DNA of 64,000 nucleotides. Origin: Phycicoccus sp. M110.8. Its GTDB lineage: Bacteria; Actinomycetota; Actinomycetes; Actinomycetales; Dermatophilaceae. A model generated the notes under the pieces. It ran no database searches. It saw only the letters and a list, made by a program, of their open reading frames with translations, and was not told the origin of the DNA. Shown one piece after another: positions 1-64,000 of the stretch. The DNA is taken from positions 434,001-498,000 of the forward strand of contig NZ_JAWDIC010000001.1 in the NCBI RefSeq assembly GCF_032464895.1, written 5' to 3'. The translations under genes were made by a program, and so were the position numbers. Each line of letters opens with the position of its first letter. The first letter of the stretch is position 1.

Positions 1-134
1 CGCTCCGGCTCCGGACCCGCAGCGGCCGGCCACGTCCCGGTCCGCGAGACGCGGCACGGCGCTCGTGGACGGGTCGGGCGGCTCCGTGCTCCACTGGAGC
101 CGTGACCTCCTCCACCGCCACGACGCGCACGCAC
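1..134. other. Left edge, no assigned gene
   Basis: Frame 1 is open from the window edge to a TGA at 103-105 and could be the last 34 codons of a plus-strand gene starting outside the window. Its composition (Arg/Gly/Ala rich) does not allow a family to be named. No promoter or hairpin is obvious here. Confidence 0.25.
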
Positions 135-182
135 ATGGTGTCCATGTGCCACGGCGTCATGCGGTGTCGCTGCTGCGCCTGA
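135..182 (+). CDS. Short Cys-rich mini-ORF (possible leader peptide)
   Basis: A 15-codon ORF reads MVSMCHGVMRCRCCA and contains four Cys codons, three of them in the last five residues. No Shine-Dalgarno sequence is visible before the ATG, so it would have to be leaderless or be untranslated. It lies about 200 bases upstream of a cysteine dioxygenase gene. Short Cys-rich upstream ORFs are known in actinobacteria as cysteine-responsive attenuators of sulfur genes; applying that here is an inference. It could be a chance ORF. Confidence 0.3.
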   Translation: MVSMCHGVMRCRCCA

Positions 183-246
183 CCCCAGCCCGCACCAGCC
201 CGCGTCCGCCCATCCCGGCAGGACGCACGAGACCGGAGACCACCTC

Positions 247-480
247 ATGGCCACGACGCCCACCAGCCACACGGCATACCGCCGCATCCACCTCGACCTG
301 CTGCTGACGCAGGGGTCCGTATGTCCCCGAATGTGCTGCCCCGCAACGCATTCCGACATACCGACCACTGACCAGGAGCACTACCGTGAGCATCGCCACC
401 ACCGCCGGGACCCCCGGCGTCAACCGCTTCACCCGTCACCAGCTGCTGCGCACCGCGCGCCTCTTCGCCTCCGACCCTGA
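247..480 (+). CDS. Cys-containing upstream ORF overlapping the cysteine dioxygenase start
   Basis: A 77-codon ORF begins with an ATG eight bases after a GGAG Shine-Dalgarno-like sequence (235-238). It carries a Cys cluster, with codons at 322, 334 and 337 in the context VCPRMCC. It runs 95 bases into the next gene in a different frame, so its translation must interfere with or modulate initiation at 386. The downstream part encodes a low-complexity Arg/His-rich tail that looks like antisense-quality protein, so only the first ~35 codons are likely meaningful. This fits a cysteine-sensing leader peptide better than a stable protein. No family was recognised. Confidence 0.45.
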   Translation: MATTPTSHTAYRRIHLDLLLTQGSVCPRMCCPATHSDIPTTDQEHYREHRHHRRDPRRQPLHPSPAAAHRAPLRLRP

Positions 481-871
481 CCTGCACCGGCTCGTCGACC
501 TCGACGCGCGCGAGCGCACCTGGACCCGGCTCGACGCCACCGAGCACCTCGAGATCTGGCTCATAGGCTGGCCGGTCGGCAGCGGCACCGGCTGGCACGA
601 CCACCTGCTGTCCGAGGGCGCGTTCCTCACCGTCCGCGGCGAGCTCGCCGAGCAGACCTGGGCGTCCGGCACCGTGCACGACCGGTTCCTCTGGGAGGGC
701 GAGGGCCGCTCGTTCGGCCCACGCCACGTGCACAACGTCGTCAACCTCGGCGACCGGCCGGCCCTGTCCGTGCACGTCTACTCCCCCGCCCTGCGCGGGA
801 TGACCCGCTACGCGCTCGTCGACGACGTCCTGCGCCCCACCGGGGTCGAGCAGGCCGGGGAGCAGTGGTGA
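386..871 (+). CDS. cdo: Cysteine dioxygenase (type I, cupin)
   Basis: A 161-residue cupin that oxidises L-cysteine to cysteine sulfinate with non-heme iron in the cytoplasm. The first cupin motif contains WHDH, giving His71 and His73 with Glu77 after them. The second contains PRHVHNVVN, where His116 matches the third iron ligand of rat CDO by eye. SVHVYSP carries the conserved His and Tyr of the active site. The Cys that forms the Cys-Tyr cross-link in mammals aligns with Gly78, as is usual in bacterial enzymes. A GTG start follows AGGAG at 374-378. The stop overlaps the next gene, a rhodanese, so the pair should be co-translated in cysteine sulfur catabolism. Two Cys-containing short ORFs precede it. 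Confidence 0.92.
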   Translation: MSIATTAGTPGVNRFTRHQLLRTARLFASDPDLHRLVDLDARERTWTRLDATEHLEIWLIGWPVGSGTGWHDHLLSEGAFLTVRGELAEQTWASGTVHDRFLWEGEGRSFGPRHVHNVVNLGDRPALSVHVYSPALRGMTRYALVDDVLRPTGVEQAGEQW

Positions 872-1443
872 CCGCCACCGTGACGGCGCCGGCGCCGACC
901 ACCACCTCGCCGCCGGTCACTGCCTCCGCGCCAGTCACCGCACCGGCACCGGCCGCCGCCTCGGTCTTCTGGGAGTCCCGCCTCTACAGCGACCCCAATA
1001 GTGCACCCACGGCCGACGGCGGACAGGCCGCTGGTCGCGGCTGGGACGCGCCGGCCTACGACGGCGTCGACGACCAGCTGGCCGACTCCCGCAGCCGGCT
1101 GCTGCGGGTCAGCGCGCGGGCCGCGTACCAGGAGGTGCTGTACGGGCGAGCCGTCCTCGTGGACATCCGCCCGGCGGCACAGCGAGCGGTCGAGGGCGAG
1201 GTCGCCGCCCACCTCGGCCCGCTGGTCGTGGAGCGGAACGTGCTCGAGTGGCGGTTCGACCCGCGCAGCGCGGCGCGGCGCCCCGAGGCCGGCTTCGACA
1301 CGCGCGTCATCGTGCTCTGCCAGGAGGGCTACACCTCGTCGTTGGCGGCGGATGCGTTGCTGCGACTGGGGATTCGACGGGCCACCGACGTGGTCGGCGG
1401 CTTCCGGGCGTGGCGGGAGGTTGGGCTGCCGGTCGCGGCCTGA
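865..1443 (+). CDS. Rhodanese-like sulfurtransferase
   Basis: A 192-residue cytoplasmic protein with an Ala/Pro/Thr-rich N-terminal tail of about 35 residues and one rhodanese domain. The C-terminal half shows the active-site loop VLCQEGYTSS, with Cys as the likely persulfide-carrying nucleophile, followed by the typical GGFRAW ending. It overlaps the stop of the cysteine dioxygenase gene; GTG codons at 865 and 868 are both possible starts, and the latter gives a GTGA overlap. Rhodanese next to CDO suggests handling of sulfane sulfur or sulfite produced during cysteine breakdown. The exact acceptor cannot be read from the sequence. Confidence 0.87.
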   Translation: MVTATVTAPAPTTTSPPVTASAPVTAPAPAAASVFWESRLYSDPNSAPTADGGQAAGRGWDAPAYDGVDDQLADSRSRLLRVSARAAYQEVLYGRAVLVDIRPAAQRAVEGEVAAHLGPLVVERNVLEWRFDPRSAARRPEAGFDTRVIVLCQEGYTSSLAADALLRLGIRRATDVVGGFRAWREVGLPVAA

Positions 1444-1491
1444 CGGCTGAGCGGCCTCATCTCGCGCGGCACCACCTTCGCGTCGCAGGGG

Positions 1492-1818
1492 TCAGAGGTA
1501 GAGGCCAGTCTGCCCGTCGTCGACCCGGGCCGCGGCGACGGCGTGGATGTCGCGCTCGCGGAGCACGACGTAGTCCTTGGCCTGCACCTCGACCTCGGCC
1601 CGGTCCTCGGGGTCGAAGAGCACCCGGTCGCCCAGCTCGACCTGGCGGACGTTGTGCCCGACGGCGACGACCGAGCCCCACGACAGGCGTCGACCGACGC
1701 TCGCGGTCGCGGGGATGACGATCCCGCCGCCGGATCGCCGCTCCCCCTCGCCCTCGAGGGCGACGAGGACGCGGTCGTGCAGCATCCGGATGGGCAGGCG
1801 GGAGGTGTCCTCAGCCAC
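1492..1818 (-). CDS. GroES/Cpn10-family co-chaperonin-like protein
   Basis: A 108-residue protein with the Cpn10 fold signature: IRMLHDRVLVAL at the start, GGIVIPATA in the mobile-loop region, then WGSVVAVG, LGDRVLF and a final VVLRERDIHAV. It is somewhat longer than classical GroES and is not next to groEL, so it is probably a paralogous co-chaperonin. I chose the GTG at 1818 because it overlaps the stop of the upstream DUF3618 gene by 8 bases; an ATG at 1836 would lengthen it by six residues. Its role with a chaperonin is inferred from the family. Confidence 0.85.
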   Translation of the reverse strand: MAEDTSRLPIRMLHDRVLVALEGEGERRSGGGIVIPATASVGRRLSWGSVVAVGHNVRQVELGDRVLFDPEDRAEVEVQAKDYVVLRERDIHAVAAARVDDGQTGLYL

Positions 1819-2080
1819 GGCGTCGACGCACGGCACCCAGCCCGATGAGGGCCACCGCTGCCGCGGCGAGCGCGGCGATGCGCTCGGTGCGCAGCTCGCC
1901 GGTGGGGGTGCGCGTCGCCTCGGTGAACTTCACCTTGGCGGTCTCGACCTGGCGCCGGGCGATCTCCTGGGGCGCGGTGCGGGTGTGCAGCTCGTCGACG
2001 GTGCCGGCGAGGCGGCTGCGCGCCGCCGCGATCTCGGCCTCGATCTCGTCGACGGACTTCGGTGCGGTGTGCTCGCTCAT
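1811..2080 (-). CDS. DUF3618 domain protein, small membrane-anchored
   Basis: An 89-residue protein with the DUF3618 pattern: an acidic amphipathic N-terminal helix (DEIEAEIAAARSRLAGTVDEL), a basic middle, one C-terminal membrane helix at about residues 67-83 and an Arg-rich cytoplasmic end. The family is common in actinobacteria, often near stress or membrane proteins, and has no assigned reaction. Its stop overlaps the start of the GroES-like gene, so the two are probably translated together. Confidence 0.82.
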   Translation of the reverse strand: MSEHTAPKSVDEIEAEIAAARSRLAGTVDELHTRTAPQEIARRQVETAKVKFTEATRTPTGELRTERIAALAAAAVALIGLGAVRRRRG

Positions 2081-2126
2081 GGTCGTCTCCTGCGGGCCGG
2101 CGGGTGGGTTCGGCGGTGGGCCGGGA

Positions 2127-2600
2127 TCAGTCGTCGATCCCGAGGTCGCGGCGCAGCTTGGCCACGTGCCCGGTTGCCTTGACGTTGTACTGGGCCTGCG
2201 TGACGGTGCCCTTCTCGTCGACGACGACGGTGCTGCGGATGACGCCCTCCACGGTCTTGCCGTAGAGCTTCTTCTCGCCGTACGCGCCGTAGCTCTGCAT
2301 GACGGACTTGTCGGCGTCGGAGAGCAGCGTGATGGTGAGGCCGTCCTTCTCGCGGAACTTCGCGAGCTTGTCCGGGGAGTCCGGGGAGATGCCGAGCACC
2401 TCGTACCCGTGGCCGCGCAGGCTGGCGATGTTGTCGCTGAAGTCGCAGGCCTGGGTCGTGCACCCCGGGGTCATGGCCGCCGGGTAGAAGTAGACGATGA
2501 CCTGCTTGCCGCGCAGGTCCGACAGGGTGACCTTGCCGCCCTTGTCGTCGGGGAGGGTGAAGTCGGGGGCGGTGTCGCCGGGGGTCAGACGGTCAGCCAT
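2127..2600 (-). CDS. bcp: Thioredoxin-dependent thiol peroxidase (Bcp/PrxQ)
   Basis: A 157-residue cytoplasmic peroxiredoxin that reduces hydroperoxides using thioredoxin. The motif PGCTTQACDF gives a peroxidatic Cys47 and a resolving Cys52 five residues later, the arrangement typical of PrxQ/Bcp. The N-terminus APDFTLPDDKGG is also characteristic. The ATG at 2600 is preceded by a GAGGCGACC stretch and gives the standard family length; longer readings in this frame are spurious. It is divergent from the nickel transporter, and the Nur-type box lies between them. Confidence 0.96.
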   Translation of the reverse strand: MADRLTPGDTAPDFTLPDDKGGKVTLSDLRGKQVIVYFYPAAMTPGCTTQACDFSDNIASLRGHGYEVLGISPDSPDKLAKFREKDGLTITLLSDADKSVMQSYGAYGEKKLYGKTVEGVIRSTVVVDEKGTVTQAQYNVKATGHVAKLRRDLGIDD

Positions 2601-2632
2601 GGTCGCCTCGCTCTCGCCGGGGGTTCTGTTGT

Positions 2633-2647
2633 TGCAACTCGTTTGCA
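2633..2647 (+). promoter_or_regulatory. Nur-type operator (nickel-responsive Fur family)
   Basis: The sequence is TGCAA-CTCGT-TTGCA, which matches the published Streptomyces Nur box (tGCaa-N5-ttGCA) at every specified base. It sits 71 bases before the start of the CbiM-CbiN-CbiQ fusion and 32 bases before bcp on the other strand. A TANNNT element (TAAGGT, 2649-2654) directly follows and could be the −10 of the transporter promoter, so bound Nur with nickel would block polymerase. The match is seen; regulation is inferred. Confidence 0.75.
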
Positions 2648-2718
2648 ATAAGGTGGTCTCCAGCAGCGTCCCCAACCTATCCCAGGTGGGTGCGGTCCAC
2701 CCGACTGGCAGGAGCCCC

Positions 2719-4641
2719 GTGCACGTCCCCGACGGATTCCTCGACGCGTCCACGTCGTGGGCCACCGCCGGCATCGCCACGGCCGGTGTCGGGGCAGCCC
2801 TCGTCGGCGCGGCCCGCCGCGAGCTCGACGACCGCACCGCTCCCCTTGCCGGTCTCGTGGCTGCCTTCGTCTTCGCTACCCAGATGCTCAACTTCCCCGT
2901 CGGCGCCGGCACCAGCGGCCACCTGCTCGGCGGGGCCCTGGCGGCCGTGCTGGTCGGCCCCGCGACCGCGACGCTGTGCCTCACGGTCGTGCTCCTCGTG
3001 CAGGGACTGCTCTTCGCCGACGGCGGCCTCACGGCCCTGGGCACCAACGTCACGCTCATGGGGCTGGTGGGGGTCTGGGCGGGGTACCTCGTCTTCCGGC
3101 TGGTCCAGTCCGCGCTCCCCCGGCGCGTGTCGATGGTCGCCCCGGCGGCCGTCGCGGGCGCCTTCGTCTCCGTGCCGGTCGCGGCGCTGGCCTTCTGCGG
3201 GCTGTATGCCGTGGGCGGCCAGGCCGCCATCCCGCTCGACCGCCTCGTGACGGCGATGGTCGGCTGGCACGTCCTCATCGGCATCGGCGAGGCGGTCATC
3301 ACCGGCCTCGCCGTCTCCTCGATCCTGGCCGTGCGGCCCGACCTCGTCCACGGCGCCCGCCGCGTGCTGGCGCAGCGAGAGCTCGTCGTCCGCGGTGCGG
3401 TGGCGGTGGCCGCCGCGAACCGGACATCCGCCCCCCGGACACTCGACTCCCGGACGGCCCTCCCCCGGGCACACGGTTCCCTGGCACCCGCACCAGCGGA
3501 CGGCGCCCCTGGCCGCAGCGGCACCGGTTCCCGCCCGGCCGTGAGCTCGCGGGCCCTCCTGACGACCGGGCTGGTCGTGGTCCTGCTGCTCGCCGGCGTC
3601 GTCTCCTTCTACGCCTCACGCCACCCGGACGGCCTCAACCACGTCGCCCGCACGCTGGGCTTCGGCAGCACCGCCACCCGGCACACGTCCGACGGCTCGC
3701 CCTTCTCGGGCTACGCGACTCGCGGCATCGGCGACGCCCGCCTGTCCCGAGGCCTGGCGGGCGTGGTCGGCGTGGTCCTCGTCGCCGCCGTCGGTGCCGG
3801 CCTGTTCTGGAACCTGGGCCGCAGGGCCCGGCCGGAGACTGAGGACGAGGTCGCGGCCCGGACCGCGAGGACGACGGGAGCGGGCGCTGGTCACGGGCAC
3901 CACCTGCACTTCCACGGGTACTCGCCGATCCACCGCCTGCCGGCCCACACCAAGCTCGTGGCCCTCGTGGCATACGTCGTCGTCGTGGTGGCCACGCCGC
4001 GGAACCTGCCCTGGGTGTTCGCGGTGCACGCCGTCCTGCTCGGCGTCGCCGTCGCGGTCTCCCAGGTGCCTCCGCGCTACCTGGCCCGACGCATGGTCGT
4101 CGAGGTGCCGTTCGTCGTCTTCGCGCTCCTGCTGCCGTTCGTCGCCACCGGGCCCAGCGTGCAGGTCGGCCCGCTCAGCCTGTCCCAGCACGGGCTGGCC
4201 GGTGCCGCCGCACTGCTCGTCAAGGGCACGCTCGGCGTCCTGGCGTCGCTGCTGCTCGCCGCCACCACCGAGCCCCGCGACGTCGTCGCCGGCCTGGAGC
4301 GGCTGCGCCTGCCGCACCAGCTCGTGCAGATCATGGGTTTCATGATCCGCTACCTCGAGGTGGTGACCGGAGAGCTGGCGCGGATGCGGGTGGCCCGCGA
4401 GTCCCGCGGCTTCCGGGCCCGGTCGGTGCGGTCGTGGCCGGCGCTGGCGTCCACCGTGGGGGCGTTGTTCATCCGGTCCTACGAGCGTGGCGAGCGCGTC
4501 CACCTCGCGATGCTGTCCCGCGGCTACACCGGGCGTATGCCGGTGCCGCACCCCATGACCGCGACCGCCGCCCAGTGGCGGCTCGCCGCAGCCCTGCCCG
4601 TCGCGGCCCTCGCCGCCCTGCTCCTGGGAGTCGCCGCGTGA
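2719..4641 (+). CDS. CbiM–CbiN/PDGLE–CbiQ fusion, nickel/cobalt ECF transporter membrane component
   Basis: A 640-residue membrane protein joining three normally separate subunits. Residues 1 to ~225 are CbiM/NikM, the metal-binding S component; the N-terminus MHVPDGFLD carries the conserved Met-His needed for metal binding and fixes the GTG start at 2719 (AGGAG at 2710-2714). Residues ~270-385 hold two membrane helices around a PDGL motif and an SPFSGYA loop, as in CbiN/PDGLE proteins. A His-rich linker (GHGHHLHFHGYSPIH, ~390-404) leads into CbiQ, the T component, with an ESRGF coupling motif. It overlaps cbiO by GTGA. The preceding Nur-type box argues for nickel rather than cobalt. MNQ fusions are uncommon; the family normally uses separate genes. 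Confidence 0.92.
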   Translation: MHVPDGFLDASTSWATAGIATAGVGAALVGAARRELDDRTAPLAGLVAAFVFATQMLNFPVGAGTSGHLLGGALAAVLVGPATATLCLTVVLLVQGLLFADGGLTALGTNVTLMGLVGVWAGYLVFRLVQSALPRRVSMVAPAAVAGAFVSVPVAALAFCGLYAVGGQAAIPLDRLVTAMVGWHVLIGIGEAVITGLAVSSILAVRPDLVHGARRVLAQRELVVRGAVAVAAANRTSAPRTLDSRTALPRAHGSLAPAPADGAPGRSGTGSRPAVSSRALLTTGLVVVLLLAGVVSFYASRHPDGLNHVARTLGFGSTATRHTSDGSPFSGYATRGIGDARLSRGLAGVVGVVLVAAVGAGLFWNLGRRARPETEDEVAARTARTTGAGAGHGHHLHFHGYSPIHRLPAHTKLVALVAYVVVVVATPRNLPWVFAVHAVLLGVAVAVSQVPPRYLARRMVVEVPFVVFALLLPFVATGPSVQVGPLSLSQHGLAGAAALLVKGTLGVLASLLLAATTEPRDVVAGLERLRLPHQLVQIMGFMIRYLEVVTGELARMRVARESRGFRARSVRSWPALASTVGALFIRSYERGERVHLAMLSRGYTGRMPVPHPMTATAAQWRLAAALPVAALAALLLGVAA

Positions 4642-5393
4642 GCACCCCCGTCCTCGACGTCCGCGGTCTCGCGTACGCCTACCCCGACGGCCACCAGGCC
4701 CTGTTCGGCGTCGACCTGCACGTGCACCGCGGCGAGCGGGTGGCGCTGCTCGGGCCCAACGGCGCGGGCAAGACCACCCTGGTGCTCCACCTCAACGGCA
4801 TCCTGTCCGGCGGTGCCGGGTCGGTGGAGGTCTCCGGGCTGCCGGTCACGAGCGAGAACCTCATGGAGGTGCGCCGCCGGGTCGGGGTGGTCTTCCAGGA
4901 CCCCGACGACCAGCTGTTCATGCCGACCGTGCGCGCCGACGTGGAGTTCGGGCCCGCCAACCTCGGGCTGCGCGGAGCCGCCCTCGAGGCCCGGGTGGTG
5001 CGAGCGCTGGAGCAGGTCGGGATGCTCGAGCACATCGACCGGCCGCCGCACCACCTGTCGTTCGGCCAGCGCCGTCGCGTCGCCGTCGCCACGGTGCTGG
5101 CGATGGAGCCGGAGGTCCTCGTCCTCGACGAGCCGTCGTCCAACCTCGACCCGGCGTCGCGGCGCGAGCTCGCGGACATCCTGCGCGCGCTGGACGTCAC
5201 GGTGCTCATGGTCACCCACGACCTGCCCTACGCCTACGAGCTGTGCCCCCGGTCGGTCGTGCTGTCCGGCGGCGTGGTCGTCGCCGACGGCACCACGCGG
5301 GACGTGCTCACCGACGACGCGCTCATGGCCGCGCACCGCCTCGAGCTGCCCTTCGGCTTCGACCCGCGGACCGTCCCCGCGCCCCAGCACTGA
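4638..5393 (+). CDS. cbiO: Nickel/cobalt ECF transporter ATPase (CbiO/NikO)
   Basis: A 251-residue ABC ATPase that powers the preceding CbiMNQ membrane protein. Walker A is GPNGAGKTT near residue 40, the Q-loop is VFQDPDDQLF, the signature is LSFGQ (Phe in place of the usual second Gly), Walker B is VLVLDEPSSNLDP and the H-loop is VTHD. The Q-loop sequence is typical of ECF-type ATPases. The GTG start overlaps the stop of the fusion gene (GTGA), which implies coupled translation in one operon. Confidence 0.95.
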   Translation: MSTPVLDVRGLAYAYPDGHQALFGVDLHVHRGERVALLGPNGAGKTTLVLHLNGILSGGAGSVEVSGLPVTSENLMEVRRRVGVVFQDPDDQLFMPTVRADVEFGPANLGLRGAALEARVVRALEQVGMLEHIDRPPHHLSFGQRRRVAVATVLAMEPEVLVLDEPSSNLDPASRRELADILRALDVTVLMVTHDLPYAYELCPRSVVLSGGVVVADGTTRDVLTDDALMAAHRLELPFGFDPRTVPAPQH

Positions 5394-5412
5394 CCGCTCA
5401 GGCGGGGTCGGA

Positions 5413-6768
5413 TCAGTCCGGGTCGGCCCACTCCGCCTCGTCGGAGCCCCACCGGCGCCCGACCCAGGCGAACTCCGTCGGCCCGTCGTCAATTCGGAAC
5501 GCCGGCCGCGGGCCCGTCACCACACCCGCCTCGGTCGGCGTGTCCACCGTCCAGGGACCGGTGTCCTCGACCGGTGCCGCGGGGCCGTCCAGCGCGTCGG
5601 TGCGCAGCAGCCAGTGCGCCGTCCGGGCGAGGTGGGCGCTCACCCGCCAGGTCCCGCCCTGCTCGGCACGGGCGCGCAGGGCCGTGAGGACGCCCGCCGC
5701 CAGCAGGTAGCCGGTGGCGTGGTCGAGGGCCTGGGCCGGCATGGCAGCCGGGACGACGCCGTCCGCCGACTCGAGCAGGGAGATGCCCGTCGCGGCCTGG
5801 ACGATCGAGTCGAACCCGCGCCGCCCACCCCACGGCCCGTCGGGCGTCCACGCCGACAGGCTCGCGTGGACCACGTGCGGGTGCCGCTCCGCGACACTCG
5901 CCGCGTCGAGGTGGTATGCCGCAAGCGCACCCGGGCGGTATCCAATCACCAGCACGTCGGCCCGCGCCAGGAGCTCGTGCAGCCGGTCGCGGGCGTGCTC
6001 CACGTGCAGGTCGACGAGCGTGGACCGCTTGCCCGAGTCCGTGTCGAGGTGCAGCGCCTCCAGCTCGGGCAGGTGCGGGCTGTCGACCCGGAGCACGTCG
6101 CACCCGAGCAAGGCCAGCGTCCGTGTCGCGACCGGCCCCGCGAGGACCCGCGTGAGGTCGAGCACCCGTACTCGGCGGCCCAGAGCCGCCACGTCAACCG
6201 GGGCCACGGGACCCGCCGCAGGGTCGCGCTCGACGGCGAGGAGGTCGTGGGCGTCGACGGCGCGCGCCTGCTCCCCCGCCATCCACTCCGCCAGCGTGCG
6301 GACCCGCACCGCGATCCCGTGGTCGGCGGTGACGACGTCCTCAATCTCCTGGGCCGGGCGCTCCGCGACCGCTGCGACGACCTCCGGCCGACCCGCGTCG
6401 GCCGGCAGGTCGAGTGCCCGCAGCAGCCGGTCGCGGTGGTGCGGGTAGTTCGCGTGCGTGCGCACCCAGCCGTCGGAGGCGGCGAAGAAGCCCGACAGCG
6501 GGGCGAAGCCCTCGACCGGGCTGCCGTCCACCCGCTGCACCTGGTCGGCGCGGAACGAGGTCGCCACCTGCCTCGGGTCGACGTGCACCCGGCGGGCGCC
6601 CGTGAGGGCGAGGCCCGCCAGCCCCGCCGCCGCCACCGACCCCGCCGCGAGTGTGCCCACGGGCAGGGCGGACGGCAGGAAGCTGCCACCGGCGAGGTCG
6701 AGGTGCTCCGCGGCATACGCCTCGTCGAGACCCAGGACGGGGAGCACGTCACGCAGCAAGGGGTTCAC
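5413..6768 (-). CDS. CoA-transferase, class III (CaiB/BaiF) family
   Basis: A 451-residue protein with the family III signature VLDLTRVLAGPVATRTLALLGC, followed by DVLRVDSP and an SGKRSTLVDL segment. The N-terminal third is a second, degenerate copy of the fold (HANYPHHRDRLLRALDL). These enzymes move CoA between carboxylic acids; the substrate cannot be read here and no acyl-CoA genes are adjacent. The typical catalytic Asp position is not certain by eye. The GTG start at 6768 is supported by a TAGGGT −10 element six bases upstream, so the transcript is probably leaderless. Confidence 0.88.
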   Translation of the reverse strand: MNPLLRDVLPVLGLDEAYAAEHLDLAGGSFLPSALPVGTLAAGSVAAAGLAGLALTGARRVHVDPRQVATSFRADQVQRVDGSPVEGFAPLSGFFAASDGWVRTHANYPHHRDRLLRALDLPADAGRPEVVAAVAERPAQEIEDVVTADHGIAVRVRTLAEWMAGEQARAVDAHDLLAVERDPAAGPVAPVDVAALGRRVRVLDLTRVLAGPVATRTLALLGCDVLRVDSPHLPELEALHLDTDSGKRSTLVDLHVEHARDRLHELLARADVLVIGYRPGALAAYHLDAASVAERHPHVVHASLSAWTPDGPWGGRRGFDSIVQAATGISLLESADGVVPAAMPAQALDHATGYLLAAGVLTALRARAEQGGTWRVSAHLARTAHWLLRTDALDGPAAPVEDTGPWTVDTPTEAGVVTGPRPAFRIDDGPTEFAWVGRRWGSDEAEWADPD

Positions 6769-6774
6769 GGCACG

Positions 6775-6780
6775 ACCCTA
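6775..6780 (-). promoter_or_regulatory. −10 element of a leaderless promoter (CoA-transferase)
   Basis: TAGGGT on the minus strand lies six bases before the GTG at 6768, the spacing expected if transcription starts at the first base of the start codon. No Shine-Dalgarno sequence is present. Confidence 0.6.
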
Positions 6781-6931
6781 GGACCCTCGCGACCCGATCA
6801 GACCCGTCCGCGGATCCATGACGTTTGTCATGCCCGAAATCACCCAGACGTCCGAGCCTGTCCGAGGACCCCGACCCGAGGGTGTCCTCGGGGACCGACC
6901 GGTCCCCGCCGTCCAACCAAGGGAGCACACG

Positions 6932-8476
6932 ATGACCCTGAAGCTCGGTGTGGTCGCCGCCGTGGTGGCCGCCGGCCTCGGCCTCGCGGCCGGAGGCCCC
7001 GCGCTGGCTGCGTCCACCGCGCCTGCGCTGACCGGCACGGACCTGTCGGCGCAGGCGCCGGAGTCCGCGTTCCACGCGAAGGGGGCCGAGGCCGGCGCCG
7101 TCGCGTGCACGCGTCCCGCGCCTGACGGTCGCGTCTCGACGACCCTGCACTGCTACACCCCGGACCAGATCCGCGCGTTCTACGGGCTGGCACCCCTCAC
7201 CCCGAGCACCACGGACGGCGCCGGGCAGACCATCGTCCTCGTCGACTCCTACGGCAGCCCCACCGCCGCGCAGGACGTCGACTTCTTCGCCAAGACCTTC
7301 AACGGCCCAAAGCCCGACTTCGAGGCCGCCTTCCCCATCGGCAAGGTCGACTACACGCACGCCACGGGCAACGGCAGCGGCCAGGCGGGCCCGACGTCCG
7401 CCGAGGGCTGGGCCGGCGAGGCGAACCTCGACGTCCAGTGGGCGTACGCCATAGCCCCCAAGGCGCACATCGTCCTCATCGGCACCCCGGTCGCCGAGAC
7501 CCAGGGCGTGCAGGGCATGCCGAACATGATGAAGGCCATCGACTGGGCCGTCGCCAAGTACCCGGCCGGCACGGTGTTCTCGATGTCGTTCGGCACCAGC
7601 GAGGAGGCCTTCGGCGGCGCTTCTGCCGCAGGGCAGTTCGCCAAGTACGACCAGACCTTCCAGCGCGGGCTGGCCAAGCACGACACCTTCTTCGCCTCCT
7701 CCGGCGACGACGGATCCCTCGGCACCGGGCGGGCGCACCACCAGACCCAGACCGTCGACCACCCGTCGGTGAGCTACCCGAACTCCTCGCCCTACGTGAC
7801 CTCGGTCGGCGGCACCCAGGTGCAGTCGGGCTGGACGTGGAACCCGACGCAGGACAAGCCGTTCAACGACGACGGCAGCCGCAACCCGCTGTACTGGGCG
7901 TGGAACGAGGGCGGCAACACCCAGGCCGTCTGGAACGAGAGCTGGGCCGGCATCGGCACCGGCGGCGGCCAGTCGAGCGTCTACCCGCGGCCGTCGTGGC
8001 AGTCGGGTGTCGCGTCGGTGGTCGGCTCCCACCGCGGCGTCCCCGACGTCGCCTGGAACGCGGCCGTCAACGGTGGCGTGCTCGTCTACCACTCCTACTT
8101 CCAGAACCTCGACGGCGTGGCGTGGGGCGTCTTCGGCGGTACCTCCGCCTCCTCGCCGCAGGTCGCCGCGGTGACCGCGATCGCCAACGCCGCCCGCGCG
8201 GCCGCCGGCAAGCCGGGCATCGGCAACCTCAACGAGGCGATCTACGCGCCGTCGTTCCCGCGGGCCACCGCGTTCAGCGACGTCGTCGCCCACACCTACG
8301 GCACCGCCCCCAGCGGCGTCCTGCAGGACAACCGGATGTGGGAGTACGGCGCCGACGGGTTCGTGCACCCGGGACCGGTCGCGGGCTGGCCGACCACCGC
8401 GGGCTACGACCTCACCACCGGCTGGGGCAGCCCGAACGCGCCCGGCTACGTGACGGCGCTGACCGCGGCACCGTGA
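6932..8476 (+). CDS. Secreted serine-carboxyl peptidase, sedolisin family S53
   Basis: A 514-residue exported protease. A signal peptide covers about residues 1-27 (hydrophobic core, ending AALAAS-like). The sedolisin triad is visible: Glu163 and Asp167 in GEANLDVQWAYA, and Ser405 in GGTSASSPQ; SSGDDGS supplies the oxyanion-hole Asp. The C-terminal TTGWGSPNAP region matches the calcium-binding end. The segment before the catalytic domain is only ~70 residues, much shorter than the ~180-residue kumamolisin pro-domain, so maturation may differ. The ATG at 6932 follows GGGAG. A strong hairpin ends the gene. Confidence 0.92.
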   Translation: MTLKLGVVAAVVAAGLGLAAGGPALAASTAPALTGTDLSAQAPESAFHAKGAEAGAVACTRPAPDGRVSTTLHCYTPDQIRAFYGLAPLTPSTTDGAGQTIVLVDSYGSPTAAQDVDFFAKTFNGPKPDFEAAFPIGKVDYTHATGNGSGQAGPTSAEGWAGEANLDVQWAYAIAPKAHIVLIGTPVAETQGVQGMPNMMKAIDWAVAKYPAGTVFSMSFGTSEEAFGGASAAGQFAKYDQTFQRGLAKHDTFFASSGDDGSLGTGRAHHQTQTVDHPSVSYPNSSPYVTSVGGTQVQSGWTWNPTQDKPFNDDGSRNPLYWAWNEGGNTQAVWNESWAGIGTGGGQSSVYPRPSWQSGVASVVGSHRGVPDVAWNAAVNGGVLVYHSYFQNLDGVAWGVFGGTSASSPQVAAVTAIANAARAAAGKPGIGNLNEAIYAPSFPRATAFSDVVAHTYGTAPSGVLQDNRMWEYGADGFVHPGPVAGWPTTAGYDLTTGWGSPNAPGYVTALTAAP

Positions 8477-8559
8477 CGCAGGCTCGTCTCACGCACGTCG
8501 GGGCGGCGCAGACCGTGTGCCGAATCCGTTGTGAGGCAATGAGTGTGACGCACTGAGAA

Positions 8560-8597
8560 TGCGTCGGCCCGGGTCCCTGCGGACCCGGGCCGACGCA
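8560..8597. terminator. Bidirectional hairpin terminator
   Basis: A perfect 17-bp inverted repeat (arms 8560-8576 and 8581-8597, loop CTGC) lies between the convergent sedolisin and DUF1684 genes. There is no U-tract on either side. Confidence 0.88.
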
Positions 8598-8613
8598 CGT
8601 GCGCTGCAACAGG

Positions 8614-9237
8614 TCAGCCGTCGTAGCCCTCCGGCAGCAGCTCCCCGACCGGCGTGGCCGCGCCGATCCGGTTGGCCGGCGGGGCGAGCGGGCAGACCCA
8701 GCGGTAGTCGTAGACGCACGAAGGGTTGTAGGCGAAGTTGAGGTCGACCACCCAGTCCTCCCCGTCGCGGCCGAGGTCGCTGCCCTTGACCGTGTCGAGG
8801 ACGTAGCGGCCCGCGCCGTACGTCTCGGCCCCCGCCGACCCGTCGCGCAGCGGCAAGAAAACGCCGCCGCCGTAGGAGTCGAGCCACCACACGGCCACCT
8901 CGCCGAGGTCGCCGAGCGCGACCGTGCCGATCCCGCTGAACGGCACGACCCCGTCGGTGCCCGTCGTGAACTTCCAGCCGTCGAGCTCGGCCGGCACCAC
9001 CGGGACCGTGAACCGGAAGGCCGGGTCGTATGCCGCGTGCCGCATCCGCTGCCCCGGCCGCCGGGGCGACGCGGGGTGGGTCTCGAACAGCTCGGTCCGG
9101 CCCTGCACCCAGAGGGCGTGCGCGGCCGCGGGGTCGCGCTCGGCGCGCACCGCGGCATACAGGGCGTGCACCTCGCGTCTCCACGAGGCGACCTGGAGCG
9201 GCGGCGGGTAGGTGAGCTCGTCCTCGACGGCGGTCAT
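8614..9237 (-). CDS. DUF1684 family protein
   Basis: A 207-residue soluble protein with the DUF1684 pattern: GAGRYVLDTVKGSD, a DLNFAYNPSCVYD segment and a C-terminal CPLAPPANRI followed by GELLPEGY. The aromatic Asn-Pro-Ser-Cys region is the most conserved part of the family. Function is unknown; the fold is predicted to be beta-rich. It lies 7 bases downstream of the TMEM175 channel gene on the same strand, so the two probably share an mRNA. The window gives no metabolic clue. Confidence 0.87.
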   Translation of the reverse strand: MTAVEDELTYPPPLQVASWRREVHALYAAVRAERDPAAAHALWVQGRTELFETHPASPRRPGQRMRHAAYDPAFRFTVPVVPAELDGWKFTTGTDGVVPFSGIGTVALGDLGEVAVWWLDSYGGGVFLPLRDGSAGAETYGAGRYVLDTVKGSDLGRDGEDWVVDLNFAYNPSCVYDYRWVCPLAPPANRIGAATPVGELLPEGYDG

Positions 9238-9244
9238 GGTGGTC

Positions 9245-9835
9245 TCAGTCCTCCAGGGCGTGCTCGTGCACGAAGCGCTCGGCCCGGCGGTCAGGCACGA
9301 GCCAGGTGATGGCGACCGCGACGTAGGCGGCGACGCCCAGCCACGGCGAGATGAACGTCCCGAGGATGCCCAGGACGTAGACGACCGGGCTCAGCTTGCC
9401 CTTGAGGTCGCGCCCGAGCGCCTGGCGCAGCAGGCTCTCGCGGCCCTCGCGCCGGAAGATCGCCAGCTGCAGCACGTAGTAGGAGATCGCCGCGAGCAGC
9501 AGGTTGGCGCCGTAGACGCCGACGGGCAGCGGGGCGAACCGCGTGTCGTCCATCCACGCAGTCGTGAACGGCACCAGCGACAGCATGAACAGCAGCGCGA
9601 GGTTGGCCCACAGGATCGCTCCGCTGACGTACCGCACCAGCTGGAACATGTGGTGGTGGTTGTTCCAGTAGATGCCGATGTAGACGAAGCTCAGCAGGTA
9701 GGTGAGCAGCCCCACCAGCGAGGGCCGGAGCGCCTCGAACGTCGGCTCCTCCGGGACCTTGAGCTCCAGCACCATGATCGTGATGAGGATCGCCAGGACA
9801 CCGTCGCTGAACGCCTCGAGCCGCCCGGTCCGCAT
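9245..9835 (-). CDS. TMEM175-family potassium channel (DUF1211)
   Basis: A 196-residue membrane protein with six predicted helices. The N-terminal RLEAFSDGVLAI motif (FSDGV) lines the pore in bacterial TMEM175 channels. YWNNHHHMFQ and a short C-terminal tail also fit. Bacterial members are single-repeat channels that assemble as tetramers in the cell membrane. The ATG at 9835 is supported by a TAGACT −10 element six bases upstream. It is followed closely by the DUF1684 gene. Confidence 0.92.
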   Translation of the reverse strand: MRTGRLEAFSDGVLAILITIMVLELKVPEEPTFEALRPSLVGLLTYLLSFVYIGIYWNNHHHMFQLVRYVSGAILWANLALLFMLSLVPFTTAWMDDTRFAPLPVGVYGANLLLAAISYYVLQLAIFRREGRESLLRQALGRDLKGKLSPVVYVLGILGTFISPWLGVAAYVAVAITWLVPDRRAERFVHEHALED

Positions 9836-9841
9836 GCGGGA

Positions 9842-9847
9842 AGTCTA
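9842..9847 (-). promoter_or_regulatory. −10 element of a leaderless promoter (TMEM175)
   Basis: TAGACT on the minus strand, six bases before the ATG at 9835, with no ribosome-binding sequence between. Confidence 0.6.
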
Positions 9848-9968
9848 GGCACGTGCGGGAAGGCGGTCGGGCACGTCCTGTTTGCTCGGATTGCCCCTTT
9901 GCGCCGGCCGGGAGAGGTTGGAGGGGAGCCGCCCGTCCGGGTCGCGGCCACCGACGAAGGGGACTTCC

Positions 9969-11153
9969 GTGAAGGCACTGACGTGGCAGGGCAAGCGCGA
10001 CGTGCGGGTCGAGGAGGTGCCCGACCCGACGATCCAGGAGCCGAACGACGCCATCATCAAGGTGACGTCGACCGCCATCTGCGGCTCGGACCTGCACCTG
10101 TACGAGGTGCTCGGCGCCTACCTCACCCCCGGTGACGTCCTCGGGCACGAGACGATGGGCGTCGTCGAGGAGGTCGGCCCCGAGGTCACCCACATCAAGC
10201 CCGGCGACCGGGTCGTGATCCCGTTCAACATCTCGTGCGGCTCGTGCTGGATGTGCGAGCGCGGCTTCATGGCCCAGTGCGAGACGACCCAGGTCAAGGA
10301 CCAGGGCAAGGGCGCGACGCTCTTCGGCTACACCAGCCTGTACGGCGCCGTGCCCGGTGGCCAGGCCGAGTACCTGCGGGTGCCGCAGGCCCAGTTCGGG
10401 CCGATCAAGGTGCCGGACGAGATGCCGGACACCCGCTTCCTCTACCTGTCCGACATCCTGCCCACGGCTTGGCAGGGCGTGCAGTATGCCGACGCGAAGC
10501 CGGGCGACACCATCGCCGTCGTGGGGCTGGGGCCCGTGGGGCAGTTCGCCACGCGGATCGCCAAGCAGCTAGGGGCCGAGCGGGTCATCGGCGTGGACCT
10601 CGTGCCCGAGCGGCTGGCGCTGGCCGCCCAGCACGGCATCGAGACCCTCGACCTGCGTGAGGTCGACGACGCGGCGGACGCCCTCATCGAGATGACCGGC
10701 GGGCGTGGCCCGGACGGCATCCTCGAGGCGGTGGGCATGGAGGCGCACGGCTCCCCCAGCGCCAAGGCCGCGCAGACCGCGGTGGGGCTGCTGCCCGACG
10801 CGGTCGCCAAGCCGCTCATCGACCGCATGGCCATCGACCGGCTCGACGCCCTGACCACCTGCCTCAAGGCGGTCCGGCGCGCGGGGACGGTCTCTGTGAG
10901 CGGCGTCTACGGCGGTGAGGTCGACCCGCTGCCGATGATGGAGATGTTCGACCGCGGCATCACGATGCGGATGGGCCAGTGCCACGTGAAGCGCTGGATC
11001 GACGACATCATGCCGCTCGTCCTCGACCCGGCCGACCCGCTGGGCACCGAGGACCTGGCGACGCACCTGCTGCCGCTGGCCGAGGCGCCGCACGGGTACG
11101 ACATCTTCCAGAAGAAGGAGGACGGGTGCGTCAAGGTGGTCCTGCAGCCGTGA
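9969..11153 (+). CDS. Zinc-dependent alcohol dehydrogenase, formaldehyde-dehydrogenase-like
   Basis: A 394-residue medium-chain dehydrogenase. CGSDLHLYEV and GHETMGVVEEVG carry the catalytic-zinc Cys and His/Glu residues, and the Cys-rich lobe CGSCWMCERGFMAQC binds structural zinc. The Rossmann motif is VVGLGPVGQFATRIAKQLGA. The insertion between the strands and the length resemble glutathione-independent formaldehyde dehydrogenases, but the substrate is not certain. The GTG at 9969 follows an AAGGGGA sequence. It overlaps the next SDR gene by GTGA, so they form one transcription unit. Confidence 0.91.
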   Translation: MKALTWQGKRDVRVEEVPDPTIQEPNDAIIKVTSTAICGSDLHLYEVLGAYLTPGDVLGHETMGVVEEVGPEVTHIKPGDRVVIPFNISCGSCWMCERGFMAQCETTQVKDQGKGATLFGYTSLYGAVPGGQAEYLRVPQAQFGPIKVPDEMPDTRFLYLSDILPTAWQGVQYADAKPGDTIAVVGLGPVGQFATRIAKQLGAERVIGVDLVPERLALAAQHGIETLDLREVDDAADALIEMTGGRGPDGILEAVGMEAHGSPSAKAAQTAVGLLPDAVAKPLIDRMAIDRLDALTTCLKAVRRAGTVSVSGVYGGEVDPLPMMEMFDRGITMRMGQCHVKRWIDDIMPLVLDPADPLGTEDLATHLLPLAEAPHGYDIFQKKEDGCVKVVLQP

Positions 11154-12151
11154 CGCGGTCGTCGGGAGGGGCGGCCTCCCGCGGCAGGGCGGTCCTCGTC
11201 ACCGGGGCCTCGAGCGGAGTCGGCCGCGCCACAGCCCTGCAGCTCGCGGCCGAGGGCGCCGACGTCGTGCTGCTGTCGCGGTCGGCGTCGGTGCTGGCCG
11301 AGGTGCACCGCGACTGCGAGGCGCACGGCGTGCGGGCGGTCGTGACCGTCGCCGACATCACCGACCGGGATGCGCTGGAGGCCGCCTTCGACACGGCGGT
11401 GCGAGAGCTGGGGCGGCTGGACGGCGTCGTGCACTCGGCGGCCGCGCTGGCGTACGGGCGGTTCGAGGACGTGCCACCGGATGTCTTCGACAAGGCGGTG
11501 CTGACGACGCTCGGCGGGACGGCCAACGTGGCCCGGTGCGCGCTTGCTGCGTTTGCCGGGTTCGGGGGCGGCAGCCTCGTGGTCGTCGGGTCGCTGCTGG
11601 GCAAGATCAGCACGCCGTTCATGAGCTCGTACGTGACGCCGAAGTGGGGGGTGCACGGCCTCGTGCGCACCCTGCAGATCGAGGCACGCACGACGCCCGA
11701 CACCCATGTGAGCCTGGTCTGGCCCGGTGGCGTGGACACGCCCGTCTACCTCCAGGCCGGCACGTACCTGAAGCGGCACGGCCGGCCGCCGCCCCCGGTC
11801 GACCCGCCGGAGAAGGTCGCGCGAGCCGTCGTCGCGGCCCTGTGGCGACCGCGCCGCGAGGTGTCGGTCGGGTTGGCCAACCCGATCACCGTGACCGGGT
11901 TCCGTGTGTTCCCAGGGCTTTTCGACGTGCTCGTCACTCCGCTGATGAAGCTCGGCGGTCTGTCCCGCGGGGAGGTCGATGACTCACCCGGCAACGTCCT
12001 GTCGCCGACGCCGGAGGGCGAGGCGGTCCATGGCCGGTGGGGCCGGCAGTGGCTGCGGCCGGTCGCCACGGTCGGCTTGGGCGTCGTCGCCGCGGGCGCT
12101 GGCTTGGCGGCCTCGGCCGTCCGCGGCGTCAACCGCGCGGGGAGGCCATGA
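11150..12151 (+). CDS. Short-chain dehydrogenase/reductase with C-terminal membrane segment
   Basis: A 333-residue SDR. TGASSGVGRATA is the cofactor glycine motif, VVGSLLGKIS supplies the catalytic Ser, and YVTPKWG is the YxxxK pair. The Arg/Ser residues after the first strand suggest NADP preference. Beyond the ~260-residue SDR core lies an extension ending in a hydrophobic helix (~residues 300-325), so it may be membrane-associated. The GTG overlaps the stop of the alcohol dehydrogenase (GTGA), suggesting both oxidise or reduce related compounds. Confidence 0.88.
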   Translation: MTRSSGGAASRGRAVLVTGASSGVGRATALQLAAEGADVVLLSRSASVLAEVHRDCEAHGVRAVVTVADITDRDALEAAFDTAVRELGRLDGVVHSAAALAYGRFEDVPPDVFDKAVLTTLGGTANVARCALAAFAGFGGGSLVVVGSLLGKISTPFMSSYVTPKWGVHGLVRTLQIEARTTPDTHVSLVWPGGVDTPVYLQAGTYLKRHGRPPPPVDPPEKVARAVVAALWRPRREVSVGLANPITVTGFRVFPGLFDVLVTPLMKLGGLSRGEVDDSPGNVLSPTPEGEAVHGRWGRQWLRPVATVGLGVVAAGAGLAASAVRGVNRAGRP

Positions 12152-12164
12152 CGCGCCGCGCCGG

Positions 12165-12686
12165 CTACTGGACGTGGGCCGGGTCGCGGCGCTGGCTGGT
12201 CGCCCCGGTCGCTGAGGGGGCGGTGCGCGGCCAGGTCCAGGCGTACCGCACGATGAGGGCGAGGACGACGAGCTCCAGCACCACGCCGAAGCCGTAGTAG
12301 TAGAGGTAGAACCCGCCCGCCACGTTGAAGACCGTGGGCAGGACGTAGAGCGCGGCCACGACGAGGTTGATGATGCGGTTCGCCCGGGGGGCCAGCACCG
12401 CCGACAGCACGACCATGAAGATCGGGACGGACACGAGGGTCAGGGCGCTGATCGAGAAGGTCTGCGAGAGGTCGAACGTGTGGACCTTCCCGTCGAGGAT
12501 GTCCGTGATGGTGCCGGGCGTGTAGAAGCCGAGGATGTCCACGTAGGCGTAGAGGAGGACGAAGCTCGTCCAGGCTGCGACGAGCTTGGCCCTCACCGGG
12601 AGTCGCTGGTCCTCGAGGGTGGCTGCGGTGGGTTGGCGGGTGCTCACGACGGGCTCCGTTTCGCTGGTGGGGATCGGTGCGTCCAC
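12165..12686 (-). CDS. DUF6326-type integral membrane protein
   Basis: A 173-residue protein with four predicted membrane helices. The first part, KLVAAWTSFVLLYAYVDILG followed by FYTPGTITDILDGKV, matches what I recall of the DUF6326 family. The polar N- and C-termini are cytoplasmic by the positive-inside rule. No function is known. It is convergent with the SDR gene (13-bp gap) and divergent from the histidine kinase gene. Confidence 0.75.
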   Translation of the reverse strand: MDAPIPTSETEPVVSTRQPTAATLEDQRLPVRAKLVAAWTSFVLLYAYVDILGFYTPGTITDILDGKVHTFDLSQTFSISALTLVSVPIFMVVLSAVLAPRANRIINLVVAALYVLPTVFNVAGGFYLYYYGFGVVLELVVLALIVRYAWTWPRTAPSATGATSQRRDPAHVQ

Positions 12687-12798
12687 GATGGCCGGAAGCC
12701 GGCGTCGGGCACGTCCGCCCCGAGGCCGCAGTTCGCCTGGCCGGTGGCACGGTCCGCCTCTTGTACTTTCGGCCGGTACGCCGGGTCGCCCCGGTCCC

Positions 12799-12804
12799 TA
12801 GGCT
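12799..12804 (+). promoter_or_regulatory. −10 element of a leaderless promoter (histidine kinase)
   Basis: TAGGCT lies six bases before the GTG at 12811, the recurring leaderless arrangement of this window. Confidence 0.6.
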
Positions 12805-12810
12805 GCAGCC

Positions 12811-13956
12811 GTGGTCACCGTCCGCAGCCGGCGCTCCCCCTGGGACGAACCCCGGCCTGCGGACGTCCCACCCGTCGGCCGTCTCGACCGGCTGCTGGTC
12901 GGCCTGTTCGCGGTCAGCGTCCTGGTCGAGGGCATCGTCCGGCCGGGTCTGGCCTGGCGCCCTCTCGTGACGGTGCTCGCCCTTGCGCTTGCGCCTGCCC
13001 TGCTCTGGCGGCGGCAGCGCCCCCTGGTGGCTGCCCTGGTGGGGTGGGGCGTTGCCGGGCTGCTCTCGGTGCTCGAGCTGGCTGGGCACGGCGGGGAGGT
13101 CGGCCTCTACTCGATGATGGCCGTCCTGGTCCTGCTCTACTCCGTCGTGCGGTGGGGCTCGGGGCGGGAAATCGTTGTGGGCACGGCCTTCGTGACGGTC
13201 GTCGTCGCGCTGGGGATGTATGCCGCGTCGGCCGGCTGGGCGGAGCTCTTCGGCGGGATCGCGCTCCTGCTGTTCCTCGTCGCCCTCGCGGCCGTGTTCC
13301 GCTACCGCGCAGACCTCTGGCAGCGCCAGCAGCGCGAGATCCGCAACCAGGAGCGGGTGGCACTGGCCCGCGAGCTGCACGACACCGTGGCCCACCACGT
13401 CTCCGCCATCGCGGTGCAGGCGCAGGCCGGTGGTGTGGTCGCCGGCCTCCAGCCGGAGAAGGCTGCCGAGGTCCTGGCCGCGATCGAGTCCGAGGCGTCG
13501 CGGACCCTCGCGGAGATGAGGTCCATGGTGCAGGTGCTGCGCGAGGACGAGGACGTCGACTACGCGCCGCAGCGGGGTGTGGCGGACCTCCCCGCGATGG
13601 CGCGGACCGATGCGATGCCCACTGTCGAGGTCTCGCTGGACGGCGCATTGTCTCCGTTGGCACCGACCGTAGACGCCGCGCTTTACCGGCTCGCGCAGGA
13701 GTCACTCACCAACTCTCTACGGCACGCCACAGGCGCGACCCGCGTTGCGATCGACATACGCCGGGACGGGAGCGTCGTCCGGCTCCGTGTCAGCGACGAC
13801 GGGCGGACCGAGCCGGGGGCAGCGCCGGGGCCTGGGTTCGGCCTGCTGGGCATGACCGAGCGTGCCCACCTCCTCGGCGGGTCGCTCTCCGCCGGCCCGA
13901 GTCCGGACGGTGGCTGGGTGGTCGAGGCCGTGCTGCCCGCGGAGGCTCCCGCATGA
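12811..13956 (+). CDS. Sensor histidine kinase (NarL-type two-component system)
   Basis: A 381-residue membrane kinase of the HisKA_3 class. Residues ~28-170 hold four to five membrane helices with almost no extracytoplasmic domain, so the signal is probably sensed within the membrane. ARELHDTVAHHVSAI carries the phosphorylated His190. The ATPase part shows AQESLTNSLRHA (N-box), RVSDDG and GFGLLGMTERA. The GTG at 12811 is fixed by a −10 element six bases upstream. The stop overlaps the response regulator (ATGA). The signal and targets are unknown. Confidence 0.94.
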   Translation: MVTVRSRRSPWDEPRPADVPPVGRLDRLLVGLFAVSVLVEGIVRPGLAWRPLVTVLALALAPALLWRRQRPLVAALVGWGVAGLLSVLELAGHGGEVGLYSMMAVLVLLYSVVRWGSGREIVVGTAFVTVVVALGMYAASAGWAELFGGIALLLFLVALAAVFRYRADLWQRQQREIRNQERVALARELHDTVAHHVSAIAVQAQAGGVVAGLQPEKAAEVLAAIESEASRTLAEMRSMVQVLREDEDVDYAPQRGVADLPAMARTDAMPTVEVSLDGALSPLAPTVDAALYRLAQESLTNSLRHATGATRVAIDIRRDGSVVRLRVSDDGRTEPGAAPGPGFGLLGMTERAHLLGGSLSAGPSPDGGWVVEAVLPAEAPA

Positions 13957-14609
13957 GCATCCGCGTCGTCGTCGCGGACGACCAGGACCTGGTCCGGACG
14001 GGCCTGGTGATGATCCTCGGCGCGCAACCCGACATCGAGGTCGTCGGCGAGGCTGCAGACGGGCTCGCAGCGCTCGACCTGGCGACCCGGCTGCGCCCCG
14101 ACGTCCTCCTGGTCGACATCCGGATGCCCGGCCTCGACGGCGTCGAGGTGACGCGGCGACTCGCCGGACCGGACGTTGCGGATCCGATGGCGGTCGTGGT
14201 GATCACCACCTTCGACCTCGACGAGTACGTCCTCGGCGCCCTGCGCGCCGGCGCCCGCGGCTTCCTGCTCAAGGACGCCGGGCCGCAGCTCCTCGTGCAG
14301 GCCATTCACGCCGCGGCCAACGGGGACGCGCTGATCGCCCCCAACGTCACCCGCCGGCTGCTCGCGACCTTCGCCGACCAGGCGCCGGCTGTACCGGTCC
14401 AGCCCATCGACCCGCTCACCCCGCGCGAGGAGGAGGTGCTCGCACTGGTGGCCCGGGGCCGGACCAACGCCGAGATCGCCACCGAGCTCTTCGTCGGTCT
14501 GAGCACGGTCAAGGCCCACGTCGCCTCGCTCATGACCAAGCTCGGTGCCCGCAACCGCGTCGAGATCGCCATGTGGGCCCACGACACCAGACGCGCGAGA
14601 TCCGAATAG
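13953..14609 (+). CDS. Response regulator, NarL/FixJ family
   Basis: A 218-residue cytoplasmic regulator. The receiver domain (1-125) has the acidic pair in VVVADDQDL, phospho-acceptor Asp55 in LLVDIRMPG and the Lys in FLLKDAG. The C-terminal LuxR-type HTH is LTPREEEVLALVARGRTN followed by LSTVKAHVASLMTKLG. It overlaps the kinase gene by ATGA, so kinase and regulator are made together. Its target promoters may include its own operon, but no repeat operator was visible. Confidence 0.96.
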   Translation: MSIRVVVADDQDLVRTGLVMILGAQPDIEVVGEAADGLAALDLATRLRPDVLLVDIRMPGLDGVEVTRRLAGPDVADPMAVVVITTFDLDEYVLGALRAGARGFLLKDAGPQLLVQAIHAAANGDALIAPNVTRRLLATFADQAPAVPVQPIDPLTPREEEVLALVARGRTNAEIATELFVGLSTVKAHVASLMTKLGARNRVEIAMWAHDTRRARSE

Positions 14610-14695
14610 CGCAGTCCGGGGAGCAGCGTCATACGGCCGCGTGGCGGCCTCAGCGTCAGTATCGGGATACCCCAGAGTTGGCGCGCGAAGAGTTG

Positions 14696-15139
14696 TTACG
14701 CCCGCTCGAAGATGAGGTCGAAGTCCTTACGCCAAGTTGATCCCTGATCCTCAGATGCCTCCCAACGACCGGCCACCCGGTGCGGCTCCACGTCAGCGAT
14801 GAATCGCTGGAACATGTCAGGATCCTCGCGACTCAAGGTCCACTTCGAGTCGTCGAACGTCATGTCAAAGACCCGGCAGACACCCCGCTCGTCGTGATAC
14901 AGCGCCGTGTACGCGTCCCGCGTGTCACTGCGACCGAGGACCAGGACCATCTCACTCGTGGCGCTTCCGACGTCGCCCTCCATCGTCCAGCGGAAGACCA
15001 CGAATGCGTCGCCGAGCCACTCGACTGTCGCCGAGCCTGGCACCTCCAGGTCCGCAGGCTCAAGGAACCAAGCATTTCGCATCGTCGTCCGCCACGGACC
15101 CATCAGGACACTCAACCGCGCCATGGCCTGGTTGCGCAT
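14696..15139 (-). CDS. Hypothetical protein, DUF1579-like
   Basis: A 147-residue soluble protein resembling DUF1579 proteins (opening with a LSVLMGPWRTTM-like segment, then a beta-rich body with FVVFRWTMEGD and LYHDERGVCRVFDM). Such proteins fold as lipocalin-like barrels and may bind small ligands; this is a weak resemblance. I chose the ATG at 15139 because a GAGGAGAG ribosome-binding sequence precedes it; longer in-frame starts lack one. Its neighbours give no functional clue. Confidence 0.62.
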   Translation of the reverse strand: MRNQAMARLSVLMGPWRTTMRNAWFLEPADLEVPGSATVEWLGDAFVVFRWTMEGDVGSATSEMVLVLGRSDTRDAYTALYHDERGVCRVFDMTFDDSKWTLSREDPDMFQRFIADVEPHRVAGRWEASEDQGSTWRKDFDLIFERA

Positions 15140-15625
15140 CGCTCTCCTCAACGTTGACACGGACCGACTGGTGGGTGACCAAGCTGATCGACCAGACATG
15201 GTCAGAGCTCTATCTCATGCTCCCGCCGCAATCCGCTCAGTCAAGCAACTGTCGCAAACGTGCGCCATCTCGTCGCCGAGCCGGCGCCGGTCGTGACATC
15301 GGTGTCATGCCGATGTACGCACGGCGTCCTTTCCCCGAGGGCCTCGGATACTGGCACCAGCGACGGCCTTCGCCATGGCACGGCGGTGCGGTTGTCAGGA
15401 CAAAGGTCCTAGACGGAGCCCGGACGGCTTACCAGAATGTCGACTACGCGACGTATGGGGGAATGTCCGTCCCACCCCTCACCAGCGCGCGTAGGACGCC
15501 CACGCCCAACAAGCCCGCGTGGGCGTCCGCTCCATGTAGAGATGCAACCTCGCGCGCATTCCGCGACTAGGGCGTGGGTCTTTCCGCGGCGATGGGGCTT
15601 GCCCCGGTAGATCCCCAACCATCCG
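15140..15625. other. Gene-poor gap
   Basis: No convincing gene is present. The plus-strand frame reaching 15570 is open but has irregular composition and no ribosome-binding site. The only clear structure is the hairpin at 15494-15528. Together with 16-25 kb, this stretch belongs to the looser part of the window. Confidence 0.5.
15494..15528. terminator. Hairpin, probable terminator
   Basis: A perfect 12-bp inverted repeat (GGACGCCCACGC at 15494-15505, complement at 15517-15528, loop of 11). It lies downstream of the membrane protein gene 15626-16030 on the minus strand. No U-tract is present. Confidence 0.6.
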
Positions 15626-16030
15626 TCAGCTCCAGAGACCTTGGGCCACCAGCGCGACGAAGGGTGGGACGCTCGATCCGATCGTTCCTCGGATGCTCCC
15701 GCCACGGGGTTGCCACTTTCCGAGCAGATCGGCGAGTCCCATGGCCAGGCTCGAGAGCAACAGGTACCAGGCGGCCACCAGCATCACCACGAGCCCCGAA
15801 CCCACGTACTCGTTGTGCAACATCCATACGCCTACGCCGACTGCAGCAGCGCCCAGCAAGTTCCGAGCTCCAATGCAGAAAGCCCGCAATTCAACGTCGC
15901 TCCGGTTGGTGAACTCGACGCCCAGGAAGTTTTTGGCCCACGGCCGGTCGAGCAAGAACATCTCGACGGGAGCCACGCAGATCAGAATCACCGCGTCAAT
16001 GATGAGGACGATCTCGGCCACGCCGTTCAT
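15626..16030 (-). CDS. Small integral membrane protein, DUF1304-like
   Basis: A 134-residue protein with four hydrophobic helices and short loops. The overall plan, with a conserved aromatic/Asn stretch after helix 1 (ARNLLGAAAVGVGVW), recalls DUF1304 proteins, but the match is by eye only. No catalytic residues stand out. It is flanked by gaps on both sides and appears to be transcribed alone. Function unknown. Confidence 0.68.
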   Translation of the reverse strand: MNGVAEIVLIIDAVILICVAPVEMFLLDRPWAKNFLGVEFTNRSDVELRAFCIGARNLLGAAAVGVGVWMLHNEYVGSGLVVMLVAAWYLLLSSLAMGLADLLGKWQPRGGSIRGTIGSSVPPFVALVAQGLWS

Positions 16031-16282
16031 ACCTCACCTCCCTCACGCAATGCCAAGACGGGTGAGAGCATCCCTACAAGGGAACCCCCGTGGGGCGTCC
16101 AGAGCAAGAGTCCACTCCATGGCAGTGGTTGCCATCGCGAGTGCCCAGCCGCCGGCGACACGATCTCGCGCACGAGTCGTGCGCTTTGCCACCGTCAGTC
16201 GCTCTGATCGTCCTCGGGGATGCGTGCGGCGCCGCGCCCAACGCTGGCGATCACGGCGGTCTGGAGGCACAGGGGCCCATCG

Positions 16283-16609
16283 TCAGCGACGGTTTGTGTT
16301 GAAGGCTGGTGCTTCGGCTGCGTTGGCTGACCCGGCGTGCCCTCCGGTGAGTTGCTTGCGGTGTTCGGCGGCGTTGGCTGAGGAGGTGCCGTTGGTGACG
16401 GTGCCCCAAGCGGCGAACAGGGTTGCGCCGTAGACGATCTGGGCCTTGGCTCGGTCCCGATCGGCCAACCTGCCTTCCTGTGCGAGTGTCGCGCCGGTCG
16501 CTTGGCGGACAGGCGATGCCTGGACCGGGCCGGTGCTCAGGACCGCCGGCAGCACGGCGGCGGCGAGGATGCAGAGCCCGCGGGCGTGGGTGGGGTGGCT
16601 GAGTTCCAT
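16283..16609 (-). CDS. Small secreted protein, unrecognised
   Basis: A 108-residue product starting at an ATG preceded by AGAAGG. Residues ~10-32 form a signal peptide (ILAAAVLPAVLSTGPVQASP). The mature part is polar and carries SANAAE twice, about 15 residues apart. No family is recognised. The open frame extends upstream to 16801, but that extension has no ribosome-binding site and would place the signal peptide internally. It may be a secreted peptide or a degenerate gene. Confidence 0.48.
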   Translation of the reverse strand: MELSHPTHARGLCILAAAVLPAVLSTGPVQASPVRQATGATLAQEGRLADRDRAKAQIVYGATLFAAWGTVTNGTSSANAAEHRKQLTGGHAGSANAAEAPAFNTNRR

Positions 16610-16797
16610 GACATGCACCTTCTTCGGTGGGGTGCTCGAGGCAGCGGCCAGCGTGCCGTCGAGCGTGGCGGACGGTCGAAACATGGGTGGGGTGGCGTTC
16701 AGGCGCAGGGCCGGATCGGCAGCGGCCCGGGGGTGGGCTCTCCATGGAGCAGGCCGGGCCGTAGCGCGCGGTTCAAGTTCGGATTGAACGGGTTGGT

Positions 16798-17856
16798 TCA
16801 CGGTCCCGTGCCGGTGGGCTGGGAGCGCCAGGCGACTGGACCAGATTCACCTGGCGGTCCTGCCGCGGTGGCGGGAACCATGGTGGTGAGGTGGCCGTCC
16901 TGGCTGACCTCGACGAGGACCCTGCGCTCCGGGTCCAGGGTGGACACGACAAGCCGTCCACTCGGCGACACGTCCATCCACGGTCGCAGGTCGCTGGTGC
17001 AGTAGCACGTCCCTACTTGAGCGACCTGATGGAGGTCTTGGCCGTCGGCGCGGATCGAGTCCACCGAGATCGCGCCGGCCGCGTCCGGGTTCCACTGCTT
17101 TTCCCTCCACCGCAGGTAGGAGAAGTGCGTGCCGTCCTGTGACCACCGGGGGTCGCCGAGGGAATAGTGCCTCCACTTGAAGATGACCTCGGGGTGCTCG
17201 CCCGACAGCTCGACGGTCATGACGGCCCCTTCGCCCTCTGCTATGCCGGTCAGGGCGACAAGGCCGGCTGCGTTCACGTGCAGTCCTGTCACGGACCAGC
17301 CCGCCGGCAGCGCGACGGCGCTCGCCGGGCCGCCGTTCACGGGAACACGTACCAGTCCATGGGGCGAGGCTGTGACCAGCTGCTTGGAGTCCGGTGACCA
17401 CGCCACCGGGCACGAGGGCTGACGGCACGGCCCGAGCTTGCGGTCGGCGCCGGTGGTGACGTCGAGGAGGTTCAGCACGCCCCCGGCGCTGAAGGCGAGG
17501 GTCGAGCCGTCCGGGGAGAACGCCATCGGCGTCGGTACGTCGGACTTGATCTTGGCGGTCAGGGTGGGCAGTGACCCACCGACCACGCTCAGGCCGCTGC
17601 GGCCGTTCTGGAACACCAGCCACTCCACCCTGGCCGGCGGCCTCGGGGTGGCCGGCAGGGCCTGCCGGCGTGGCCACGGGGCGGTGACGACTATCAGGAC
17701 GATCGCGGCGGCGGCGGCCGCAGCCACGATCCACCCGACCCGGCCGCGAGTCCGGTCACGGCGCAGGTCGCGCAGTCGGGCCTCCACGTCGAGGGTGCGC
17801 TCGGTGTCGGCCCACAGGTCTGCCGCTGCGCTGCGTCCCAGCTCTTCCAGGCTCAT
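16798..17856 (-). CDS. Membrane-anchored beta-propeller protein, probable anti-sigma factor
   Basis: A 352-residue protein with a short cytoplasmic N-terminus (~40 residues, charged helix), one membrane helix at about 42-60, and an extracytoplasmic TolB/WD40-like propeller with repeats such as PMAFSPDGSTLAFS, PVAWSPDSKQLVTA and DPRWSQDGTHFSYL. Its ATG overlaps the stop of the ECF sigma factor gene by four bases, the arrangement of sigma/anti-sigma pairs. The N-terminal segment would be the sigma-binding part and the propeller the sensor. No zinc-binding HxxxCxxC motif is visible, so it would be a non-ZAS type if it is an anti-sigma factor. Confidence 0.8.
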   Translation of the reverse strand: MSLEELGRSAAADLWADTERTLDVEARLRDLRRDRTRGRVGWIVAAAAAAAIVLIVVTAPWPRRQALPATPRPPARVEWLVFQNGRSGLSVVGGSLPTLTAKIKSDVPTPMAFSPDGSTLAFSAGGVLNLLDVTTGADRKLGPCRQPSCPVAWSPDSKQLVTASPHGLVRVPVNGGPASAVALPAGWSVTGLHVNAAGLVALTGIAEGEGAVMTVELSGEHPEVIFKWRHYSLGDPRWSQDGTHFSYLRWREKQWNPDAAGAISVDSIRADGQDLHQVAQVGTCYCTSDLRPWMDVSPSGRLVVSTLDPERRVLVEVSQDGHLTTMVPATAAGPPGESGPVAWRSQPTGTGP

Positions 17857-18407
17857 GACTCCACCTCCACCGCGAGCCCCATGGACCGCGCGAGCGTCTG
17901 CCGAGCCCGGCTCAGGTGCACCTTGACGCTGCCCTCGGAGATTTCCAGGGTGCGGGCCACGTCAGCGACCGACAGGTCGAATACGTAGTGCAATGCCACT
18001 ACCTGCCTCTGCCGTCGCGGAAGCGTCCGCACCAGGTGCCAGAACTCGTCCGGGCCGCCCAGCTTCTCTACGGTCTGCGGAGCCCCAGAGCGCCGGAACG
18101 CCCGCGCCTCGGACAGGTGACGACGGAACTGCGACACCGCGAGGTTCGTGCAGGCACGCCGTACGTATGCCTCCGGGTGCGCCAGCTCGCGGATGGTCAA
18201 CCAGCGGCGGTAGGCGACCATCATGGCCTCCTGCGCCACGTCTTCGGCCAATCCGGGCGGCGCCAGCGCCCGGGCCAAGACCACCAGGCCGGGAAGCTCG
18301 GCACGGTAGAAGTCCTCGAACGAGCGGCCTCGACCCGATGTGAAGGCCGACGAGAGCCCCCCACCCGGCTTCGGCGGCCGGGCGCCGACCCACGGCGCCT
18401 TCGTCAT
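17853..18407 (-). CDS. ECF RNA polymerase sigma factor, SigE-like
   Basis: A 184-residue sigma factor with region 2 (FEDFYRAELPGLVVLARAL ... AEDVAQEAMMVAYRRW) and region 4 (LPRRQRQVVALHYVFDLSV, then ISEGSVKVHLSRARQTL). It lacks region 3, as all ECF factors do. The start is uncertain: an ATG at 18407 fits, with a GTG six bases earlier, but no good ribosome-binding site is visible. It overlaps the propeller protein gene, its likely anti-sigma partner. The signal is presumably extracytoplasmic. Confidence 0.92.
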   Translation of the reverse strand: MTKAPWVGARPPKPGGGLSSAFTSGRGRSFEDFYRAELPGLVVLARALAPPGLAEDVAQEAMMVAYRRWLTIRELAHPEAYVRRACTNLAVSQFRRHLSEARAFRRSGAPQTVEKLGGPDEFWHLVRTLPRRQRQVVALHYVFDLSVADVARTLEISEGSVKVHLSRARQTLARSMGLAVEVES

Positions 18408-18863
18408 GCCCACTGATCGCCTCAGGCACAACGTCGGGTTGACACCCGCGCAAACATTTCGGGCCGACTGCCCACCCAACCACGGTCCCAAGACAGCCAA
18501 ACCAGCGGATCCACCGCAGGTTCGAGATCAGCCAGCACGTCGCGAACCTCGAATCAGGGTCGAACCGGGACGACGAGCCGACCAAGCGAGGCGCGACACA
18601 CCCCGCGACGCGGAGATTTGTCCTTGCTGGCGCCGCCCCGCCAAGCTCAGAGCCGAGCCGAGCCGAGCCGAGCGGATCGTGCACCCCGCGGGCGCGCCCT
18701 CACCGGGTCCTCCGGGAACCTGAGGTGGTGCGTCACAACGTCGCTTGGGCCTGACTGTGACGCGGGTTACCGAGGGATCCGGGGTGTTCCGTCTTCGTCG
18801 CAAGCTCTCTGCTTCCGAAGAATCTCGGACGTTGTCACTGTCCCGTTGGCTGGTCCGGGAGGG
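18408..18863. other. Gene-poor gap upstream of the sigma factor
   Basis: No gene is supported. It should hold the promoter of the sigma operon on the minus strand; a TGTCAACCC stretch near 18435 is a possible ECF-type −35 and would make the operon self-activating, but this is speculative. A GAGCC tandem repeat sits at 18650-18673. Confidence 0.4.
18650..18673. repeat. GAGCC pentanucleotide tandem repeat
   Basis: Four full copies of GAGCC and a partial fifth lie head to tail in a non-coding gap. Such repeats can expand or contract by slippage. Confidence 0.85.
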
Positions 18864-19535
18864 CTACAGCGCGTGGGTTGCGGTCAGGATTGCCTTGGTA
18901 AGCTCGTCGGGCTGGCTGAGTGCGAGCAGATGCCCGCCGGGAATGATCACGGGGTCGGCGCGTAGGCGTTCGCGGGCGAGGTGCTGCTGGAACTCGAGGG
19001 GGAAGAAGCGGTCGTCCCGCCCGGCTATGACCGTGGTGGACTCGGGCCACGCCGAAAAGGTGCACGGGTCCCGGAACGGGCGAGGTGACTGCTCACCTTT
19101 GGGTGTGGCGGTGGCCAGGACCTCCGGCGGCACGTCATGGAGAAGGTAGGTACCGGGGTCGAAGTCCGTGGGATAGCCCTGGCGTGAGGCGTTGGCGCTG
19201 CGGGCTTCGACGGCGCCGGTGTTGCCCCACCACGCCGCTGGCGTCTCGCCGGGGCTCGGGGTCATCGGGTTGACGAGAACGACCGCGACGGCCTGCAGGG
19301 CGTCCAGCACCAAGGCTGCGGTGAAGGCACCCATGGAGGCCGCGACGACGACCCCCTCTCGGGCTGCCCCGGCAGCGTCGAGGACCGCCTGGGCGTAGTC
19401 CGGCAGACCCTTGCTGTCGTCGTCGGCGGGTAGCTCCACAGCGATCGCGTCAGCCCCGGCGGCGGCCAGGCGCGCGGTGACGAGGTGCCAGTACCAGGCG
19501 CGTCCGCCGGCGCCGGGGATGAGAACGTATGCCAC
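18864..19535 (-). CDS. Alpha/beta hydrolase (esterase-like)
   Basis: A 223-residue cytoplasmic hydrolase. VAYVLIPGAGG carries the oxyanion-hole Gly pair, AASMGAF holds the nucleophile Ser (an A-S-M-G variant of the elbow), IAGRDDRFFP the Asp and GGHLLALSQP the His. The short lid resembles the EstC/salicylate-esterase group. I chose the GTG at 19535 because a TGGAG sequence lies upstream and it places the hydrolase fold at the N-terminus; longer readings add an unlikely Arg-rich tail. The substrate is unknown. Confidence 0.86.
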   Translation of the reverse strand: MAYVLIPGAGGRAWYWHLVTARLAAAGADAIAVELPADDDSKGLPDYAQAVLDAAGAAREGVVVAASMGAFTAALVLDALQAVAVVLVNPMTPSPGETPAAWWGNTGAVEARSANASRQGYPTDFDPGTYLLHDVPPEVLATATPKGEQSPRPFRDPCTFSAWPESTTVIAGRDDRFFPLEFQQHLARERLRADPVIIPGGHLLALSQPDELTKAILTATHAL

Positions 19536-19762
19536 GGGGACTCCAACGTCGTTGCTCGACCCACCATCGCACGCGGCGATGGACCGGTCGACAGGGTTTT
19601 CAGTCGGGCTGCCGACCCGCCTTCGGGGCGGCACGAGGGCGAGGCTCGACGTGCGTCACGGCGACAGGTGGTCATCCTCCCGACCCGGTGGGAGAGCCTG
19701 TTCGGGACAGCGGACGCGGCAGCCTCGCTCTCGTCATTTGCCGCCCAGCGCCCGCTCAGAGC

Positions 19763-20536
19763 TCAGAGCCCGTCGAAGACGTCGGTCAGGGGTGGGTGCG
19801 GGCCGGTTGGTGGGGGCCAGACCAGGGTGGCCCATTCGCGGCTGACGATCCGGGCGAGCCGTTGCTCGTCGACGGGGTCGTCGGCCATGACGTGGAGCTG
19901 ACTGCGATGCTCGAGGATGCCGGCGACGATGCGTGGGGCGACGGTCCGGCAATCGACGACGAGGTGGACCTTGTCGTCCGGGACGCCACGGCCGTGGTAG
20001 ACCTCGGTGGGGTCGAAGACCGGCAGGTTCAGTGCCCTGCGCTGGTGTTGCCAGCGGTCGAAGACGGACTGCGGCAGGACGTGGTGCAGCAGGCGGCGGA
20101 AGCCGGGGCCGGCCCCGCGGGCCAGGGCGAAGGCGGCGTCCGTGCAGGCGCCGACCGTGATGTGGTCGGGGTGTCCGGTGATGCCGTCCGGCCCGAAGCC
20201 CGCGACCACCACCGGCTTCTCCTCGGCCAGGATCTCGGCGATGCGGGCGGTCAGCTCGTCGGCGGGGACCTCGCTCAGTCCTCCGTCGGGGTAGTCCAGC
20301 CACTCGTGCCGGTCCGGTGGGCGCCCCACGGCGCGCCATGCCGCTTCGCTCTCGGCCTGACGGATCGCGCCGAGGGTGTCCCGGGTCGCCGGGAAGCCGG
20401 GGCGGATGTCGCCGGCCTCCCCGCGGGTGGCGTGGACGAGGACGAACCGGAACCCGGCATCCTCGGTGTGCAGGGCCACGGTCCCGGCCCAGCTGAACGC
20501 CTCGTCATCCGGGTGGGCGACGACGACGGCGAACAC
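19763..20536 (-). CDS. PIG-L family deacetylase
   Basis: A 257-residue LmbE/PIG-L hydrolase. The N-terminal AHPDDE motif supplies the zinc His/Asp and the catalytic Asp, and the later GHPDHITVG motif supplies the third metal ligand. Family members deacetylate N-acetylglucosaminyl compounds, such as mycothiol precursors or glycolipids. The GTG start at 20536 is 11 bases after the amidohydrolase gene on the same strand, so the two are probably co-transcribed. The mycothiol pathway genes are not nearby, so the substrate is open. Confidence 0.93.
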   Translation of the reverse strand: MFAVVVAHPDDEAFSWAGTVALHTEDAGFRFVLVHATRGEAGDIRPGFPATRDTLGAIRQAESEAAWRAVGRPPDRHEWLDYPDGGLSEVPADELTARIAEILAEEKPVVVAGFGPDGITGHPDHITVGACTDAAFALARGAGPGFRRLLHHVLPQSVFDRWQHQRRALNLPVFDPTEVYHGRGVPDDKVHLVVDCRTVAPRIVAGILEHRSQLHVMADDPVDEQRLARIVSREWATLVWPPPTGPHPPLTDVFDGL

Positions 20537-20547
20537 CCGGCTCGTGG

Positions 20548-21783
20548 TCAGCGGAGCACCTCCAGTGCGCGAGCCAAATCAGCCCGCTGCCCCCTGACGA
20601 CAACCTCGCGTGGCTGGCTGAGGGCCGCCGGCTCGGTCGACACGTCCCCGTCGACGAGGAGGAGGTCCGCGACGTGGTCGGTGGCCAGTCGGCCAGTGAC
20701 TCCGCCGAGAGAGCAGGCCTCGGCCGCCACCGACGTCGCGGCCGCGAGGGCCGCCGCGGTGTCGTACCCGGCCTCGACCATCTCGCCCACCGTCCGCCAC
20801 ACGTTGCCGTGCTTCTTCGCCGGGGCCATCCCCGAGTCGACCCCGCTGACGATCCGGACGCCGTGCTCGCGCAGCTGCCCCAGCTGTGTGATCCTGCGGG
20901 CGTACAGCTCGTCGAATGTGCTGACGCCGAACCCCGCCATGAGGGCCGCGAGGTGCGGGGGCGGAGCAGGCATCAGCGCATGCAGGGAGCGGTCGTTGCC
21001 CATCGTCAGGTCGACGAACGTGCCCCGGCGAGCCGCGTCCGCGAGGACCTGATCGTCCAGGTGCGCGTCCATCCCGACCGCCAGGCCGGTGAAGTGCTCG
21101 ATCCCGTCGACCCCCGCCGACAGCGCGTACTCCATCGCCAGGAGCGAGTGGGCGTGGGCGACCAGGGGCAGACCGGCACGGTGCGCCTCATCCGTCAGAG
21201 CCGACAGCTGGTCCGCGGTGAACTGGGCACCTAGCTGGTCGGAGTCCGGGGTGGCGAAGCCGCCGGACGCCATCACCTTGACGACGTCGACACCTCTCTC
21301 CGCCCGCTCCACGACAGCCGCGCGAAGGTCGCTCTCCGTCGTACCCCGAACGGCACCCCCGAGGAAGTGGCAGTGGCCCGCCGGGATGGTGATCGGCGGC
21401 CCGGCCACCACGACCCGGGGCAGCCCCGGGACCTCACGGAACGCCAGCGTCCGGTACCCGACGTCGCCCAGGTCCCGCACCGTCGTGACTCCCGAGGCGA
21501 GGTGTGCCCGTAGGGAGGCGAGAACGACGGCGTCGACCTCCTCGCCGGTCATCACCCCCGCACGCTCCAGGCCGCCCATCGTGCAGTCCGCCACGAGGTG
21601 GGTGTGGCAGTCGATGAGGCCGGGCAGCAAAGTTCCCCAGTGCTCCTCGACCCCCACCCCGGTCGGGACGACGTAGTCGAACGGCTCCACCGCCACGATC
21701 CGCCCCGCCTCCACCAGCACGGTCGCTCCGCCCGGCAGGAACCGCTCACCGTCGAAGGCGTGCACCGCGCGCACAGCGAACAT
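20548..21783 (-). CDS. Metal-dependent amidohydrolase (imidazolonepropionase/prolidase-like)
   Basis: A 411-residue amidohydrolase-superfamily enzyme. The HxH metal motif is in LIDCHTHLVAD, the carboxylated-Lys position in VVKVMASGGF, metal His residues in VAHAHSLL and GIEHFTG, and the catalytic Asp in VSGVDSGM. This set is typical of the Xaa-Pro dipeptidase/aryldialkylphosphatase-like branch that cleaves amide bonds with a binuclear zinc centre. The ATG at 21783 gives the normal family start; upstream in-frame codons lack homology. It sits upstream of the PIG-L gene in one unit. Confidence 0.92.
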   Translation of the reverse strand: MFAVRAVHAFDGERFLPGGATVLVEAGRIVAVEPFDYVVPTGVGVEEHWGTLLPGLIDCHTHLVADCTMGGLERAGVMTGEEVDAVVLASLRAHLASGVTTVRDLGDVGYRTLAFREVPGLPRVVVAGPPITIPAGHCHFLGGAVRGTTESDLRAAVVERAERGVDVVKVMASGGFATPDSDQLGAQFTADQLSALTDEAHRAGLPLVAHAHSLLAMEYALSAGVDGIEHFTGLAVGMDAHLDDQVLADAARRGTFVDLTMGNDRSLHALMPAPPPHLAALMAGFGVSTFDELYARRITQLGQLREHGVRIVSGVDSGMAPAKKHGNVWRTVGEMVEAGYDTAAALAAATSVAAEACSLGGVTGRLATDHVADLLLVDGDVSTEPAALSQPREVVVRGQRADLARALEVLR

Positions 21784-21929
21784 GCGCCCATCGTCCTCCC
21801 GTGAACCGGCGGTGGCCAGAGCCTTCTGTCCACGCCACGGCCCCCCGGGGCTGCAAGATGCCGCAGTCACTCACACCCGTTTCCAAGCGCGCATGAGGGA
21901 GCCCACAACCCATTGCACTCAGCCGCGCG

Positions 21930-22120
21930 TCAGCGCACCTCTTCCTGCCGGGAGTGGATACCGACGAGGCGCGCCATATAGAAGCCGGCGGCACGGAGCA
22001 CCCAGAGGAGGAGCAGCACCCAGACTCCGGCGTGCCCCACCAGTTCTTCGTAGTGATTCCGACAACGAGACCCAAGACGCCCACCCCGAGGACGAGCGGG
22101 TAGGAGAGGCGTCGCCCCAA
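21930..22120 (-). pseudogene. Small two-helix membrane protein gene with a probable frameshift
   Basis: From a TTG at 22120 the minus strand reads LSYPLVLGVGVLGLVVGI, a clear membrane helix, and then turns into Cys/Ser-rich nonsense. One base over, the same DNA reads HYEELVGHAGVWVLLLLWVL and RAAGFYMARL to a TGA at 21930, a second membrane helix with a basic end. Joining the frames near 22065 gives a sensible protein of about 65 residues. This suggests a one-base lesion, or a sequencing error. No family recognised. Confidence 0.42.
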
Positions 22121-22370
22121 GAGCCGAGTGGTCCCCGGAGACTAGGACCCGGCGACCTCGAGAATCGCAAATTCCCGTGGGACGGACGCGTCCTTCCGCC
22201 GCTTGACGGCGCTATGCCTGCTGATCAGGGCTCCAGCAGTTTGACCACAGACTCTCGACCAAACTTGACCAAGCTCCTGCTCAGACGCCCCGGCTGTCTC
22301 GCACCCGAGGAGGTGCCGCTCTTGTTGTGGACAGCCTGCGTCTACGACGCAGGGTGATGGTCTCGGATCT

Positions 22371-23150
22371 TCAGACAGGCTTCCGGGCGCCGGCCACGAG
22401 GCGTGCAGTAAGAAACCAGACGACTGTCCAGGCAATCGCTGCGACGCCCCACACGCGGCCGCCGCTCGACGGAACTTCGGGGTTGATGATCGACGCCACC
22501 CCGAACAGAAGCACAGCGACGGCCACGGACAGCGCCGAGATGCTTCGGTGGTTCGTGCGCTGAGTGGCTGCCAAGAGTGCGATCACGCCTGAAGCCAGCA
22601 GCATCGCTGTGACGACGGACCAGTGAGAAGGGACGAACGCGAACGAGTCGCGTGGTGGGAGGTCGTCTCGCCCGTGAGCTGCGTTCACTGCGGCGGCCGC
22701 CCACGCCGGCACGACGAGCACGAGCGCACAGCCCAGCATCCAACGACTGCCGCCCGCGCCCCACCCCCCTCGACGGAGGAGGAGGCTCCTCCGATTCGGG
22801 TGAAGAGCCCACAGGAGAGCAAGGGGCACAACCACGCCCAGGGCACCCATGACCCCGACGACCTCGGCGGTCGACACGGACGCGAACAGAAGTGCCAGGG
22901 CGAAGATCACCAGCTGGGCAAACGCCATGGCAGCGTCCGGGCCCCCGCGTGCCAGACGGGCGAAGGCCGGGCAGAGGAGGACTAAGCCGAGCACACCGAA
23001 GACCACGTCGCTCATTGCCGAACTCGTGGCTGCCCCCTCCCCCGCCGGCATGAGCCCCCCGACCAGGTCCAGCAACGCCAAGGACGGCACGCAGAACACG
23101 AACGCGCAGAGTGCCGCCACCCACTGAAAGGGCCGCCCGCGAACACGCAT
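22371..23150 (-). CDS. Integral membrane protein, unrecognised
   Basis: A 259-residue protein with about seven hydrophobic helices separated by short loops, including a central RRSLLLRRGGWGAGG loop that is strongly basic and probably cytoplasmic. No transporter or enzyme motif is visible. The ATG at 23150 shares its A with the TGA of the preceding small gene (TGATG), so translation is coupled. The pair may form a membrane unit; nothing in the sequence indicates a substrate. Confidence 0.72.
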   Translation of the reverse strand: MRVRGRPFQWVAALCAFVFCVPSLALLDLVGGLMPAGEGAATSSAMSDVVFGVLGLVLLCPAFARLARGGPDAAMAFAQLVIFALALLFASVSTAEVVGVMGALGVVVPLALLWALHPNRRSLLLRRGGWGAGGSRWMLGCALVLVVPAWAAAAVNAAHGRDDLPPRDSFAFVPSHWSVVTAMLLASGVIALLAATQRTNHRSISALSVAVAVLLFGVASIINPEVPSSGGRVWGVAAIAWTVVWFLTARLVAGARKPV

Positions 23151-23308
23151 CAGAGGGAGAAGCCGCCGTCGCCAAGGTCATGGGGCGACGTCACATTCGG
23201 TGGGCGGTCACCGATCGTGGATCCACTGATGCTGTGCCGGCGATCCCACAACCACGCCCCAACCACAAGCAGCAGTAACACGATGCCCGCGATGCTCCAG
23301 AAACACAT
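23150..23308 (-). CDS. Small single-helix membrane protein
   Basis: A 52-residue product (ATG at 23308 after an AGGGA sequence) beginning MCFWSIAGIVLLLLVVGAWL, one membrane helix, followed by a short polar tail with WDRRH directly after the helix. It overlaps the next membrane protein gene by one base. A longer in-frame start at 23350 adds a charged N-terminus and is less likely. No family recognised. Confidence 0.52.
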   Translation of the reverse strand: MCFWSIAGIVLLLLVVGAWLWDRRHSISGSTIGDRPPNVTSPHDLGDGGFSL

Positions 23309-23421
23309 GGCAGGTCCCTTCCGCCACCCATGCGCCCGCTCCTTCCCCATCGTCCCACCGCCTCGACCGGCTGCCGACGATGTTCCATCGAGGTGCGAGC
23401 GGGCGCGCCCCGCGCTCGACC

Positions 23422-24402
23422 CTAGAGCTGGATGCGCCAGATCTCGCCATCCAGGGTGGTGACGTAACCGCTCCTTCCGATGAGCTCCAGCGACGTCGGA
23501 CGGTCGAGCGCCGTGGCCACCGGTCGCATCGACCCGTCAGGCGCGACTTGCTGCAGGGTACCGGTGTCCGGCAGCGCCGGTGAGCCCGCCGGATCCCCGG
23601 AGTAGTCACCCTGGGACAACGCGTAAAGGCGATGTCCGGACCGTTCGACATCGACAAGAAGCGGAGCCCCCGAGGCGACGACCGACGCGGGATCCGTCTG
23701 ACTGCGGAAGGCGAGCACGCGACCGTCCTGGGGCTGGTGCGGGACCGGCCCGGCCTGCGCCATCAGGATGGTGCCGCCCTGTCGTTCCAAACCGGTAGGC
23801 ACCACGTTGGGGAAGGCCCGGTACTCGGTTACGGTCCCGTCGAGGCGGACATCCAGGAGGCGGTTGTGGTGCCCGTCGGTCACCAGGAAGCCGCCCCTCC
23901 ACGGCTCCATGGCGTACAGCACCCCGGTGGGGACGTCGAACGGTGTAGCGGGTGGATGCGTCAGCGCCCATGCGCCGATGTCGGCAACCAGTACCGGCGG
24001 GCGCCCCGGCGTGATCCGGTACAGGCCGTCAGCGGAGGAGCCTCCCACCAACGGGTCCACCAGGGTGACGATCGCGTAGGCCGTGCCATCGAGGAACGCG
24101 ACGTCCATCGCACCACCGATGCCGATGGCGGGATTCATGACAGGCAGGCCGCTGGCGAACGTCGAGACCGCCCCACTGTGCGGGTCGACCCGGGTCACCC
24201 TGCCGACAGCGCTCTCGGTGACGTAGAGCATGCCGTCGGGGCCAACGGTGCTGCCGAAGCCGTTGCTCAGCCCGGAGGTGAGGAGGGACCGCGCTCCGCG
24301 GTGCTCCGTGGTTTGGGTGGTCCCCCCGAAAGCTGGTCCGGCCGCGGCCGACAGCACAGCGAGCCCGGCGGCCAGAGCAACAAGAAGTCGTCGTGCAGTC
24401 AT
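23422..24402 (-). CDS. Secreted beta-propeller protein, ScyD/ScyE-like
   Basis: A 326-residue exported protein with a signal peptide at residues 1-26 and an NHL/SMP-30-like propeller: GFGSTVGPDGMLYVTES, RVTRVDPHSG, DGHHNRLLDVRLDG and GTLQQVAPDGS are successive blades. The pattern fits the ScyD/ScyE family, named after cyanobacterial scytonemin genes but widespread in actinobacteria without a known role. GGAGGAGCA before the ATG is a strong ribosome-binding site. No scytonemin genes are nearby, so that pathway should not be inferred. Confidence 0.8.
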   Translation of the reverse strand: MTARRLLVALAAGLAVLSAAAGPAFGGTTQTTEHRGARSLLTSGLSNGFGSTVGPDGMLYVTESAVGRVTRVDPHSGAVSTFASGLPVMNPAIGIGGAMDVAFLDGTAYAIVTLVDPLVGGSSADGLYRITPGRPPVLVADIGAWALTHPPATPFDVPTGVLYAMEPWRGGFLVTDGHHNRLLDVRLDGTVTEYRAFPNVVPTGLERQGGTILMAQAGPVPHQPQDGRVLAFRSQTDPASVVASGAPLLVDVERSGHRLYALSQGDYSGDPAGSPALPDTGTLQQVAPDGSMRPVATALDRPTSLELIGRSGYVTTLDGEIWRIQL

Positions 24403-24998
24403 TGCTCCTCCAACAGATCAGTGCGGATGTCTGTGTGAGTCGCGGCCAGTGACCGCGAGGGCCCTGCACTCCAACCGGCCACACTAGCCATGGCCGTTTC
24501 CGAGCGCCTCGGGCAACAGTCGTACTCCCCTGGTGGCCCGCTGCGGGGCCACAGCTGCCCAACCTGCTGTCGTGAGCCACTGACCACGCTCAGGGCCGAA
24601 GTCCGCTGGTGCCGTGAACTCCTGCACGACCGCCTCCGCCAGCCACAGCACGGAACCCCCGCCCGAACACGACGACAGTGAGGACTGCCAGCGCTGGCAC
24701 GCCTCAGTGCACAGTGCGGACGGCAACGCCCCTGGCATGAGCGGCTCCTACGGCGGCGGCGCATGATCGGAGTGCTTCGGCTCTGGCTCTGTGGCTTGAG
24801 AGCTGAGAGCCGGCAAGGGACGCGCCGGCGAGGGCGCGTCCTTCCGCCGCCTGTAGGCGGACCGATGCGTGGCGAAAGGCGATCAGACACCGTGACCGCT
24901 CACCTTCGGGCCCGTGCCATTGCGCTCGGCGAGTTCGGTTCCGAGGGGATCCGTGAGGCTCGGGGGCCGGCCGCCATGGCTCTCGGCCCGTCCTCGCC
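24403..24998. other. Gene-poor gap of about 600 bases
   Basis: Several frames are open but all are Arg/Ser/Cys-rich antisense-type translations without a ribosome-binding site, and I accept none. It contains the paired hairpins at 24818-24860 and a 16-base word (CGCGTCCTTCCGCCGC, 24835-24850) that also occurs at 22187-22202 in another gap. Confidence 0.5.
24818..24860. terminator. Two adjacent hairpins, possible terminator of the SDR gene
   Basis: GGACGCGCC (24818-24826) pairs with 24833-24841, and CCGCCT (24847-24852) pairs with AGGCGG (24855-24860). They lie about 140 bases beyond the SDR stop on the minus strand. No U-tract follows. Confidence 0.4.
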
Positions 24999-25895
24999 TC
25001 AGAGGTCGAACGGCACGCCCGTGAGCTCCTCGCTGACGGTCCACAGTCGACGGGCGAGGTCCGGGTCGGTCGCCAGCGAGCTGAGCTTCGCTGGGCCCAC
25101 CTTGCCGCGGACCTCGCCGGGCCCTTGGGGCCCGCTGTACGAGCCCGGGGCTGCTGCAGTCGCGGCATACAGGATCGCTTCGGCTCCGCCCTCGGATCCC
25201 GGGAGCACGAGGCGCATGAGGGGCGGTGCGAAGGTGCGTACGATCCACCGCGCACCCATGCCGTCGCGACTCGCGACGAGGTTGGTGACGGCCACCCCCG
25301 GGTGGGCCGCTGTCGACGTCAGTGGCGACCCCGCGGCCGTGGCCCGGCGGTGGAGCTCCAGGGCGAACAGGAGGTTGGCCAGCTTCGTGCGACCGTACGA
25401 GACCCTCGGGTCGTAGTTTTCCGGAGGGTTGCCGTCGACGACCCGGGCGTCACCCTGGTGGTGTGCCAGCGAGGCCACGGTCGTCACTCGCGGCGAGGGA
25501 GCCGCCAGCAGTGCGGGCAGCAGCCGGGCCGTCAGCGCGAAGTGCCCGAGATGGTTCGTCCCGAACTGGAGCTCGTACCCGTCCACGGTGGTCCGGCGCG
25601 TCGGGGGCGCCATCACGCCGGCGTTGTTCACGAGCAGGTCGACCGGGCCGTCGATCCGCGCTGCGAACTCGCGCACCGACTCCTGGGACGCCAGGTCCAG
25701 AGCTACGACGGCGGTGCTGCCGTTGATCCTTGCGGCGGCCGCGCGGCCCGCGTCGAGGTTGCGGACCGCGAGGATGACGTGAGCGCCGTGTTCGGCCAGG
25801 GTCCGGGCTTCCACGAACCCGATTCCGGAGTTGGCGCCGGTGACGATGGCGGTCGTACCGCTCAGGTCGGCGATCTCGGTGGGCTTCCAAGCCAT
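24999..25895 (-). CDS. Short-chain dehydrogenase/reductase (retinol-dehydrogenase-like)
   Basis: A 298-residue classical SDR. VTGANSGIGF is the cofactor-binding motif, NNAGVM the structural motif and YGRTKLANLLFALEL the active-site YxxxK region. The length and C-terminal extension resemble the WW-domain oxidoreductase/retinol dehydrogenase subgroup. The ATG at 25895 follows a CAGGAG ribosome-binding sequence. It lies downstream of cysM on the same strand, 160 bases away, and is probably separate. The substrate cannot be named. Confidence 0.9.
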   Translation of the reverse strand: MAWKPTEIADLSGTTAIVTGANSGIGFVEARTLAEHGAHVILAVRNLDAGRAAAARINGSTAVVALDLASQESVREFAARIDGPVDLLVNNAGVMAPPTRRTTVDGYELQFGTNHLGHFALTARLLPALLAAPSPRVTTVASLAHHQGDARVVDGNPPENYDPRVSYGRTKLANLLFALELHRRATAAGSPLTSTAAHPGVAVTNLVASRDGMGARWIVRTFAPPLMRLVLPGSEGGAEAILYAATAAAPGSYSGPQGPGEVRGKVGPAKLSSLATDPDLARRLWTVSEELTGVPFDL

Positions 25896-26055
25896 GGTCC
25901 ACTCCTGCGGGTCGTCGGCGCCCGCGCGTGATCGCCGGCCCCAGCAGCGTATGCCGGGCGGTGGTCAGGGCTCGTCGCCACCTCCCGAAGGCATGTGGTG
26001 TGGACCCGTTCACCACCACCGGCCTGCCCGCTCACGAGGCGTCGGTGGAGACGCT

Positions 26056-26970
26056 TCAGGCGGGGAACACGCCGCTGGAGAGGTAGCGGTCGCCGCGGTC
26101 GCAGACCACGAAGACGATCGTCGCCCCCTCGACCTCCTTGGCAACCTGCAGGGCGGTCCAGCACGCGCCGGCCGCGGAGATGCCGCCGAAGATGCCCTCC
26201 TCGCGGGCCAGCCGGCGGGCCATCTCCTCGGCGTCGGCCTGGGTGACCTCCACGGTCCGGTCCACCGCCGACGGGTCGAAGATCTTCGGCACGTACTCCG
26301 GTGGCCAGGCGCGGATCCCGGGGATCTTCGATCCCTCCGCGGGCTGCGCCCCGACGATCTGGACGCCGGGGTTGCGCGACTTCAGGAACCGCGAGACCCC
26401 GGTGATCGTGCCGGTCGTGCCCATCGCGGATACGAAGTGCGTGATCCGGCCCTCGGTCTGCTGCCACAGCTCTGGGCCGGTGCCCTGCTCGTGGGCGCGC
26501 GGGTTGTCCGGGTTGCCGAACTGGTCCAGGACCCGGCCGCGGCCCTCCCGCTCCATCCGCGTCACGACGTCGCGGGCCTCCTCCATGCCGCCCTCTGCCG
26601 AGGTGAGGACCAGCTCGGCTCCGTACGCCTTCATCGTCTGGATCCGCTCGGTGGAGGCGTCCTCGGGCATCACGATGACCAGCGGGTAGCCGCTGATCGC
26701 CGCCGCCATCGCCAAGCCGATCCCGGTGTTCCCGGACGTGGCTTCCAGCAGGGTGTCGCCGGGAGAGATCTCCCCTCGCGCCTCGGCGCCGCGGATCATG
26801 CTGATCGCCGGTCGGTCCTTCACCGAGCCGGCCGGGTTGTTCCCTTCCAGCTTGGCGAGCAGCACGTTGCCGCGGCGTTCGTTCTCCGGCCCCGGCAGGC
26901 GCTGCAGACGCACCAGCGGGGTACCGCCGATGACGTCCTCCATCGTGGGGTATGCCGGGGGGTTGCTCAC
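26056..26970 (-). CDS. cysM: Cysteine synthase B, PLP-dependent
   Basis: A 304-residue PLP enzyme that makes cysteine from an activated serine and a sulfur donor. It is close to E. coli CysM along its length: IGGTPLVRLQRLPGP, LEGNNPAGSVKDRPA with the PLP Lys, EATSGNTGIGLAMAAA, LDQFGNPDNPRAHEQGTGPE, SAMGTTGTITGVSRFL and CDRGDRYLSSGVF. CysM-type enzymes can use thiosulfate or protein thiocarboxylate donors. The CysO/Mec partner genes of mycobacterial CysM are absent here. The GTG at 26970 is supported by a TAGACT −10 element seven bases upstream. Confidence 0.96.
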   Translation of the reverse strand: MSNPPAYPTMEDVIGGTPLVRLQRLPGPENERRGNVLLAKLEGNNPAGSVKDRPAISMIRGAEARGEISPGDTLLEATSGNTGIGLAMAAAISGYPLVIVMPEDASTERIQTMKAYGAELVLTSAEGGMEEARDVVTRMEREGRGRVLDQFGNPDNPRAHEQGTGPELWQQTEGRITHFVSAMGTTGTITGVSRFLKSRNPGVQIVGAQPAEGSKIPGIRAWPPEYVPKIFDPSAVDRTVEVTQADAEEMARRLAREEGIFGGISAAGACWTALQVAKEVEGATIVFVVCDRGDRYLSSGVFPA

Positions 26971-26977
26971 CCGCCGG

Positions 26978-26983
26978 AGTCTA
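26978..26983 (-). promoter_or_regulatory. −10 element of a leaderless promoter (cysM)
   Basis: TAGACT on the minus strand lies seven bases before the GTG at 26970; no Shine-Dalgarno sequence intervenes. Confidence 0.55.
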
Positions 26984-27166
26984 TGGCGGCGGTCGCCCAA
27001 GACTCGCAGCGGCCTCATCGACCTCCACCCATCGCTCGAGCACGAGGAGGCCCGAGTGGACGACGTCGGTCCGGGAGGCGCTGTCGGTCGCGTCGTGGCC
27101 CCCGGTCGGCCTACTCCAACGCTTCGGCCTACTCCAACGCTCGCAATCGTGCGAGCACACGCGATC

Positions 27167-27406
27167 TCAGGGTTTGGAGTCGCCTCGAAGCCAGCGCGCG
27201 GCCCGGCCCCCGAAGCTCTCGGGCGCTGGCCGGGCTGGCGACGGGGGCGCCTGCGGACCAGGTCGACCACCCTGCTCGTAGTAGCGGAGGGTCTCGACCA
27301 CCTGGTCCAGGAAGTCGTCCACCTCGCGCTCGTCGTACCTACGGCGCAGCGAAGTCGGAGTGAAACTGCGGGTCATCACTTCGTGCGACGTGAGCATGGT
27401 CACCAT
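27167..27406 (-). CDS. Small DivIVA-domain protein
   Basis: A 79-residue protein. Residues ~4-45 match the DivIVA N-terminal lipid-binding domain (LTSHEVMTRSFTPTSLRRRY then DEREVDDFLDQVVETLRYYE); the rest is a Pro/Arg-rich tail without the usual long coiled coil. Full DivIVA/Wag31 proteins organise polar growth; such short versions may bind the same membrane or partner sites, which is an inference. The ATG at 27406 follows GGAGAA; an ATG at 27397 is the alternative start. Confidence 0.82.
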   Translation of the reverse strand: MVTMLTSHEVMTRSFTPTSLRRRYDEREVDDFLDQVVETLRYYEQGGRPGPQAPPSPARPAPESFGGRAARWLRGDSKP

Positions 27407-27479
27407 GATGACGCTTCTCCGATCCCCTGATCCCGGAACGGGTGGATTTGTCGGAGATGCGGTGCGCGGCCGCCCGTGT

Positions 27480-27890
27480 CTAGCGTCTCAGCGTGCCGCG
27501 CGTCTTCGGAGGCAGCTCCGAGTACGCGACAGCGAAAGCGAGCAGCGCAATGACGAGGTTGACGGGGCCGGCGATGTACCACTCGGCGTCCATCTGCCCG
27601 GCGAAGCCGAGGACGGCCCCGCCAAGCCCTCCCCAGGCAACCCACTTCGCCCCGGTGCTCCCGACCTCGAACGGCACCCGCTCGCGCAGGTAGCCGACTC
27701 GGATGAGGAGCACGACGGCGGCAACGACGGCCAGGACACCCACGCCGACGGCGAAGACGAGGGACCTTGCCGGAGGTGGACCGTCACTCCCGACCGCGCG
27801 CAGCACTGCGTAGAACTGGACAGCGGCGACCGCGACCATGATCGCCGTCGCTGCCCAGGCGGCGGCACGAGCGTGACTCCAAGCGACCAT
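27480..27890 (-). CDS. Four-helix membrane protein, unrecognised
   Basis: A 136-residue protein with four hydrophobic helices, polar ends and a PPPARSL loop after helix 1. The ATG at 27890 is preceded by GGGAGG at good spacing. The same frame stays open for 2.4 kb upstream, but that extension is the antisense of other genes and is not coding. No family or neighbour link suggests a role. Confidence 0.66.
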   Translation of the reverse strand: MVAWSHARAAAWAATAIMVAVAAVQFYAVLRAVGSDGPPPARSLVFAVGVGVLAVVAAVVLLIRVGYLRERVPFEVGSTGAKWVAWGGLGGAVLGFAGQMDAEWYIAGPVNLVIALLAFAVAYSELPPKTRGTLRR

Positions 27891-28042
27891 CAGGCCTCCC
27901 CCGACAGTGTCAGGGTGATCCCCTGCTGGCTTCGTCGGTAAGGACGGAAGTCCTTGACGGCATGGGGCACGTGCGGGAGTGAAGACCTGGAGGGGCAAGG
28001 AGCACGTCGCCGCGAGCCCGAAGCATGCGTGTCCGCTGCTTC

Positions 28043-29068
28043 TCAGCCTCTGACGGTGACGACGACCTTCCCGGAGGCAGAACCGCTCTCGACGAGGGCG
28101 TGCGCGTCCATCACGGTCGCCAGGTCGTAGCCGTCCGGGTGCAGGATCGGGCGCAGCTGCCCTGCCTCGGCGAGGGCTGCGGCCGCACGCAGGATCTCGC
28201 CGTGGTGCGCGCGCCCCACGCCGGTGAGCAGCGGCAGCAGGGTGAAGACGCCCGAGTAGGTCGCACCGCGGAAGCTGAGCGGCGCCAGGCTGTGGGTGCC
28301 CCACCCGAGGATGCTCACGACGTGCCCGGTGTAGCGGCGTACGGCTGCGAAGGAGGCGTCGAGGGTCGCGCCACCGAGGGTGTCGAAGATGACGTCGAAC
28401 CCCTCGCCGCCCGTGGCCTCCGCGACGTACTGCTCCACGGTGGTGGTGCGGTAGTCGATCGGCTCGGCGCCGAGCCGGCGGATGCGGTCGAGGTCGGCTC
28501 CGCTGCCCGTGGCATACACCGTGGCACCGCGCGCTGCCGCGAGCTGGACGGCGATGTGGCCGACTCCGCCGGCCCCTCCGTGGACGAGGACGGTCTGTCC
28601 CTCGTGCACGGCGGCCCGGTCGACGAGTCCCTCCCACGCGGTCACGACGGACAGCGGGAGTGCCGCGGCCTCCGCCATGGTGAGCGACGCGGGCTTGAGC
28701 GCGAGGAGCTCGGCGTCCACGGCGGCATACTCCGCCAGGGAGCCCTGGACGTCGCCCACTCCCCCGGTCAGTCCGAACACCTCGTCGCCCGCGCGGAAGG
28801 CCTCGACGCCCTCGCCGACCTCCTCGACGACGCCGGCCAGGTCGAGACCGAGCACGGCGGGTGGGCTGACGCGGGCATGTGCTGCACTGCCAGCGCGGAT
28901 CTTGGTGTCGAGCGGGTTGACCCCGCTGGCGGCCACGCGCACGACCACCGTGCCGGGGGACGCCGAGGGCCGGGCGAGGCTGCGAACGGTCAGCTGCGCG
29001 CCGAACTCCTCGAGCACTGCGGCGGCCATCGTCGCCGGGCTTGCGTTGATGTTCTGGGGGTCCGTCAT
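28043..29068 (-). CDS. NADPH:quinone oxidoreductase-like dehydrogenase
   Basis: A 341-residue medium-chain reductase of the zeta-crystallin type, lacking the zinc ligands. VRVAASGVNPLDTKIRAG and LGLDLAGVVEEVG form the catalytic domain, and VLVHGGAGGVGHIAVQLA is the NADPH-binding Rossmann motif. It reduces quinones or alpha,beta-unsaturated carbonyls with NADPH. The ATG at 29068 gives the standard length. Upstream on the same strand lie a broken LuxR regulator and an alpha/beta hydrolase, possibly once a regulated detoxification set. Confidence 0.93.
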   Translation of the reverse strand: MTDPQNINASPATMAAAVLEEFGAQLTVRSLARPSASPGTVVVRVAASGVNPLDTKIRAGSAAHARVSPPAVLGLDLAGVVEEVGEGVEAFRAGDEVFGLTGGVGDVQGSLAEYAAVDAELLALKPASLTMAEAAALPLSVVTAWEGLVDRAAVHEGQTVLVHGGAGGVGHIAVQLAAARGATVYATGSGADLDRIRRLGAEPIDYRTTTVEQYVAEATGGEGFDVIFDTLGGATLDASFAAVRRYTGHVVSILGWGTHSLAPLSFRGATYSGVFTLLPLLTGVGRAHHGEILRAAAALAEAGQLRPILHPDGYDLATVMDAHALVESGSASGKVVVTVRG

Positions 29069-29254
29069 GGTGGCTCCTGGTGGGGGATCGCGGGGTATGC
29101 CGTTCGGTGCGGCCGCTCCCCTCATGGTCCGGCGGCTCGAGGCGGCACAACATCAGTCGATCGACGGTCCTGGGGAGGGAGAACCGAGCCGCCGTCCGGC
29201 AGCGGGATCGCGGCCTCGGCAGCCGCGACGCCGTCCGACAGCGTCGTCGTGGCG

Positions 29255-32022
29255 TCAGTGGCCGCGCGCCGTGAGGGCGTCCCGCAGCGCGGCCCTGGAC
29301 GTGATCCCCAGCTTCGGGAAGACCCGGTAGAGATGGGCTCCGACGGTGCGGGGCGACAGGAACAGCTGCAGGCCGATCTCGCGGTTGCTCAGGCCGGTCG
29401 CGGCCAGGCGGGCGATCTGCAGCTCCTGGGGGGTGAGCTCGGTGGCCTGCTCGGCCCCGACCCGGCGGGTGGGGCCGGTTGCGGCCAGCATGGAGTCGGC
29501 CCGCTCGCACCACGGGGCAGCGCCGAGCAGCGAGAACCGCTGGCGGGCACGGCTCAGGATGGGACGAGCCTGCCGCATGGCACGGGCGCGTCTGAGGCGT
29601 TCCCCGTAGGCGAGCTCGAGCCGGCCGAGGTGGAACGGCCACCGCGTGGACGCCGGGTCCTCGAGGAGGGCGTCGAAGAGCTGCGGGTAGTCGGCGTCGT
29701 CGGCCGCGAGGGCTTGGGCTCCGCGCCAGAGGAAGTTGGACCGAGGCGACAGTGCCGGTATGCCGGCGTCGGCGGCGGCGCGCACGTGCAGTCGCGCGGC
29801 CTCGAGCTCGCCGCAGCGCACGGCGGCCTCGACAAGGTCCATGACCATCCTCGGCGCCTGCTGCCCATGGGGGGAAAAGTCCCGGCGGGGCTGATGGAGC
29901 CGTAGGCGTCGAATGCGTCCCGGTAGCGCGCCTGACCCAGGGCCGCCAGACCGTCCGCTTCAGCGGTGGAGGTGCGAACGGCCAGGGCGTTGCGTGGCAG
30001 GGCCCACTGTTGCGCACGGCTGCGGGCCTCGGCGAGGTGGGCGAGGTCCCCGCGCGCGGCGGCGAGCAGCATCCCGGGGAAGCGGGCACGCCACAACAGC
30101 ATCGCGAAGCCGCGCTCCTCGCAGAGGCGGACGGCCTCCTCGGCGTGCGCGGCAGCCTCGTCCCATGCCCCGGCGAAGAAGTGGTCCACGGCGAGCATGA
30201 GGAGTGCTCGCACCGACTGCGCCTCGGTGTCATCGAGGCGGCCGGCTTCGACGAGCCGCTCGAGAGGCCCGCGCGGCAGGTCACCGATGTACCACCGTGC
30301 CTGAGCGACCTGGACCACGCGCAGCGGGCTCGTCGCCTCGTCGAGGGACTCGACCATCCGGTCCAGCTCCCTCAGCATCTCCGGGGTGGACCGGACCGGG
30401 TCAGCGTACGTCGTGGTCGCCACCCGCACCGGTGCCGACAGGACGTCGCTGAAGCGTGCGACGACCGCGTCGAACGCGGTCCAGAGCTGCGGCCGGCCGC
30501 CGAAGGAGCACACCGCCATCAGGGTCAGCACGGCATTCTCGATGGCCCGGACGTCGGTCTCTCCGTCCGTCGCAGAGACGGATGCCTGGTTCAAGGCGCC
30601 CACGAGGATCCCGTGGGTGGTGTCGACGTCTCCCTCGTTGTTGAGCAGGCGGGAGGCCGCGGCGACCGCGACCTGCAGGGTCCCTGTGGCGTCGGGGTCT
30701 TCTGCGCGGGCGCGGTCCAGGAGCGCCGCCGCGCCGCTCAGCGTGCCGGTGACGTGGGCACCGACGAACACCGCCTGCGCGAGCCGTCGAGCCCGTTGCG
30801 CCGGTGCCGGGCTCAGCTCGGCGGCACGCAGCAGCAGGGCGCTGGCGCGCACGCCGTCACCGCGGTCCAGGGTCCTGGTGGCGAGATCCTCCAGGAGGCC
30901 GGCCACGGTCTCGTCGGGCGCCAGGGCGCCGTCGGCGCGGTGGAGCGACCGGACGTCGTCGTCCTCGGCCAGCTCGGCCAGGCGCCGGTGCGCGGACCGC
31001 CTCTCGTTGGCCGAGGCCAGGTCGACGACGGCGGCGCGGACCAGCGGATGGGCGAAGACAACCCGGTTCCCGCCGCGGTCAACCGTGACGAGGCCGCTGG
31101 ACTAGGCGGGCTCGAGGTCGGCCTCGGAGGCGGCGACCACTCGCATCAGGGCCGCCCCGGCCCCGTGGTCCAGGGCAGCGAGCAGGAGCAACCGCCGGGT
31201 CGGTGCCGGTAGTGCCGTCACCCGGTCGGCGAAGAGGCGGCGCAAGCGCACGGTGAGCGGCAGCGAGGCGGGCAGCGCGTCGGCTCCGGAGCGTTGGTCG
31301 GCGGTCAGTGCGCGCAGCAGCTCGAGGATGGCCAGGGGGTTGCCTCCGGCCTCGGCGACGATGCGGTGCCGGACCGCCGTGTGCAGGTCGGGGCGGGTCT
31401 CCCGGAGCAGGGCGGCAGCGGTCTCGTCGTCCAAGGGCGACACCCTGAGCTCGGGGATCGTGGAGCGGTCGAAGAAGCTCTCCTCGGTGTCACGCTGGGC
31501 CAGCAGCATGCCGGTTCGCGTGCCCTGCAGTCGACGCGCCACGAGGCTGAGGACGCCTGCCGTTGCGCGGTCCATCCAGTGGACGTCGTCGAGGACGAGC
31601 AGCACGGGGGCCGCCGCCGACAACTGTTGGAGCAGCGCCAGGATCGCGCTCGTGAGCAGGAGCCGCTCCGGGGGTGCGCCGGTGCGCAGGCCCAGCGCCG
31701 TCTCCAGGGCAGTGCGGTGCGGCGCGGACAGCGACGAGAGGTCCGCGGCATCGGCCATGAGCAGCTGGTGCAGTCCCGCGTAGCTGAGGTCGGCCTCGAA
31801 CTCGGCTCCGGCGACGTGGCGAACGAGCGCTCCGCGGTCCTGATCAGCCCGGCGGGCGGCGAGCGCCAGCAGTGCGGACTTGCCGATGCCTGCCTCACCG
31901 GTGACGACCAGAGCCGCGCCGTCGGTCGCAGCCTGCTCCAGGAAGGCGTCGACGACCGCCATCTCGGCCGAACGGCCGGCGAGCGGCGGCGAGGGAGGTG
32001 CGGCCTCACCGGGTGCGAGCAC
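29255..32022 (-). pseudogene. LuxR-family ATP-binding regulator, disrupted by a nonsense codon and a frameshift
   Basis: Read through, this is a ~920-residue STAND/LAL-type regulator: Walker A GEAGIGKSALLALAA and Walker B VLLVLDDVHWMD near the N-terminus (GTG at 32022), a long helical repeat region, and a C-terminal LuxR HTH (LTPQELQIARLAATGLSN then SPRTVGAHLYRVFPKLG). Two lesions break it. A TAG at 31102-31104 interrupts the frame after DLEPA, with clear homologous sequence continuing in the same frame (VFAHPLVRAAVVDLAS). At 29869-29874 a run of six C (coding strand) shifts the frame; seven C would restore PPHGQQAPRMVMDLVEAA. Two independent defects favour a true pseudogene over a single sequencing error. 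Confidence 0.85.
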
Positions 32023-32097
32023 CCGACCAGCGTGCCGCGTCCGCGGGCATCTGTGAAGCCGGCGGCCCACCAGCTGGCAGGCCGCCGGCGTGGCGGG

Positions 32098-32931
32098 TCA
32101 GGCCTTGATGAAGTCCAGCAGGGCGGGGTTCACGACCTCCGAATGGGTCCAGGCGATGTTGTGCGGACCTCCTGCGACGGTGACCACCTGCAGGTCGGCG
32201 ATCATGCCCGGCAGCCGGGCAGCCGTCGCCTCGTAGGGCAGGATGCGATCCGCGTCGCCGTGGATGAGCAGGGTCGGGACGTCGATCTTCCCGACGTCCT
32301 CCCGGAAGTCGGTCAGCCACGTGTCGACACACGCCCACGTGGCATACGGACCGGCTGCCAGCGCCATCGCGAACGCGGCCTGCCACGCGGGCTCGCTGAT
32401 CCGCGTCCCTCCGAGCACGTCGACGTTGAAGAAGTCGTCGAGGAACGCCTTGAAGTAGGCCGGGCGGTCCTCCACGATCGCCGCCTTGATCCCCTCGAAG
32501 ACCGACCCGTCGACGCCTTCAGGGTTGTCGTCGGTCTTGAGCAGGAACGGCGGCACGGAAGCCATCAGGACGGCCTTCGCGACGCGGTCGGAGCCGTGCG
32601 TGCCCAGGTACCGGGTCACCTCGCCGGTGCCCATGGAGAACCCGACGAGCACGACGTCGCGCAGGTCGAGGTGGTCCAGCAGCGCGGCGAGGTCGTTGGC
32701 GAAGGTGTCGTAGTCGAACCCGACCGTTGCGTTGCTCGACTTGCCGAAGCCGCGCCGGTCGTAGGAGACCACGCGGTAGCCGGCGTCGAGCAGGACGCGC
32801 GCCTGCTTGTCCCAGGAGCGCCCGTCGAGCGGGAACCCGTGGATGAGCACCACGGGTTGGCCGGTCCCGTGGTCCTCGTAGTAGAGCTCGATGGCGTGGT
32901 CGTTCTCGTGGCCGACGGTGACGGTGGGCAT
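32098..32931 (-). CDS. Alpha/beta hydrolase, arylesterase/non-heme haloperoxidase type
   Basis: A 277-residue hydrolase close to the cofactor-free haloperoxidase/perhydrolase group. VVLIHGFPLDGRSW holds the oxyanion hole, VLVGFSMGTGEVTRYLG the nucleophile Ser, LLIHGDADRILPYE the Asp and GGPHNIAWTH the His. Family members hydrolyse aryl esters or lactones and can form peracids. The ATG at 32931 follows AGGAGGTCCCC, a perfect ribosome-binding site. It precedes the broken LuxR regulator on the same strand. Confidence 0.94.
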   Translation of the reverse strand: MPTVTVGHENDHAIELYYEDHGTGQPVVLIHGFPLDGRSWDKQARVLLDAGYRVVSYDRRGFGKSSNATVGFDYDTFANDLAALLDHLDLRDVVLVGFSMGTGEVTRYLGTHGSDRVAKAVLMASVPPFLLKTDDNPEGVDGSVFEGIKAAIVEDRPAYFKAFLDDFFNVDVLGGTRISEPAWQAAFAMALAAGPYATWACVDTWLTDFREDVGKIDVPTLLIHGDADRILPYEATAARLPGMIADLQVVTVAGGPHNIAWTHSEVVNPALLDFIKA

Positions 32932-33170
32932 GGGGACCTCCTGGGGAGCGATGTCGGCGGCGAGTAGATGAACCCTCGCCGGGGTCCGGACAGGACGGGC
33001 ACCGACCGGTGCCGACCTGGACCTGCCTCCGACTGTGCAGCCGACCGGTGAAGGCGGTCATCAGTCACCTGACTGCATCGCGCGACTCCGACAGCGCGAC
33101 TCGGACAGCGCGGCTCCGACTGCGCGACGCCCACACGGGAAGGGGTGCGTCCTGTCTGCGAGTTGGGGAG

Positions 33171-33252
33171 TGCGCAAGGCGGGACTCGAACCCGCACGCC
33201 CGAAGGCACCAGATCCTAAGTCTGGCGCGTATACCTGTTTCGCCACTTGCGC
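33171..33252 (-). tRNA. tRNA-Leu (anticodon UAG)
   Basis: The minus strand folds as a type II tRNA. The acceptor pairs GCGCAAG with CTTGCGC and ends in discriminator A. The anticodon arm CCAGA/TCTGG encloses the loop CTTAGGA, giving anticodon UAG. A long variable arm (TGCCTTCGGGCGTG) and a T-loop with GGTTCGAGTCC follow. The CCA end is not encoded. It should read CUA and other CUN leucine codons. Confidence 0.97.
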
Positions 33253-33276
33253 GCGGTGTGGATTGTATGCGCGCGG

Positions 33277-33317
33277 CGCTGGGTCACTGATGCACTGAGC
33301 GCATCAGTGACCCAGCG
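33277..33317. terminator. Hairpin terminator of the rph–rdgB unit
   Basis: A perfect 17-bp stem (33277-33293 with 33301-33317, loop ACTGAGC) lies between the rdgB stop and the tRNA 5' end on the minus strand. Its core, GTCACTGAT with its complement, recurs in the hairpin at 36996-37025. Confidence 0.82.
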
Positions 33318-33395
33318 TGGCGCCACGACCGAGGGCCCGGCAACCGGCGACAAGCCAGGATGCCGGCCACCCGGGCGGGTATCGCCTCGCCGGGC

Positions 33396-34016
33396 TCAGC
33401 CCAGGAGCTCACGCAGGTGCGGCACCATCGCGCGGAACGCCTTGCCGCGGTGGGAGATCGCGTTCTTCTCCTCCGGGCTCAGCTCGGCCGCGGTGCGCGT
33501 GTCGCCCTCGACGACGAGCAGCGGGTCATAGCCGAACCCGTTGGCACCACGGGGCTCCCGGGCCAGCGTCCCGCGGAAGTGGCCCTCCGCCGACCGCAGC
33601 GTTCCGTCGGGCAGCGCCAGCACCGCCGCGCAGACGAAGCCAGCCGCACGGTGCTCATCCTTGACGTCGGCGAGCTGGTCGAGGAGCAGCTGCAGGTTGG
33701 CGAGGTCGTCGCCGTGCCGCCCAGCCCAGCGGGCCGAGAAGATGCCCGGCGCACCGCCGAGCACGTCGACCGCCAGGCCGGAGTCGTCCGCCAGCGCCGG
33801 CAGCCCGGTGTGCCGAGCCAGGGCGACCGCCTTGAGCCGCGCGTTTCCCTCGAACGTGACCTCGTCCTCGACCACGTCCGGCGCGCCCTCGAACTCCGAG
33901 GCACCGACGATCTCGAGCCCGAGCTCCTCGACCACGTCGGAAAGGATGTGCCGCAGCTCGACGACCTTGTGCTGGTTGCGGGTGGCGAGGACGACGCGGG
34001 TCACGGTCGCGCTCAC
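33396..34016 (-). CDS. rdgB: XTP/dITP pyrophosphatase (Ham1/RdgB)
   Basis: A 206-residue nucleotide-cleaning enzyme that hydrolyses ITP, dITP and XTP to monophosphates. [18 protein letters not shown] is the N-terminal substrate loop, [26 protein letters not shown] the metal-binding and active-site core, and GFGYDPLL with SHRGKAF the C-terminal motifs. The GTG at 34016 overlaps the rph stop (GTGA), and the start gives the family length. rph–rdgB is a conserved actinobacterial gene pair. Confidence 0.96.
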
Positions 34017-34780
34017 AGCTCGCGCGTGCGCGGCGTCGCGGCGAGTGCGGCCTGCTGGGCGGCCGTGAGCGCGGCGCACCCGGCCGTCGCCTTGTCGAGC
34101 AGCGCGTCGAGCATGGCCCGGTCGAAGGCGCCGTTCTCGGCGGTGCCCTGCACCTCCACGAACCGGCCGTCGCCCGTCATCACGACGTTCATGTCGGTCT
34201 CGGCGGTCGAGTCCTCCGGGTAGTCCAGGTCGATCACCGGCTGCCCGTTGACGATGCCGACCGACACGGCCGCGACCGACCCGGTCAGCGGCTTCGCGTC
34301 CTTGGCGATGAGCCCCTTGGCCCGCGCGTCTTCGATCGCGTCGACGAGGGCGACGTACGCACCGGTGATCGACGCCGTGCGCGTGCCGCCGTCGGCCTGC
34401 AGCACGTCGCAGTCGAGCACGATCGTGTTCTCCCCCAGCGCCTTCGTGTCGATGATCGCGCGCAGCGACCGGCCGACCAGGCGGCTGATCTCGTGGGTCC
34501 GCCCACCGACCTTGCCCTTGCGCGACTCACGGTCCGAGCGCGTGTTGGTCGAGCGCGGCAGCATCTCGTACTCCGCCGTCACCCAGCCGGTCCCCTTGCC
34601 CTTGAGCCAGCGCGGCACGCCCTCGGTGAAGGACGCCGCGCACAGCACGCGGGTGCGCCCGAACTCCACGAGCACGCTCCCCTCGGCGTGGTCGAGCCAG
34701 TTGCGGGTGATCCGCACCTCCCGGGTCTCGTCGGGGGTGCGCCCGTCGTGGCGGGCCTGCTGCGTGGTCGTGTCAGTCAC
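34013..34780 (-). CDS. rph: Ribonuclease PH
   Basis: A 255-residue phosphorolytic 3'-exoribonuclease that trims tRNA 3' ends. [75 protein letters not shown] and [20 protein letters not shown] cover the whole family pattern. The GTG start at 34780 has a TAGCCT −10 element seven bases upstream and no ribosome-binding sequence. It is divergent from nfo, and both promoters fit within the 45-bp gap. Confidence 0.97.
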
Positions 34781-34787
34781 ACGGCCA

Positions 34788-34793
34788 AGGCTA
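34788..34793 (-). promoter_or_regulatory. −10 element of a leaderless promoter (rph)
   Basis: TAGCCT on the minus strand lies seven bases before the rph GTG. It faces the nfo −10 element at 34814-34819 on the other strand. Confidence 0.6.
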
Positions 34794-34813
34794 GCCGCGT
34801 CGGTGGGCCGCCC

Positions 34814-34819
34814 TAGGCT
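34814..34819 (+). promoter_or_regulatory. −10 element of a leaderless promoter (nfo)
   Basis: TAGGCT lies six bases before the ATG at 34826. Confidence 0.62.
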
Positions 34820-34825
34820 GGCCCC

Positions 34826-35629
34826 ATGGCAGCCACGACCGTCCGCATGGGAGCCCACGTCGACTCGACCGACCCGGTCGCCGCCGCCCAGGAGCGCGGA
34901 GCTGGGCTCAGCCAGTTCTTCCTCGGCAACCCGCAGAGCTACAAGGGCCCGGTCGTGGAGTATGCCGGGGGCGCAGCTGCCCTGCGCGAGGCCGCCGAGG
35001 CGGCCGGCGTCGACCTCTACGTCCACGCCCCCTACCTGATCAACGTCGCCTCGACGAACAACCGCATCCGCATCCCGAGCCGCAAGCTGCTCCAGCAGTT
35101 CATCGACGCCGCGGCCGAGGTCGGCGCCAAGGGCCTCATCGTCCACGGCGGCCACGTCGAGTCCGAGGCCGACGTCGAGAAGGGCTTCGACAACTGGCGC
35201 AAGGCGGTCGACGCCACGGACCTCAAGGTGCCGCTGCTGCTGGAGAACACCGCCGGCGGCGACAACGCCATGGCGCGCACGCTCGACCGCATCGCCCGCA
35301 CCTGGGAGGCGATCTCCGCGGCCGAGGGCGCGGAGAACGTCGGGTTCTGCCTCGACACCTGCCACGCGCACGCGGGCGGCATACCCCTGGCCACGGCCGC
35401 CGAGCAGGTCCGCGCGATCACCGGCCGCATCGACCTCGTGCACTGCAACGACAGCCGCGACGAGTTCGACTCCGGTGCCGACCGCCACACCAACCTCGGC
35501 GAGGGCCTCATCGACCCCGACGAGCTCGTGGCCGCCGTGCGCTCGGCCGGGTCGCCCGTGGTCATCGAGACCCGCGGCGGCCTCGAAGGACAGATCGCCG
35601 ACCTCGACTGGCTGCGCGAGCGCCTCTAA
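34826..35629 (+). CDS. nfo: Deoxyribonuclease IV (endonuclease IV)
   Basis: A 267-residue AP endonuclease with a TIM-barrel trinuclear zinc site. [14 protein letters not shown] (first His), [29 protein letters not shown] (Glu), [13 protein letters not shown] (Asp, His) and [24 protein letters not shown] (His, Asp) are the metal and DNA motifs in order. It cuts DNA 5' to abasic sites in base-excision repair. The transcript appears leaderless. It is divergent from rph. Confidence 0.97.
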
Positions 35630-35657
35630 CGCCCGCACCCGCGCCCCTCGCGGCCGC

Positions 35658-36377
35658 TCAGTCCTGCGGCACCGGCTGCTTGGCCAGGAAGCCGCGGATC
35701 TCCTCGCGGGCGGTGAGCCGGATCTCCGGCCCGTGCGTGAACGCCGCCGTCGTGTACTCCAGGTCGGCCAGCCGTTGCGCGGTCTGCTGGGTCAGGCGAA
35801 AGCTCGTGCAGAACGACTTGATCGGCCACCGCAGCCCGCGCACGTTGAAGATCGAGTCACCCGTGATCAGCACCCCCGACGAGCGGTGCAGGTATGCCGC
35901 GTGGCCGGGCGAGTGCCCCGGCGTGTGCACGACCTCGAGCCCGCCCGCGACGGGGACGACCTGGCCGTCGGTGAACGTCTCGCCAACGCGAACGGCGTCG
36001 AACTTCCCTCCCCCGAGGCGGTTCATCAGGCGGCCGAGCGCGATGCACGGGTCGCGCTGCGGCGACTTCCCGGCCCGCGCATACATGGCGTCGTCCTCGT
36101 GGATGCCGAAGTCCAGCCCGGTCGCCTCCGCCACGTGCGCCGCACCGCCGGCGTGGTCGGGGTGGGCATGGGTGAGCAGCAGCCGGGTCACGTCGGAAGG
36201 ACCCGAGCCGATCGAGGCGAGCGCGGCGAGCACCTTCGGGCCGGACTGCTTGACGCCCATGTCGACGAGCGTCACCTGGCCGTCGTCGTCGCGCAGGATG
36301 AAGCCGTTCACGTAGTCCCCGACGAGGGGGATGCGCCACACACCGGGCGCGAGCTGGACGGTCGCCGACTTCGCCAT
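35658..36377 (-). CDS. MBL-fold metallo-hydrolase
   Basis: A 239-residue metallo-beta-lactamase-fold hydrolase. The zinc motif is [16 protein letters not shown], with a later [15 protein letters not shown] His and [10 protein letters not shown] Asp. This fits the general glyoxalase-II-like branch; the substrate cannot be assigned. The ATG at 36377 has a TACGCT −10 element six bases upstream. It lies convergent to nfo with 28 bases between the stops, and a hairpin separates it from the upstream ASCH gene. Confidence 0.91.
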
Positions 36378-36383
36378 GCCCGC

Positions 36384-36389
36384 AGCGTA
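36384..36389 (-). promoter_or_regulatory. −10 element of a leaderless promoter (MBL hydrolase)
   Basis: TACGCT on the minus strand, six bases before the ATG at 36377. Confidence 0.6.
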
Positions 36390-36412
36390 AGCCGGGCCGC
36401 CCTCCCCCGCGA

Positions 36413-36456
36413 TTGGGTGCCCAGCCGGTCGGATCTCCGACCGTCTGGGCACCCAA
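36413..36456. terminator. Long hairpin, terminator of the ASCH gene
   Basis: TTGGGTGCCCAG (36413-36424) pairs with 36445-36456; after one mismatch CGGTCGG (36426-36432) pairs with 36437-36443. It follows the ASCH stop on the minus strand. No U-tract. Confidence 0.72.
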
Positions 36457-36473
36457 ATGCGGGAGGATGCGGG

Positions 36474-36968
36474 TCAGTCGGCCAGGGCGGGCGGCCAGAC
36501 GACCCGGAACCGCTCGAAGCAGACCTCGAGGTCGTCGGAGAACTCGACCCCGATCCGCTCGCACTCCCGCCGGAAGAAGGTGCGGTGCCCGTCGAGCCAG
36601 GTCGCCAGGGTCCGGTCGTACTCGCCCTCGTCCCACGCGAACTGCTCGTCGACGCTGTGCAGCGGCCCGACCCGCAGCTCGGTGGCCCGCAGGACGGCGC
36701 GCGGACGCCCGCTCCCGTCGCAGGCCACCCAGTGCGAGCCGATGCGCGGCAGCGCCTCGGAGTCCGCGGCATACCCGGCCACCAGCCCGGCCGTCGCGCG
36801 CTTGGGGCCGTCGACGACGAAGGCGATGAGCTCGTCCGCCAGCTCGGGGCTGTCGCCGAAGCAGGCCACGACGAGGTCGTCCTCCGGTGGCAGGCCGGGT
36901 GTCGCCTCGCGGTATGCCGCGAACATCGCCGCACCCGCGGCGTGGTCGATCGGGACGGGCTCGTTCAT
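36474..36968 (-). CDS. ASCH domain protein
   Basis: A 164-residue soluble protein with the ASCH (PUA-like) fold: FVVDGPKRATAGLVAGYAAD is the typical KRAT-containing strand, followed by GRPRAVLRATELRVGPL and ECERIGVEF. ASCH proteins bind RNA or modified nucleosides, and some are amidohydrolases acting on N4-acetylcytidine; either role is possible. I chose the ATG at 36968 because a TAGGGT −10 element lies seven bases upstream, which excludes the longer frame. Confidence 0.87.
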   Translation of the reverse strand: MNEPVPIDHAAGAAMFAAYREATPGLPPEDDLVVACFGDSPELADELIAFVVDGPKRATAGLVAGYAADSEALPRIGSHWVACDGSGRPRAVLRATELRVGPLHSVDEQFAWDEGEYDRTLATWLDGHRTFFRRECERIGVEFSDDLEVCFERFRVVWPPALAD

Positions 36969-36975
36969 GCCCGCC

Positions 36976-36981
36976 ACCCTA
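36976..36981 (-). promoter_or_regulatory. −10 element of a leaderless promoter (ASCH protein)
   Basis: TAGGGT on the minus strand, seven bases before the ATG at 36968. Confidence 0.58.
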
Positions 36982-36995
36982 GGCGCCCCGTGCTC

Positions 36996-37025
36996 CGTCA
37001 CTGATCCGCATCCGGATCAGTGACG
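36996..37025. terminator. Hairpin terminator after the murI–MBL unit
   Basis: A perfect 13-bp stem (CGTCACTGATCCG, 36996-37008, with 37013-37025; loop CATC). It shares the GTCACTGAT core with the hairpin at 33277-33317. Confidence 0.75.
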
Positions 37026-37113
37026 TAGCACGCGGACATGGTGGTCCCGTCCGGTGCGCCCCAGTCCCACGAGGCCCCCGAAGCGCCCGAGGCGCCGGTT
37101 CGAGGGCCCGCGG

Positions 37114-37881
37114 TCAGAGCTCCCAGACAGCACCGGAGGTGGCGACCTCGAGCGGGCCGTCCCAGACCGCCGCCGCCTGCGCCCGGCACACCTCGGGGTC
37201 GTTCCAGGCGGGGATGTGTGTCAGCACCAGCCGCTTGACGCCCCCGGCCTCGACCGCTGCGGCAGCGGCCCGGCTGCCGGACAGGTGGATCCCCGTCGCG
37301 GTGTCGCGGTCGTCGACGAAGGCGCTGTCGGCAAGGGCGAGGTGGGCACCCGTCAGCAGCGGGGTGAGCGCGTCGCAGGCGTCGGTGTCGCCGGTGTAGG
37401 CGAGCACTGCACCGTCGGCCTCGACCCGGAAGCCGTAGGCCTCGACCGGGTGGTTGACCCGGTGGGACGTGACCGTGAACGGCCCGACCGTGGTGACGAG
37501 CGTGTCGGACAGCTCGTGCACGGCGAACTCGGCCGTCATGCCGCCGTGCTCGAGGCCGTGGTACATCAGCGCGAACCGCTCCCCCGCCCCCGTCGGCGCG
37601 TGGATGGGCAGCTGTCCCGGCACCGGGCCGGACGGGCGGTACTTGCGGGTGACGTAGAGGCCGGTGACGTCGACGCAGTGGTCGGGGTGCAGGTGGCTGA
37701 TGAAGACGGCGTCGAGGTCGGCCGGGTCGACGTGGCGCTGCAGGTGCCCGAGGGCGCCGTTGCCGAGGTCGAGGACGATCGACCAGGTGCGGCCCTCGTG
37801 CTCGGCCTGCACGAGGTAGGAGGAGGCGGGCGACTCGGGGCCGGCGAAGGAGCCGGAGCAGCCGACGACCGTGAGCCTCAC
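37114..37881 (-). CDS. MBL-fold metallo-hydrolase, RNase Z/ElaC-like
   Basis: A 255-residue metallo-hydrolase. It opens [20 protein letters not shown], has [18 protein letters not shown] as the zinc motif, then [14 protein letters not shown] and [12 protein letters not shown]. This matches the arylsulfatase/RNase Z-like group encoded beside murI in actinobacteria; it is shorter than true RNase Z and lacks the exosite arm, so tRNA processing is unproven. The GTG at 37881 overlaps the murI stop (GTGA). Confidence 0.9.
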
Positions 37882-38702
37882 CGGGTCACCACCGCGGAGT
37901 GCCGGACGACCGAGCCGCCGTAGACGTCGCCGACCTCCGGCCCGAGGAAGCGGCGCGCGAGCACCCGGAACTCCTCGGCGTCGCCGGTGGTCGTGAAGCC
38001 GTGGCTGGGCGGCGGCAGGTCGGCCGGCCGCAGCGCGTCGCGGTCGGCGAGCACCCGGTAGACGTCCTTGGCGGTCTCGTCGGCGGACGACACGAGGGTG
38101 ACGCCGTCGCCCATGACGTAGGAGATCGCACCCGTCAGCAGCGGGTAGTGCGTGCAGCCCAGGACCAGGGTGTCGACGTCCCGCTCGACGAGGGGGGCCA
38201 GGTACTCGCGCGCCGTGGCGATCACTTCCGGGCCGCTCGTCACGCCCGCCTCGACGAACTCGACGAACCGCGGGCACGCCACGCTCGTCACGTCGAGGTG
38301 CGGCGCGGCGGCGAAGGCGTCGAGGTAGGCGCCGGACTGGTGGGTGCCCTTCGTCGAGATCACGCCGACCCGGTGGTTGCGGGTGGCGCGGGCGGCGCGC
38401 CTCACCGCAGGCCGGATGACCTCGACGACCGGGACCTCGTACCGCTCGCGGGCGTCGTGCAGGACGGCCGCGCTCGCGGTGTTGCACGCGATGACGAGGA
38501 CCTTGACCCCGTGGTCGACGAGCCGGTCGAGGCACTCCAGCGCGTACTCGCGGGTCTCGGCGATGGGCCGCGGGCCGTAGGGCGCGCGGGCGGTGTCACC
38601 GAAGTAGGCGACGGTCTCGTGCGGCAGCTGGTCGAGCACGGCCCGGGCGACGGTCAGCCCGCCGTAGCCCGAGTCGAAGATCCCGATGGGTGCATCAGCC
38701 AC
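37878..38702 (-). CDS. murI: Glutamate racemase
   Basis: A 274-residue enzyme making D-glutamate for peptidoglycan. [18 protein letters not shown] is the N-terminal signature, [16 protein letters not shown] holds the first catalytic Cys and [17 protein letters not shown] the second; [13 protein letters not shown] is also diagnostic. The GTG at 38702 has a TAGCCT −10 element six bases upstream, so it is probably leaderless. It overlaps the following MBL gene. It lies downstream of clpS–DUF2017 in the usual actinobacterial order. Confidence 0.97.
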
Positions 38703-38708
38703 GGGTCA

Positions 38709-38714
38709 AGGCTA
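38709..38714 (-). promoter_or_regulatory. −10 element of a leaderless promoter (murI)
   Basis: TAGCCT on the minus strand, six bases before the GTG at 38702. It gives murI its own promoter downstream of DUF2017. Confidence 0.62.
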
Positions 38715-38776
38715 GGGCTGCGGCACCCGAGCCCCGGCATCGACGCCCCGTCTGCTTGCTCACACGTGGGCTGCCG

Positions 38777-39433
38777 TCAGGGCGTCAGCGCGTGCGCGAG
38801 GGTCTCCTGCAGCCAGGTGAGGAAGTCGTAGACCGCGAGCGCGTACACGGCCGGGTCGTCGCCCGGCAGGCTGCGGGACTTCTCCTCGAGCAGGTCGAAG
38901 TCCTCGTCGGCGCGCAGCTCCAGCCGCTCGCCCAGCACCAGCCGGACGTCGGTGAGCGCGACGAGCAGCGCGAGCGCCTCCTGCTGGTCGAGGCTGATCT
39001 TCTGGTCCTCGAACCCGGACAGCGCGGCGATCGCCGTCGACAGGTTGGCCGCCTTGCGCGAGCGCAGGCCGTCCTCGGTCAGGCGCCGGAACTCCGCCGC
39101 CACCTGCTCGTCCTGCCGGTTCGCGGTCGGAAAGATCCGGTCGAGGGCGGGGTCGCGCGGCTGCGGCACGGACCCGCCGAGCTCGGGCACCTGGTCCTCG
39201 GCCGACAGCGAGACGCCCATGCCGATGCCGCCGAGCCCGGCCACGATCTGGTCGAACTCGTCCGGCCCGTCGGCCGGGTCACCCGCCTCCCGCCCCGCCC
39301 CGGGGGCCGGGTCGGGCTTCGCCGGGGCGATGAGCTCGAGCACCTGCTCCATCAGCCCGACGACCAGCCCGCGCTCGACGGCGTCGAGCTTCGCGGCATA
39401 CCGGCCGTCACGGCGCTTGAAACCCCGGGCCAC
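38777..39433 (-). CDS. DUF2017 family protein
   Basis: A 218-residue soluble, mostly helical protein of the DUF2017 family, recognised from KLDAVERGLVVGLMEQVLEL, FRRLTEDGLRSRKAANL and the acidic C-terminal helices, and by its fixed place after clpS. The GTG directly abuts the clpS stop, so translation is coupled. No function is established; the tight link suggests a role with the Clp protease system, an inference. Pro/Gly-rich residues ~38-60 form a linker. Confidence 0.9.
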   Translation of the reverse strand: MARGFKRRDGRYAAKLDAVERGLVVGLMEQVLELIAPAKPDPAPGAGREAGDPADGPDEFDQIVAGLGGIGMGVSLSAEDQVPELGGSVPQPRDPALDRIFPTANRQDEQVAAEFRRLTEDGLRSRKAANLSTAIAALSGFEDQKISLDQQEALALLVALTDVRLVLGERLELRADEDFDLLEEKSRSLPGDDPAVYALAVYDFLTWLQETLAHALTP

Positions 39434-39724
39434 TCAGGAGTCCTTCTGGAAGGTCGCCCAGAGCCCGTAGCCCTGCAGCGCCTCGGTGTCGGTCTCCATC
39501 TTCTCCCGCGTGCCGGTCGAGACGACGGCGCGGCCCTTGACGTGGACGTCCATCATCAGCCGCTCGGCCTTGGCCTTGGGGTAGCCGAAGTAGGACTGGA
39601 AGACGAACGTCACGTACGACATGAGGTTCACCGGGTCGTTCCACACCAGGGTGATCCAGGGGACGTCGACCTCGGCCACCTCGTCGGTCGAGGCGCTCTG
39701 CTGCTCGACGGGGGCGATGGACAC
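39434..39724 (-). CDS. clpS: ATP-dependent Clp protease adaptor ClpS
   Basis: A 96-residue adaptor that delivers N-degron proteins to ClpAP/ClpCP. The core WITLVWNDPVNLMSYVTFVF and the metabolite-binding Asp/Asn residues are intact, followed by KAKAERLMMDVHVKGRAVVS. The N-terminal ~25 residues are the flexible extension. I chose the GTG at 39724 because a TATGGT −10 element lies exactly six bases upstream; it overlaps the −10 of the divergent pncB gene. Confidence 0.95.
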   Translation of the reverse strand: MSIAPVEQQSASTDEVAEVDVPWITLVWNDPVNLMSYVTFVFQSYFGYPKAKAERLMMDVHVKGRAVVSTGTREKMETDTEALQGYGLWATFQKDS

Positions 39725-39730
39725 GGCACC

Positions 39731-39740
39731 ACCATAGGCT
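39731..39740. promoter_or_regulatory. Overlapping divergent −10 elements of clpS and pncB
   Basis: The minus-strand TATGGT (39731-39736, six bases before the clpS GTG) and the plus-strand TAGGCT (39735-39740, six bases before the pncB GTG) share two base pairs. Only 22 bp separate the two start codons, so two polymerases could not occupy both promoters at once. Confidence 0.65.
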
Positions 39741-39746
39741 GCCGGA

Positions 39747-41072
39747 GTGACCTCCCGAACACCCGGCAGCGCACCGGCTCCCCGCCCCAGCAGCGCCCTG
39801 CTCACGGACCACTACGAGCTCACGATGGTCGAGGCGGCCCTGCGCTCCGGGGCGGCATCGCGGCGGTGCGTCTTCGAGGTCTTCGCGCGCCGCCTGCCGG
39901 ACGGCCGCCGCTACGGCGTCGTCGCCGGCACGGGCCGGTTGCTCGAGGCGATCGAGGCGTTCCGGTTCGGCGAGGCCGAGCTCGAGTGGCTGGGCGGCGT
40001 CGTCGACGCGGACACCCTCGCCTTCCTCGCGGACTTCCGCTTCGACGGCGACGTGTGGGGGTATGCCGAGGGCGAGTGCTACTTCCCCGGGTCGCCGGTG
40101 CTCGTGGTCGAGGCCGACTTCGCGCACGCCGTCGTGCTCGAGACCGTCGTGCTCAGCATCCTCAACCACGACAGCGCGGTCGCCTCGGCGGCCTCACGGA
40201 TGACCGCCGCGGCCGGGCAGCGGCCCTGCATCGAGATGGGGTCGCGGCGCACGCACGAGGAGGCGGCGGTCGCCGCCGCGCGCGCGGCATACGTCGCAGG
40301 CTTCGCCTCCACCTCGAACCTGGAGGCGGGCCGGCGGTACGGCGTCCCGACCGGCGGCACCGCGGCCCACGCGTTCACGCTGCTGCACGACGACGAGCGC
40401 GCCGCGTTCGCCGCGCAGATCGCCTCGCTCGGGAAGGCGACGACCCTGCTCGTCGACACGTACGACGTCACGCGGGCGGTGGAGACCGCGGTCGAGCTGG
40501 CCGGCCCCGGCCTCGGTGCCGTGCGGATCGACTCGGGCGACCTGCTCGCGCAGGCGCGCGAGGTGCGCGCCCAGCTCGACCGGCTCGGCGCCACCGACAC
40601 CCAGGTCGTCGTCACCTCGGACCTCGACGAGTACGCCATCGCGGCCCTGGGCGCCGCGCCCGTCGACCGGTACGGCGTCGGCACCTCGCTCGTCACCGGG
40701 TCCGGGGCGCCGACCGCCGGGATGGTCTACAAGCTCGTCGCGCGGGAGGACGCGAGCGGCGAGCTCGTCGGCGTGGCCAAGAAGAGCAAGGACAAGGCGT
40801 CGGTCGGTGGCCGCAAGTACGCCCTGCGCCGCCGCAACCCGCGCGGCGTCGCGGAGGCCGAGGTGATCGGCATCGGCGAGCGCCCGGTGGACGACGGTGA
40901 CGACCGCGAGCTGCTGGTCCCGCTGATGCACCGCGGGGAGGTCGTCGACGGTCCGCACTCCGGCCTCGACGCTGCGCGGGCCCGGCACCGTGAGTCCCGC
41001 GCCGAGCTGCCGCCCGCGGCACTGCGCCTGCAGCGGGGCGAGCCGGCGATCCCGACCGTCTACGAGGACTGA
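39747..41072 (+). CDS. pncB: Nicotinate phosphoribosyltransferase
   Basis: A 441-residue enzyme converting nicotinate and PRPP to nicotinate mononucleotide in NAD salvage. ALLTDHYELTMVEAAL at the N-terminus, ETVVLSILNHDSAVASAA, EMGSRRTHEEAAVAAARAAY, TLLVDTYDVTRAVETA and GAVRIDSGDLLAQA are family motifs. The GTG at 39747 has a −10 element six bases upstream; the first ~17 residues are a variable tail. It works with PncA, encoded 1.3 kb downstream. Confidence 0.96.
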   Translation: MTSRTPGSAPAPRPSSALLTDHYELTMVEAALRSGAASRRCVFEVFARRLPDGRRYGVVAGTGRLLEAIEAFRFGEAELEWLGGVVDADTLAFLADFRFDGDVWGYAEGECYFPGSPVLVVEADFAHAVVLETVVLSILNHDSAVASAASRMTAAAGQRPCIEMGSRRTHEEAAVAAARAAYVAGFASTSNLEAGRRYGVPTGGTAAHAFTLLHDDERAAFAAQIASLGKATTLLVDTYDVTRAVETAVELAGPGLGAVRIDSGDLLAQAREVRAQLDRLGATDTQVVVTSDLDEYAIAALGAAPVDRYGVGTSLVTGSGAPTAGMVYKLVAREDASGELVGVAKKSKDKASVGGRKYALRRRNPRGVAEAEVIGIGERPVDDGDDRELLVPLMHRGEVVDGPHSGLDAARARHRESRAELPPAALRLQRGEPAIPTVYED

Positions 41073-41114
41073 GTCAGGGCACAGGACGGCTGCCCGGCGC
41101 TACACGCGCGTCCG

Positions 41115-41120
41115 TAGGAT
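41115..41120 (+). promoter_or_regulatory. −10 element of a leaderless promoter (kynU)
   Basis: TAGGAT lies six bases before the ATG at 41127. Confidence 0.62.
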
Positions 41121-41126
41121 GCGGGC

Positions 41127-42386
41127 ATGACCGCATCGGACGTCACCGCCGACTTCCGCGCCGAGGCCACCGAGCTCGACGCCCGCGACCCGCTCGCCGC
41201 CTTCCGCGACCGGTTCCTCACCCCGGAGGGCAGCGACCTCGTCGCGTACTTCGACGGCAACTCGCTCGGCCGCCCGGTGGCAGAGGTGGCGAAGCGGCTG
41301 GCCGACTTCGTCGCGGGCCCGTGGGGCAACCGGCTCATCCGCTCCTGGGACGAGGCGTGGCTCGACCGGCCGATGCAGGTCGGCGACCGGCTCGGGCGGC
41401 TGTGCCTGGGCGCCGGCCCCGGCCAGGTGTTCGTCGGCGACTCCACGACCGTGCTGCTCTACAAGCTGTGCCGCGCCGCCGTCGACGCCATGGCCGCCCA
41501 GGGGCGCACCGAGATCGTGCTCGACACCGACAACTTCCCCACCGACCGCTACGTCCTCGAGGGCATCGCCGCCGAGCGCGGCCTCACCCTGCGCTGGATC
41601 GAGACCGACCCGGCCGCCGGGGTGACCCTGGAGCAGGTGCGCGAGGTCGTCGGCCCGCAGACCGGCCTGGCGGTGTTCAGCCACGTCGCCTACCGGTCCG
41701 GCCACATCGCCGACGGCCCCGGCATCACCGCGGCCGTCCACGACGCCGGTGGCGTCGTCCTGTGGGACCTCAGCCACACGGTGGGCTCGGTGCCGGCGGA
41801 GCTCGACGCCTGGGGCGCGGACCTCGCGGTCGGCTGCTCGTACAAGTACCTCAACGGCGGTCCGGGCGCGCCGGCCTGGGCGTATGTCGCGACGCGCCAC
41901 CAGGACGCGCTGCAGCAGCCGATCTGGGGCTGGCTCGGCCGCCGCGACGCCTTCGAGATGGCGGCCGGGTACGAGCCGGCAGCCGGTCTCCGGTCGTTCG
42001 TCTCCGGCACCCCGCCGATCCTCGCGATGGTCCCGCTCGACACGACGCTTGACCTGATCGAGGAGGCCGGGATGGCCGCGATCCGCGCCAAGTCGGTGGA
42101 GCTGACCGAGTTCGCGCTGCGCATCGCCGACGCCGAGCTCGCCCCGCTCGGGGTCGAGGTGACCAGCCCTCGCGACCCCGCCCTGCGCGGCGGTCACGTG
42201 ACGCTGCGCCGCCGCGGCTTCCGGGCCGTGACGGCGACGCTGTGGGAGGAGGGCGTCATCCCCGACTACCGCGACCCCGACGGGATCCGGATCGGCCTGT
42301 CGCCCCTGTCGACCAGCTTCGCCGAGGTCGTCGACGGCATGTCCGCGCTGCGCGACACCGTCGAACGGATCGACGCCTTCCAGTAG
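41127..42386 (+). CDS. kynU: Kynureninase
   Basis: A 419-residue PLP enzyme cleaving kynurenine to anthranilate and alanine. VAYFDGNSLGRPVAEVAKRL, VFVGDSTTVLLYKLCRAA, FPTDRYVLEGIA, VLWDLSHTVGSVP and the PLP-Lys motif VGCSYKYLNGGPGAPAW are all present. It sits between the NAD genes pncB and pncA, which fits tryptophan breakdown, but no kynurenine formamidase or dioxygenase gene is in the window. The transcript appears leaderless. Confidence 0.96.
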   Translation: MTASDVTADFRAEATELDARDPLAAFRDRFLTPEGSDLVAYFDGNSLGRPVAEVAKRLADFVAGPWGNRLIRSWDEAWLDRPMQVGDRLGRLCLGAGPGQVFVGDSTTVLLYKLCRAAVDAMAAQGRTEIVLDTDNFPTDRYVLEGIAAERGLTLRWIETDPAAGVTLEQVREVVGPQTGLAVFSHVAYRSGHIADGPGITAAVHDAGGVVLWDLSHTVGSVPAELDAWGADLAVGCSYKYLNGGPGAPAWAYVATRHQDALQQPIWGWLGRRDAFEMAAGYEPAAGLRSFVSGTPPILAMVPLDTTLDLIEEAGMAAIRAKSVELTEFALRIADAELAPLGVEVTSPRDPALRGGHVTLRRRGFRAVTATLWEEGVIPDYRDPDGIRIGLSPLSTSFAEVVDGMSALRDTVERIDAFQ

Positions 42387-42389
42387 CGT
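42384..42389 (+). promoter_or_regulatory. −10 element of pncA overlapping the kynU stop codon
   Basis: TAGCGT begins with the TAG stop of kynU (42384-42386) and lies six bases before the pncA ATG at 42396. One three-base unit would serve both as a stop codon and as the promoter start. Confidence 0.5.
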
Positions 42390-42395
42390 CGCGCC

Positions 42396-42995
42396 ATGTC
42401 GCCCGCCCGCCGCGCCCTGGTCCTCGTCGACGTCCAGAACGACTTCTGCGAGGGCGGCTCCCTGGCCGTGGCCGGGGGTGCCGAGGTGGCACACCGGATC
42501 AGCGCCCACGTGCGCGACCACCACGACGAGTATGCCGCCGTGGCAGCCACCGCCGACTGGCACGAGGACCCCGGCGCCCACTTCAGCGATTCCCCCGACT
42601 ACGTCGACACCTGGCCGGTGCACTGCCGCGTCGGCACCGACGGTGCGTTGTTCCACCCCGCTGCCGAGGAGGCGTTCGAGCACGTCGACGCGGTCTTCCG
42701 CAAGGGCCGGCACAGCGCGGCCTACAGCGGCTTCGAGGGCTCCACGGCCGAGGGTGACCGGCGCGTGGGGCTCGCGGACTGGCTGCGCGAGCGCGGCGTC
42801 GAGGAGGTCGACGTCGCCGGCATCGCCACCGACCACTGCGTCCGGGCGACCGCGCTCGACGCGGCGCACGAGGGCTTCGCCACGACGGTCCTGCTCGACC
42901 TCACCGCAGGCGTGGCGCCGCAGACGACCGCGGCAGCGCTCGAAGAGCTGGCGGGCGCCGGCGTCGCCCTGACCGGCCAGCCTGTGGGCGCCTGA
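42396..42995 (+). CDS. pncA: Nicotinamidase (isochorismatase family)
   Basis: A 199-residue amidase releasing nicotinate from nicotinamide for PncB. The catalytic Asp is in LVLVDVQNDFCEGG, metal ligands in ATADWHEDPGAHF, the Lys in AVFRKGRHSAAYSGFEG and the nucleophile Cys in IATDHCVRATALDAAHEG. With pncB it forms the nicotinamide salvage route. The 3' end is followed by a partial tandem duplication that copies its last codons and stop. Confidence 0.96.
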   Translation: MSPARRALVLVDVQNDFCEGGSLAVAGGAEVAHRISAHVRDHHDEYAAVAATADWHEDPGAHFSDSPDYVDTWPVHCRVGTDGALFHPAAEEAFEHVDAVFRKGRHSAAYSGFEGSTAEGDRRVGLADWLRERGVEEVDVAGIATDHCVRATALDAAHEGFATTVLLDLTAGVAPQTTAAALEELAGAGVALTGQPVGA

Positions 42996-43030
42996 GCGCA
43001 CACCCCGTGGGCGCCTGAGGCCCACACCCC
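42984..43030. repeat. Imperfect tandem duplication spanning the pncA stop
   Basis: A 23-base unit starting GTGGGCGCCTGAG (42984-43006) is followed by a 24-base near copy (43007-43030), both ending CACACCCC. Each contains a GCC-TGA, so the gene would still end if one copy were lost. Confidence 0.75.
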
Positions 43031-43067
43031 GCGGGTCGCGCCCGACGGCCATGGGAGGCGTGCCCGC

Positions 43068-43907
43068 TTAGCCGGCGGTGAGGAACTCCCGGCCGCCGCG
43101 GATCCGTGTGTGCAGCAGGGCCCGTGTGCGGGAGCCGTCGAGGACCAGGCGGGCCGCTCCGCCGACTCCCGCCTCGGCTCGGGTCGTGCCGCTCAGGCGC
43201 GAGGCGTCGAGCCCGTCCCGCGCCGCGACGAGGAGGCCGATCTCGTGCCGGCTCAGCGCGTCCGGCCCGACGGCGTGCAGCACCCCGGAGAGCTCCCGCT
43301 CGACCACCTCGAGCAGCACGTCGGCGAGGTCCTCGACGTGCACCGGGCACTTCACGTCGTCGGTGAACAGCGCGCCCTCCCGGGCACCCGTGGCCAGGTC
43401 GTGGACGAGCCGCTCCGTCGGCGACAGGCGCCCACCCGACGCACCGAGGACGATCGACGGCCGGACGACCGCAGCCCCGGGGGCACACTCGAGCACGGCC
43501 TGCTCCGCGGCCACCTTCGACCGGCCGTAGGGCTCGACGGCATCCGGCTCGTCGTCCTCGGTGTAGTGGTCCCGGTCGCCCCGGAAGACCACGTCGCTGG
43601 AGACGTGCACGAGCCGCGCGTCGTAATCGGCGCAGGCGAGGGCCACGTGTGCCGCGCCGCCCGCCGTGGTCGCCCAGTCGTCCTGCCGGTATGCCGTGTG
43701 CACGACGACGTCCGGGCGCACCTGGGCGAGCAGGGCACTGATCGCCGCGAGCTCGCGCAGGTCGACCCGCCTCACCTCGCGCCCCGCTGCGTCCGCGGGG
43801 CGCGAGGTGAGGACGGTGCCGACGACGTCGTGGCCGGCGGCCTGCGCGCGCTCGGCCACCACCCGCCCCAGCGCCCCGCTGGCGCCGGTGACGAGCAGAC
43901 GGCTCAG
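43068..43907 (-). CDS. NAD-dependent sugar epimerase/dTDP-4-dehydrorhamnose reductase-like SDR
   Basis: A 279-residue extended SDR. LLVTGASGALGRVVAERA binds the cofactor, VRPDVVVHTAY and LVHVSSDVVFRGD are typical RmlD-type strands, and EPYGRSKVAAEQAVL is the YxxxK site. The substrate is unknown; no rhamnose genes are nearby. No ATG, GTG or TTG lies before the Rossmann motif. The likely start is a CTG at 43907 overlapping the stop of the 5'-nucleotidase gene (CTGA), which would rely on translational coupling. Confidence 0.88.
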   Translation of the reverse strand: MSRLLVTGASGALGRVVAERAQAAGHDVVGTVLTSRPADAAGREVRRVDLRELAAISALLAQVRPDVVVHTAYRQDDWATTAGGAAHVALACADYDARLVHVSSDVVFRGDRDHYTEDDEPDAVEPYGRSKVAAEQAVLECAPGAAVVRPSIVLGASGGRLSPTERLVHDLATGAREGALFTDDVKCPVHVEDLADVLLEVVERELSGVLHAVGPDALSRHEIGLLVAARDGLDASRLSGTTRAEAGVGGAARLVLDGSRTRALLHTRIRGGREFLTAG

Positions 43908-45808
43908 TGGCGACCGCCCTCGGAGGCGCCCTCGACGATGACCGGCTGGCCGTTGGCGACGAGCTTCCAGTCGTACGTGGTGAAGGTGGTCGGGTCGATC
44001 GTCCCCTGCTCGGTGACCCAGTCGATGATGAGCTGGCGGATCTCCTGCTGGGCGTTGTAGACGACCGGAGCCGTGGTCACGCCGGGGAAGCCGCCGCCAC
44101 CGGACTGGCGGTAGTTGTTGATGGCGATGACGAACTGCGCCGCCGGGTCGATCGCCTTGCCGTCGTAGGTCAGGTTGGTGATCCGCGAGCCGACGGGCTG
44201 GGCGATGTCGATGTCGTAGGCCAGCGACGCGTCGAGGCCGCCCATCACGTCGTAGTTGTAGTCCGGCGTGCCGTTCGGCGCCGTGGGCGTGACGGCCCGG
44301 GTCACCTGGTCGGGGTTGTACGGACCCGTGCCGGTGACCTGCTGGAAGTAGCGCGCGGAGTACTCGAGGTAGTCCTTGACCTGGGCGCCCGTGAAGACGA
44401 TCCCCAGCAGGGTGTTGTCGTAGATGTACAGGCCCGCGACGTCGCGGACGGTGACGTTGCCGGCCGGGATCGCGGCGTCGGGGTTGAACGGCGCGGCGAT
44501 CGAGAGCACCGGCAGCGACTCCTGCGGCGTCCCCACGAGGGCGGCCTTCACGGCCTGGCCCTGCACGTGGTTGATGAAGTCGAGCGCGGCGGTGTCCTCG
44601 AACCGCGCGGTCGCCGCGGACATCGCGATGGTGCAGGTACCGATGACCGAGTTGACGTACGTGCGCACCACCGCGTGGTCGTCCGCGAGGAGGGCCGCCA
44701 CGGTGTCGTCCTCGGGCACGTCCTTCGAGTCCAGGAGGTGGGAGTGCACGTCCTGCAGCACGTAGCGCTTGCCGTCGTGGGTGACGTCGAAGTCGATGAC
44801 CGACAGGCGCATGCCCCACTTGAGCGGCTCGGTGAGCAGGACCTGCTTGTCCTTCGTGACCTTGCTGGCGACGAAGCGCTCGACGATCTCGACGTGCGCG
44901 TGGCCCACGAGCACCGCGTCGATGCCGGGGACCTGCTCGGCCAGCTGGGTCGAGGCGTTCTCCGGGTAGGGCAGCGCGTCGCCGTACGACGAGGTGCCGT
45001 CGGCGCCGGAGTGGCAGGACACGATGACGAGGTCGCAGCCGGCCTGCTTCAGCTTCGGCACGAACACCTTGGCCTGCTCGACGATGCCCGGGAAGCGGAG
45101 CTGGCCGTCGACGTTCGCCTTGTCCCAGATGGCCACACCAGGCGTGACCAGCCCGAGGATGCCGACCTTGAGCGGCTTGGCGACCCCCGGCACCTTGAAG
45201 CTGCGGATGAGGAACGGCTTGAACGCCGGGGCACCGGTGGTCCAGTCGACCGTGTTGGCCGACAGGAGCGGGAAGTCGCACTGGGACTCGAACGTGCGCA
45301 GCGTGTCGATGCCGTAGTTGAACTCGTGGTTGCCCAGGGCGGCGGCGTCGTAGCCGATCTGGTTCATGGCGATCGCCATCGGGTGCTTGGAGCCGCTCGT
45401 GATGGGGTCGATCCGGGCGTAGTAGTACGACAGCGGCGTGCCCTGGATGGTGTCACCGGCATCGAGCATCAGGGTGCGGTCAGCACCCCGCTCGGCACGG
45501 ACGGCCGAGACGAGCGTGGCGATCTTGGCCAGGCCGACGTCGTTGTGCTTGGAGTCGTCGTACTCGGCGTCCTTGAAGTAGTCCCAGTTGAGGACGTTGC
45601 CGTGCGTGTCGGTGGTGCCCATCACCGTGAGCCGGTAGGACGCGGCCCCACCCTGCTTGGGCCCCTTCTCCTGGGCCGCGTGGGCGGTGCCGCTGCCCAG
45701 GAACGCGGCGCCGGCACCGGCGCCACCGACGGCGGCCAGGGCCAGCATCTCCCTGCGGGTGCGCTCGGTGGCGACCAGACGGGCGACGGCGGAGTCGGGA
45801 GTGGGCAT
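43904..45808 (-). CDS. Exported bifunctional 5'-nucleotidase/2',3'-cyclic phosphodiesterase
   Basis: A 634-residue metallophosphoesterase of the UshA/CpdB type, working outside the membrane on nucleotides. The N-terminus has a twin-arginine signal (TRREMLALAAVGGAGAGAA), so it is probably Tat-exported. Metal motifs are VMGTTDTHGNVLNWDY, LMLDAGDTIQGTP, AALGNHEFNYG, VSCHSGADG and VGHAHVEIVERF; the C-terminal domain has YNYDVMGGLD. A strong AGGAGG precedes the ATG at 45808. Its stop overlaps the start of the next SDR gene. Confidence 0.94.
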   Translation of the reverse strand: MPTPDSAVARLVATERTRREMLALAAVGGAGAGAAFLGSGTAHAAQEKGPKQGGAASYRLTVMGTTDTHGNVLNWDYFKDAEYDDSKHNDVGLAKIATLVSAVRAERGADRTLMLDAGDTIQGTPLSYYYARIDPITSGSKHPMAIAMNQIGYDAAALGNHEFNYGIDTLRTFESQCDFPLLSANTVDWTTGAPAFKPFLIRSFKVPGVAKPLKVGILGLVTPGVAIWDKANVDGQLRFPGIVEQAKVFVPKLKQAGCDLVIVSCHSGADGTSSYGDALPYPENASTQLAEQVPGIDAVLVGHAHVEIVERFVASKVTKDKQVLLTEPLKWGMRLSVIDFDVTHDGKRYVLQDVHSHLLDSKDVPEDDTVAALLADDHAVVRTYVNSVIGTCTIAMSAATARFEDTAALDFINHVQGQAVKAALVGTPQESLPVLSIAAPFNPDAAIPAGNVTVRDVAGLYIYDNTLLGIVFTGAQVKDYLEYSARYFQQVTGTGPYNPDQVTRAVTPTAPNGTPDYNYDVMGGLDASLAYDIDIAQPVGSRITNLTYDGKAIDPAAQFVIAINNYRQSGGGGFPGVTTAPVVYNAQQEIRQLIIDWVTEQGTIDPTTFTTYDWKLVANGQPVIVEGASEGGRH

Positions 45809-46035
45809 CAGGACCTCCTGGGACCTCGGTGACCTCGTGGGTCGGTGGGCGTCCGCGACGGCATACGGGTGCGACGTCGGCAACGCGGCGGGAGGATCCA
45901 CCCTAGCCGCGGCCCGGCGCCCCCGGGAGACCCCCGACGGTATGGATTCGGCCAGCACGAAAGGGCCGCCCAGGGGTCGCCGGGAGGCCACCCGGGGTTG
46001 GCGGCAGGGTCACCCGGCGTCGTCGGGCAGGCCCC

Positions 46036-46452
46036 TCAGGGGTAGGCCGCGCGAACCCCGGCGACCAGGGCCCGGTGCTCGGCGACCCAGCCCGGCGCCG
46101 GCCGCACCGGCACACCGACCTCGATGCCGGTGGTCGCCTCGTCCCACACCCGCACGTCGACCCGGTCCCCCGCCGGCCACGGCGTCAGCCGCAGCGCGAC
46201 CCCGCTGCCGCCGTCACGCCACGACACCGGGCGGCCCTGCTCGAGCTCGTCCAGGCCGGCCTCCCACTCGGCCAGGTCGGCGCGGGACACCACGTCGGGC
46301 CAGCTCGCCCTCACCGCGCCGACGACCTCGACGACGACGTCGAGCACGTCGCAGAGGTGCCCGGCGTCCCCCTGCCGGGGCCCCACGACCCGGACCACGA
46401 GTCCGGCCGTCGGGTCGACGAGCCGGACGAGGTCCAGCGGGCCCCGCTCCAC
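46036..46452 (-). CDS. DUF5959-like protein
   Basis: A 138-residue soluble protein with beta-strand rich segments (LVRLVDPTAGLVVRVVGP at the start, VALRLTPWPAGDRVDVRVW in the middle). The opening strands resemble DUF5959 proteins, a small actinobacterial family without known function; this is a weak call. The GTG at 46452 begins two bases after the hmgA stop, so it is co-translated with homogentisate dioxygenase. A link to tyrosine degradation is possible but unproven. Confidence 0.65.
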   Translation of the reverse strand: MERGPLDLVRLVDPTAGLVVRVVGPRQGDAGHLCDVLDVVVEVVGAVRASWPDVVSRADLAEWEAGLDELEQGRPVSWRDGGSGVALRLTPWPAGDRVDVRVWDEATTGIEVGVPVRPAPGWVAEHRALVAGVRAAYP

Positions 46453-46454
46453 GG

Positions 46455-47720
46455 TCAGCCGATCGAGTAGTCGGAGCCGTCCCGGGAGCGCCCGGCGCTC
46501 CACGACAGCGCGTACTTGCCGTCGTCGACGGCCAGCCCCGCCTCCCCCAGCTCCAGCGGCCGGAACGTGTCCACCATGACGGCCAGCTCGTCGAAGTACT
46601 CCACGCCGATCGACGCCTCGGACGCACCGGGCTGCGGCCCGTGGGCGTGGCCGCCGGGGTGCACCGAGATCGAGCCCTTGCCGATGCCCGAGCCCTTGCG
46701 CGCCTCGTAGTCACCGTCGACGTAGAACATGATCTCGTCGCTGTCGACGTTGGAGTGGTAGTACGGCACCGGGATCGACAGCGGGTGGTAGTCGACCTTG
46801 CGCGGCACGAAGTTGCAGATGACGAAGTTCCAGCCCTCGAAGACCTGGTGCACCGGCGGCGGCTGGTGCACGCGGCCGGTGATCGGCTCGAAGTCGCGGA
46901 CGTTGAAGGCGTAGGGGTACAGGCAGCCGTCCCAGCCGACGACGTCGAGCGGGTGGAAGGGCAGCTCGTGGACCGTGCCGACGATGCCCGACGGGCCGTT
47001 GCCGCGGTGCTTGATGAACACCTCGGACTCGTCGGTCGCCTTCTCCCCCACGTCCTCCGCGAGCAGCGGTCCCTGCGGTGCGCGCAGGTCGCGCTCGCAG
47101 TACGGCGCGTGCTCGAGCAGCTGGCCGTACTTGGACAGGTACCGCTTCGGCGGCGTGATGTGGCTGTTGGCCTCGATGCAGTACGCCCGCAGCGGGTCCT
47201 TGGTGGAGCGCTTGGGGATCCAGCGGTGGGTCGTCGCGCGGGGGATGACGAGGTAGTCCCCCTCCGCCACGTCGAACGCCCCGAAGACCGTCTCGACCCG
47301 CGCCCGGCCGCGCTCGACGTAGACGCACTCGTCGCCGATCCCGTTGCGGTACCAGGGACTCGGCGCACCGGCCACGGCATACGAGATGCGCACGTCGCCG
47401 TTGCCGAGGACGAGCCGGCGCCCCGTCACCACGTCGGTGTCCTTGACCTGCTTGGGGGTGAACAGGTCGTGCAGCTTGAGGTGCCGCGGCTGGAGCGGGT
47501 GGTTCGGCGTGCTGGAGAGGTCGGGCAGCACCCACTCGCGCGCCCCGGAGACGGTCGAGGGGATGTTGCGGTGGTACAGCAGCGAGGAGTCCGAGGAGAA
47601 GCCCTCCTCCCCCATGAGCTCCTCGTAGTACAGCTCACCGGGCTTGCCGCGGCCGCCGGGACGCCGGTGCTGGGTGTGCCGCTTGGGCGGGATGCTGCCC
47701 ATCGCCTGGTAGTGCGCCAT
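46455..47720 (-). CDS. hmgA: Homogentisate 1,2-dioxygenase
   Basis: A 421-residue iron dioxygenase opening the ring of homogentisate in tyrosine breakdown. VIPRATTHRWIPKRS, YCIEANSHITPPKRYLS and FHPLDVVGWDG belong to the core; the iron ligands lie in YHSNVDSDEIMFYVDGDYE (His, Glu) and SVHPGGHAHGPQPG (His). The ATG at 47720 follows a GAGAG-containing leader. Upstream lies a 218-bp divergent region shared with the papain-like protein gene, containing a 17-bp hairpin palindrome. Confidence 0.96.
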   Translation of the reverse strand: MAHYQAMGSIPPKRHTQHRRPGGRGKPGELYYEELMGEEGFSSDSSLLYHRNIPSTVSGAREWVLPDLSSTPNHPLQPRHLKLHDLFTPKQVKDTDVVTGRRLVLGNGDVRISYAVAGAPSPWYRNGIGDECVYVERGRARVETVFGAFDVAEGDYLVIPRATTHRWIPKRSTKDPLRAYCIEANSHITPPKRYLSKYGQLLEHAPYCERDLRAPQGPLLAEDVGEKATDESEVFIKHRGNGPSGIVGTVHELPFHPLDVVGWDGCLYPYAFNVRDFEPITGRVHQPPPVHQVFEGWNFVICNFVPRKVDYHPLSIPVPYYHSNVDSDEIMFYVDGDYEARKGSGIGKGSISVHPGGHAHGPQPGASEASIGVEYFDELAVMVDTFRPLELGEAGLAVDDGKYALSWSAGRSRDGSDYSIG

Positions 47721-47892
47721 CGCTCGCTCTCTCGTCGTCGAAAGGGGTGCTGGGTCCGAGCATGTCACGCCCGTCGAGCGCCCGTGGGCCGACTCCCCCA
47801 CGCCCGGCGGCGACGGCGCAGGTGGGCGCTACTGCACCTGGATGAGCCCGACCACAGGGCATCGCGCCACACTCGTGCCAACCCCCTCCAAG

Positions 47893-47909
47893 GCCACCGA
47901 TCCGGTGGC
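47893..47909. promoter_or_regulatory. Small palindrome between hmgA and the papain-like gene
   Basis: GCCACCG-ATC-CGGTGGC forms a perfect 7-bp inverted repeat. It lies 30 bases before the papain-like protein start and 173 bases before hmgA, so it could be an operator for either or a hairpin in the 5' leader. No regulator can be assigned. Confidence 0.35.
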
Positions 47910-47938
47910 GCCGCCTTCGAGAAAAAGGGGTTCGACCC

Positions 47939-49105
47939 ATGTCCATCGACGACCTGGTCGCGGCGACGTCGCGACCGTACCGATCGCTGCTGTGGGACCT
48001 GGACTGGTGGGGGACGTTGTTCCAATCCCGCCAGCTCGGGTTCGACATGCAGGCGCAGACCCAGTCCAACTGGTGCTGGGCCGCCACCGCGACGAGCGTC
48101 TCGCACTACTACTGGTTCTGGAGCTCGTGGACCCAGTGCCGCGTCGCGAACGCCGAGCTCGGACGCACGGACGCCTGCAACACCCCGGTCCCCGCCGCGG
48201 CCAACGTGCCGTGGTACCTCGACCGCGCCCTCACCCGCACGGACAACTTCGTCAGCATCACCGGCCCGGCGACCTTCAGCCAGGTCAAGGCGGAGATCGA
48301 CGCCGGCCGGCCCGTCGGTGCCCGCATCGGCTGGAGCGGCGGCGGCGGCCACTTCATGTGCATCTACGGCTACAGCCGGTTCCTCGGCCACGAGTACTTT
48401 GACATCGACGACCCGATCTACGGCAAGTCGCACCTGAGCGTCGCCGACTTCTCCACGAGCTACCAGGGCAGCGGCACCTGGACCCACACGTACTACACGA
48501 AGAGGTACTTCAGGTTGCCCATCATCCCGATCCTCGTGGCCGAGCCGATCCTGCGGAAGATCTGGGACGTGCGCCCGCTGCTCAAGCTCAAGCAGGCGCC
48601 GTATGCCGAGGCCGCCCGCGAGTCCGCCGGCGAAACCAGCGCGTCGCTGGGCCTGGCCCAGCCGGTCTACTCCGTCGGCCTCGACGCCCTCACCGGGCGG
48701 CGCAAGGAGGCGCCGACCGGCGAGCCCGTCGGCCTGCGGGTCTACGAGATGCTGGAGGGCGTGCCGCAGGCCTGGTTCGACGTCGACGACAGCCGGGAGG
48801 GCGAGGTCCGCGGGATGTCGTCGTCCGCGCACCACCTCGAGCCCTTCCGCACCGCGCTCGAGGTCGCGGTCGACCGCGCCGGGCAGGACGAGCGGGAGTG
48901 CCAGCTGCGGCTCTACCGCGTACCCGCGCTGAACTTCGAGGCGCTGTGGCTGAGCTACGAGGGCGGCGAGGGCGACCAGCTCGTCCCGCTGACCGCCGTC
49001 GGGCCACTGCCGGCCGGTGAGCCGGTGCCGTTCGCGGACGCGGTCGGGTCGCTGCGCGAGGCCGCGCGTGCCCTCGGCGACATGGACGACACCATGGGCG
49101 CCTGA
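47939..49105 (+). CDS. Papain-like cysteine protease fold protein (C39/C70, AvrRpt2-like)
   Basis: A 388-residue protein without a signal peptide. Residues ~35-165 form a papain-like domain: oxyanion Gln40 and nucleophile Cys46 in QAQTQSNWCWAATA, His138 in GGGGHFMCIYGY and Asp in YFDIDDPIYG, matching the C70 (AvrRpt2) pattern. Residues ~210-388 are a separate alpha/beta region of unknown type. The start follows AAAAAGGGG. A strong hairpin closes the transcript. It lacks neighbours of a toxin or secretion system; a cytoplasmic processing or self-cleaving role is possible. Confidence 0.72.
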   Translation: MSIDDLVAATSRPYRSLLWDLDWWGTLFQSRQLGFDMQAQTQSNWCWAATATSVSHYYWFWSSWTQCRVANAELGRTDACNTPVPAAANVPWYLDRALTRTDNFVSITGPATFSQVKAEIDAGRPVGARIGWSGGGGHFMCIYGYSRFLGHEYFDIDDPIYGKSHLSVADFSTSYQGSGTWTHTYYTKRYFRLPIIPILVAEPILRKIWDVRPLLKLKQAPYAEAARESAGETSASLGLAQPVYSVGLDALTGRRKEAPTGEPVGLRVYEMLEGVPQAWFDVDDSREGEVRGMSSSAHHLEPFRTALEVAVDRAGQDERECQLRLYRVPALNFEALWLSYEGGEGDQLVPLTAVGPLPAGEPVPFADAVGSLREAARALGDMDDTMGA

Positions 49106-49134
49106 CGGTCCTGCCACCGGCCCACCGGGGTCGG

Positions 49135-49169
49135 GTCGGCGCCGCGCGGCCGGTCCGCGCGGCGCCGAC
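49135..49169. terminator. Strong hairpin terminator
   Basis: A perfect 15-bp stem (49135-49149 with 49155-49169; loop CCGGT) follows the papain-like gene and precedes the −10 element of the next gene. Confidence 0.82.
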
Positions 49170-49178
49170 GCGCGCCAG

Positions 49179-49184
49179 TAGGGT
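49179..49184 (+). promoter_or_regulatory. −10 element of a leaderless promoter (fahA unit)
   Basis: TAGGGT lies seven bases before the ATG at 49192, directly after the terminator of the previous gene. Confidence 0.58.
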
Positions 49185-49191
49185 GCGCGTC

Positions 49192-50070
49192 ATGACGAGG
49201 TTGTCGGACGCCGCCGCACCCCGCCCCGCCGAGCCCGGCCTGTTCGCCGGCCTCGTCGACGACGCGGCGGTGTTCCCGCCGGGCAACGCCCCCCTCGACG
49301 AGGCCGTGCGGATGCACCGGGTGCACCGCACCAGCTGGTATGCCGGGCTCGTCGGACCGCTCCTCGTGCCCGCCTCCGCGGCGGCGGACCTCGTGCCGCT
49401 GGTCGCCGGCGCGGGTGCCGGCGCCGAGACCGACCCTCTGGGGGTGGCGGTGATCGGGCGCCCGGGCACCCCCGCCGACCAGGTGCTCGAGGCCGTCGCC
49501 CTGCTGCAGGCGGCCGACGGCGTCCGGGTCGTCGGGGTCGAGCGCGGCTGGGAGCCGTCCTGGCGCGATGTCCCCGATTCCGGTGTCCCGCAGACCCTCG
49601 AGGTGCCGCGCGGCGACGCGCAGGCCGGGGCGGTCGCCGACATCGCGGCGGACGCCTCGGACGACCGAGCGCTGCAGGCGAAGTTCCGCACCGGGGCCAC
49701 CGACACGTGGGCGTGGCCCGACGAGCAGGAGCTCGCGACGTTCGTGCGCACCGCGGTCGACCACGACCTCGGCTTCAAGCTCACCGGCGGCCTGCACCAC
49801 GCCGTCCGCGGCACCCACGACGGGCAGGAGCAGCACGGGCTGCTCAACGTCCTCGTCGCGGTGCGCTGGGCCCTCAACGGCGACGACGTCGACGACCTGG
49901 TGCCGCTGCTGGCCGAGCGCGACCCGGCCGTCCTGGTCCCCCACGTCACCCGCATGAGTGCCGCCGACGCCGCCATCGTGCGGGCCTTCTTCCCGGCATA
50001 CGGCTGCTGCGGCGTCACCGACCCGATCACCGAGCTGGCCGCCCTCGGCCTCCTGGAGGAGCACGCATGA
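49192..50070 (+). CDS. Unrecognised protein translationally coupled to fahA
   Basis: A 292-residue soluble protein of no family I can name. Its pattern, alternating strands and helices with FRTGATDTWAWPDEQELATF, LGFKLTGGLHHAVR and LLNVLVAVRWALNG, suggests an alpha/beta (TIM-barrel-like) enzyme; GLHHAVR and the YGCCGVTDP end could hold active-site residues. Its stop overlaps the fahA start by ATGA and it comes first in the unit, so a role in tyrosine or aromatic degradation is a fair inference. The GTG at 49183 is a less likely start. Confidence 0.85.
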   Translation: MTRLSDAAAPRPAEPGLFAGLVDDAAVFPPGNAPLDEAVRMHRVHRTSWYAGLVGPLLVPASAAADLVPLVAGAGAGAETDPLGVAVIGRPGTPADQVLEAVALLQAADGVRVVGVERGWEPSWRDVPDSGVPQTLEVPRGDAQAGAVADIAADASDDRALQAKFRTGATDTWAWPDEQELATFVRTAVDHDLGFKLTGGLHHAVRGTHDGQEQHGLLNVLVAVRWALNGDDVDDLVPLLAERDPAVLVPHVTRMSAADAAIVRAFFPAYGCCGVTDPITELAALGLLEEHA

Positions 50071-51311
50071 CCACGTCCTGGATCGACCTCGCCGAGGACG
50101 ACGCGTTCGGTCTCGACAACCTGCCGTACGGCGTCTTCTCCACCGACGGCACCGAGCCCCGCGTCGGCGTGCGCGTCGGCGAGTGGGTGCTCGACGCCGG
50201 CGCGGTGGCGGGGATCGGCCGGGACGCGGTCGGCGTCGGCGACGGCCCGGACCTCGCTGCCGCGTGGGAGCGCCCCAGCCTCAACGCGTTCCTCGAGCTC
50301 GGGCGTCCCGCCTGGACGGTCGCCCGGTCGTGGCTGCAGGAGGTCCTCACCGACCCGGTGCACGAGGCGCGCACCCGGCCCCACCTCGTGCCGCTCGCCG
50401 ACGTGACCATGCACCTGCCGATCGAGGTCGCGGACTACGTCGACTTCTACGCCGGAGAGCACCACGCGACGAACGTCGGCCGGATCTTCCGCCCCGACTC
50501 CGAGCCGCTGACGCCCAACTGGAAGCACCTGCCCATCGGCTACCACGGCCGCTCGGGCACGGTCGTCGTCTCGGGGACCGACGTCGTGCGCCCCAGCGGG
50601 CAGCGCAAGGCCCCCAGCGACCCGGCGCCGACGTTCGGCCCGAGCCGCAAGCTCGACATCGAGGCCGAGCTGGGCTTCGTCGTCGGCGGCTCGTCCCGGG
50701 TCGGCCACCCGGTGCCGATCGAGCAGGCCGGCGACCACCTCTTCGGCGTCGTGCTGCTCAACGACTGGAGCGCCCGCGACATCCAGGCGTGGGAGTACGT
50801 CCCGCTCGGCCCGTTCCTCGGCAAGTCGTTCGCCACCTCGATCTCGCCGTGGGTCGTCACCCTGGACGCGCTGGCCGCAGCACGGGTGGACGTCCCGGGC
50901 CAGGACCCCGAGCCACTGCCGTACCTGCGCGGCACCGGCGACGCGGCCCTCGGCCTCGACGTCCACTACGAGGTCGTCTGGAACGGCACCGTGGTGTCGC
51001 GCCCCGAGTACCGCGACATGTACTGGTCACCGGCGCAGATGCTGGCGCACCTGACGGTCAACGGCGCCTCGCTGCGCAGCGGGGACCTCTTCGGGTCCGG
51101 GACCATCTCGGGCACGGACCCGCGCACCCGCGGCAGCTTCCTCGAGCTGACTTGGAACGGCACCGAGCCGGTGGCCCTCGACGACGGCAGCACCCGGTCG
51201 TTCATCGAGGACGGCGACACCCTCGTCCTGCGGGCCTGGGCGCCCGGACCCGGCGGCACACGGATCGGGCTCGGCGAGGTGAGCGGGACGGTCGTGCCGG
51301 CCGCCGGTTAG
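50067..51311 (+). CDS. fahA: Fumarylacetoacetase
   Basis: A 414-residue hydrolase splitting fumarylacetoacetate to fumarate and acetoacetate, the last step of tyrosine breakdown. YVDFYAGEHHATNVGRIFRP holds the calcium-binding and catalytic His region, PIGYHGRSGTVVVSG is diagnostic, and LDIEAELGFVVGG with LFGVVLLNDWSARDIQAWEY supply the metal ligands. The ATG at 50067 overlaps the stop of the upstream gene. Maleylacetoacetate isomerase is not in the window. Confidence 0.97.
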   Translation: MTTSWIDLAEDDAFGLDNLPYGVFSTDGTEPRVGVRVGEWVLDAGAVAGIGRDAVGVGDGPDLAAAWERPSLNAFLELGRPAWTVARSWLQEVLTDPVHEARTRPHLVPLADVTMHLPIEVADYVDFYAGEHHATNVGRIFRPDSEPLTPNWKHLPIGYHGRSGTVVVSGTDVVRPSGQRKAPSDPAPTFGPSRKLDIEAELGFVVGGSSRVGHPVPIEQAGDHLFGVVLLNDWSARDIQAWEYVPLGPFLGKSFATSISPWVVTLDALAAARVDVPGQDPEPLPYLRGTGDAALGLDVHYEVVWNGTVVSRPEYRDMYWSPAQMLAHLTVNGASLRSGDLFGSGTISGTDPRTRGSFLELTWNGTEPVALDDGSTRSFIEDGDTLVLRAWAPGPGGTRIGLGEVSGTVVPAAG

Positions 51312-51365
51312 GCCGCCGCCCGCCGCTACCGGGCCGGGCGTGCGCCGCGGTTGGGCCGCTCGCCG

Positions 51366-52307
51366 CTACCGGGCGGCGCGCTCGGCGCGGTGCTGCTTGC
51401 CGACCACGACGTTGGTGGCGGCGACCTTGTCGTGCCAGGCCTGGCGGTTGGCGTCCCACGCCGGCCACAGAAGGTCGAGCAGGGCGGCGATCGACGCGAA
51501 CGTGCCGATGAGCGGGATGTTGCCGAGCATCCCCAGCACCGCCTGCACCGAGGCGCGCCGCGCCGCGTCGGCGAGGGACAGCGGGCCGGGCCGCTCGCGG
51601 AGGCGGACGGAGATGCCCGAGATCGCCTTGCCGGGGGTCGCCCCGCTGCGCGTCAGGAAGAACACCTGGTACGCGAAGGCCACCACGCCCGCGACGAGGC
51701 TGAAGCCGGCCAGGTAGCCGTAGTCGATCTCGGAGGTGATGCGGTTCATCGTGGCGGTGTCCCCGGAGCGGAGCGCTGCGGAGAACCCGTCGAAGAACGG
51801 CTGCATCGCCCGGTAGAGCAGCCAGCCGCCGAGGACGAAGCTCGCGATGCCGGTGATGATGGCGTCGATGATGTACGCCCCGACGCGCTGCCAGTAGGAG
51901 GCGAGCGGCTGACCGTCCGGCGTGGTGGGGCCCACCGGGTAGCCGTACTGCATCGGCGGCGCGTTCCACTGGTGCTGCTGCGGCGCGCCGGGGAACTGCG
52001 GGGTTGGGTTTCCGGGCTGCCCGCCCTGCCCACCGGGCACACCGCCCTGCGCGCCCGGCATACCGCCCTGCGCGCCGGCCGGCGGCCGTGCGGTGCCACC
52101 GGGGGCACCCGGGTGCGTCCCGTGCCCACCGGGCGCCGTCCAGTGCCGGGCGGCCTCCGCGCCCGCCGCCGCGGCCTGCTCGGCCGTGGTCGCCGGGCGG
52201 GTGCTCTTGGGCGCCGTGTGCCGGGTCCAGACCACGCCGTCGAAGTACCGCAGGAGGGCGGCGTCCTCCGGGTCGTCGTACCAGCCCGGGCTCGATGGCG
52301 TGCTCAT
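51366..52307 (-). CDS. DUF2510 and RDD membrane protein
   Basis: A 313-residue protein. The N-terminal ~35 residues are a DUF2510 motif (PGWYDDPEDAALLRYFDG, VVWTRHT). A long Gly/Pro/Gln-rich linker with collagen-like GGMPGAQGGVPGGQ repeats follows. Residues ~135-300 are an RDD domain: AYIIDAIITGI with the conserved Arg/Asp helices, GATPGKAISGISVRL and a final helix. RDD proteins may exchange ions, but most are uncharacterised. It is divergent from the amino acid permease gene. Confidence 0.9.
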   Translation of the reverse strand: MSTPSSPGWYDDPEDAALLRYFDGVVWTRHTAPKSTRPATTAEQAAAAGAEAARHWTAPGGHGTHPGAPGGTARPPAGAQGGMPGAQGGVPGGQGGQPGNPTPQFPGAPQQHQWNAPPMQYGYPVGPTTPDGQPLASYWQRVGAYIIDAIITGIASFVLGGWLLYRAMQPFFDGFSAALRSGDTATMNRITSEIDYGYLAGFSLVAGVVAFAYQVFFLTRSGATPGKAISGISVRLRERPGPLSLADAARRASVQAVLGMLGNIPLIGTFASIAALLDLLWPAWDANRQAWHDKVAATNVVVGKQHRAERAAR

Positions 52308-52379
52308 GGCGACAGCCTCTCACGCACGGCGGCCCGTCCCGCGCCACGGCCCCGCCGCGCGCTCCCGCTCCCCCGCACC

Positions 52380-52385
52380 TAGGGT
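52380..52385 (+). promoter_or_regulatory. Possible −10 element close to the permease start
   Basis: TAGGGT lies eight bases before the ATG at 52394, one or two bases wider than at the other leaderless genes. Confidence 0.45.
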
Positions 52386-52393
52386 GAATCGCC

Positions 52394-53866
52394 ATGAGCA
52401 GCAACGACTCCGTCCTGCGGACCAAACCCGTCGAGGACGTCCTCGCCCAGGCCGGCGACGCCGGCAGCGAGGGCGACGGCACCCGCCTGGCGCGCCGCCT
52501 CGGGGCCAAGGACCTCATGGGCTTCGGCATCGGCATCGTGATCGGCACGGGCATCTTCACCCTGACCGGCATCGAGGCCAAGAACCACGCCGGTCCCGGG
52601 GTCGTCATCTCCTTCGCCGTCGCGGGCGTCGTGAGCCTGCTCGCCGCCCTCTGCTACGCCGAGCTCGCCTCGGCGGTGCCGACCGCCGGCAGCGCCTACA
52701 CCTACGCCTACGCGACGATCGGCGAGGTCTTCGCCTGGATCATCGGCTGGGACCTCATCCTCGAGTTCGCCCTCGGCGCGGCCGTGGTGGCCCGCGGCTG
52801 GTCCGGCTACATGCAGGAGCTGTTCGACCTGCCCACGAGCCTGTTCGGCGAGACCTCGACCGTGAACGTGGGAGCGGTCGCCATCGTGCTCGTCCTCGGC
52901 GTCGTGGCGATCATCGGCATCCGCGAGAGCGCCCGGGTGACGAACACGCTGGTGCTCATCAAGGTCGCCATCTGTGTCTTCGTCATCATCGCCGGGGCGT
53001 TCTTCGTCAAGGCATCCAACCTCACGCCGTTCATCCCGCCGGCCCAGCCGGTGAAGGCCGGCACGTCCGGCCTCGCCCAGCCGCTGAGCCAGGCCGTGTT
53101 CGGCATCCAGCCGACCGCCTTCGGCTTCGCCGGCGTGCTGACCGCTGCGGCCGTGGTGTTCTTCTCCTACACCGGGTTCGAGGCGGTGGCCAACCTCGGT
53201 GAGGAGACGCGCAAGCCCGCCCGCGACCTGCCCCTCGGGCTGCTCGGCACCCTCGGCATCTGCACGGTCCTCTACGTCGGCGTCTCGCTCGTCCTGACCG
53301 GCATGGTCGACTACCGCAAGCTCAACGAGGGTGCGCCGATCGCAAGCGCCTTCGAGGCCGTCGGGGCGCACTGGGCCGCCAACCTCATCGCCGTGGCAGC
53401 CGTCGCCGGCCTGACGTCGGTCATCCTCGTCGACATCGTCGCCATGGGCCGGATCGGCTTCTCCATGGGCCGCGACCGCCTGCTGCCCCCCGCCGTGGCC
53501 AAGGTCCACCCCAAGTGGGGCACGCCGTACCGCATCACCATGGGCACCATCGTCCTCGTGGCGCTGCTCGCCGGGCTGGTGCCGCTCAAGGCGCTGGCCG
53601 ACCTGGTGAGCATCGGGACGCTGTTCGCGTTCGTCGTCGTGTCGATCGCCGTGCCGATCCTGCGCCGCACCAAGCCGGACCTGCCGCGGCCCTTCCGCAC
53701 GCCCCTGTCGCCCGTCGTGCCGCTCCTGTCGGCGCTGGCCTGCCTCTACCTCATGACGAACCTGTCGCTGGAGACGTGGCTGCGCTTCGCTGTGTGGATG
53801 GTGCTGGGACTGGTGCTGTATGCCGTGTACGGCCGCCGCAACGCCCGCCTGGCCCATCGCGTCTGA
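52394..53866 (+). CDS. Amino acid permease, APC superfamily (CAT-like)
   Basis: A 490-residue transporter with 12 predicted helices. GFGIGIVIGTGIFTLTG is the substrate-binding unwound helix 1, CYAELASAVPTAGSAYTYAY helix 3, and FFSYTGFEAVANLGEETRKP helix 6 with its loop. The length and motifs fit the cationic amino acid transporter branch, related to Bacillus YfnA. Placed between fahA and hppD it could import tyrosine or phenylalanine, but this cannot be read from motifs. A perfect palindrome ends the gene. Confidence 0.94.
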   Translation: MSSNDSVLRTKPVEDVLAQAGDAGSEGDGTRLARRLGAKDLMGFGIGIVIGTGIFTLTGIEAKNHAGPGVVISFAVAGVVSLLAALCYAELASAVPTAGSAYTYAYATIGEVFAWIIGWDLILEFALGAAVVARGWSGYMQELFDLPTSLFGETSTVNVGAVAIVLVLGVVAIIGIRESARVTNTLVLIKVAICVFVIIAGAFFVKASNLTPFIPPAQPVKAGTSGLAQPLSQAVFGIQPTAFGFAGVLTAAAVVFFSYTGFEAVANLGEETRKPARDLPLGLLGTLGICTVLYVGVSLVLTGMVDYRKLNEGAPIASAFEAVGAHWAANLIAVAAVAGLTSVILVDIVAMGRIGFSMGRDRLLPPAVAKVHPKWGTPYRITMGTIVLVALLAGLVPLKALADLVSIGTLFAFVVVSIAVPILRRTKPDLPRPFRTPLSPVVPLLSALACLYLMTNLSLETWLRFAVWMVLGLVLYAVYGRRNARLAHRV

Positions 53867-53937
53867 CCTGCCGCAGGCCCGCGAACCCGCTGCAGCCCGC
53901 GAACCCGCGGCGGTGCCCAGCCGAACGAACGATCGGA

Positions 53938-53971
53938 GGTGTGGGGGTGACGGATCCGTCACCCCCACACC
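53938..53971. terminator. Loopless palindromic terminator between convergent genes
   Basis: A perfect 34-bp palindrome centred on GGATCC between the permease and hppD stops; with one mismatch it extends to 53934-53975. A tip of a few bases must stay unpaired in the RNA. It works in either direction. Confidence 0.82.
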
Positions 53972-53995
53972 CCCGATGTCGTGGGGCGCGGCAGG

Positions 53996-56666
<2,671 letters not shown>

Positions 56667-56690
56667 CGGACCTCCTCCGGCACTGGGCGG

Positions 56691-56721
56691 TCCGCAGCGG
56701 CAGGGACTGGGCCGCTGCGGA
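56691..56721. terminator. Hairpin terminator of the EspC/WXG-like cluster
   Basis: A perfect 11-bp stem (56691-56701 with 56711-56721, loop AGGGACTGG) lies after the last gene of the cluster on the minus strand and before the flavin oxidoreductase gene. Confidence 0.68.
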
Positions 56722-56847
56722 GTCGGCCACGTCGGGACGATCGTTCCATCCGCGCCTCGGGTCGCGTGCCGGAATCAGCGCAACTGGCCCCGCCGTCCAG
56801 GCTCTGGGCAGGCGGACGTGACCCACCGCGGGGCCGGGCGGCCGGCG

Positions 56848-57132
56848 TTAGGAGGCGTTGCCCAGGGCGAAGGACACGAAGACGGACGCCACGATGAGCA
56901 GGCCGCCCAGCGACATCACGGCGTTGCCCGACTCGCCGCGGGTGGCGATCCGCCGGCGGCTGCCCACGAGGACCAGCGCGATCGCCAGGGCGTTGAGCGG
57001 CAGGGCCGCGTACCAACCGGGCTCGGGCACGGCGACGGCACCCCACGTGAAGAGCGCTGCGATCAGGACGCCGAGCACGACGAGCAGGACCCGGGTGACC
57101 TTGATGCGGGTCTCGATGTAGGCGTTCGCCAC
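56848..57132 (-). CDS. Small three-helix membrane protein of the EspC/WXG-like cluster
   Basis: A 94-residue protein with three hydrophobic helices (VTRVLLVVLGVLIAALFTWG; AALPLNALAIALVLVG; VMSLGGLLIVASVFVSFALG) and basic loops. The GTG at 57132 follows GAGAGGTAG and gives a compact protein; a longer in-frame ATG at 57165 is possible. It is the last gene of a four-gene run of EspC/WXG-like proteins and may anchor or export them. No family recognised. Confidence 0.7.
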   Translation of the reverse strand: MANAYIETRIKVTRVLLVVLGVLIAALFTWGAVAVPEPGWYAALPLNALAIALVLVGSRRRIATRGESGNAVMSLGGLLIVASVFVSFALGNAS

Positions 57133-57201
57133 GGTGCTACCTCTCGGTGGAAGGACGTCGGTCACGGGGACCGGTGGGCAGGACGGTCGGGGGCAGGCCC
57201 G

Positions 57202-57771
57202 TCACCACACGCCGCCCCCGCCGGGGCGCCGTCGCGGGCCGTCGGACGCGTTCCCCGGACCGCGGTGCGGCGAGGTGTCGCCGGACGGGCCCAGCGCGCC
57301 GGGGCGCAGCGGGTCGATGCGGTCGTCGACCGGCGGGTCGGGGAACTCGACCGGGGAGTCGGGGCCGAACCGGTCGAACGCCGAGCCCCACTCCGGGTCC
57401 TCCTCCCGGAGCCGGTCGACCACGGCGCGGGCCTGCACGCCGACCGCCTCGCGGTAGGCCACGGCGCTCTCGTGCTCGTCGGCACCGGAGAGCACCGCCC
57501 GCCACGTCGTCTGCTCGGCGTCGAGCCGGCGCTGGAGCACCTGCCGGTCGTGCCCGTGCTCACCCCTGCGGGCCTCGTCCTCCTCGGCCCGACGGTCGGC
57601 GGCGTCCTGAGCCCGCTCCTGCTCGATCTCGACCCGGGCGCGCTCGGTCAGCGACCTGGCCCGCTCGACGCCGGCGAGGACCTCGGCGATCTCGGACTCC
57701 TGCCTGCGCAGGGCCGCCTCCGCGCGGTGGACGAGCTCGTCGAGCTCGCGGTCGCCCGGTGTCGCCGACAT
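57202..57771 (-). CDS. Coiled-coil protein of the EspC/WXG-like cluster
   Basis: A 189-residue soluble protein. Residues ~1-110 form a long charged coiled coil (ELDELVHRAEAALRRQESE, RVEIEQERAQDAADRRAEED), followed by a Pro/Gly-rich disordered tail. The length and composition suggest a chaperone or partner for the neighbouring EspC/WXG-like proteins. Its ATG shares a base with the stop of the upstream gene (TGATG). No family recognised. Confidence 0.72.
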   Translation of the reverse strand: MSATPGDRELDELVHRAEAALRRQESEIAEVLAGVERARSLTERARVEIEQERAQDAADRRAEEDEARRGEHGHDRQVLQRRLDAEQTTWRAVLSGADEHESAVAYREAVGVQARAVVDRLREEDPEWGSAFDRFGPDSPVEFPDPPVDDRIDPLRPGALGPSGDTSPHRGPGNASDGPRRRPGGGGVW

Positions 57772-58520
57772 CAGAGGTCACCCGGCCCGGTGCCGGGGAA
57801 GCCCGCGCCCGCGGTCTCGTCGACGTGCGAGCCGGCCTTGCCGTGGGTCGCGGCGGCCGTCCCGGCGAGCACGACGTTCACCCCCTGCATGACGAGGGCG
57901 AAGATGCCGCACGCCTCGACCAGGGCGGGGATGAGCTTGGACAGGTTGACGATGAGGTCGATGGCCTGGTTGATGAGCGAGATCGCCCGGCGGATGCCCG
58001 AACCCATGGTGATGAGCTCCTTGGCGAGCTTGGCCACGCTGAGGGTGACCACCCACTCCTCGACGAGGCCGAGGATGCCCGCCACGGCCTGCACGACCTG
58101 CGAGGTCGCGGACAGCATGTTGCCCAGCTGGCGGCTCATCAGGCTGGTGGCGGTGCTCTGCCGCCCGTGGGCCGAGGCGAGGTCGAGCAGCTCGGCCCTC
58201 GCCAGGGTGGCCGAGTGCGCGCGCCAGGCCTGGTCGACGTGTCCGGCCATGCGCCGGTAGTTCTCCGAGACCTCGTGCAGCGCCTTGCTGGTCGACTCCC
58301 AGTTGCTGCGCATGTCGTCGACGCCGTTGAAGTCGCCCGCGATCGGGCTCATGATCGCCTCGATCGGCGACCAGTGCAGGATCTTCACCATCGCCCAGTC
58401 GATGCCCTGCAGGATGGGCCCGCAGTTGCCCTTGGCGTTCTCGATGACGTCCCCGAAGGCCTGCGAGCCACTGGCCCCGTGGAGGTACCCGGCCGGGTCG
58501 CTGAGGGCGAGGGTGCTCAC
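57771..58520 (-). CDS. WXG-like helical protein with hydrophobic C-terminal half
   Basis: A 249-residue protein. The N-terminal part resembles WXG100 substrates: two helices around NWESTSKALHEVSENYRRM, with a later W in AWRAHSATLARAEL. The C-terminal ~100 residues are strongly hydrophobic (VVQAVAGILGLVEEWVVTL; IDLIVNLSKLIPALVEACG; ALVMQGVNVVLAGTAAA), enough for several membrane helices, as in pore-forming or exported toxins. It overlaps the EspC-like gene (GTGA). No toxin motif or immunity gene is certain. Function unknown. Confidence 0.7.
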   Translation of the reverse strand: MSTLALSDPAGYLHGASGSQAFGDVIENAKGNCGPILQGIDWAMVKILHWSPIEAIMSPIAGDFNGVDDMRSNWESTSKALHEVSENYRRMAGHVDQAWRAHSATLARAELLDLASAHGRQSTATSLMSRQLGNMLSATSQVVQAVAGILGLVEEWVVTLSVAKLAKELITMGSGIRRAISLINQAIDLIVNLSKLIPALVEACGIFALVMQGVNVVLAGTAAATHGKAGSHVDETAGAGFPGTGPGDL

Positions 58521-59137
58521 TTCTCCCCCGCCTCGAACGCGTCGTAGTCCTCGAGGTCGTCACCCACGCTCGCGGCGTCCGCGGTGGTGTTGACGGCGCT
58601 CTCGATCTCGCCGGCGAGGGCGATGGGCGAGAACGGGTTGAGGCTCTTCGGCCCGTCGTCCCAGGCGTGGGCCGGCACGTGCGGGTTGAACAGGTTCTCG
58701 CCCTCGCGCGTCACGTCAGCCACGACGCCGGTGCCGCCCGCGATGTTCTTGTCACCGCGGGAGACGAACGGCCCCGGGTCGCCGGGCGCCATCGGGCCGG
58801 CGGGTCCCATCGTCGGCAGCCCTGCGGTGGTGATCTTCGTCTCGAATGCCTTCATCCGGTCCGAGGCGGCGATGTCCTTGTCGCGGAAGTTGGCCGCCGT
58901 CGTGCGGATCTTCGAGGCCATGCCCTGGGCCGCCTCGGGACTCTGCGACAGGCTGGCCTCGGCGTCGGAGTAGGCCGAGCGGTACTGGCCGGCGAAGATG
59001 GTCATGAAGCCGCTGAAGGCCCCGAAGTTCGCGCAGCTCCCGGCCACGAACGAGTGGACCGAACGCAGGTACGAGCGCTGCTGCTCGGCCGCGTGGGCCA
59101 GCTCGCGCATGCCGGCGTAGTTCACCTCGATGGTCAT
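58517..59137 (-). CDS. EspC/WXG100-like type VII secretion-associated protein
   Basis: A 206-residue protein whose first ~100 residues are two helices of the EspC/ESX-substrate kind (VNYAGMRELAHAAEQQRSYL; GQYRSAYSDAEASLSQSPEA), followed by a Pro/Gly-rich and acidic tail. EspC-type proteins accompany ESX (type VII) secretion. No ESX membrane gene (EccB/C/D/E) or MycP is in this window, so a secretion link is an inference. It begins the four-gene cluster and overlaps the next gene. Confidence 0.74.
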   Translation of the reverse strand: MTIEVNYAGMRELAHAAEQQRSYLRSVHSFVAGSCANFGAFSGFMTIFAGQYRSAYSDAEASLSQSPEAAQGMASKIRTTAANFRDKDIAASDRMKAFETKITTAGLPTMGPAGPMAPGDPGPFVSRGDKNIAGGTGVVADVTREGENLFNPHVPAHAWDDGPKSLNPFSPIALAGEIESAVNTTADAASVGDDLEDYDAFEAGEK

Positions 59138-59299
59138 CGTCTCCCCCTCAGGCGGTGGTCTCGGCGCCGCGGACCCCTTCCGCCGACGCCGTGCCCGACC
59201 CTACCGGGGAGCGCGGCGCGGCACCGTGGGGAGCACTCCCCACCGCGTCTCCGGGCGTCCTCACCGCGGCGTCGCGCGTGGACGGAGGGGACCACCCCG

Positions 59300-61051
59300 C
59301 TAGCGGCGCCCGACGAGCCAGGCGCGGATCTTCTCGATGCGCGCAGCCACCTCGGACGACGTCGCCGCGTCGAGGGACGGGCCACCGCACGCGCGGCGCA
59401 GGTCGTTGTGCACCACGCCGTGCGGTGCGTTGGTCTTGCGGGCGTATGCCGCGACGAGCCCGTTGAGCTCCTTGCGCTGGGCTGCGAGGGCGCGGTGGGC
59501 CGACACCGGCTGCGGCGCGGCCTTGGTCCGCCGGCCGCTCTGGGCGGTCTGCCGCTCGTGCAGCAGCAGCGCCACCTGGTCGGGCTCGAGCAGCCCCGGC
59601 AGGCCGAGGTACTCCTGCTCGTCCTCCGAGCCCACGGCAGCACCGAGGCCGAACTGCTTGGCGTCGAAGAGCACGTGGTCGAACTCGGCGTCGGACTCCA
59701 GCGCCTCGAAGGTGCTCTCGTCGAGCCCGGCCGTCTTCTCGGTGCGGTTGGCGGCAGCGACCAGGGCGTCCTCCTCGGCCCACATCGACGCCTCGGAGTC
59801 GTCCTTGGTCACCCGGTCGAGGGCGTGGTCGCGCTCGTCCTCCAGGCGGGCCGCGTGCTCGAGGATGACCGGCACCGACGGCAGGAAGACCGAGGCGGTC
59901 TCGCCGCGGCGCCGGGCGCGGACGAACCGGCCGACCGCCTGGGCGAAGAAGAGCGGGGTCGACGTCGACGTCGCATACACGCCGACGCACAGGCGGGGCA
60001 CGTCGACGCCCTCGGAGACCATCCGCACCGCCACCATCCAGCGGGAGTCGCTGGAGGCGAACTCCTCGATGCGGGCGGAGGCACCGGCGTCGTCGGAGAG
60101 GACGACGGTCGGCTTGGTGCCGGTGATGGACTCCAGGATCCGGGCGTACGCGCGGGCGCTGGTCTGGTTCGAGGCGATGACGAGGGCGCCGGCGTCGGGC
60201 ACGCCGCGACGCACCTCCGTCAGCCGCTTGTCGGCCGCGGCGAGCACGGCGGGGATCCACTCGCCCTTGGGGTCCAGGGCGGTGCGCCACGCGTGCGCCA
60301 TCGCGTCCTTGGTCAGCGGCTCCCCGAGGCGTGCTGCGATCTCGTCGCCGGCCTTGGTGCGCCAGCGCATGGCCCCGCCGTAGGCCATGAACAGCACGGG
60401 GCGCACGACGCCGTCGCGCAGCGCCTCGGCATACCCGTAGGTGTAGTCCGCCGCGGAGCGCCGGATGCCGGCCTGGTCCATCTCGTAGCGGACGAACGGG
60501 ATGGGCGAGGTGTCGGAGCGGAAGGGCGTCCCGGTCAGGGCGAGCCGGCGGGTCGCGGGCTCGAACGCCTCGCGGATGGCGTCGCCCCACGAGAGGTTGT
60601 CGCCGCCGTGGTGCACCTCGTCGAGGATGACCAGGGTCGGCGCGGTCTCCGTGCGGGTCCGGTGCAGCGAGGGGCGGCTGGCGACCTGGGCGTAGGTGAG
60701 GGCGACGCCGTCGTACTCGCTGGAGTGCCGGGCCGAGGAGTTGGAGAACCGCGGGTCGATGTGGATGCCCACCCGCGCGGCCGCCTCGGCCCACTGCACC
60801 TTGAGGTGCTCGGTGGGGGCGACGATCGTCACCGCCGAGATCGTCCCGCGCCCGAGCAGCTCGGTGGCCAGGCGCAGGGCGTAGGTCGTCTTGCCGGCGC
60901 CGGGCGTCGCCACGGCGAGGAAGTCCCGGGGCGCAGACCGGAGGTAGGTCGTGAGCGCCTCCTGCTGCCAGGCACGCAGCTTGGACGCCGTCCCCCAGGC
61001 CGCCCGCTCCGGGAACGCTGGTGACAGGTGGGAGGCGGCGGCGGTACTCAT
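59300..61051 (-). CDS. DEAD/DEAH-box superfamily 2 helicase
   Basis: A 583-residue helicase. The Q/N-terminal region is followed by Walker A ATPGAGKTTYALRLA, motif II LVILDEVHHGG (DEVH), motif III ALTGTPFRSD, motif V and motif VI FFAQAVGRFVRARRRGE. The architecture and lengths fit the prokaryotic DEAD/DEAH helicases related to restriction-type and UvrB-like motors; the DNA or RNA substrate is unknown. The ATG at 61051 is the likely start, with a longer frame to 61087 possible. The C-terminal ~180 residues are specific to this family. Confidence 0.9.
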   Translation of the reverse strand: MSTAAASHLSPAFPERAAWGTASKLRAWQQEALTTYLRSAPRDFLAVATPGAGKTTYALRLATELLGRGTISAVTIVAPTEHLKVQWAEAAARVGIHIDPRFSNSSARHSSEYDGVALTYAQVASRPSLHRTRTETAPTLVILDEVHHGGDNLSWGDAIREAFEPATRRLALTGTPFRSDTSPIPFVRYEMDQAGIRRSAADYTYGYAEALRDGVVRPVLFMAYGGAMRWRTKAGDEIAARLGEPLTKDAMAHAWRTALDPKGEWIPAVLAAADKRLTEVRRGVPDAGALVIASNQTSARAYARILESITGTKPTVVLSDDAGASARIEEFASSDSRWMVAVRMVSEGVDVPRLCVGVYATSTSTPLFFAQAVGRFVRARRRGETASVFLPSVPVILEHAARLEDERDHALDRVTKDDSEASMWAEEDALVAAANRTEKTAGLDESTFEALESDAEFDHVLFDAKQFGLGAAVGSEDEQEYLGLPGLLEPDQVALLLHERQTAQSGRRTKAAPQPVSAHRALAAQRKELNGLVAAYARKTNAPHGVVHNDLRRACGGPSLDAATSSEVAARIEKIRAWLVGRR

Positions 61052-61088
61052 AGGCCCGCCACGATAACCGTTGCCCGACAACGACATG

Positions 61089-61120
61089 CCGAGGCCCCGG
61101 CATGTCTGCCGGGGCCTCGG
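61089..61120. terminator. Hairpin terminator of the M43 protease gene
   Basis: A perfect 14-bp stem (61089-61102 with 61107-61120, loop TGTC) lies 21 bases beyond the protease stop on the minus strand, before the helicase gene. Confidence 0.8.
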
Positions 61121-61140
61121 GGGTGTGCTAGGGCGTGTCG

Positions 61141-62103
61141 CTACTTCCCCTGGCGGTAGGTCACCCAGGCGTTCTGCGCCCGGGTGGTCTGGCCCGGGCT
61201 GAAGGTGTCCATGCAGGCGTCGTCGGTGTAGTCCATGAAGTTCTTGATCGGGTCCAGGCCGGGCGAACGCGTGCAGCTGTCACGACCGGTGGGGCAGCCG
61301 AAGGCCGGGGAGGCCTCGGCCGGGGTGTCGTCGACGGAGTCGCCCTGACCCGTGCAGCCGCCCTGGAACGTGTGGTAGAGCCCGAACCAGTGGCCGGCCT
61401 CGTGGGTGGCGGTGTCACCGAGGTTGTACGGGGAGGCCGTGCCGCCGGGCAGGCTCTGGTCGAGGACGACGACGCCGTCCATGACGTCGTAGCTGGACTT
61501 GGGGAAGGTCGCCCAGCCGAGCAGGCCGCCGGACAGGTTGGCCGTGTAGATGTTGAGGTCGTCCATCGTGCCCTTGCGCAGGGCCGTCTTCATCGAGCGC
61601 TCGGCGCTGCTGCCCTGGGAGAGGTTGTACCAGGAGGCGTTGTTCGTGATGTCGACCCCGGCGTTGGCGAAGGAGAAGCCCGTCCCGCTGTAGGCGCCGT
61701 TGAGCACCGACATCTGCTTGGACACCAGGCCAGAGACGTCACCGCTGGAGCCGTCGGTGATGATGTGGAAGTAGACGTTCACCGTGGTCGGGGAGAACGC
61801 GCCGCCCCCTCCGGGCTTCCTCGCGGAGCCGTTGGCGTTCTTGGTGTAACCCTTGGCCGCCATGGCCTTCGCGAACGCGTCCTCGTAGGCGCGGACCTGC
61901 GCCGCCGACAGCTCGTTGCCGTCCTTGCGGTTGCCACCCTGGGCCGAGCGCGCGGCGTTGACGGGGTCGGAGTGCGTCGCGCACTCGGCGGCGACGGTCG
62001 ACTCGCCCGCCATGGGCTGGGCGACCGCACTGCCCTGCCCCAGGGCGAGGGCCGCGGCCCCCAGGACCAGGGACGACAGCGCGAGACGGGATCGAAGCTT
62101 CAT
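61141..62103 (-). CDS. Secreted zinc metalloprotease, M43 (pappalysin) family
   Basis: A 320-residue exported protease. Residues 1-28 are a signal peptide ending SAVAQP. A ~90-residue polar pro-region follows, then the catalytic domain with HEAGHWFGLYH (HExxHxxGxxH zinc site) and a NFMDYTDDACMD Met-turn; two Cys pairs surround it. This is the M43B cytophagalysin-like group. The ATG at 62103 follows AAAGGAC at good spacing. The hairpin downstream ends a single-gene transcript. Confidence 0.93.
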   Translation of the reverse strand: MKLRSRLALSSLVLGAAALALGQGSAVAQPMAGESTVAAECATHSDPVNAARSAQGGNRKDGNELSAAQVRAYEDAFAKAMAAKGYTKNANGSARKPGGGGAFSPTTVNVYFHIITDGSSGDVSGLVSKQMSVLNGAYSGTGFSFANAGVDITNNASWYNLSQGSSAERSMKTALRKGTMDDLNIYTANLSGGLLGWATFPKSSYDVMDGVVVLDQSLPGGTASPYNLGDTATHEAGHWFGLYHTFQGGCTGQGDSVDDTPAEASPAFGCPTGRDSCTRSPGLDPIKNFMDYTDDACMDTFSPGQTTRAQNAWVTYRQGK

Positions 62104-62276
62104 GGGCGTCCTTTCGCAGGCAGACCACCACGCCCGGTGCGGCGGGCGGCTCTGCGTCGACGCTAGGAGCGCGTTCGTCTACGGCACTGCCTCGAAAGCA
62201 CAGGCACAGGTAAAGAGTCAGCCATGCTTGGGGCAGGTGCAGAGGCGACCGGAGGCAAACGCACCCGTCAGGGGGC

Positions 62277-62585
62277 TCAGTCCTCGCCGTCCTGCGGGGC
62301 ACGCAGGCCCTCGTAGATCTCCTTGCAGGTCGGGCACACCGGGAACCTGTCAGGGTTGCGGCCCGGCACCCAGACCTTGCCGCACAGGGCGGTCACCGGC
62401 TCCCCCGACAGTGCGCTCTCGAGGATCTTCTCCTTGCGCACGTAGTGGGAGAAGCGCTCGTGGTCGCCCGGCTCCTGCAGCTGCTCCTGCACCTCTTCGC
62501 GCTCGAGCACCGCCGTGCTCGTCTGCTGCTGCGGCTGCGCCTGCGGCGCGTGCGGGTCGTCCAGGGGGATCTGGGGCTCGCTCAT
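62277..62585 (-). CDS. DUF3039 zinc-ribbon protein
   Basis: A 102-residue protein. The N-terminal third is Gln/Pro-rich and disordered; the C-terminal part carries a zinc ribbon with CGKVWVPGRNPDRFPVCPTC, the hallmark of DUF3039, preceded by ERFSHYVRKEKILESALSGE. This family is nearly universal in actinobacteria next to yqgE-like genes and has no known role. The ATG at 62585 is fixed by a TACACT −10 element six bases upstream. Confidence 0.92.
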   Translation of the reverse strand: MSEPQIPLDDPHAPQAQPQQQTSTAVLEREEVQEQLQEPGDHERFSHYVRKEKILESALSGEPVTALCGKVWVPGRNPDRFPVCPTCKEIYEGLRAPQDGED

Positions 62586-62591
62586 CCCCCG

Positions 62592-62597
62592 AGTGTA
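62592..62597 (-). promoter_or_regulatory. −10 element of a leaderless promoter (DUF3039)
   Basis: TACACT on the minus strand, six bases before the ATG at 62585. It overlaps a copy of the recurrent GTATGCC word at 62595-62601. Confidence 0.58.
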
Positions 62598-62608
62598 TGC
62601 CGGGTCCC

Positions 62609-63166
62609 TCAGTTCATCTCCGGGTCCACCGGGAAGGTGGCCACGAAGGCGAGGTGGTCTCGCTGGCGGCGCAGCACGCGCACCCACAGGCTCTGCGGGT
62701 CGTCGTCGAAGGCGTCGCGACCCTCGGCCTCCACGACGTACCAGGACCCGCTGTCGACCTCGTCCTCGAGCTGCCCGGGCGACCACCCGGCATACCCGGC
62801 GAAGATCCGCATCCCAGCGACCTCGGGCATGACGAGCTCGGGCGGGGTGTCGAGGTCGACCAGGCCGACCCCGCCGAAGAGCCGCTTGACGCCCATCGGC
62901 TCGACGTCACCGGGCGCGGTCACCAGCCCCAGCGCACTGTCCAGGCCGACCGGGCCGCCCTCGAAGAGGACCCGGGGCGCGGTCACGTGGTCCTGCCACT
63001 CGGGGAGGACGGCGTCGACGCGGGCGTCGAGGGGGCGGTTGAGCACCACACCCTGCGCGCCCTCCGCGTCGTGGTGGAGCAGGAGCACGACGCTGCGGCG
63101 GAACACCCCTTCCTCGATCTGGGGTGTCGCGAGCAGCAGGCTGCCGGACAGGTCCTCGGTCTCCAC
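62609..63166 (-). CDS. YqgE/AlgH family protein
   Basis: A 185-residue soluble protein of the DUF179/AlgH fold. LSGSLLLATPQIEEGVFRRS, VVLLLHHDAEGAQGVVLNRP, VLFEGGPVGLDSALGLV and IFAGYAGWSPGQLEDEV cover the family pattern. Its role is uncertain; E. coli YqgE sits beside yqgF but no yqgF is here. The GTG at 63166 follows GGAGGG, and an AGAAT −10-like sequence is also near. It lies 23 bases upstream of the DUF3039 gene, which has its own −10 element. Confidence 0.93.
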   Translation of the reverse strand: METEDLSGSLLLATPQIEEGVFRRSVVLLLHHDAEGAQGVVLNRPLDARVDAVLPEWQDHVTAPRVLFEGGPVGLDSALGLVTAPGDVEPMGVKRLFGGVGLVDLDTPPELVMPEVAGMRIFAGYAGWSPGQLEDEVDSGSWYVVEAEGRDAFDDDPQSLWVRVLRRQRDHLAFVATFPVDPEMN

Positions 63167-63186
63167 CCCTCCATTCTGCCCACAAA

Positions 63187-63221
63187 GCCACAGCCCCGGT
63201 CACGCGGACCGGGGCTGTGGC
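63187..63221. terminator. Hairpin terminator after the DEAD-box helicase
   Basis: A perfect 15-bp stem (63187-63201 with 63207-63221, loop ACGCG) lies 20 bases beyond the helicase stop on the minus strand. Confidence 0.82.
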
Positions 63222-63240
63222 GGAACGGCTGACGTGGAGG

Positions 63241-64000
63241 TCAGTCGCGCGGGCCGCGACGGGCGCCGCCGTACGGGCGACCCCCCTGGCGGCCGCGGGG
63301 ACCACCGGAGCGCGGGCCGCGCGGACCACCGCGGTGCTGGCGCTTCTCGCCCTCGAGGAGCCGCTTGAACCTCTCCTCCGAGACCGGGATGCCGCTGGGG
63401 GCGCTGGCGCCCGTGGCGGCGAGCCGCTCGTCACCGGGGACGGCGCGGGTGGGCACCGCCTCGATGCCGGCCTCGCGGGCCATGCGCTCCATGGTGCGCC
63501 GCTGGTGCGGCAGCGCCAGGGTCACGACGGTGCCCTTGTCACCGGCGCGGGCCGTGCGGCCCGAGCGGTGCAGGTAGTCCTTGTGGTCGGCCGGCGGGTC
63601 GACCTGCAGGACCACCGAGACGTCGTCGACGTGGATGCCGCGGGCCGCGACGTCCGTGGCGACGAGCACCGGCAGGCTGCCGTCGCGGAAGGCGCCGAGC
63701 ACGCGGTTGCGCGCACCCTGGCCGAGACCGCCGTGCAGCGCCGCGGCGAAGACACCCTGCTCGCGCAGCTGCATCGCCACGCGGTCGGCACCGAGCTTGG
63801 TGCGCACGAACACGACGGTGCGGCCCTCGCGGTTGGCGACCTCGGCGGTGATGACCTTCTTGTGGACCGGCTCGATGAGCAGGACGTGGTGCTCCATGGT
63901 CGTCACGGAGGCCTTGGCGTCGTCGGTGGAGTGCGTCACCGGGTCGGTGAGGTAGCGCTCCACGAGCGTGTCGATGCCGTTGTCGAGGGTGGCCGAGAAC
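63241..64000 (-). CDS. DEAD-box RNA helicase, C-terminal part (cut by the window edge)
   Basis: The last ~250 residues of a DEAD-box RNA helicase; the N-terminal part lies outside the window. The visible part starts in motif III (FSATLD) and continues with TVVFVRTKLGADRVAMQL, LHGGLGQGARNRVLGAF, VLVATDVAARGIHVDDVSVV (motif V) and HRSGRTARAGDKGT (motif VI). It ends in an Arg/Gly-rich tail (RGGPRGPRSGGPRGRQGG) as in RNA-binding helicases such as RhlE/DeaD. It probably remodels RNA. The internal GTG at 63963 is not its start. Confidence 0.95.
   Translation of the reverse strand, partial: FSATLDNGIDTLVERYLTDPVTHSTDDAKASVTTMEHHVLLIEPVHKKVITAEVANREGRTVVFVRTKLGADRVAMQLREQGVFAAALHGGLGQGARNRVLGAFRDGSLPVLVATDVAARGIHVDDVSVVLQVDPPADHKDYLHRSGRTARAGDKGTVVTLALPHQRRTMERMAREAGIEAVPTRAVPGDERLAATGASAPSGIPVSEERFKRLLEGEKRQHRGGPRGPRSGGPRGRQGGRPYGGARRGPRD

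Follow-up and report, generated by a model that had tools for sequence, protein, structure and literature searches.

Why a gene for a cysteine-degrading enzyme should be preceded by short reading frames rich in cysteine codons is the question raised by the left end of a 64,000-nucleotide stretch of Phycicoccus sp. M110.8 DNA (the window). An earlier note on this DNA had proposed a cysteine-responsive attenuator of cysteine dioxygenase (cdo) and had remarked that simple stall-activation would work in the wrong direction here, so that the wiring might be new. Both upstream ORFs that it named are present in the sequence, namely a 15-codon ATG ORF (135-182) whose four Cys codons lie at 147, 165, 171, and 174, and a 77-codon ORF (247-480) that has its Cys codons at 322, 334, and 337 and overlaps the cdo start (GTG 386) out of frame. 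The features of the locus, all on the forward strand of the window, are as follows.

66..95, + strand: promoter-like block, with a -35-like TGGAC (66-70) and an extended -10-like TGC TCCACT (87-95), from a 15-locus alignment
102..182, + strand: uORF1, 26 codons, GTG start, probably leaderless, V/M-TSSTATTRTHMVSMCHGVMRCRCCA, from alignment and conservation
102..110, + strand: putative anti-SD1, the first 9 nt of uORF1, with GTG:CAC and CTCC:GGAG pairing to the uORF2 SD
165..176, + strand: polyCys tract of uORF1, read from the sequence as TGT (codon 22), CGC, TGC, TGC
235..243, + strand: uORF2 SD (GGAG) and flank, predicted to pair with the uORF1 start
247..480, + strand: uORF2, 77 codons, with an RRxHxDL-x7-C(TGT) core at 280-324, overlapping the cdo start out of frame
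298..306, + strand: putative anti-SD2, uORF2 codons L18-L20 (CTGCTGCTG), complementary to the cdo SD
322..324, + strand: core Cys codon of uORF2, TGT, from codon comparison across loci
322..358, + strand: predicted hairpin containing the Cys codons of uORF2 (TGTC 322-325 with GACA 355-358; GAATGTG 329-335 with CGCATTC 347-353)
373..381, + strand: cdo SD (CAGGAGCAC), from sequence and folds
386..871, + strand: cdo, cysteine dioxygenase family (PF05995, Pfam CDO_I, 73.9 bits), start GTG 386
865..1443, + strand: gene for a rhodanese-domain protein, overlapping the cdo stop

The start of the first ORF probably lies further upstream. In 14 relatives with tandem leaders, a conserved ATG (opening 'MSST' or close to it) stands at the position of GTG 102, and the frame from GTG 102 runs for 26 codons to a stop at 180-182. 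The ORF itself holds, but its start is most likely GTG 102 rather than ATG 135. The extended -10-like element ends 6 nt before GTG 102; in leaderless promoters the -10 lies about 7 nt before the start. This arrangement (TGn-TnnnnT with T-12 and T-7, 6 bases before the start) was found at 22 of 23 polyCys uORF1 loci, L041 being one base longer, and at 8/8 further uORF1 loci that had been selected by a filter on that same spacing (30/31 overall). A sigma-70 consensus search gave no match. Translation of uORF1 probably begins without a leader, right at the mRNA 5' end. The Cys codons of uORF1 lie close to the stop, at codons 22, 24, and 25 of 26, a run of the mycobacterial type; a Cys stands at codon 22 in 27 of the 31 uORF1 loci, and in the homologues the Cys tract forms the C-terminal end. 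A second type of uORF1, in genera g4, g19, g24, and g28, keeps the MSS start and has a single Cys near the end. Before the cdo genes of L008, L009, L012, L017, L066, L070, and L072, this type reads MSS...[TM]WH.C.., with the Cys at codon 22 or 23; L072 carries an additional Cys at codon 7.

The second ORF contains the pattern R-x-H-x-D-L-x7-C, in the form R13-I-H15-L-D17-L18-x7-C26. In 23 homologues, H15, D17, L18, and C26 were invariant and R13 nearly so, under a search pattern in which H and C were mandatory and E or M was permitted for D and L. On our reading of the profile hits, this core defines the NCBIfam family NF042934 (cis_reg_atten). The window uORF2 did not match the NF042934 profile (cut-off, 27 bits), and we therefore regard it, by position and motif, as a diverged relative and not as a family member. 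At E <= 10, 6/23 homologues matched, and the cut-off was reached by L004 (28.3 bits), L068 (27.3 bits), L015 (28.5 bits), and L013 (31.7 bits); the leader of L004 occupies the same position as the window uORF2, behind a uORF1. The cdo leader of genome G500, from family f25 (taken to be a Streptomyces-like family), scored 35.3 bits. In the NF042934 family proper, A replaces the core H in 19 of 36 leaders. NF042934 gave only sub-cut-off matches in the window's own genome, in longer frames, and profiles of uORF1 and uORF2 were each significant at the window locus only, the next best matches having E values of 0.27 and 0.77. Three leaders of family f12 (L168, L170, and L171) read KRRAVDLCR[VI]AGCCC followed by more Cys, with TGT as the core Cys codon; this polyCys run joined to the core links the polyCys leaders with the NF042934 core. 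A +1 frameshift joining uORF2 to cdo was considered and dropped because of an intervening stop in L032 (frames compared by eye).

The core Cys was encoded by TGT in 65/65 cdo leaders, in 30/30 leaders among the matches listed from class genomes with profile matches (51 of 79), and in all six other leaders of G500 and G037. The joined set shows TGT in 101/101 rows, or 100/100 distinct loci (30 of them among the matches listed) after removal of L194, which is L099 counted twice. The search patterns fixed the Cys residue and not its codon, and the TGT criterion was found here, not taken from publication. Other Cys codons in the same leader stretches were 117 TGC versus 23 TGT, and 30 long ORFs of the window had 100 TGC versus 7 TGT, a comparison biased against TGT because these ORFs were picked mechanically at GC3 >= 0.85. 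Codon choice is variable for the leader Arg and His residues, and Asp can be GAC or GAT, whereas the core Cys is always TGT; the surrounding peptide is thus kept as a peptide and the Cys as a codon. UGU is read through G34 wobble. No report of UGU in Cys leaders was found in the open-licence literature searched.

Chance ORFs would be a natural thought in this GC-rich leader, since open frames are common at 73% GC. The earlier note had suggested a search for the same ORFs before cdo in relatives, and this search recovered both, in 11/11 genomes of the window's genus (polyCys uORF1 and uORF2 core each) and beyond it. The family survey covered 186 genomes; cdo was detected at E <= 1e-30 in 50 genomes at 56 loci, and all upstream regions were scanned. 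A uORF2-type leader preceded 23/56 of these loci, with L014 matching the regular expression but excluded from the count as not leader-like. The MSST-type polyCys uORF1 likewise preceded 23 of the 56 (g1, 11/11; g42, 2/2; g52, 1/1; g6, one locus; g18, 8/8). The two stood in tandem at 15/56 loci, and each also occurred alone. In the class survey of 393 genomes, cdo was present at E <= 1e-20 in 79, and 75 additional loci were scanned. The RRxHxDL leader was found on the sense strand at 41/75 of them (f25, 36/38; f31, 2/7; f42, 2/2; f23, 1/14), in none of the seven other families, and at 0/75 on the antisense strand in the same scan. This distribution, together with the TGT codon at every one of the 100 distinct loci (30 among the matches listed), contradicts the chance reading, which is almost certainly wrong. 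The RRxHxDL leader of one f31 locus (L084) is itself preceded by a Cys-rich ORF. The spacer between leader and cdo at L119 (genome G201) contains 44 consecutive C.

We next consider how the two leaders could act on cdo. RNAalifold and single folds agreed on two long-range helices: P0, which pairs the first nine uORF1 bases with the uORF2 SD, and P2, which pairs uORF2 codons 18-20 with the cdo SD. In whole-leader folds of the 15 tandem loci, the main partner of the uORF2 SD was the uORF1 start in 14, and the main partner of the cdo SD lay within uORF2 in 14 (in 13, at the DL-x-L codons); in L004 the cdo SD partner lies beside the Cys, and L005 shows neither P0 nor P2 pairing. When a shorter stretch was folded, the uORF2 SD paired with uORF1 nt 1-10 in 15/15 loci, where shuffles of the upstream sequence predict 0.57. 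These models suggest that the uORF2 SD may be sequestered by uORF1 RNA. Outside g1, g42, and f25, the main partner of the cdo SD lay no more than 20 nt upstream of the core Cys codon at 11/16 loci against 1.13 expected, although the 20-nt window of this shuffle test was chosen after earlier folds had been seen and the loci are related; at the remaining 5/16 loci the expected pairing of the cdo SD was absent. The hairpin with the uORF2 Cys codons was found mainly within the genus, being weak or lost in L048, L049, L003, L004, and L005.

Complementarity to SD sequences also appears in other leader arrangements. Pairing of the cdo SD with the final leader codons is predicted at 34/36 f25 loci. 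At the uORF1-only loci of g4, g19, and g28, the best match of the uORF1 start is with the cdo SD directly (6/6), with permutation fractions of 0.000-0.095; the loci with a second-type uORF1 start matching the cdo SD are L009, L012, L017, L066, L070, and L072. At several g18 loci, an altered uORF1 start (ATGTCGTCG) is complementary to a stretch immediately before the cdo SD (CGACGACAT), both partners being unlike those of the other clades; this is clearest in L051 and L052. The match was no better than that of permuted sequence in L053 (0.21) and L057 (0.115), and the best uORF1-start match lies elsewhere in L054 and L057.

Pair counts reached 86.3% in register versus 29.5-48.0% when the strands were slid. 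Covariation was weak, as most pairs are invariant and shuffles often did equally well, and the same was true of the f25 helix. Masking a ribosome footprint at Cys26 raised the mean openness of the cdo SD from 0.15 to 0.23 in the whole leader and from 0.16 to 0.28-0.35 when folding began at uORF2; in f25, with the mask at the TGT codon, the increase was from 0.06 to 0.18-0.28. For the window itself, openness of the cdo SD went from 0.17 to 0.60-0.70 with a ribosome 11 codons past Cys26, compared with 0.32-0.37 for one at Cys26. A lone ribosome at uORF1 codon 22 raised the openness of the uORF2 SD from 0.13 to 0.23, and a ribosome on the uORF1 start or a three-ribosome queue gave 0.44. Given these modest gains and the weak covariation, the cascade is plausible but short of demonstrated.

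The reading that we favor, and consider somewhat more probable than otherwise, is a two-stage translational attenuator that answers to cysteine, with cdo and the rhodanese gene switched on at low cysteine. In the first stage, ribosomes would enter the leaderless uORF1 directly at the mRNA 5' end; since its first nine bases are the anti-SD for uORF2, uORF2 would open only under ribosomes on the uORF1 start. When Cys-tRNA is short, ribosomes would stall at the polyCys tract from codon 22 onward and queue back to that start. In the second stage, the cdo SD would be sequestered by uORF2 codons 18-20, and a ribosome held at TGT (Cys26), aided by the RRxHxDL nascent chain, would disturb this pairing and free the cdo SD. 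With ample cysteine, ribosomes would traverse uORF2 across the cdo start and cdo expression would stay low. The net output would thus be expression of cdo and the rhodanese gene at low cysteine, like that of sulfur-assimilation genes. A leader without sensing function, in which uORF2 merely occludes or couples cdo translation through its overlap and the Cys codons are incidental, would fit the overlap with the cdo start, which is seen at every one of the 11 genus loci as well as in g42 and g6. However, the leaders of g52, g20, g37, g38, g7, and f25 stop short of cdo and still carry the core TGT, which makes this explanation very unlikely.

The sign of the switch was judged from the genes that keep company with this leader type. 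Of the six leaders above the family cut-off in genome G500 of f25, one lies in front of cdo. Behind the remaining ones lie genes for a MoaD-like ORF and then cysteine synthase, for a symporter, for a nitrite/sulfite reductase-like protein, for SsuE, and for a sulfurtransferase; SsuE also follows a further such leader in G037. Only cysteine synthase and the two SsuE proteins were above NCBIfam cut-offs, the remaining neighbors being named by their best sub-cut-off match and two of the neighbor proteins from 330 residues of sequence. The symporter of L164 (G500:C1:5133402), right behind its Cys leader, has the C4-dicarboxylate transporter DctA as best sub-cut-off match and is possibly a cystine importer. 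Because the leader type also stands before cysteine synthase, ssuE, and other sulfur genes, low cysteine is likely to be the ON state of the cdo leader as well, the same direction as in mycobacteria. The attenuator proposed for this locus is borne out in its conserved Cys-rich uORFs and suitable RNA pairing but not in a reversed or new sign: the same leader type precedes genes of cysteine synthesis and sulfur acquisition, and the anatomy fits stall-activation at low cysteine. The apparent wrong direction is itself real. It recurs in the distant family f25, so it more likely reflects the purpose of the cdo-rhodanese operon than a new wiring.

Cysteine dioxygenation under cysteine scarcity makes no obvious physiological sense. 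The cdo enzyme may use another thiol, sulfite may be produced to break disulfides and thereby gain cystine, or the rhodanese partner may recycle sulfur. Published expression data bear on the same point. In the available part of one report, cysteine dioxygenase and four sulfurtransferases of Gordonia NB4-1Y were higher on sulfonates than on MgSO4 (PMC7661421), a comparison of growth substrates rather than of leaders. The excerpt on strain KK-T describes a rise of two cdo genes at 96 h along with CysD, CysNC, CysC, and CysH (PMC12763843). In Streptomyces SCUT-3, according to the section available, cdo1 and cdo2 were up 50.2- and 8.3-fold on feather (keratin) medium (PMC7181669), which could be an induction by cysteine.

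This last observation would suit an arrest of the TnaC kind, in which the RRxHxDL chain would respond to free cysteine, or to some other sulfur compound, and a high level would turn the catabolic gene on. The annotation of cdo as catabolic and the conservation of the residues before the stall codon despite varied codons, which points to a role for the nascent chain, agree with it as well. It is opposed by the same leader type standing, in one genome, before cysteine synthase and sulfur-acquisition genes, which are expected to be on at low cysteine, and by the rise of Gordonia cdo on sulfonates noted above (PMC7661421, as far as the available part extends); we hold such an arrest to be unlikely. 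Equally doubtful is control at the level of transcription, probably Rho-dependent, with uORF ribosomes gating the access of Rho to the C-rich spacer between the uORFs or to RNA beyond uORF2. Of the 48 bases in this spacer (183-230), 26 are C and 12 are G, and Rho has been proposed for mycobacterial cys leaders in the accessible portion of PMC1262725. Against transcriptional control, no intrinsic terminator was detected within positions 1-1500, which is silent on Rho, and SD complementarity in several clades indicates translation.

A more specific version of the two-stage attenuator takes the invariant codon at face value, and we offer it tentatively, as rather improbable. The arrest code of the leader family would be the nascent RRxHxDL chain together with UGU in the A site, the sensor would be decoding by tRNA-Cys(GCA), this would form the second stage of the cascade in the window's genus, and cdo-rhodanese would be a sulfur-starvation operon. 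With an obligatory, rare, wobble-read UGU, the sensor would report the charging of tRNA-Cys(GCA), and perhaps a sulfur-dependent tRNA modification, rather than Cys codons generally. In this genus, the start codon of the leaderless uORF1 would itself be the anti-SD.

In addition to the leaders, we examined the locus that they precede. An ORF overlapping the 3' end of cdo, with a rhodanese-like C..G..S motif, was present at 14 of 15 loci checked; further downstream in the window (2127-4641) are what we take to be peroxiredoxin-like and CbiM-like reading frames. Rfam gave no match in positions 1-3000 at E <= 5. The closest solved chains to the window CDO were 8qfr/8qfl (63.8 and 63.6 bits), with 3eqe/4qm8 at 26.7 bits, and all four carry the label cysteine dioxygenase. 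We take 3eqe/4qm8 to be Bacillus enzymes and 8qfl to be ergothioneine dioxygenase. An identity of the window cdo as ergothioneine dioxygenase was considered and set aside, as part of L027 is, by eye, nearer to 8qfr/8qfl than the window enzyme. No leader was found before the L027 cdo, and ergothioneine is not claimed as a substrate because it is this leaderless locus that is more 8qfl-like. Arg44 of the window CDO was aligned by eye with the Arg60 position, which does not settle the substrate.

The system is real and conserved, and it is of a known kind, the cysteine leader peptides of Actinobacteria. Polycysteine attenuators formed by leaderless sORFs in Mycobacterium smegmatis were reportedly described by Canestrari in 2020, and their Cys tract is said to be the partner of the SD. 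As far as the available accounts go, the window shares with them a Cys-rich, putatively leaderless uORF at the 5' end and a sulfur gene downstream. It differs from them in having two leaders in series and cdo as the target gene, and here the role of anti-SD is predicted for the bases around the uORF1 start codon, not for the Cys tract. The RR.H.DL...C core of uORF2 resembles NF042934 ('putative leader peptide') and NF042936 (Ms4527A); unlike these, the window copy is below detection, has a longer tail with an additional RMCC cluster, and overlaps cdo. Translation attenuation by leaderless Cys-rich uORFs is reported for mycobacterial cysteine genes in the parts available of PMC4633059, PMC9094748, and PMC13236596. 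Cys-codon runs close to the stop, with no terminator found, are likewise described in the accessible portion of PMC1262725 for the leader peptides of Mycobacterium and P. acnes cys operons and of Bifidobacterium cbs; in that portion they are without a tandem leader or cdo. In Rhodobacterales, the cysS attenuator uORFC-8-2 is also a uORF with Cys codons ahead of a cysteine gene, but in the excerpt available it uses an intrinsic terminator, and UGC is the prevailing codon there in contrast to the invariant UGU of the present leaders (PMC8632094). A leader before metNIQ of S. lividans, called methionine-dependent, ends in CMCRRMCAF (PMC8079986, Table 4, seen in part), and its Cys codons may be sensors. 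In the open-licence literature searched, we found no title or abstract opening describing leader peptides before cdo and no report of the tandem arrangement with an obligatory UGU.

The tandem design shows the stacking of two unlike cysteine leaders, and the invariant UGU offers a specific and cheap way to test whether the codon itself, and not just the amino acid, matters to attenuators. If the proposed reading is true, the cdo genes of many Actinobacteria would share low-cysteine control with sulfur assimilation, which would call their role in cysteine disposal into question and would point instead to the release of sulfur or the formation of sulfite.
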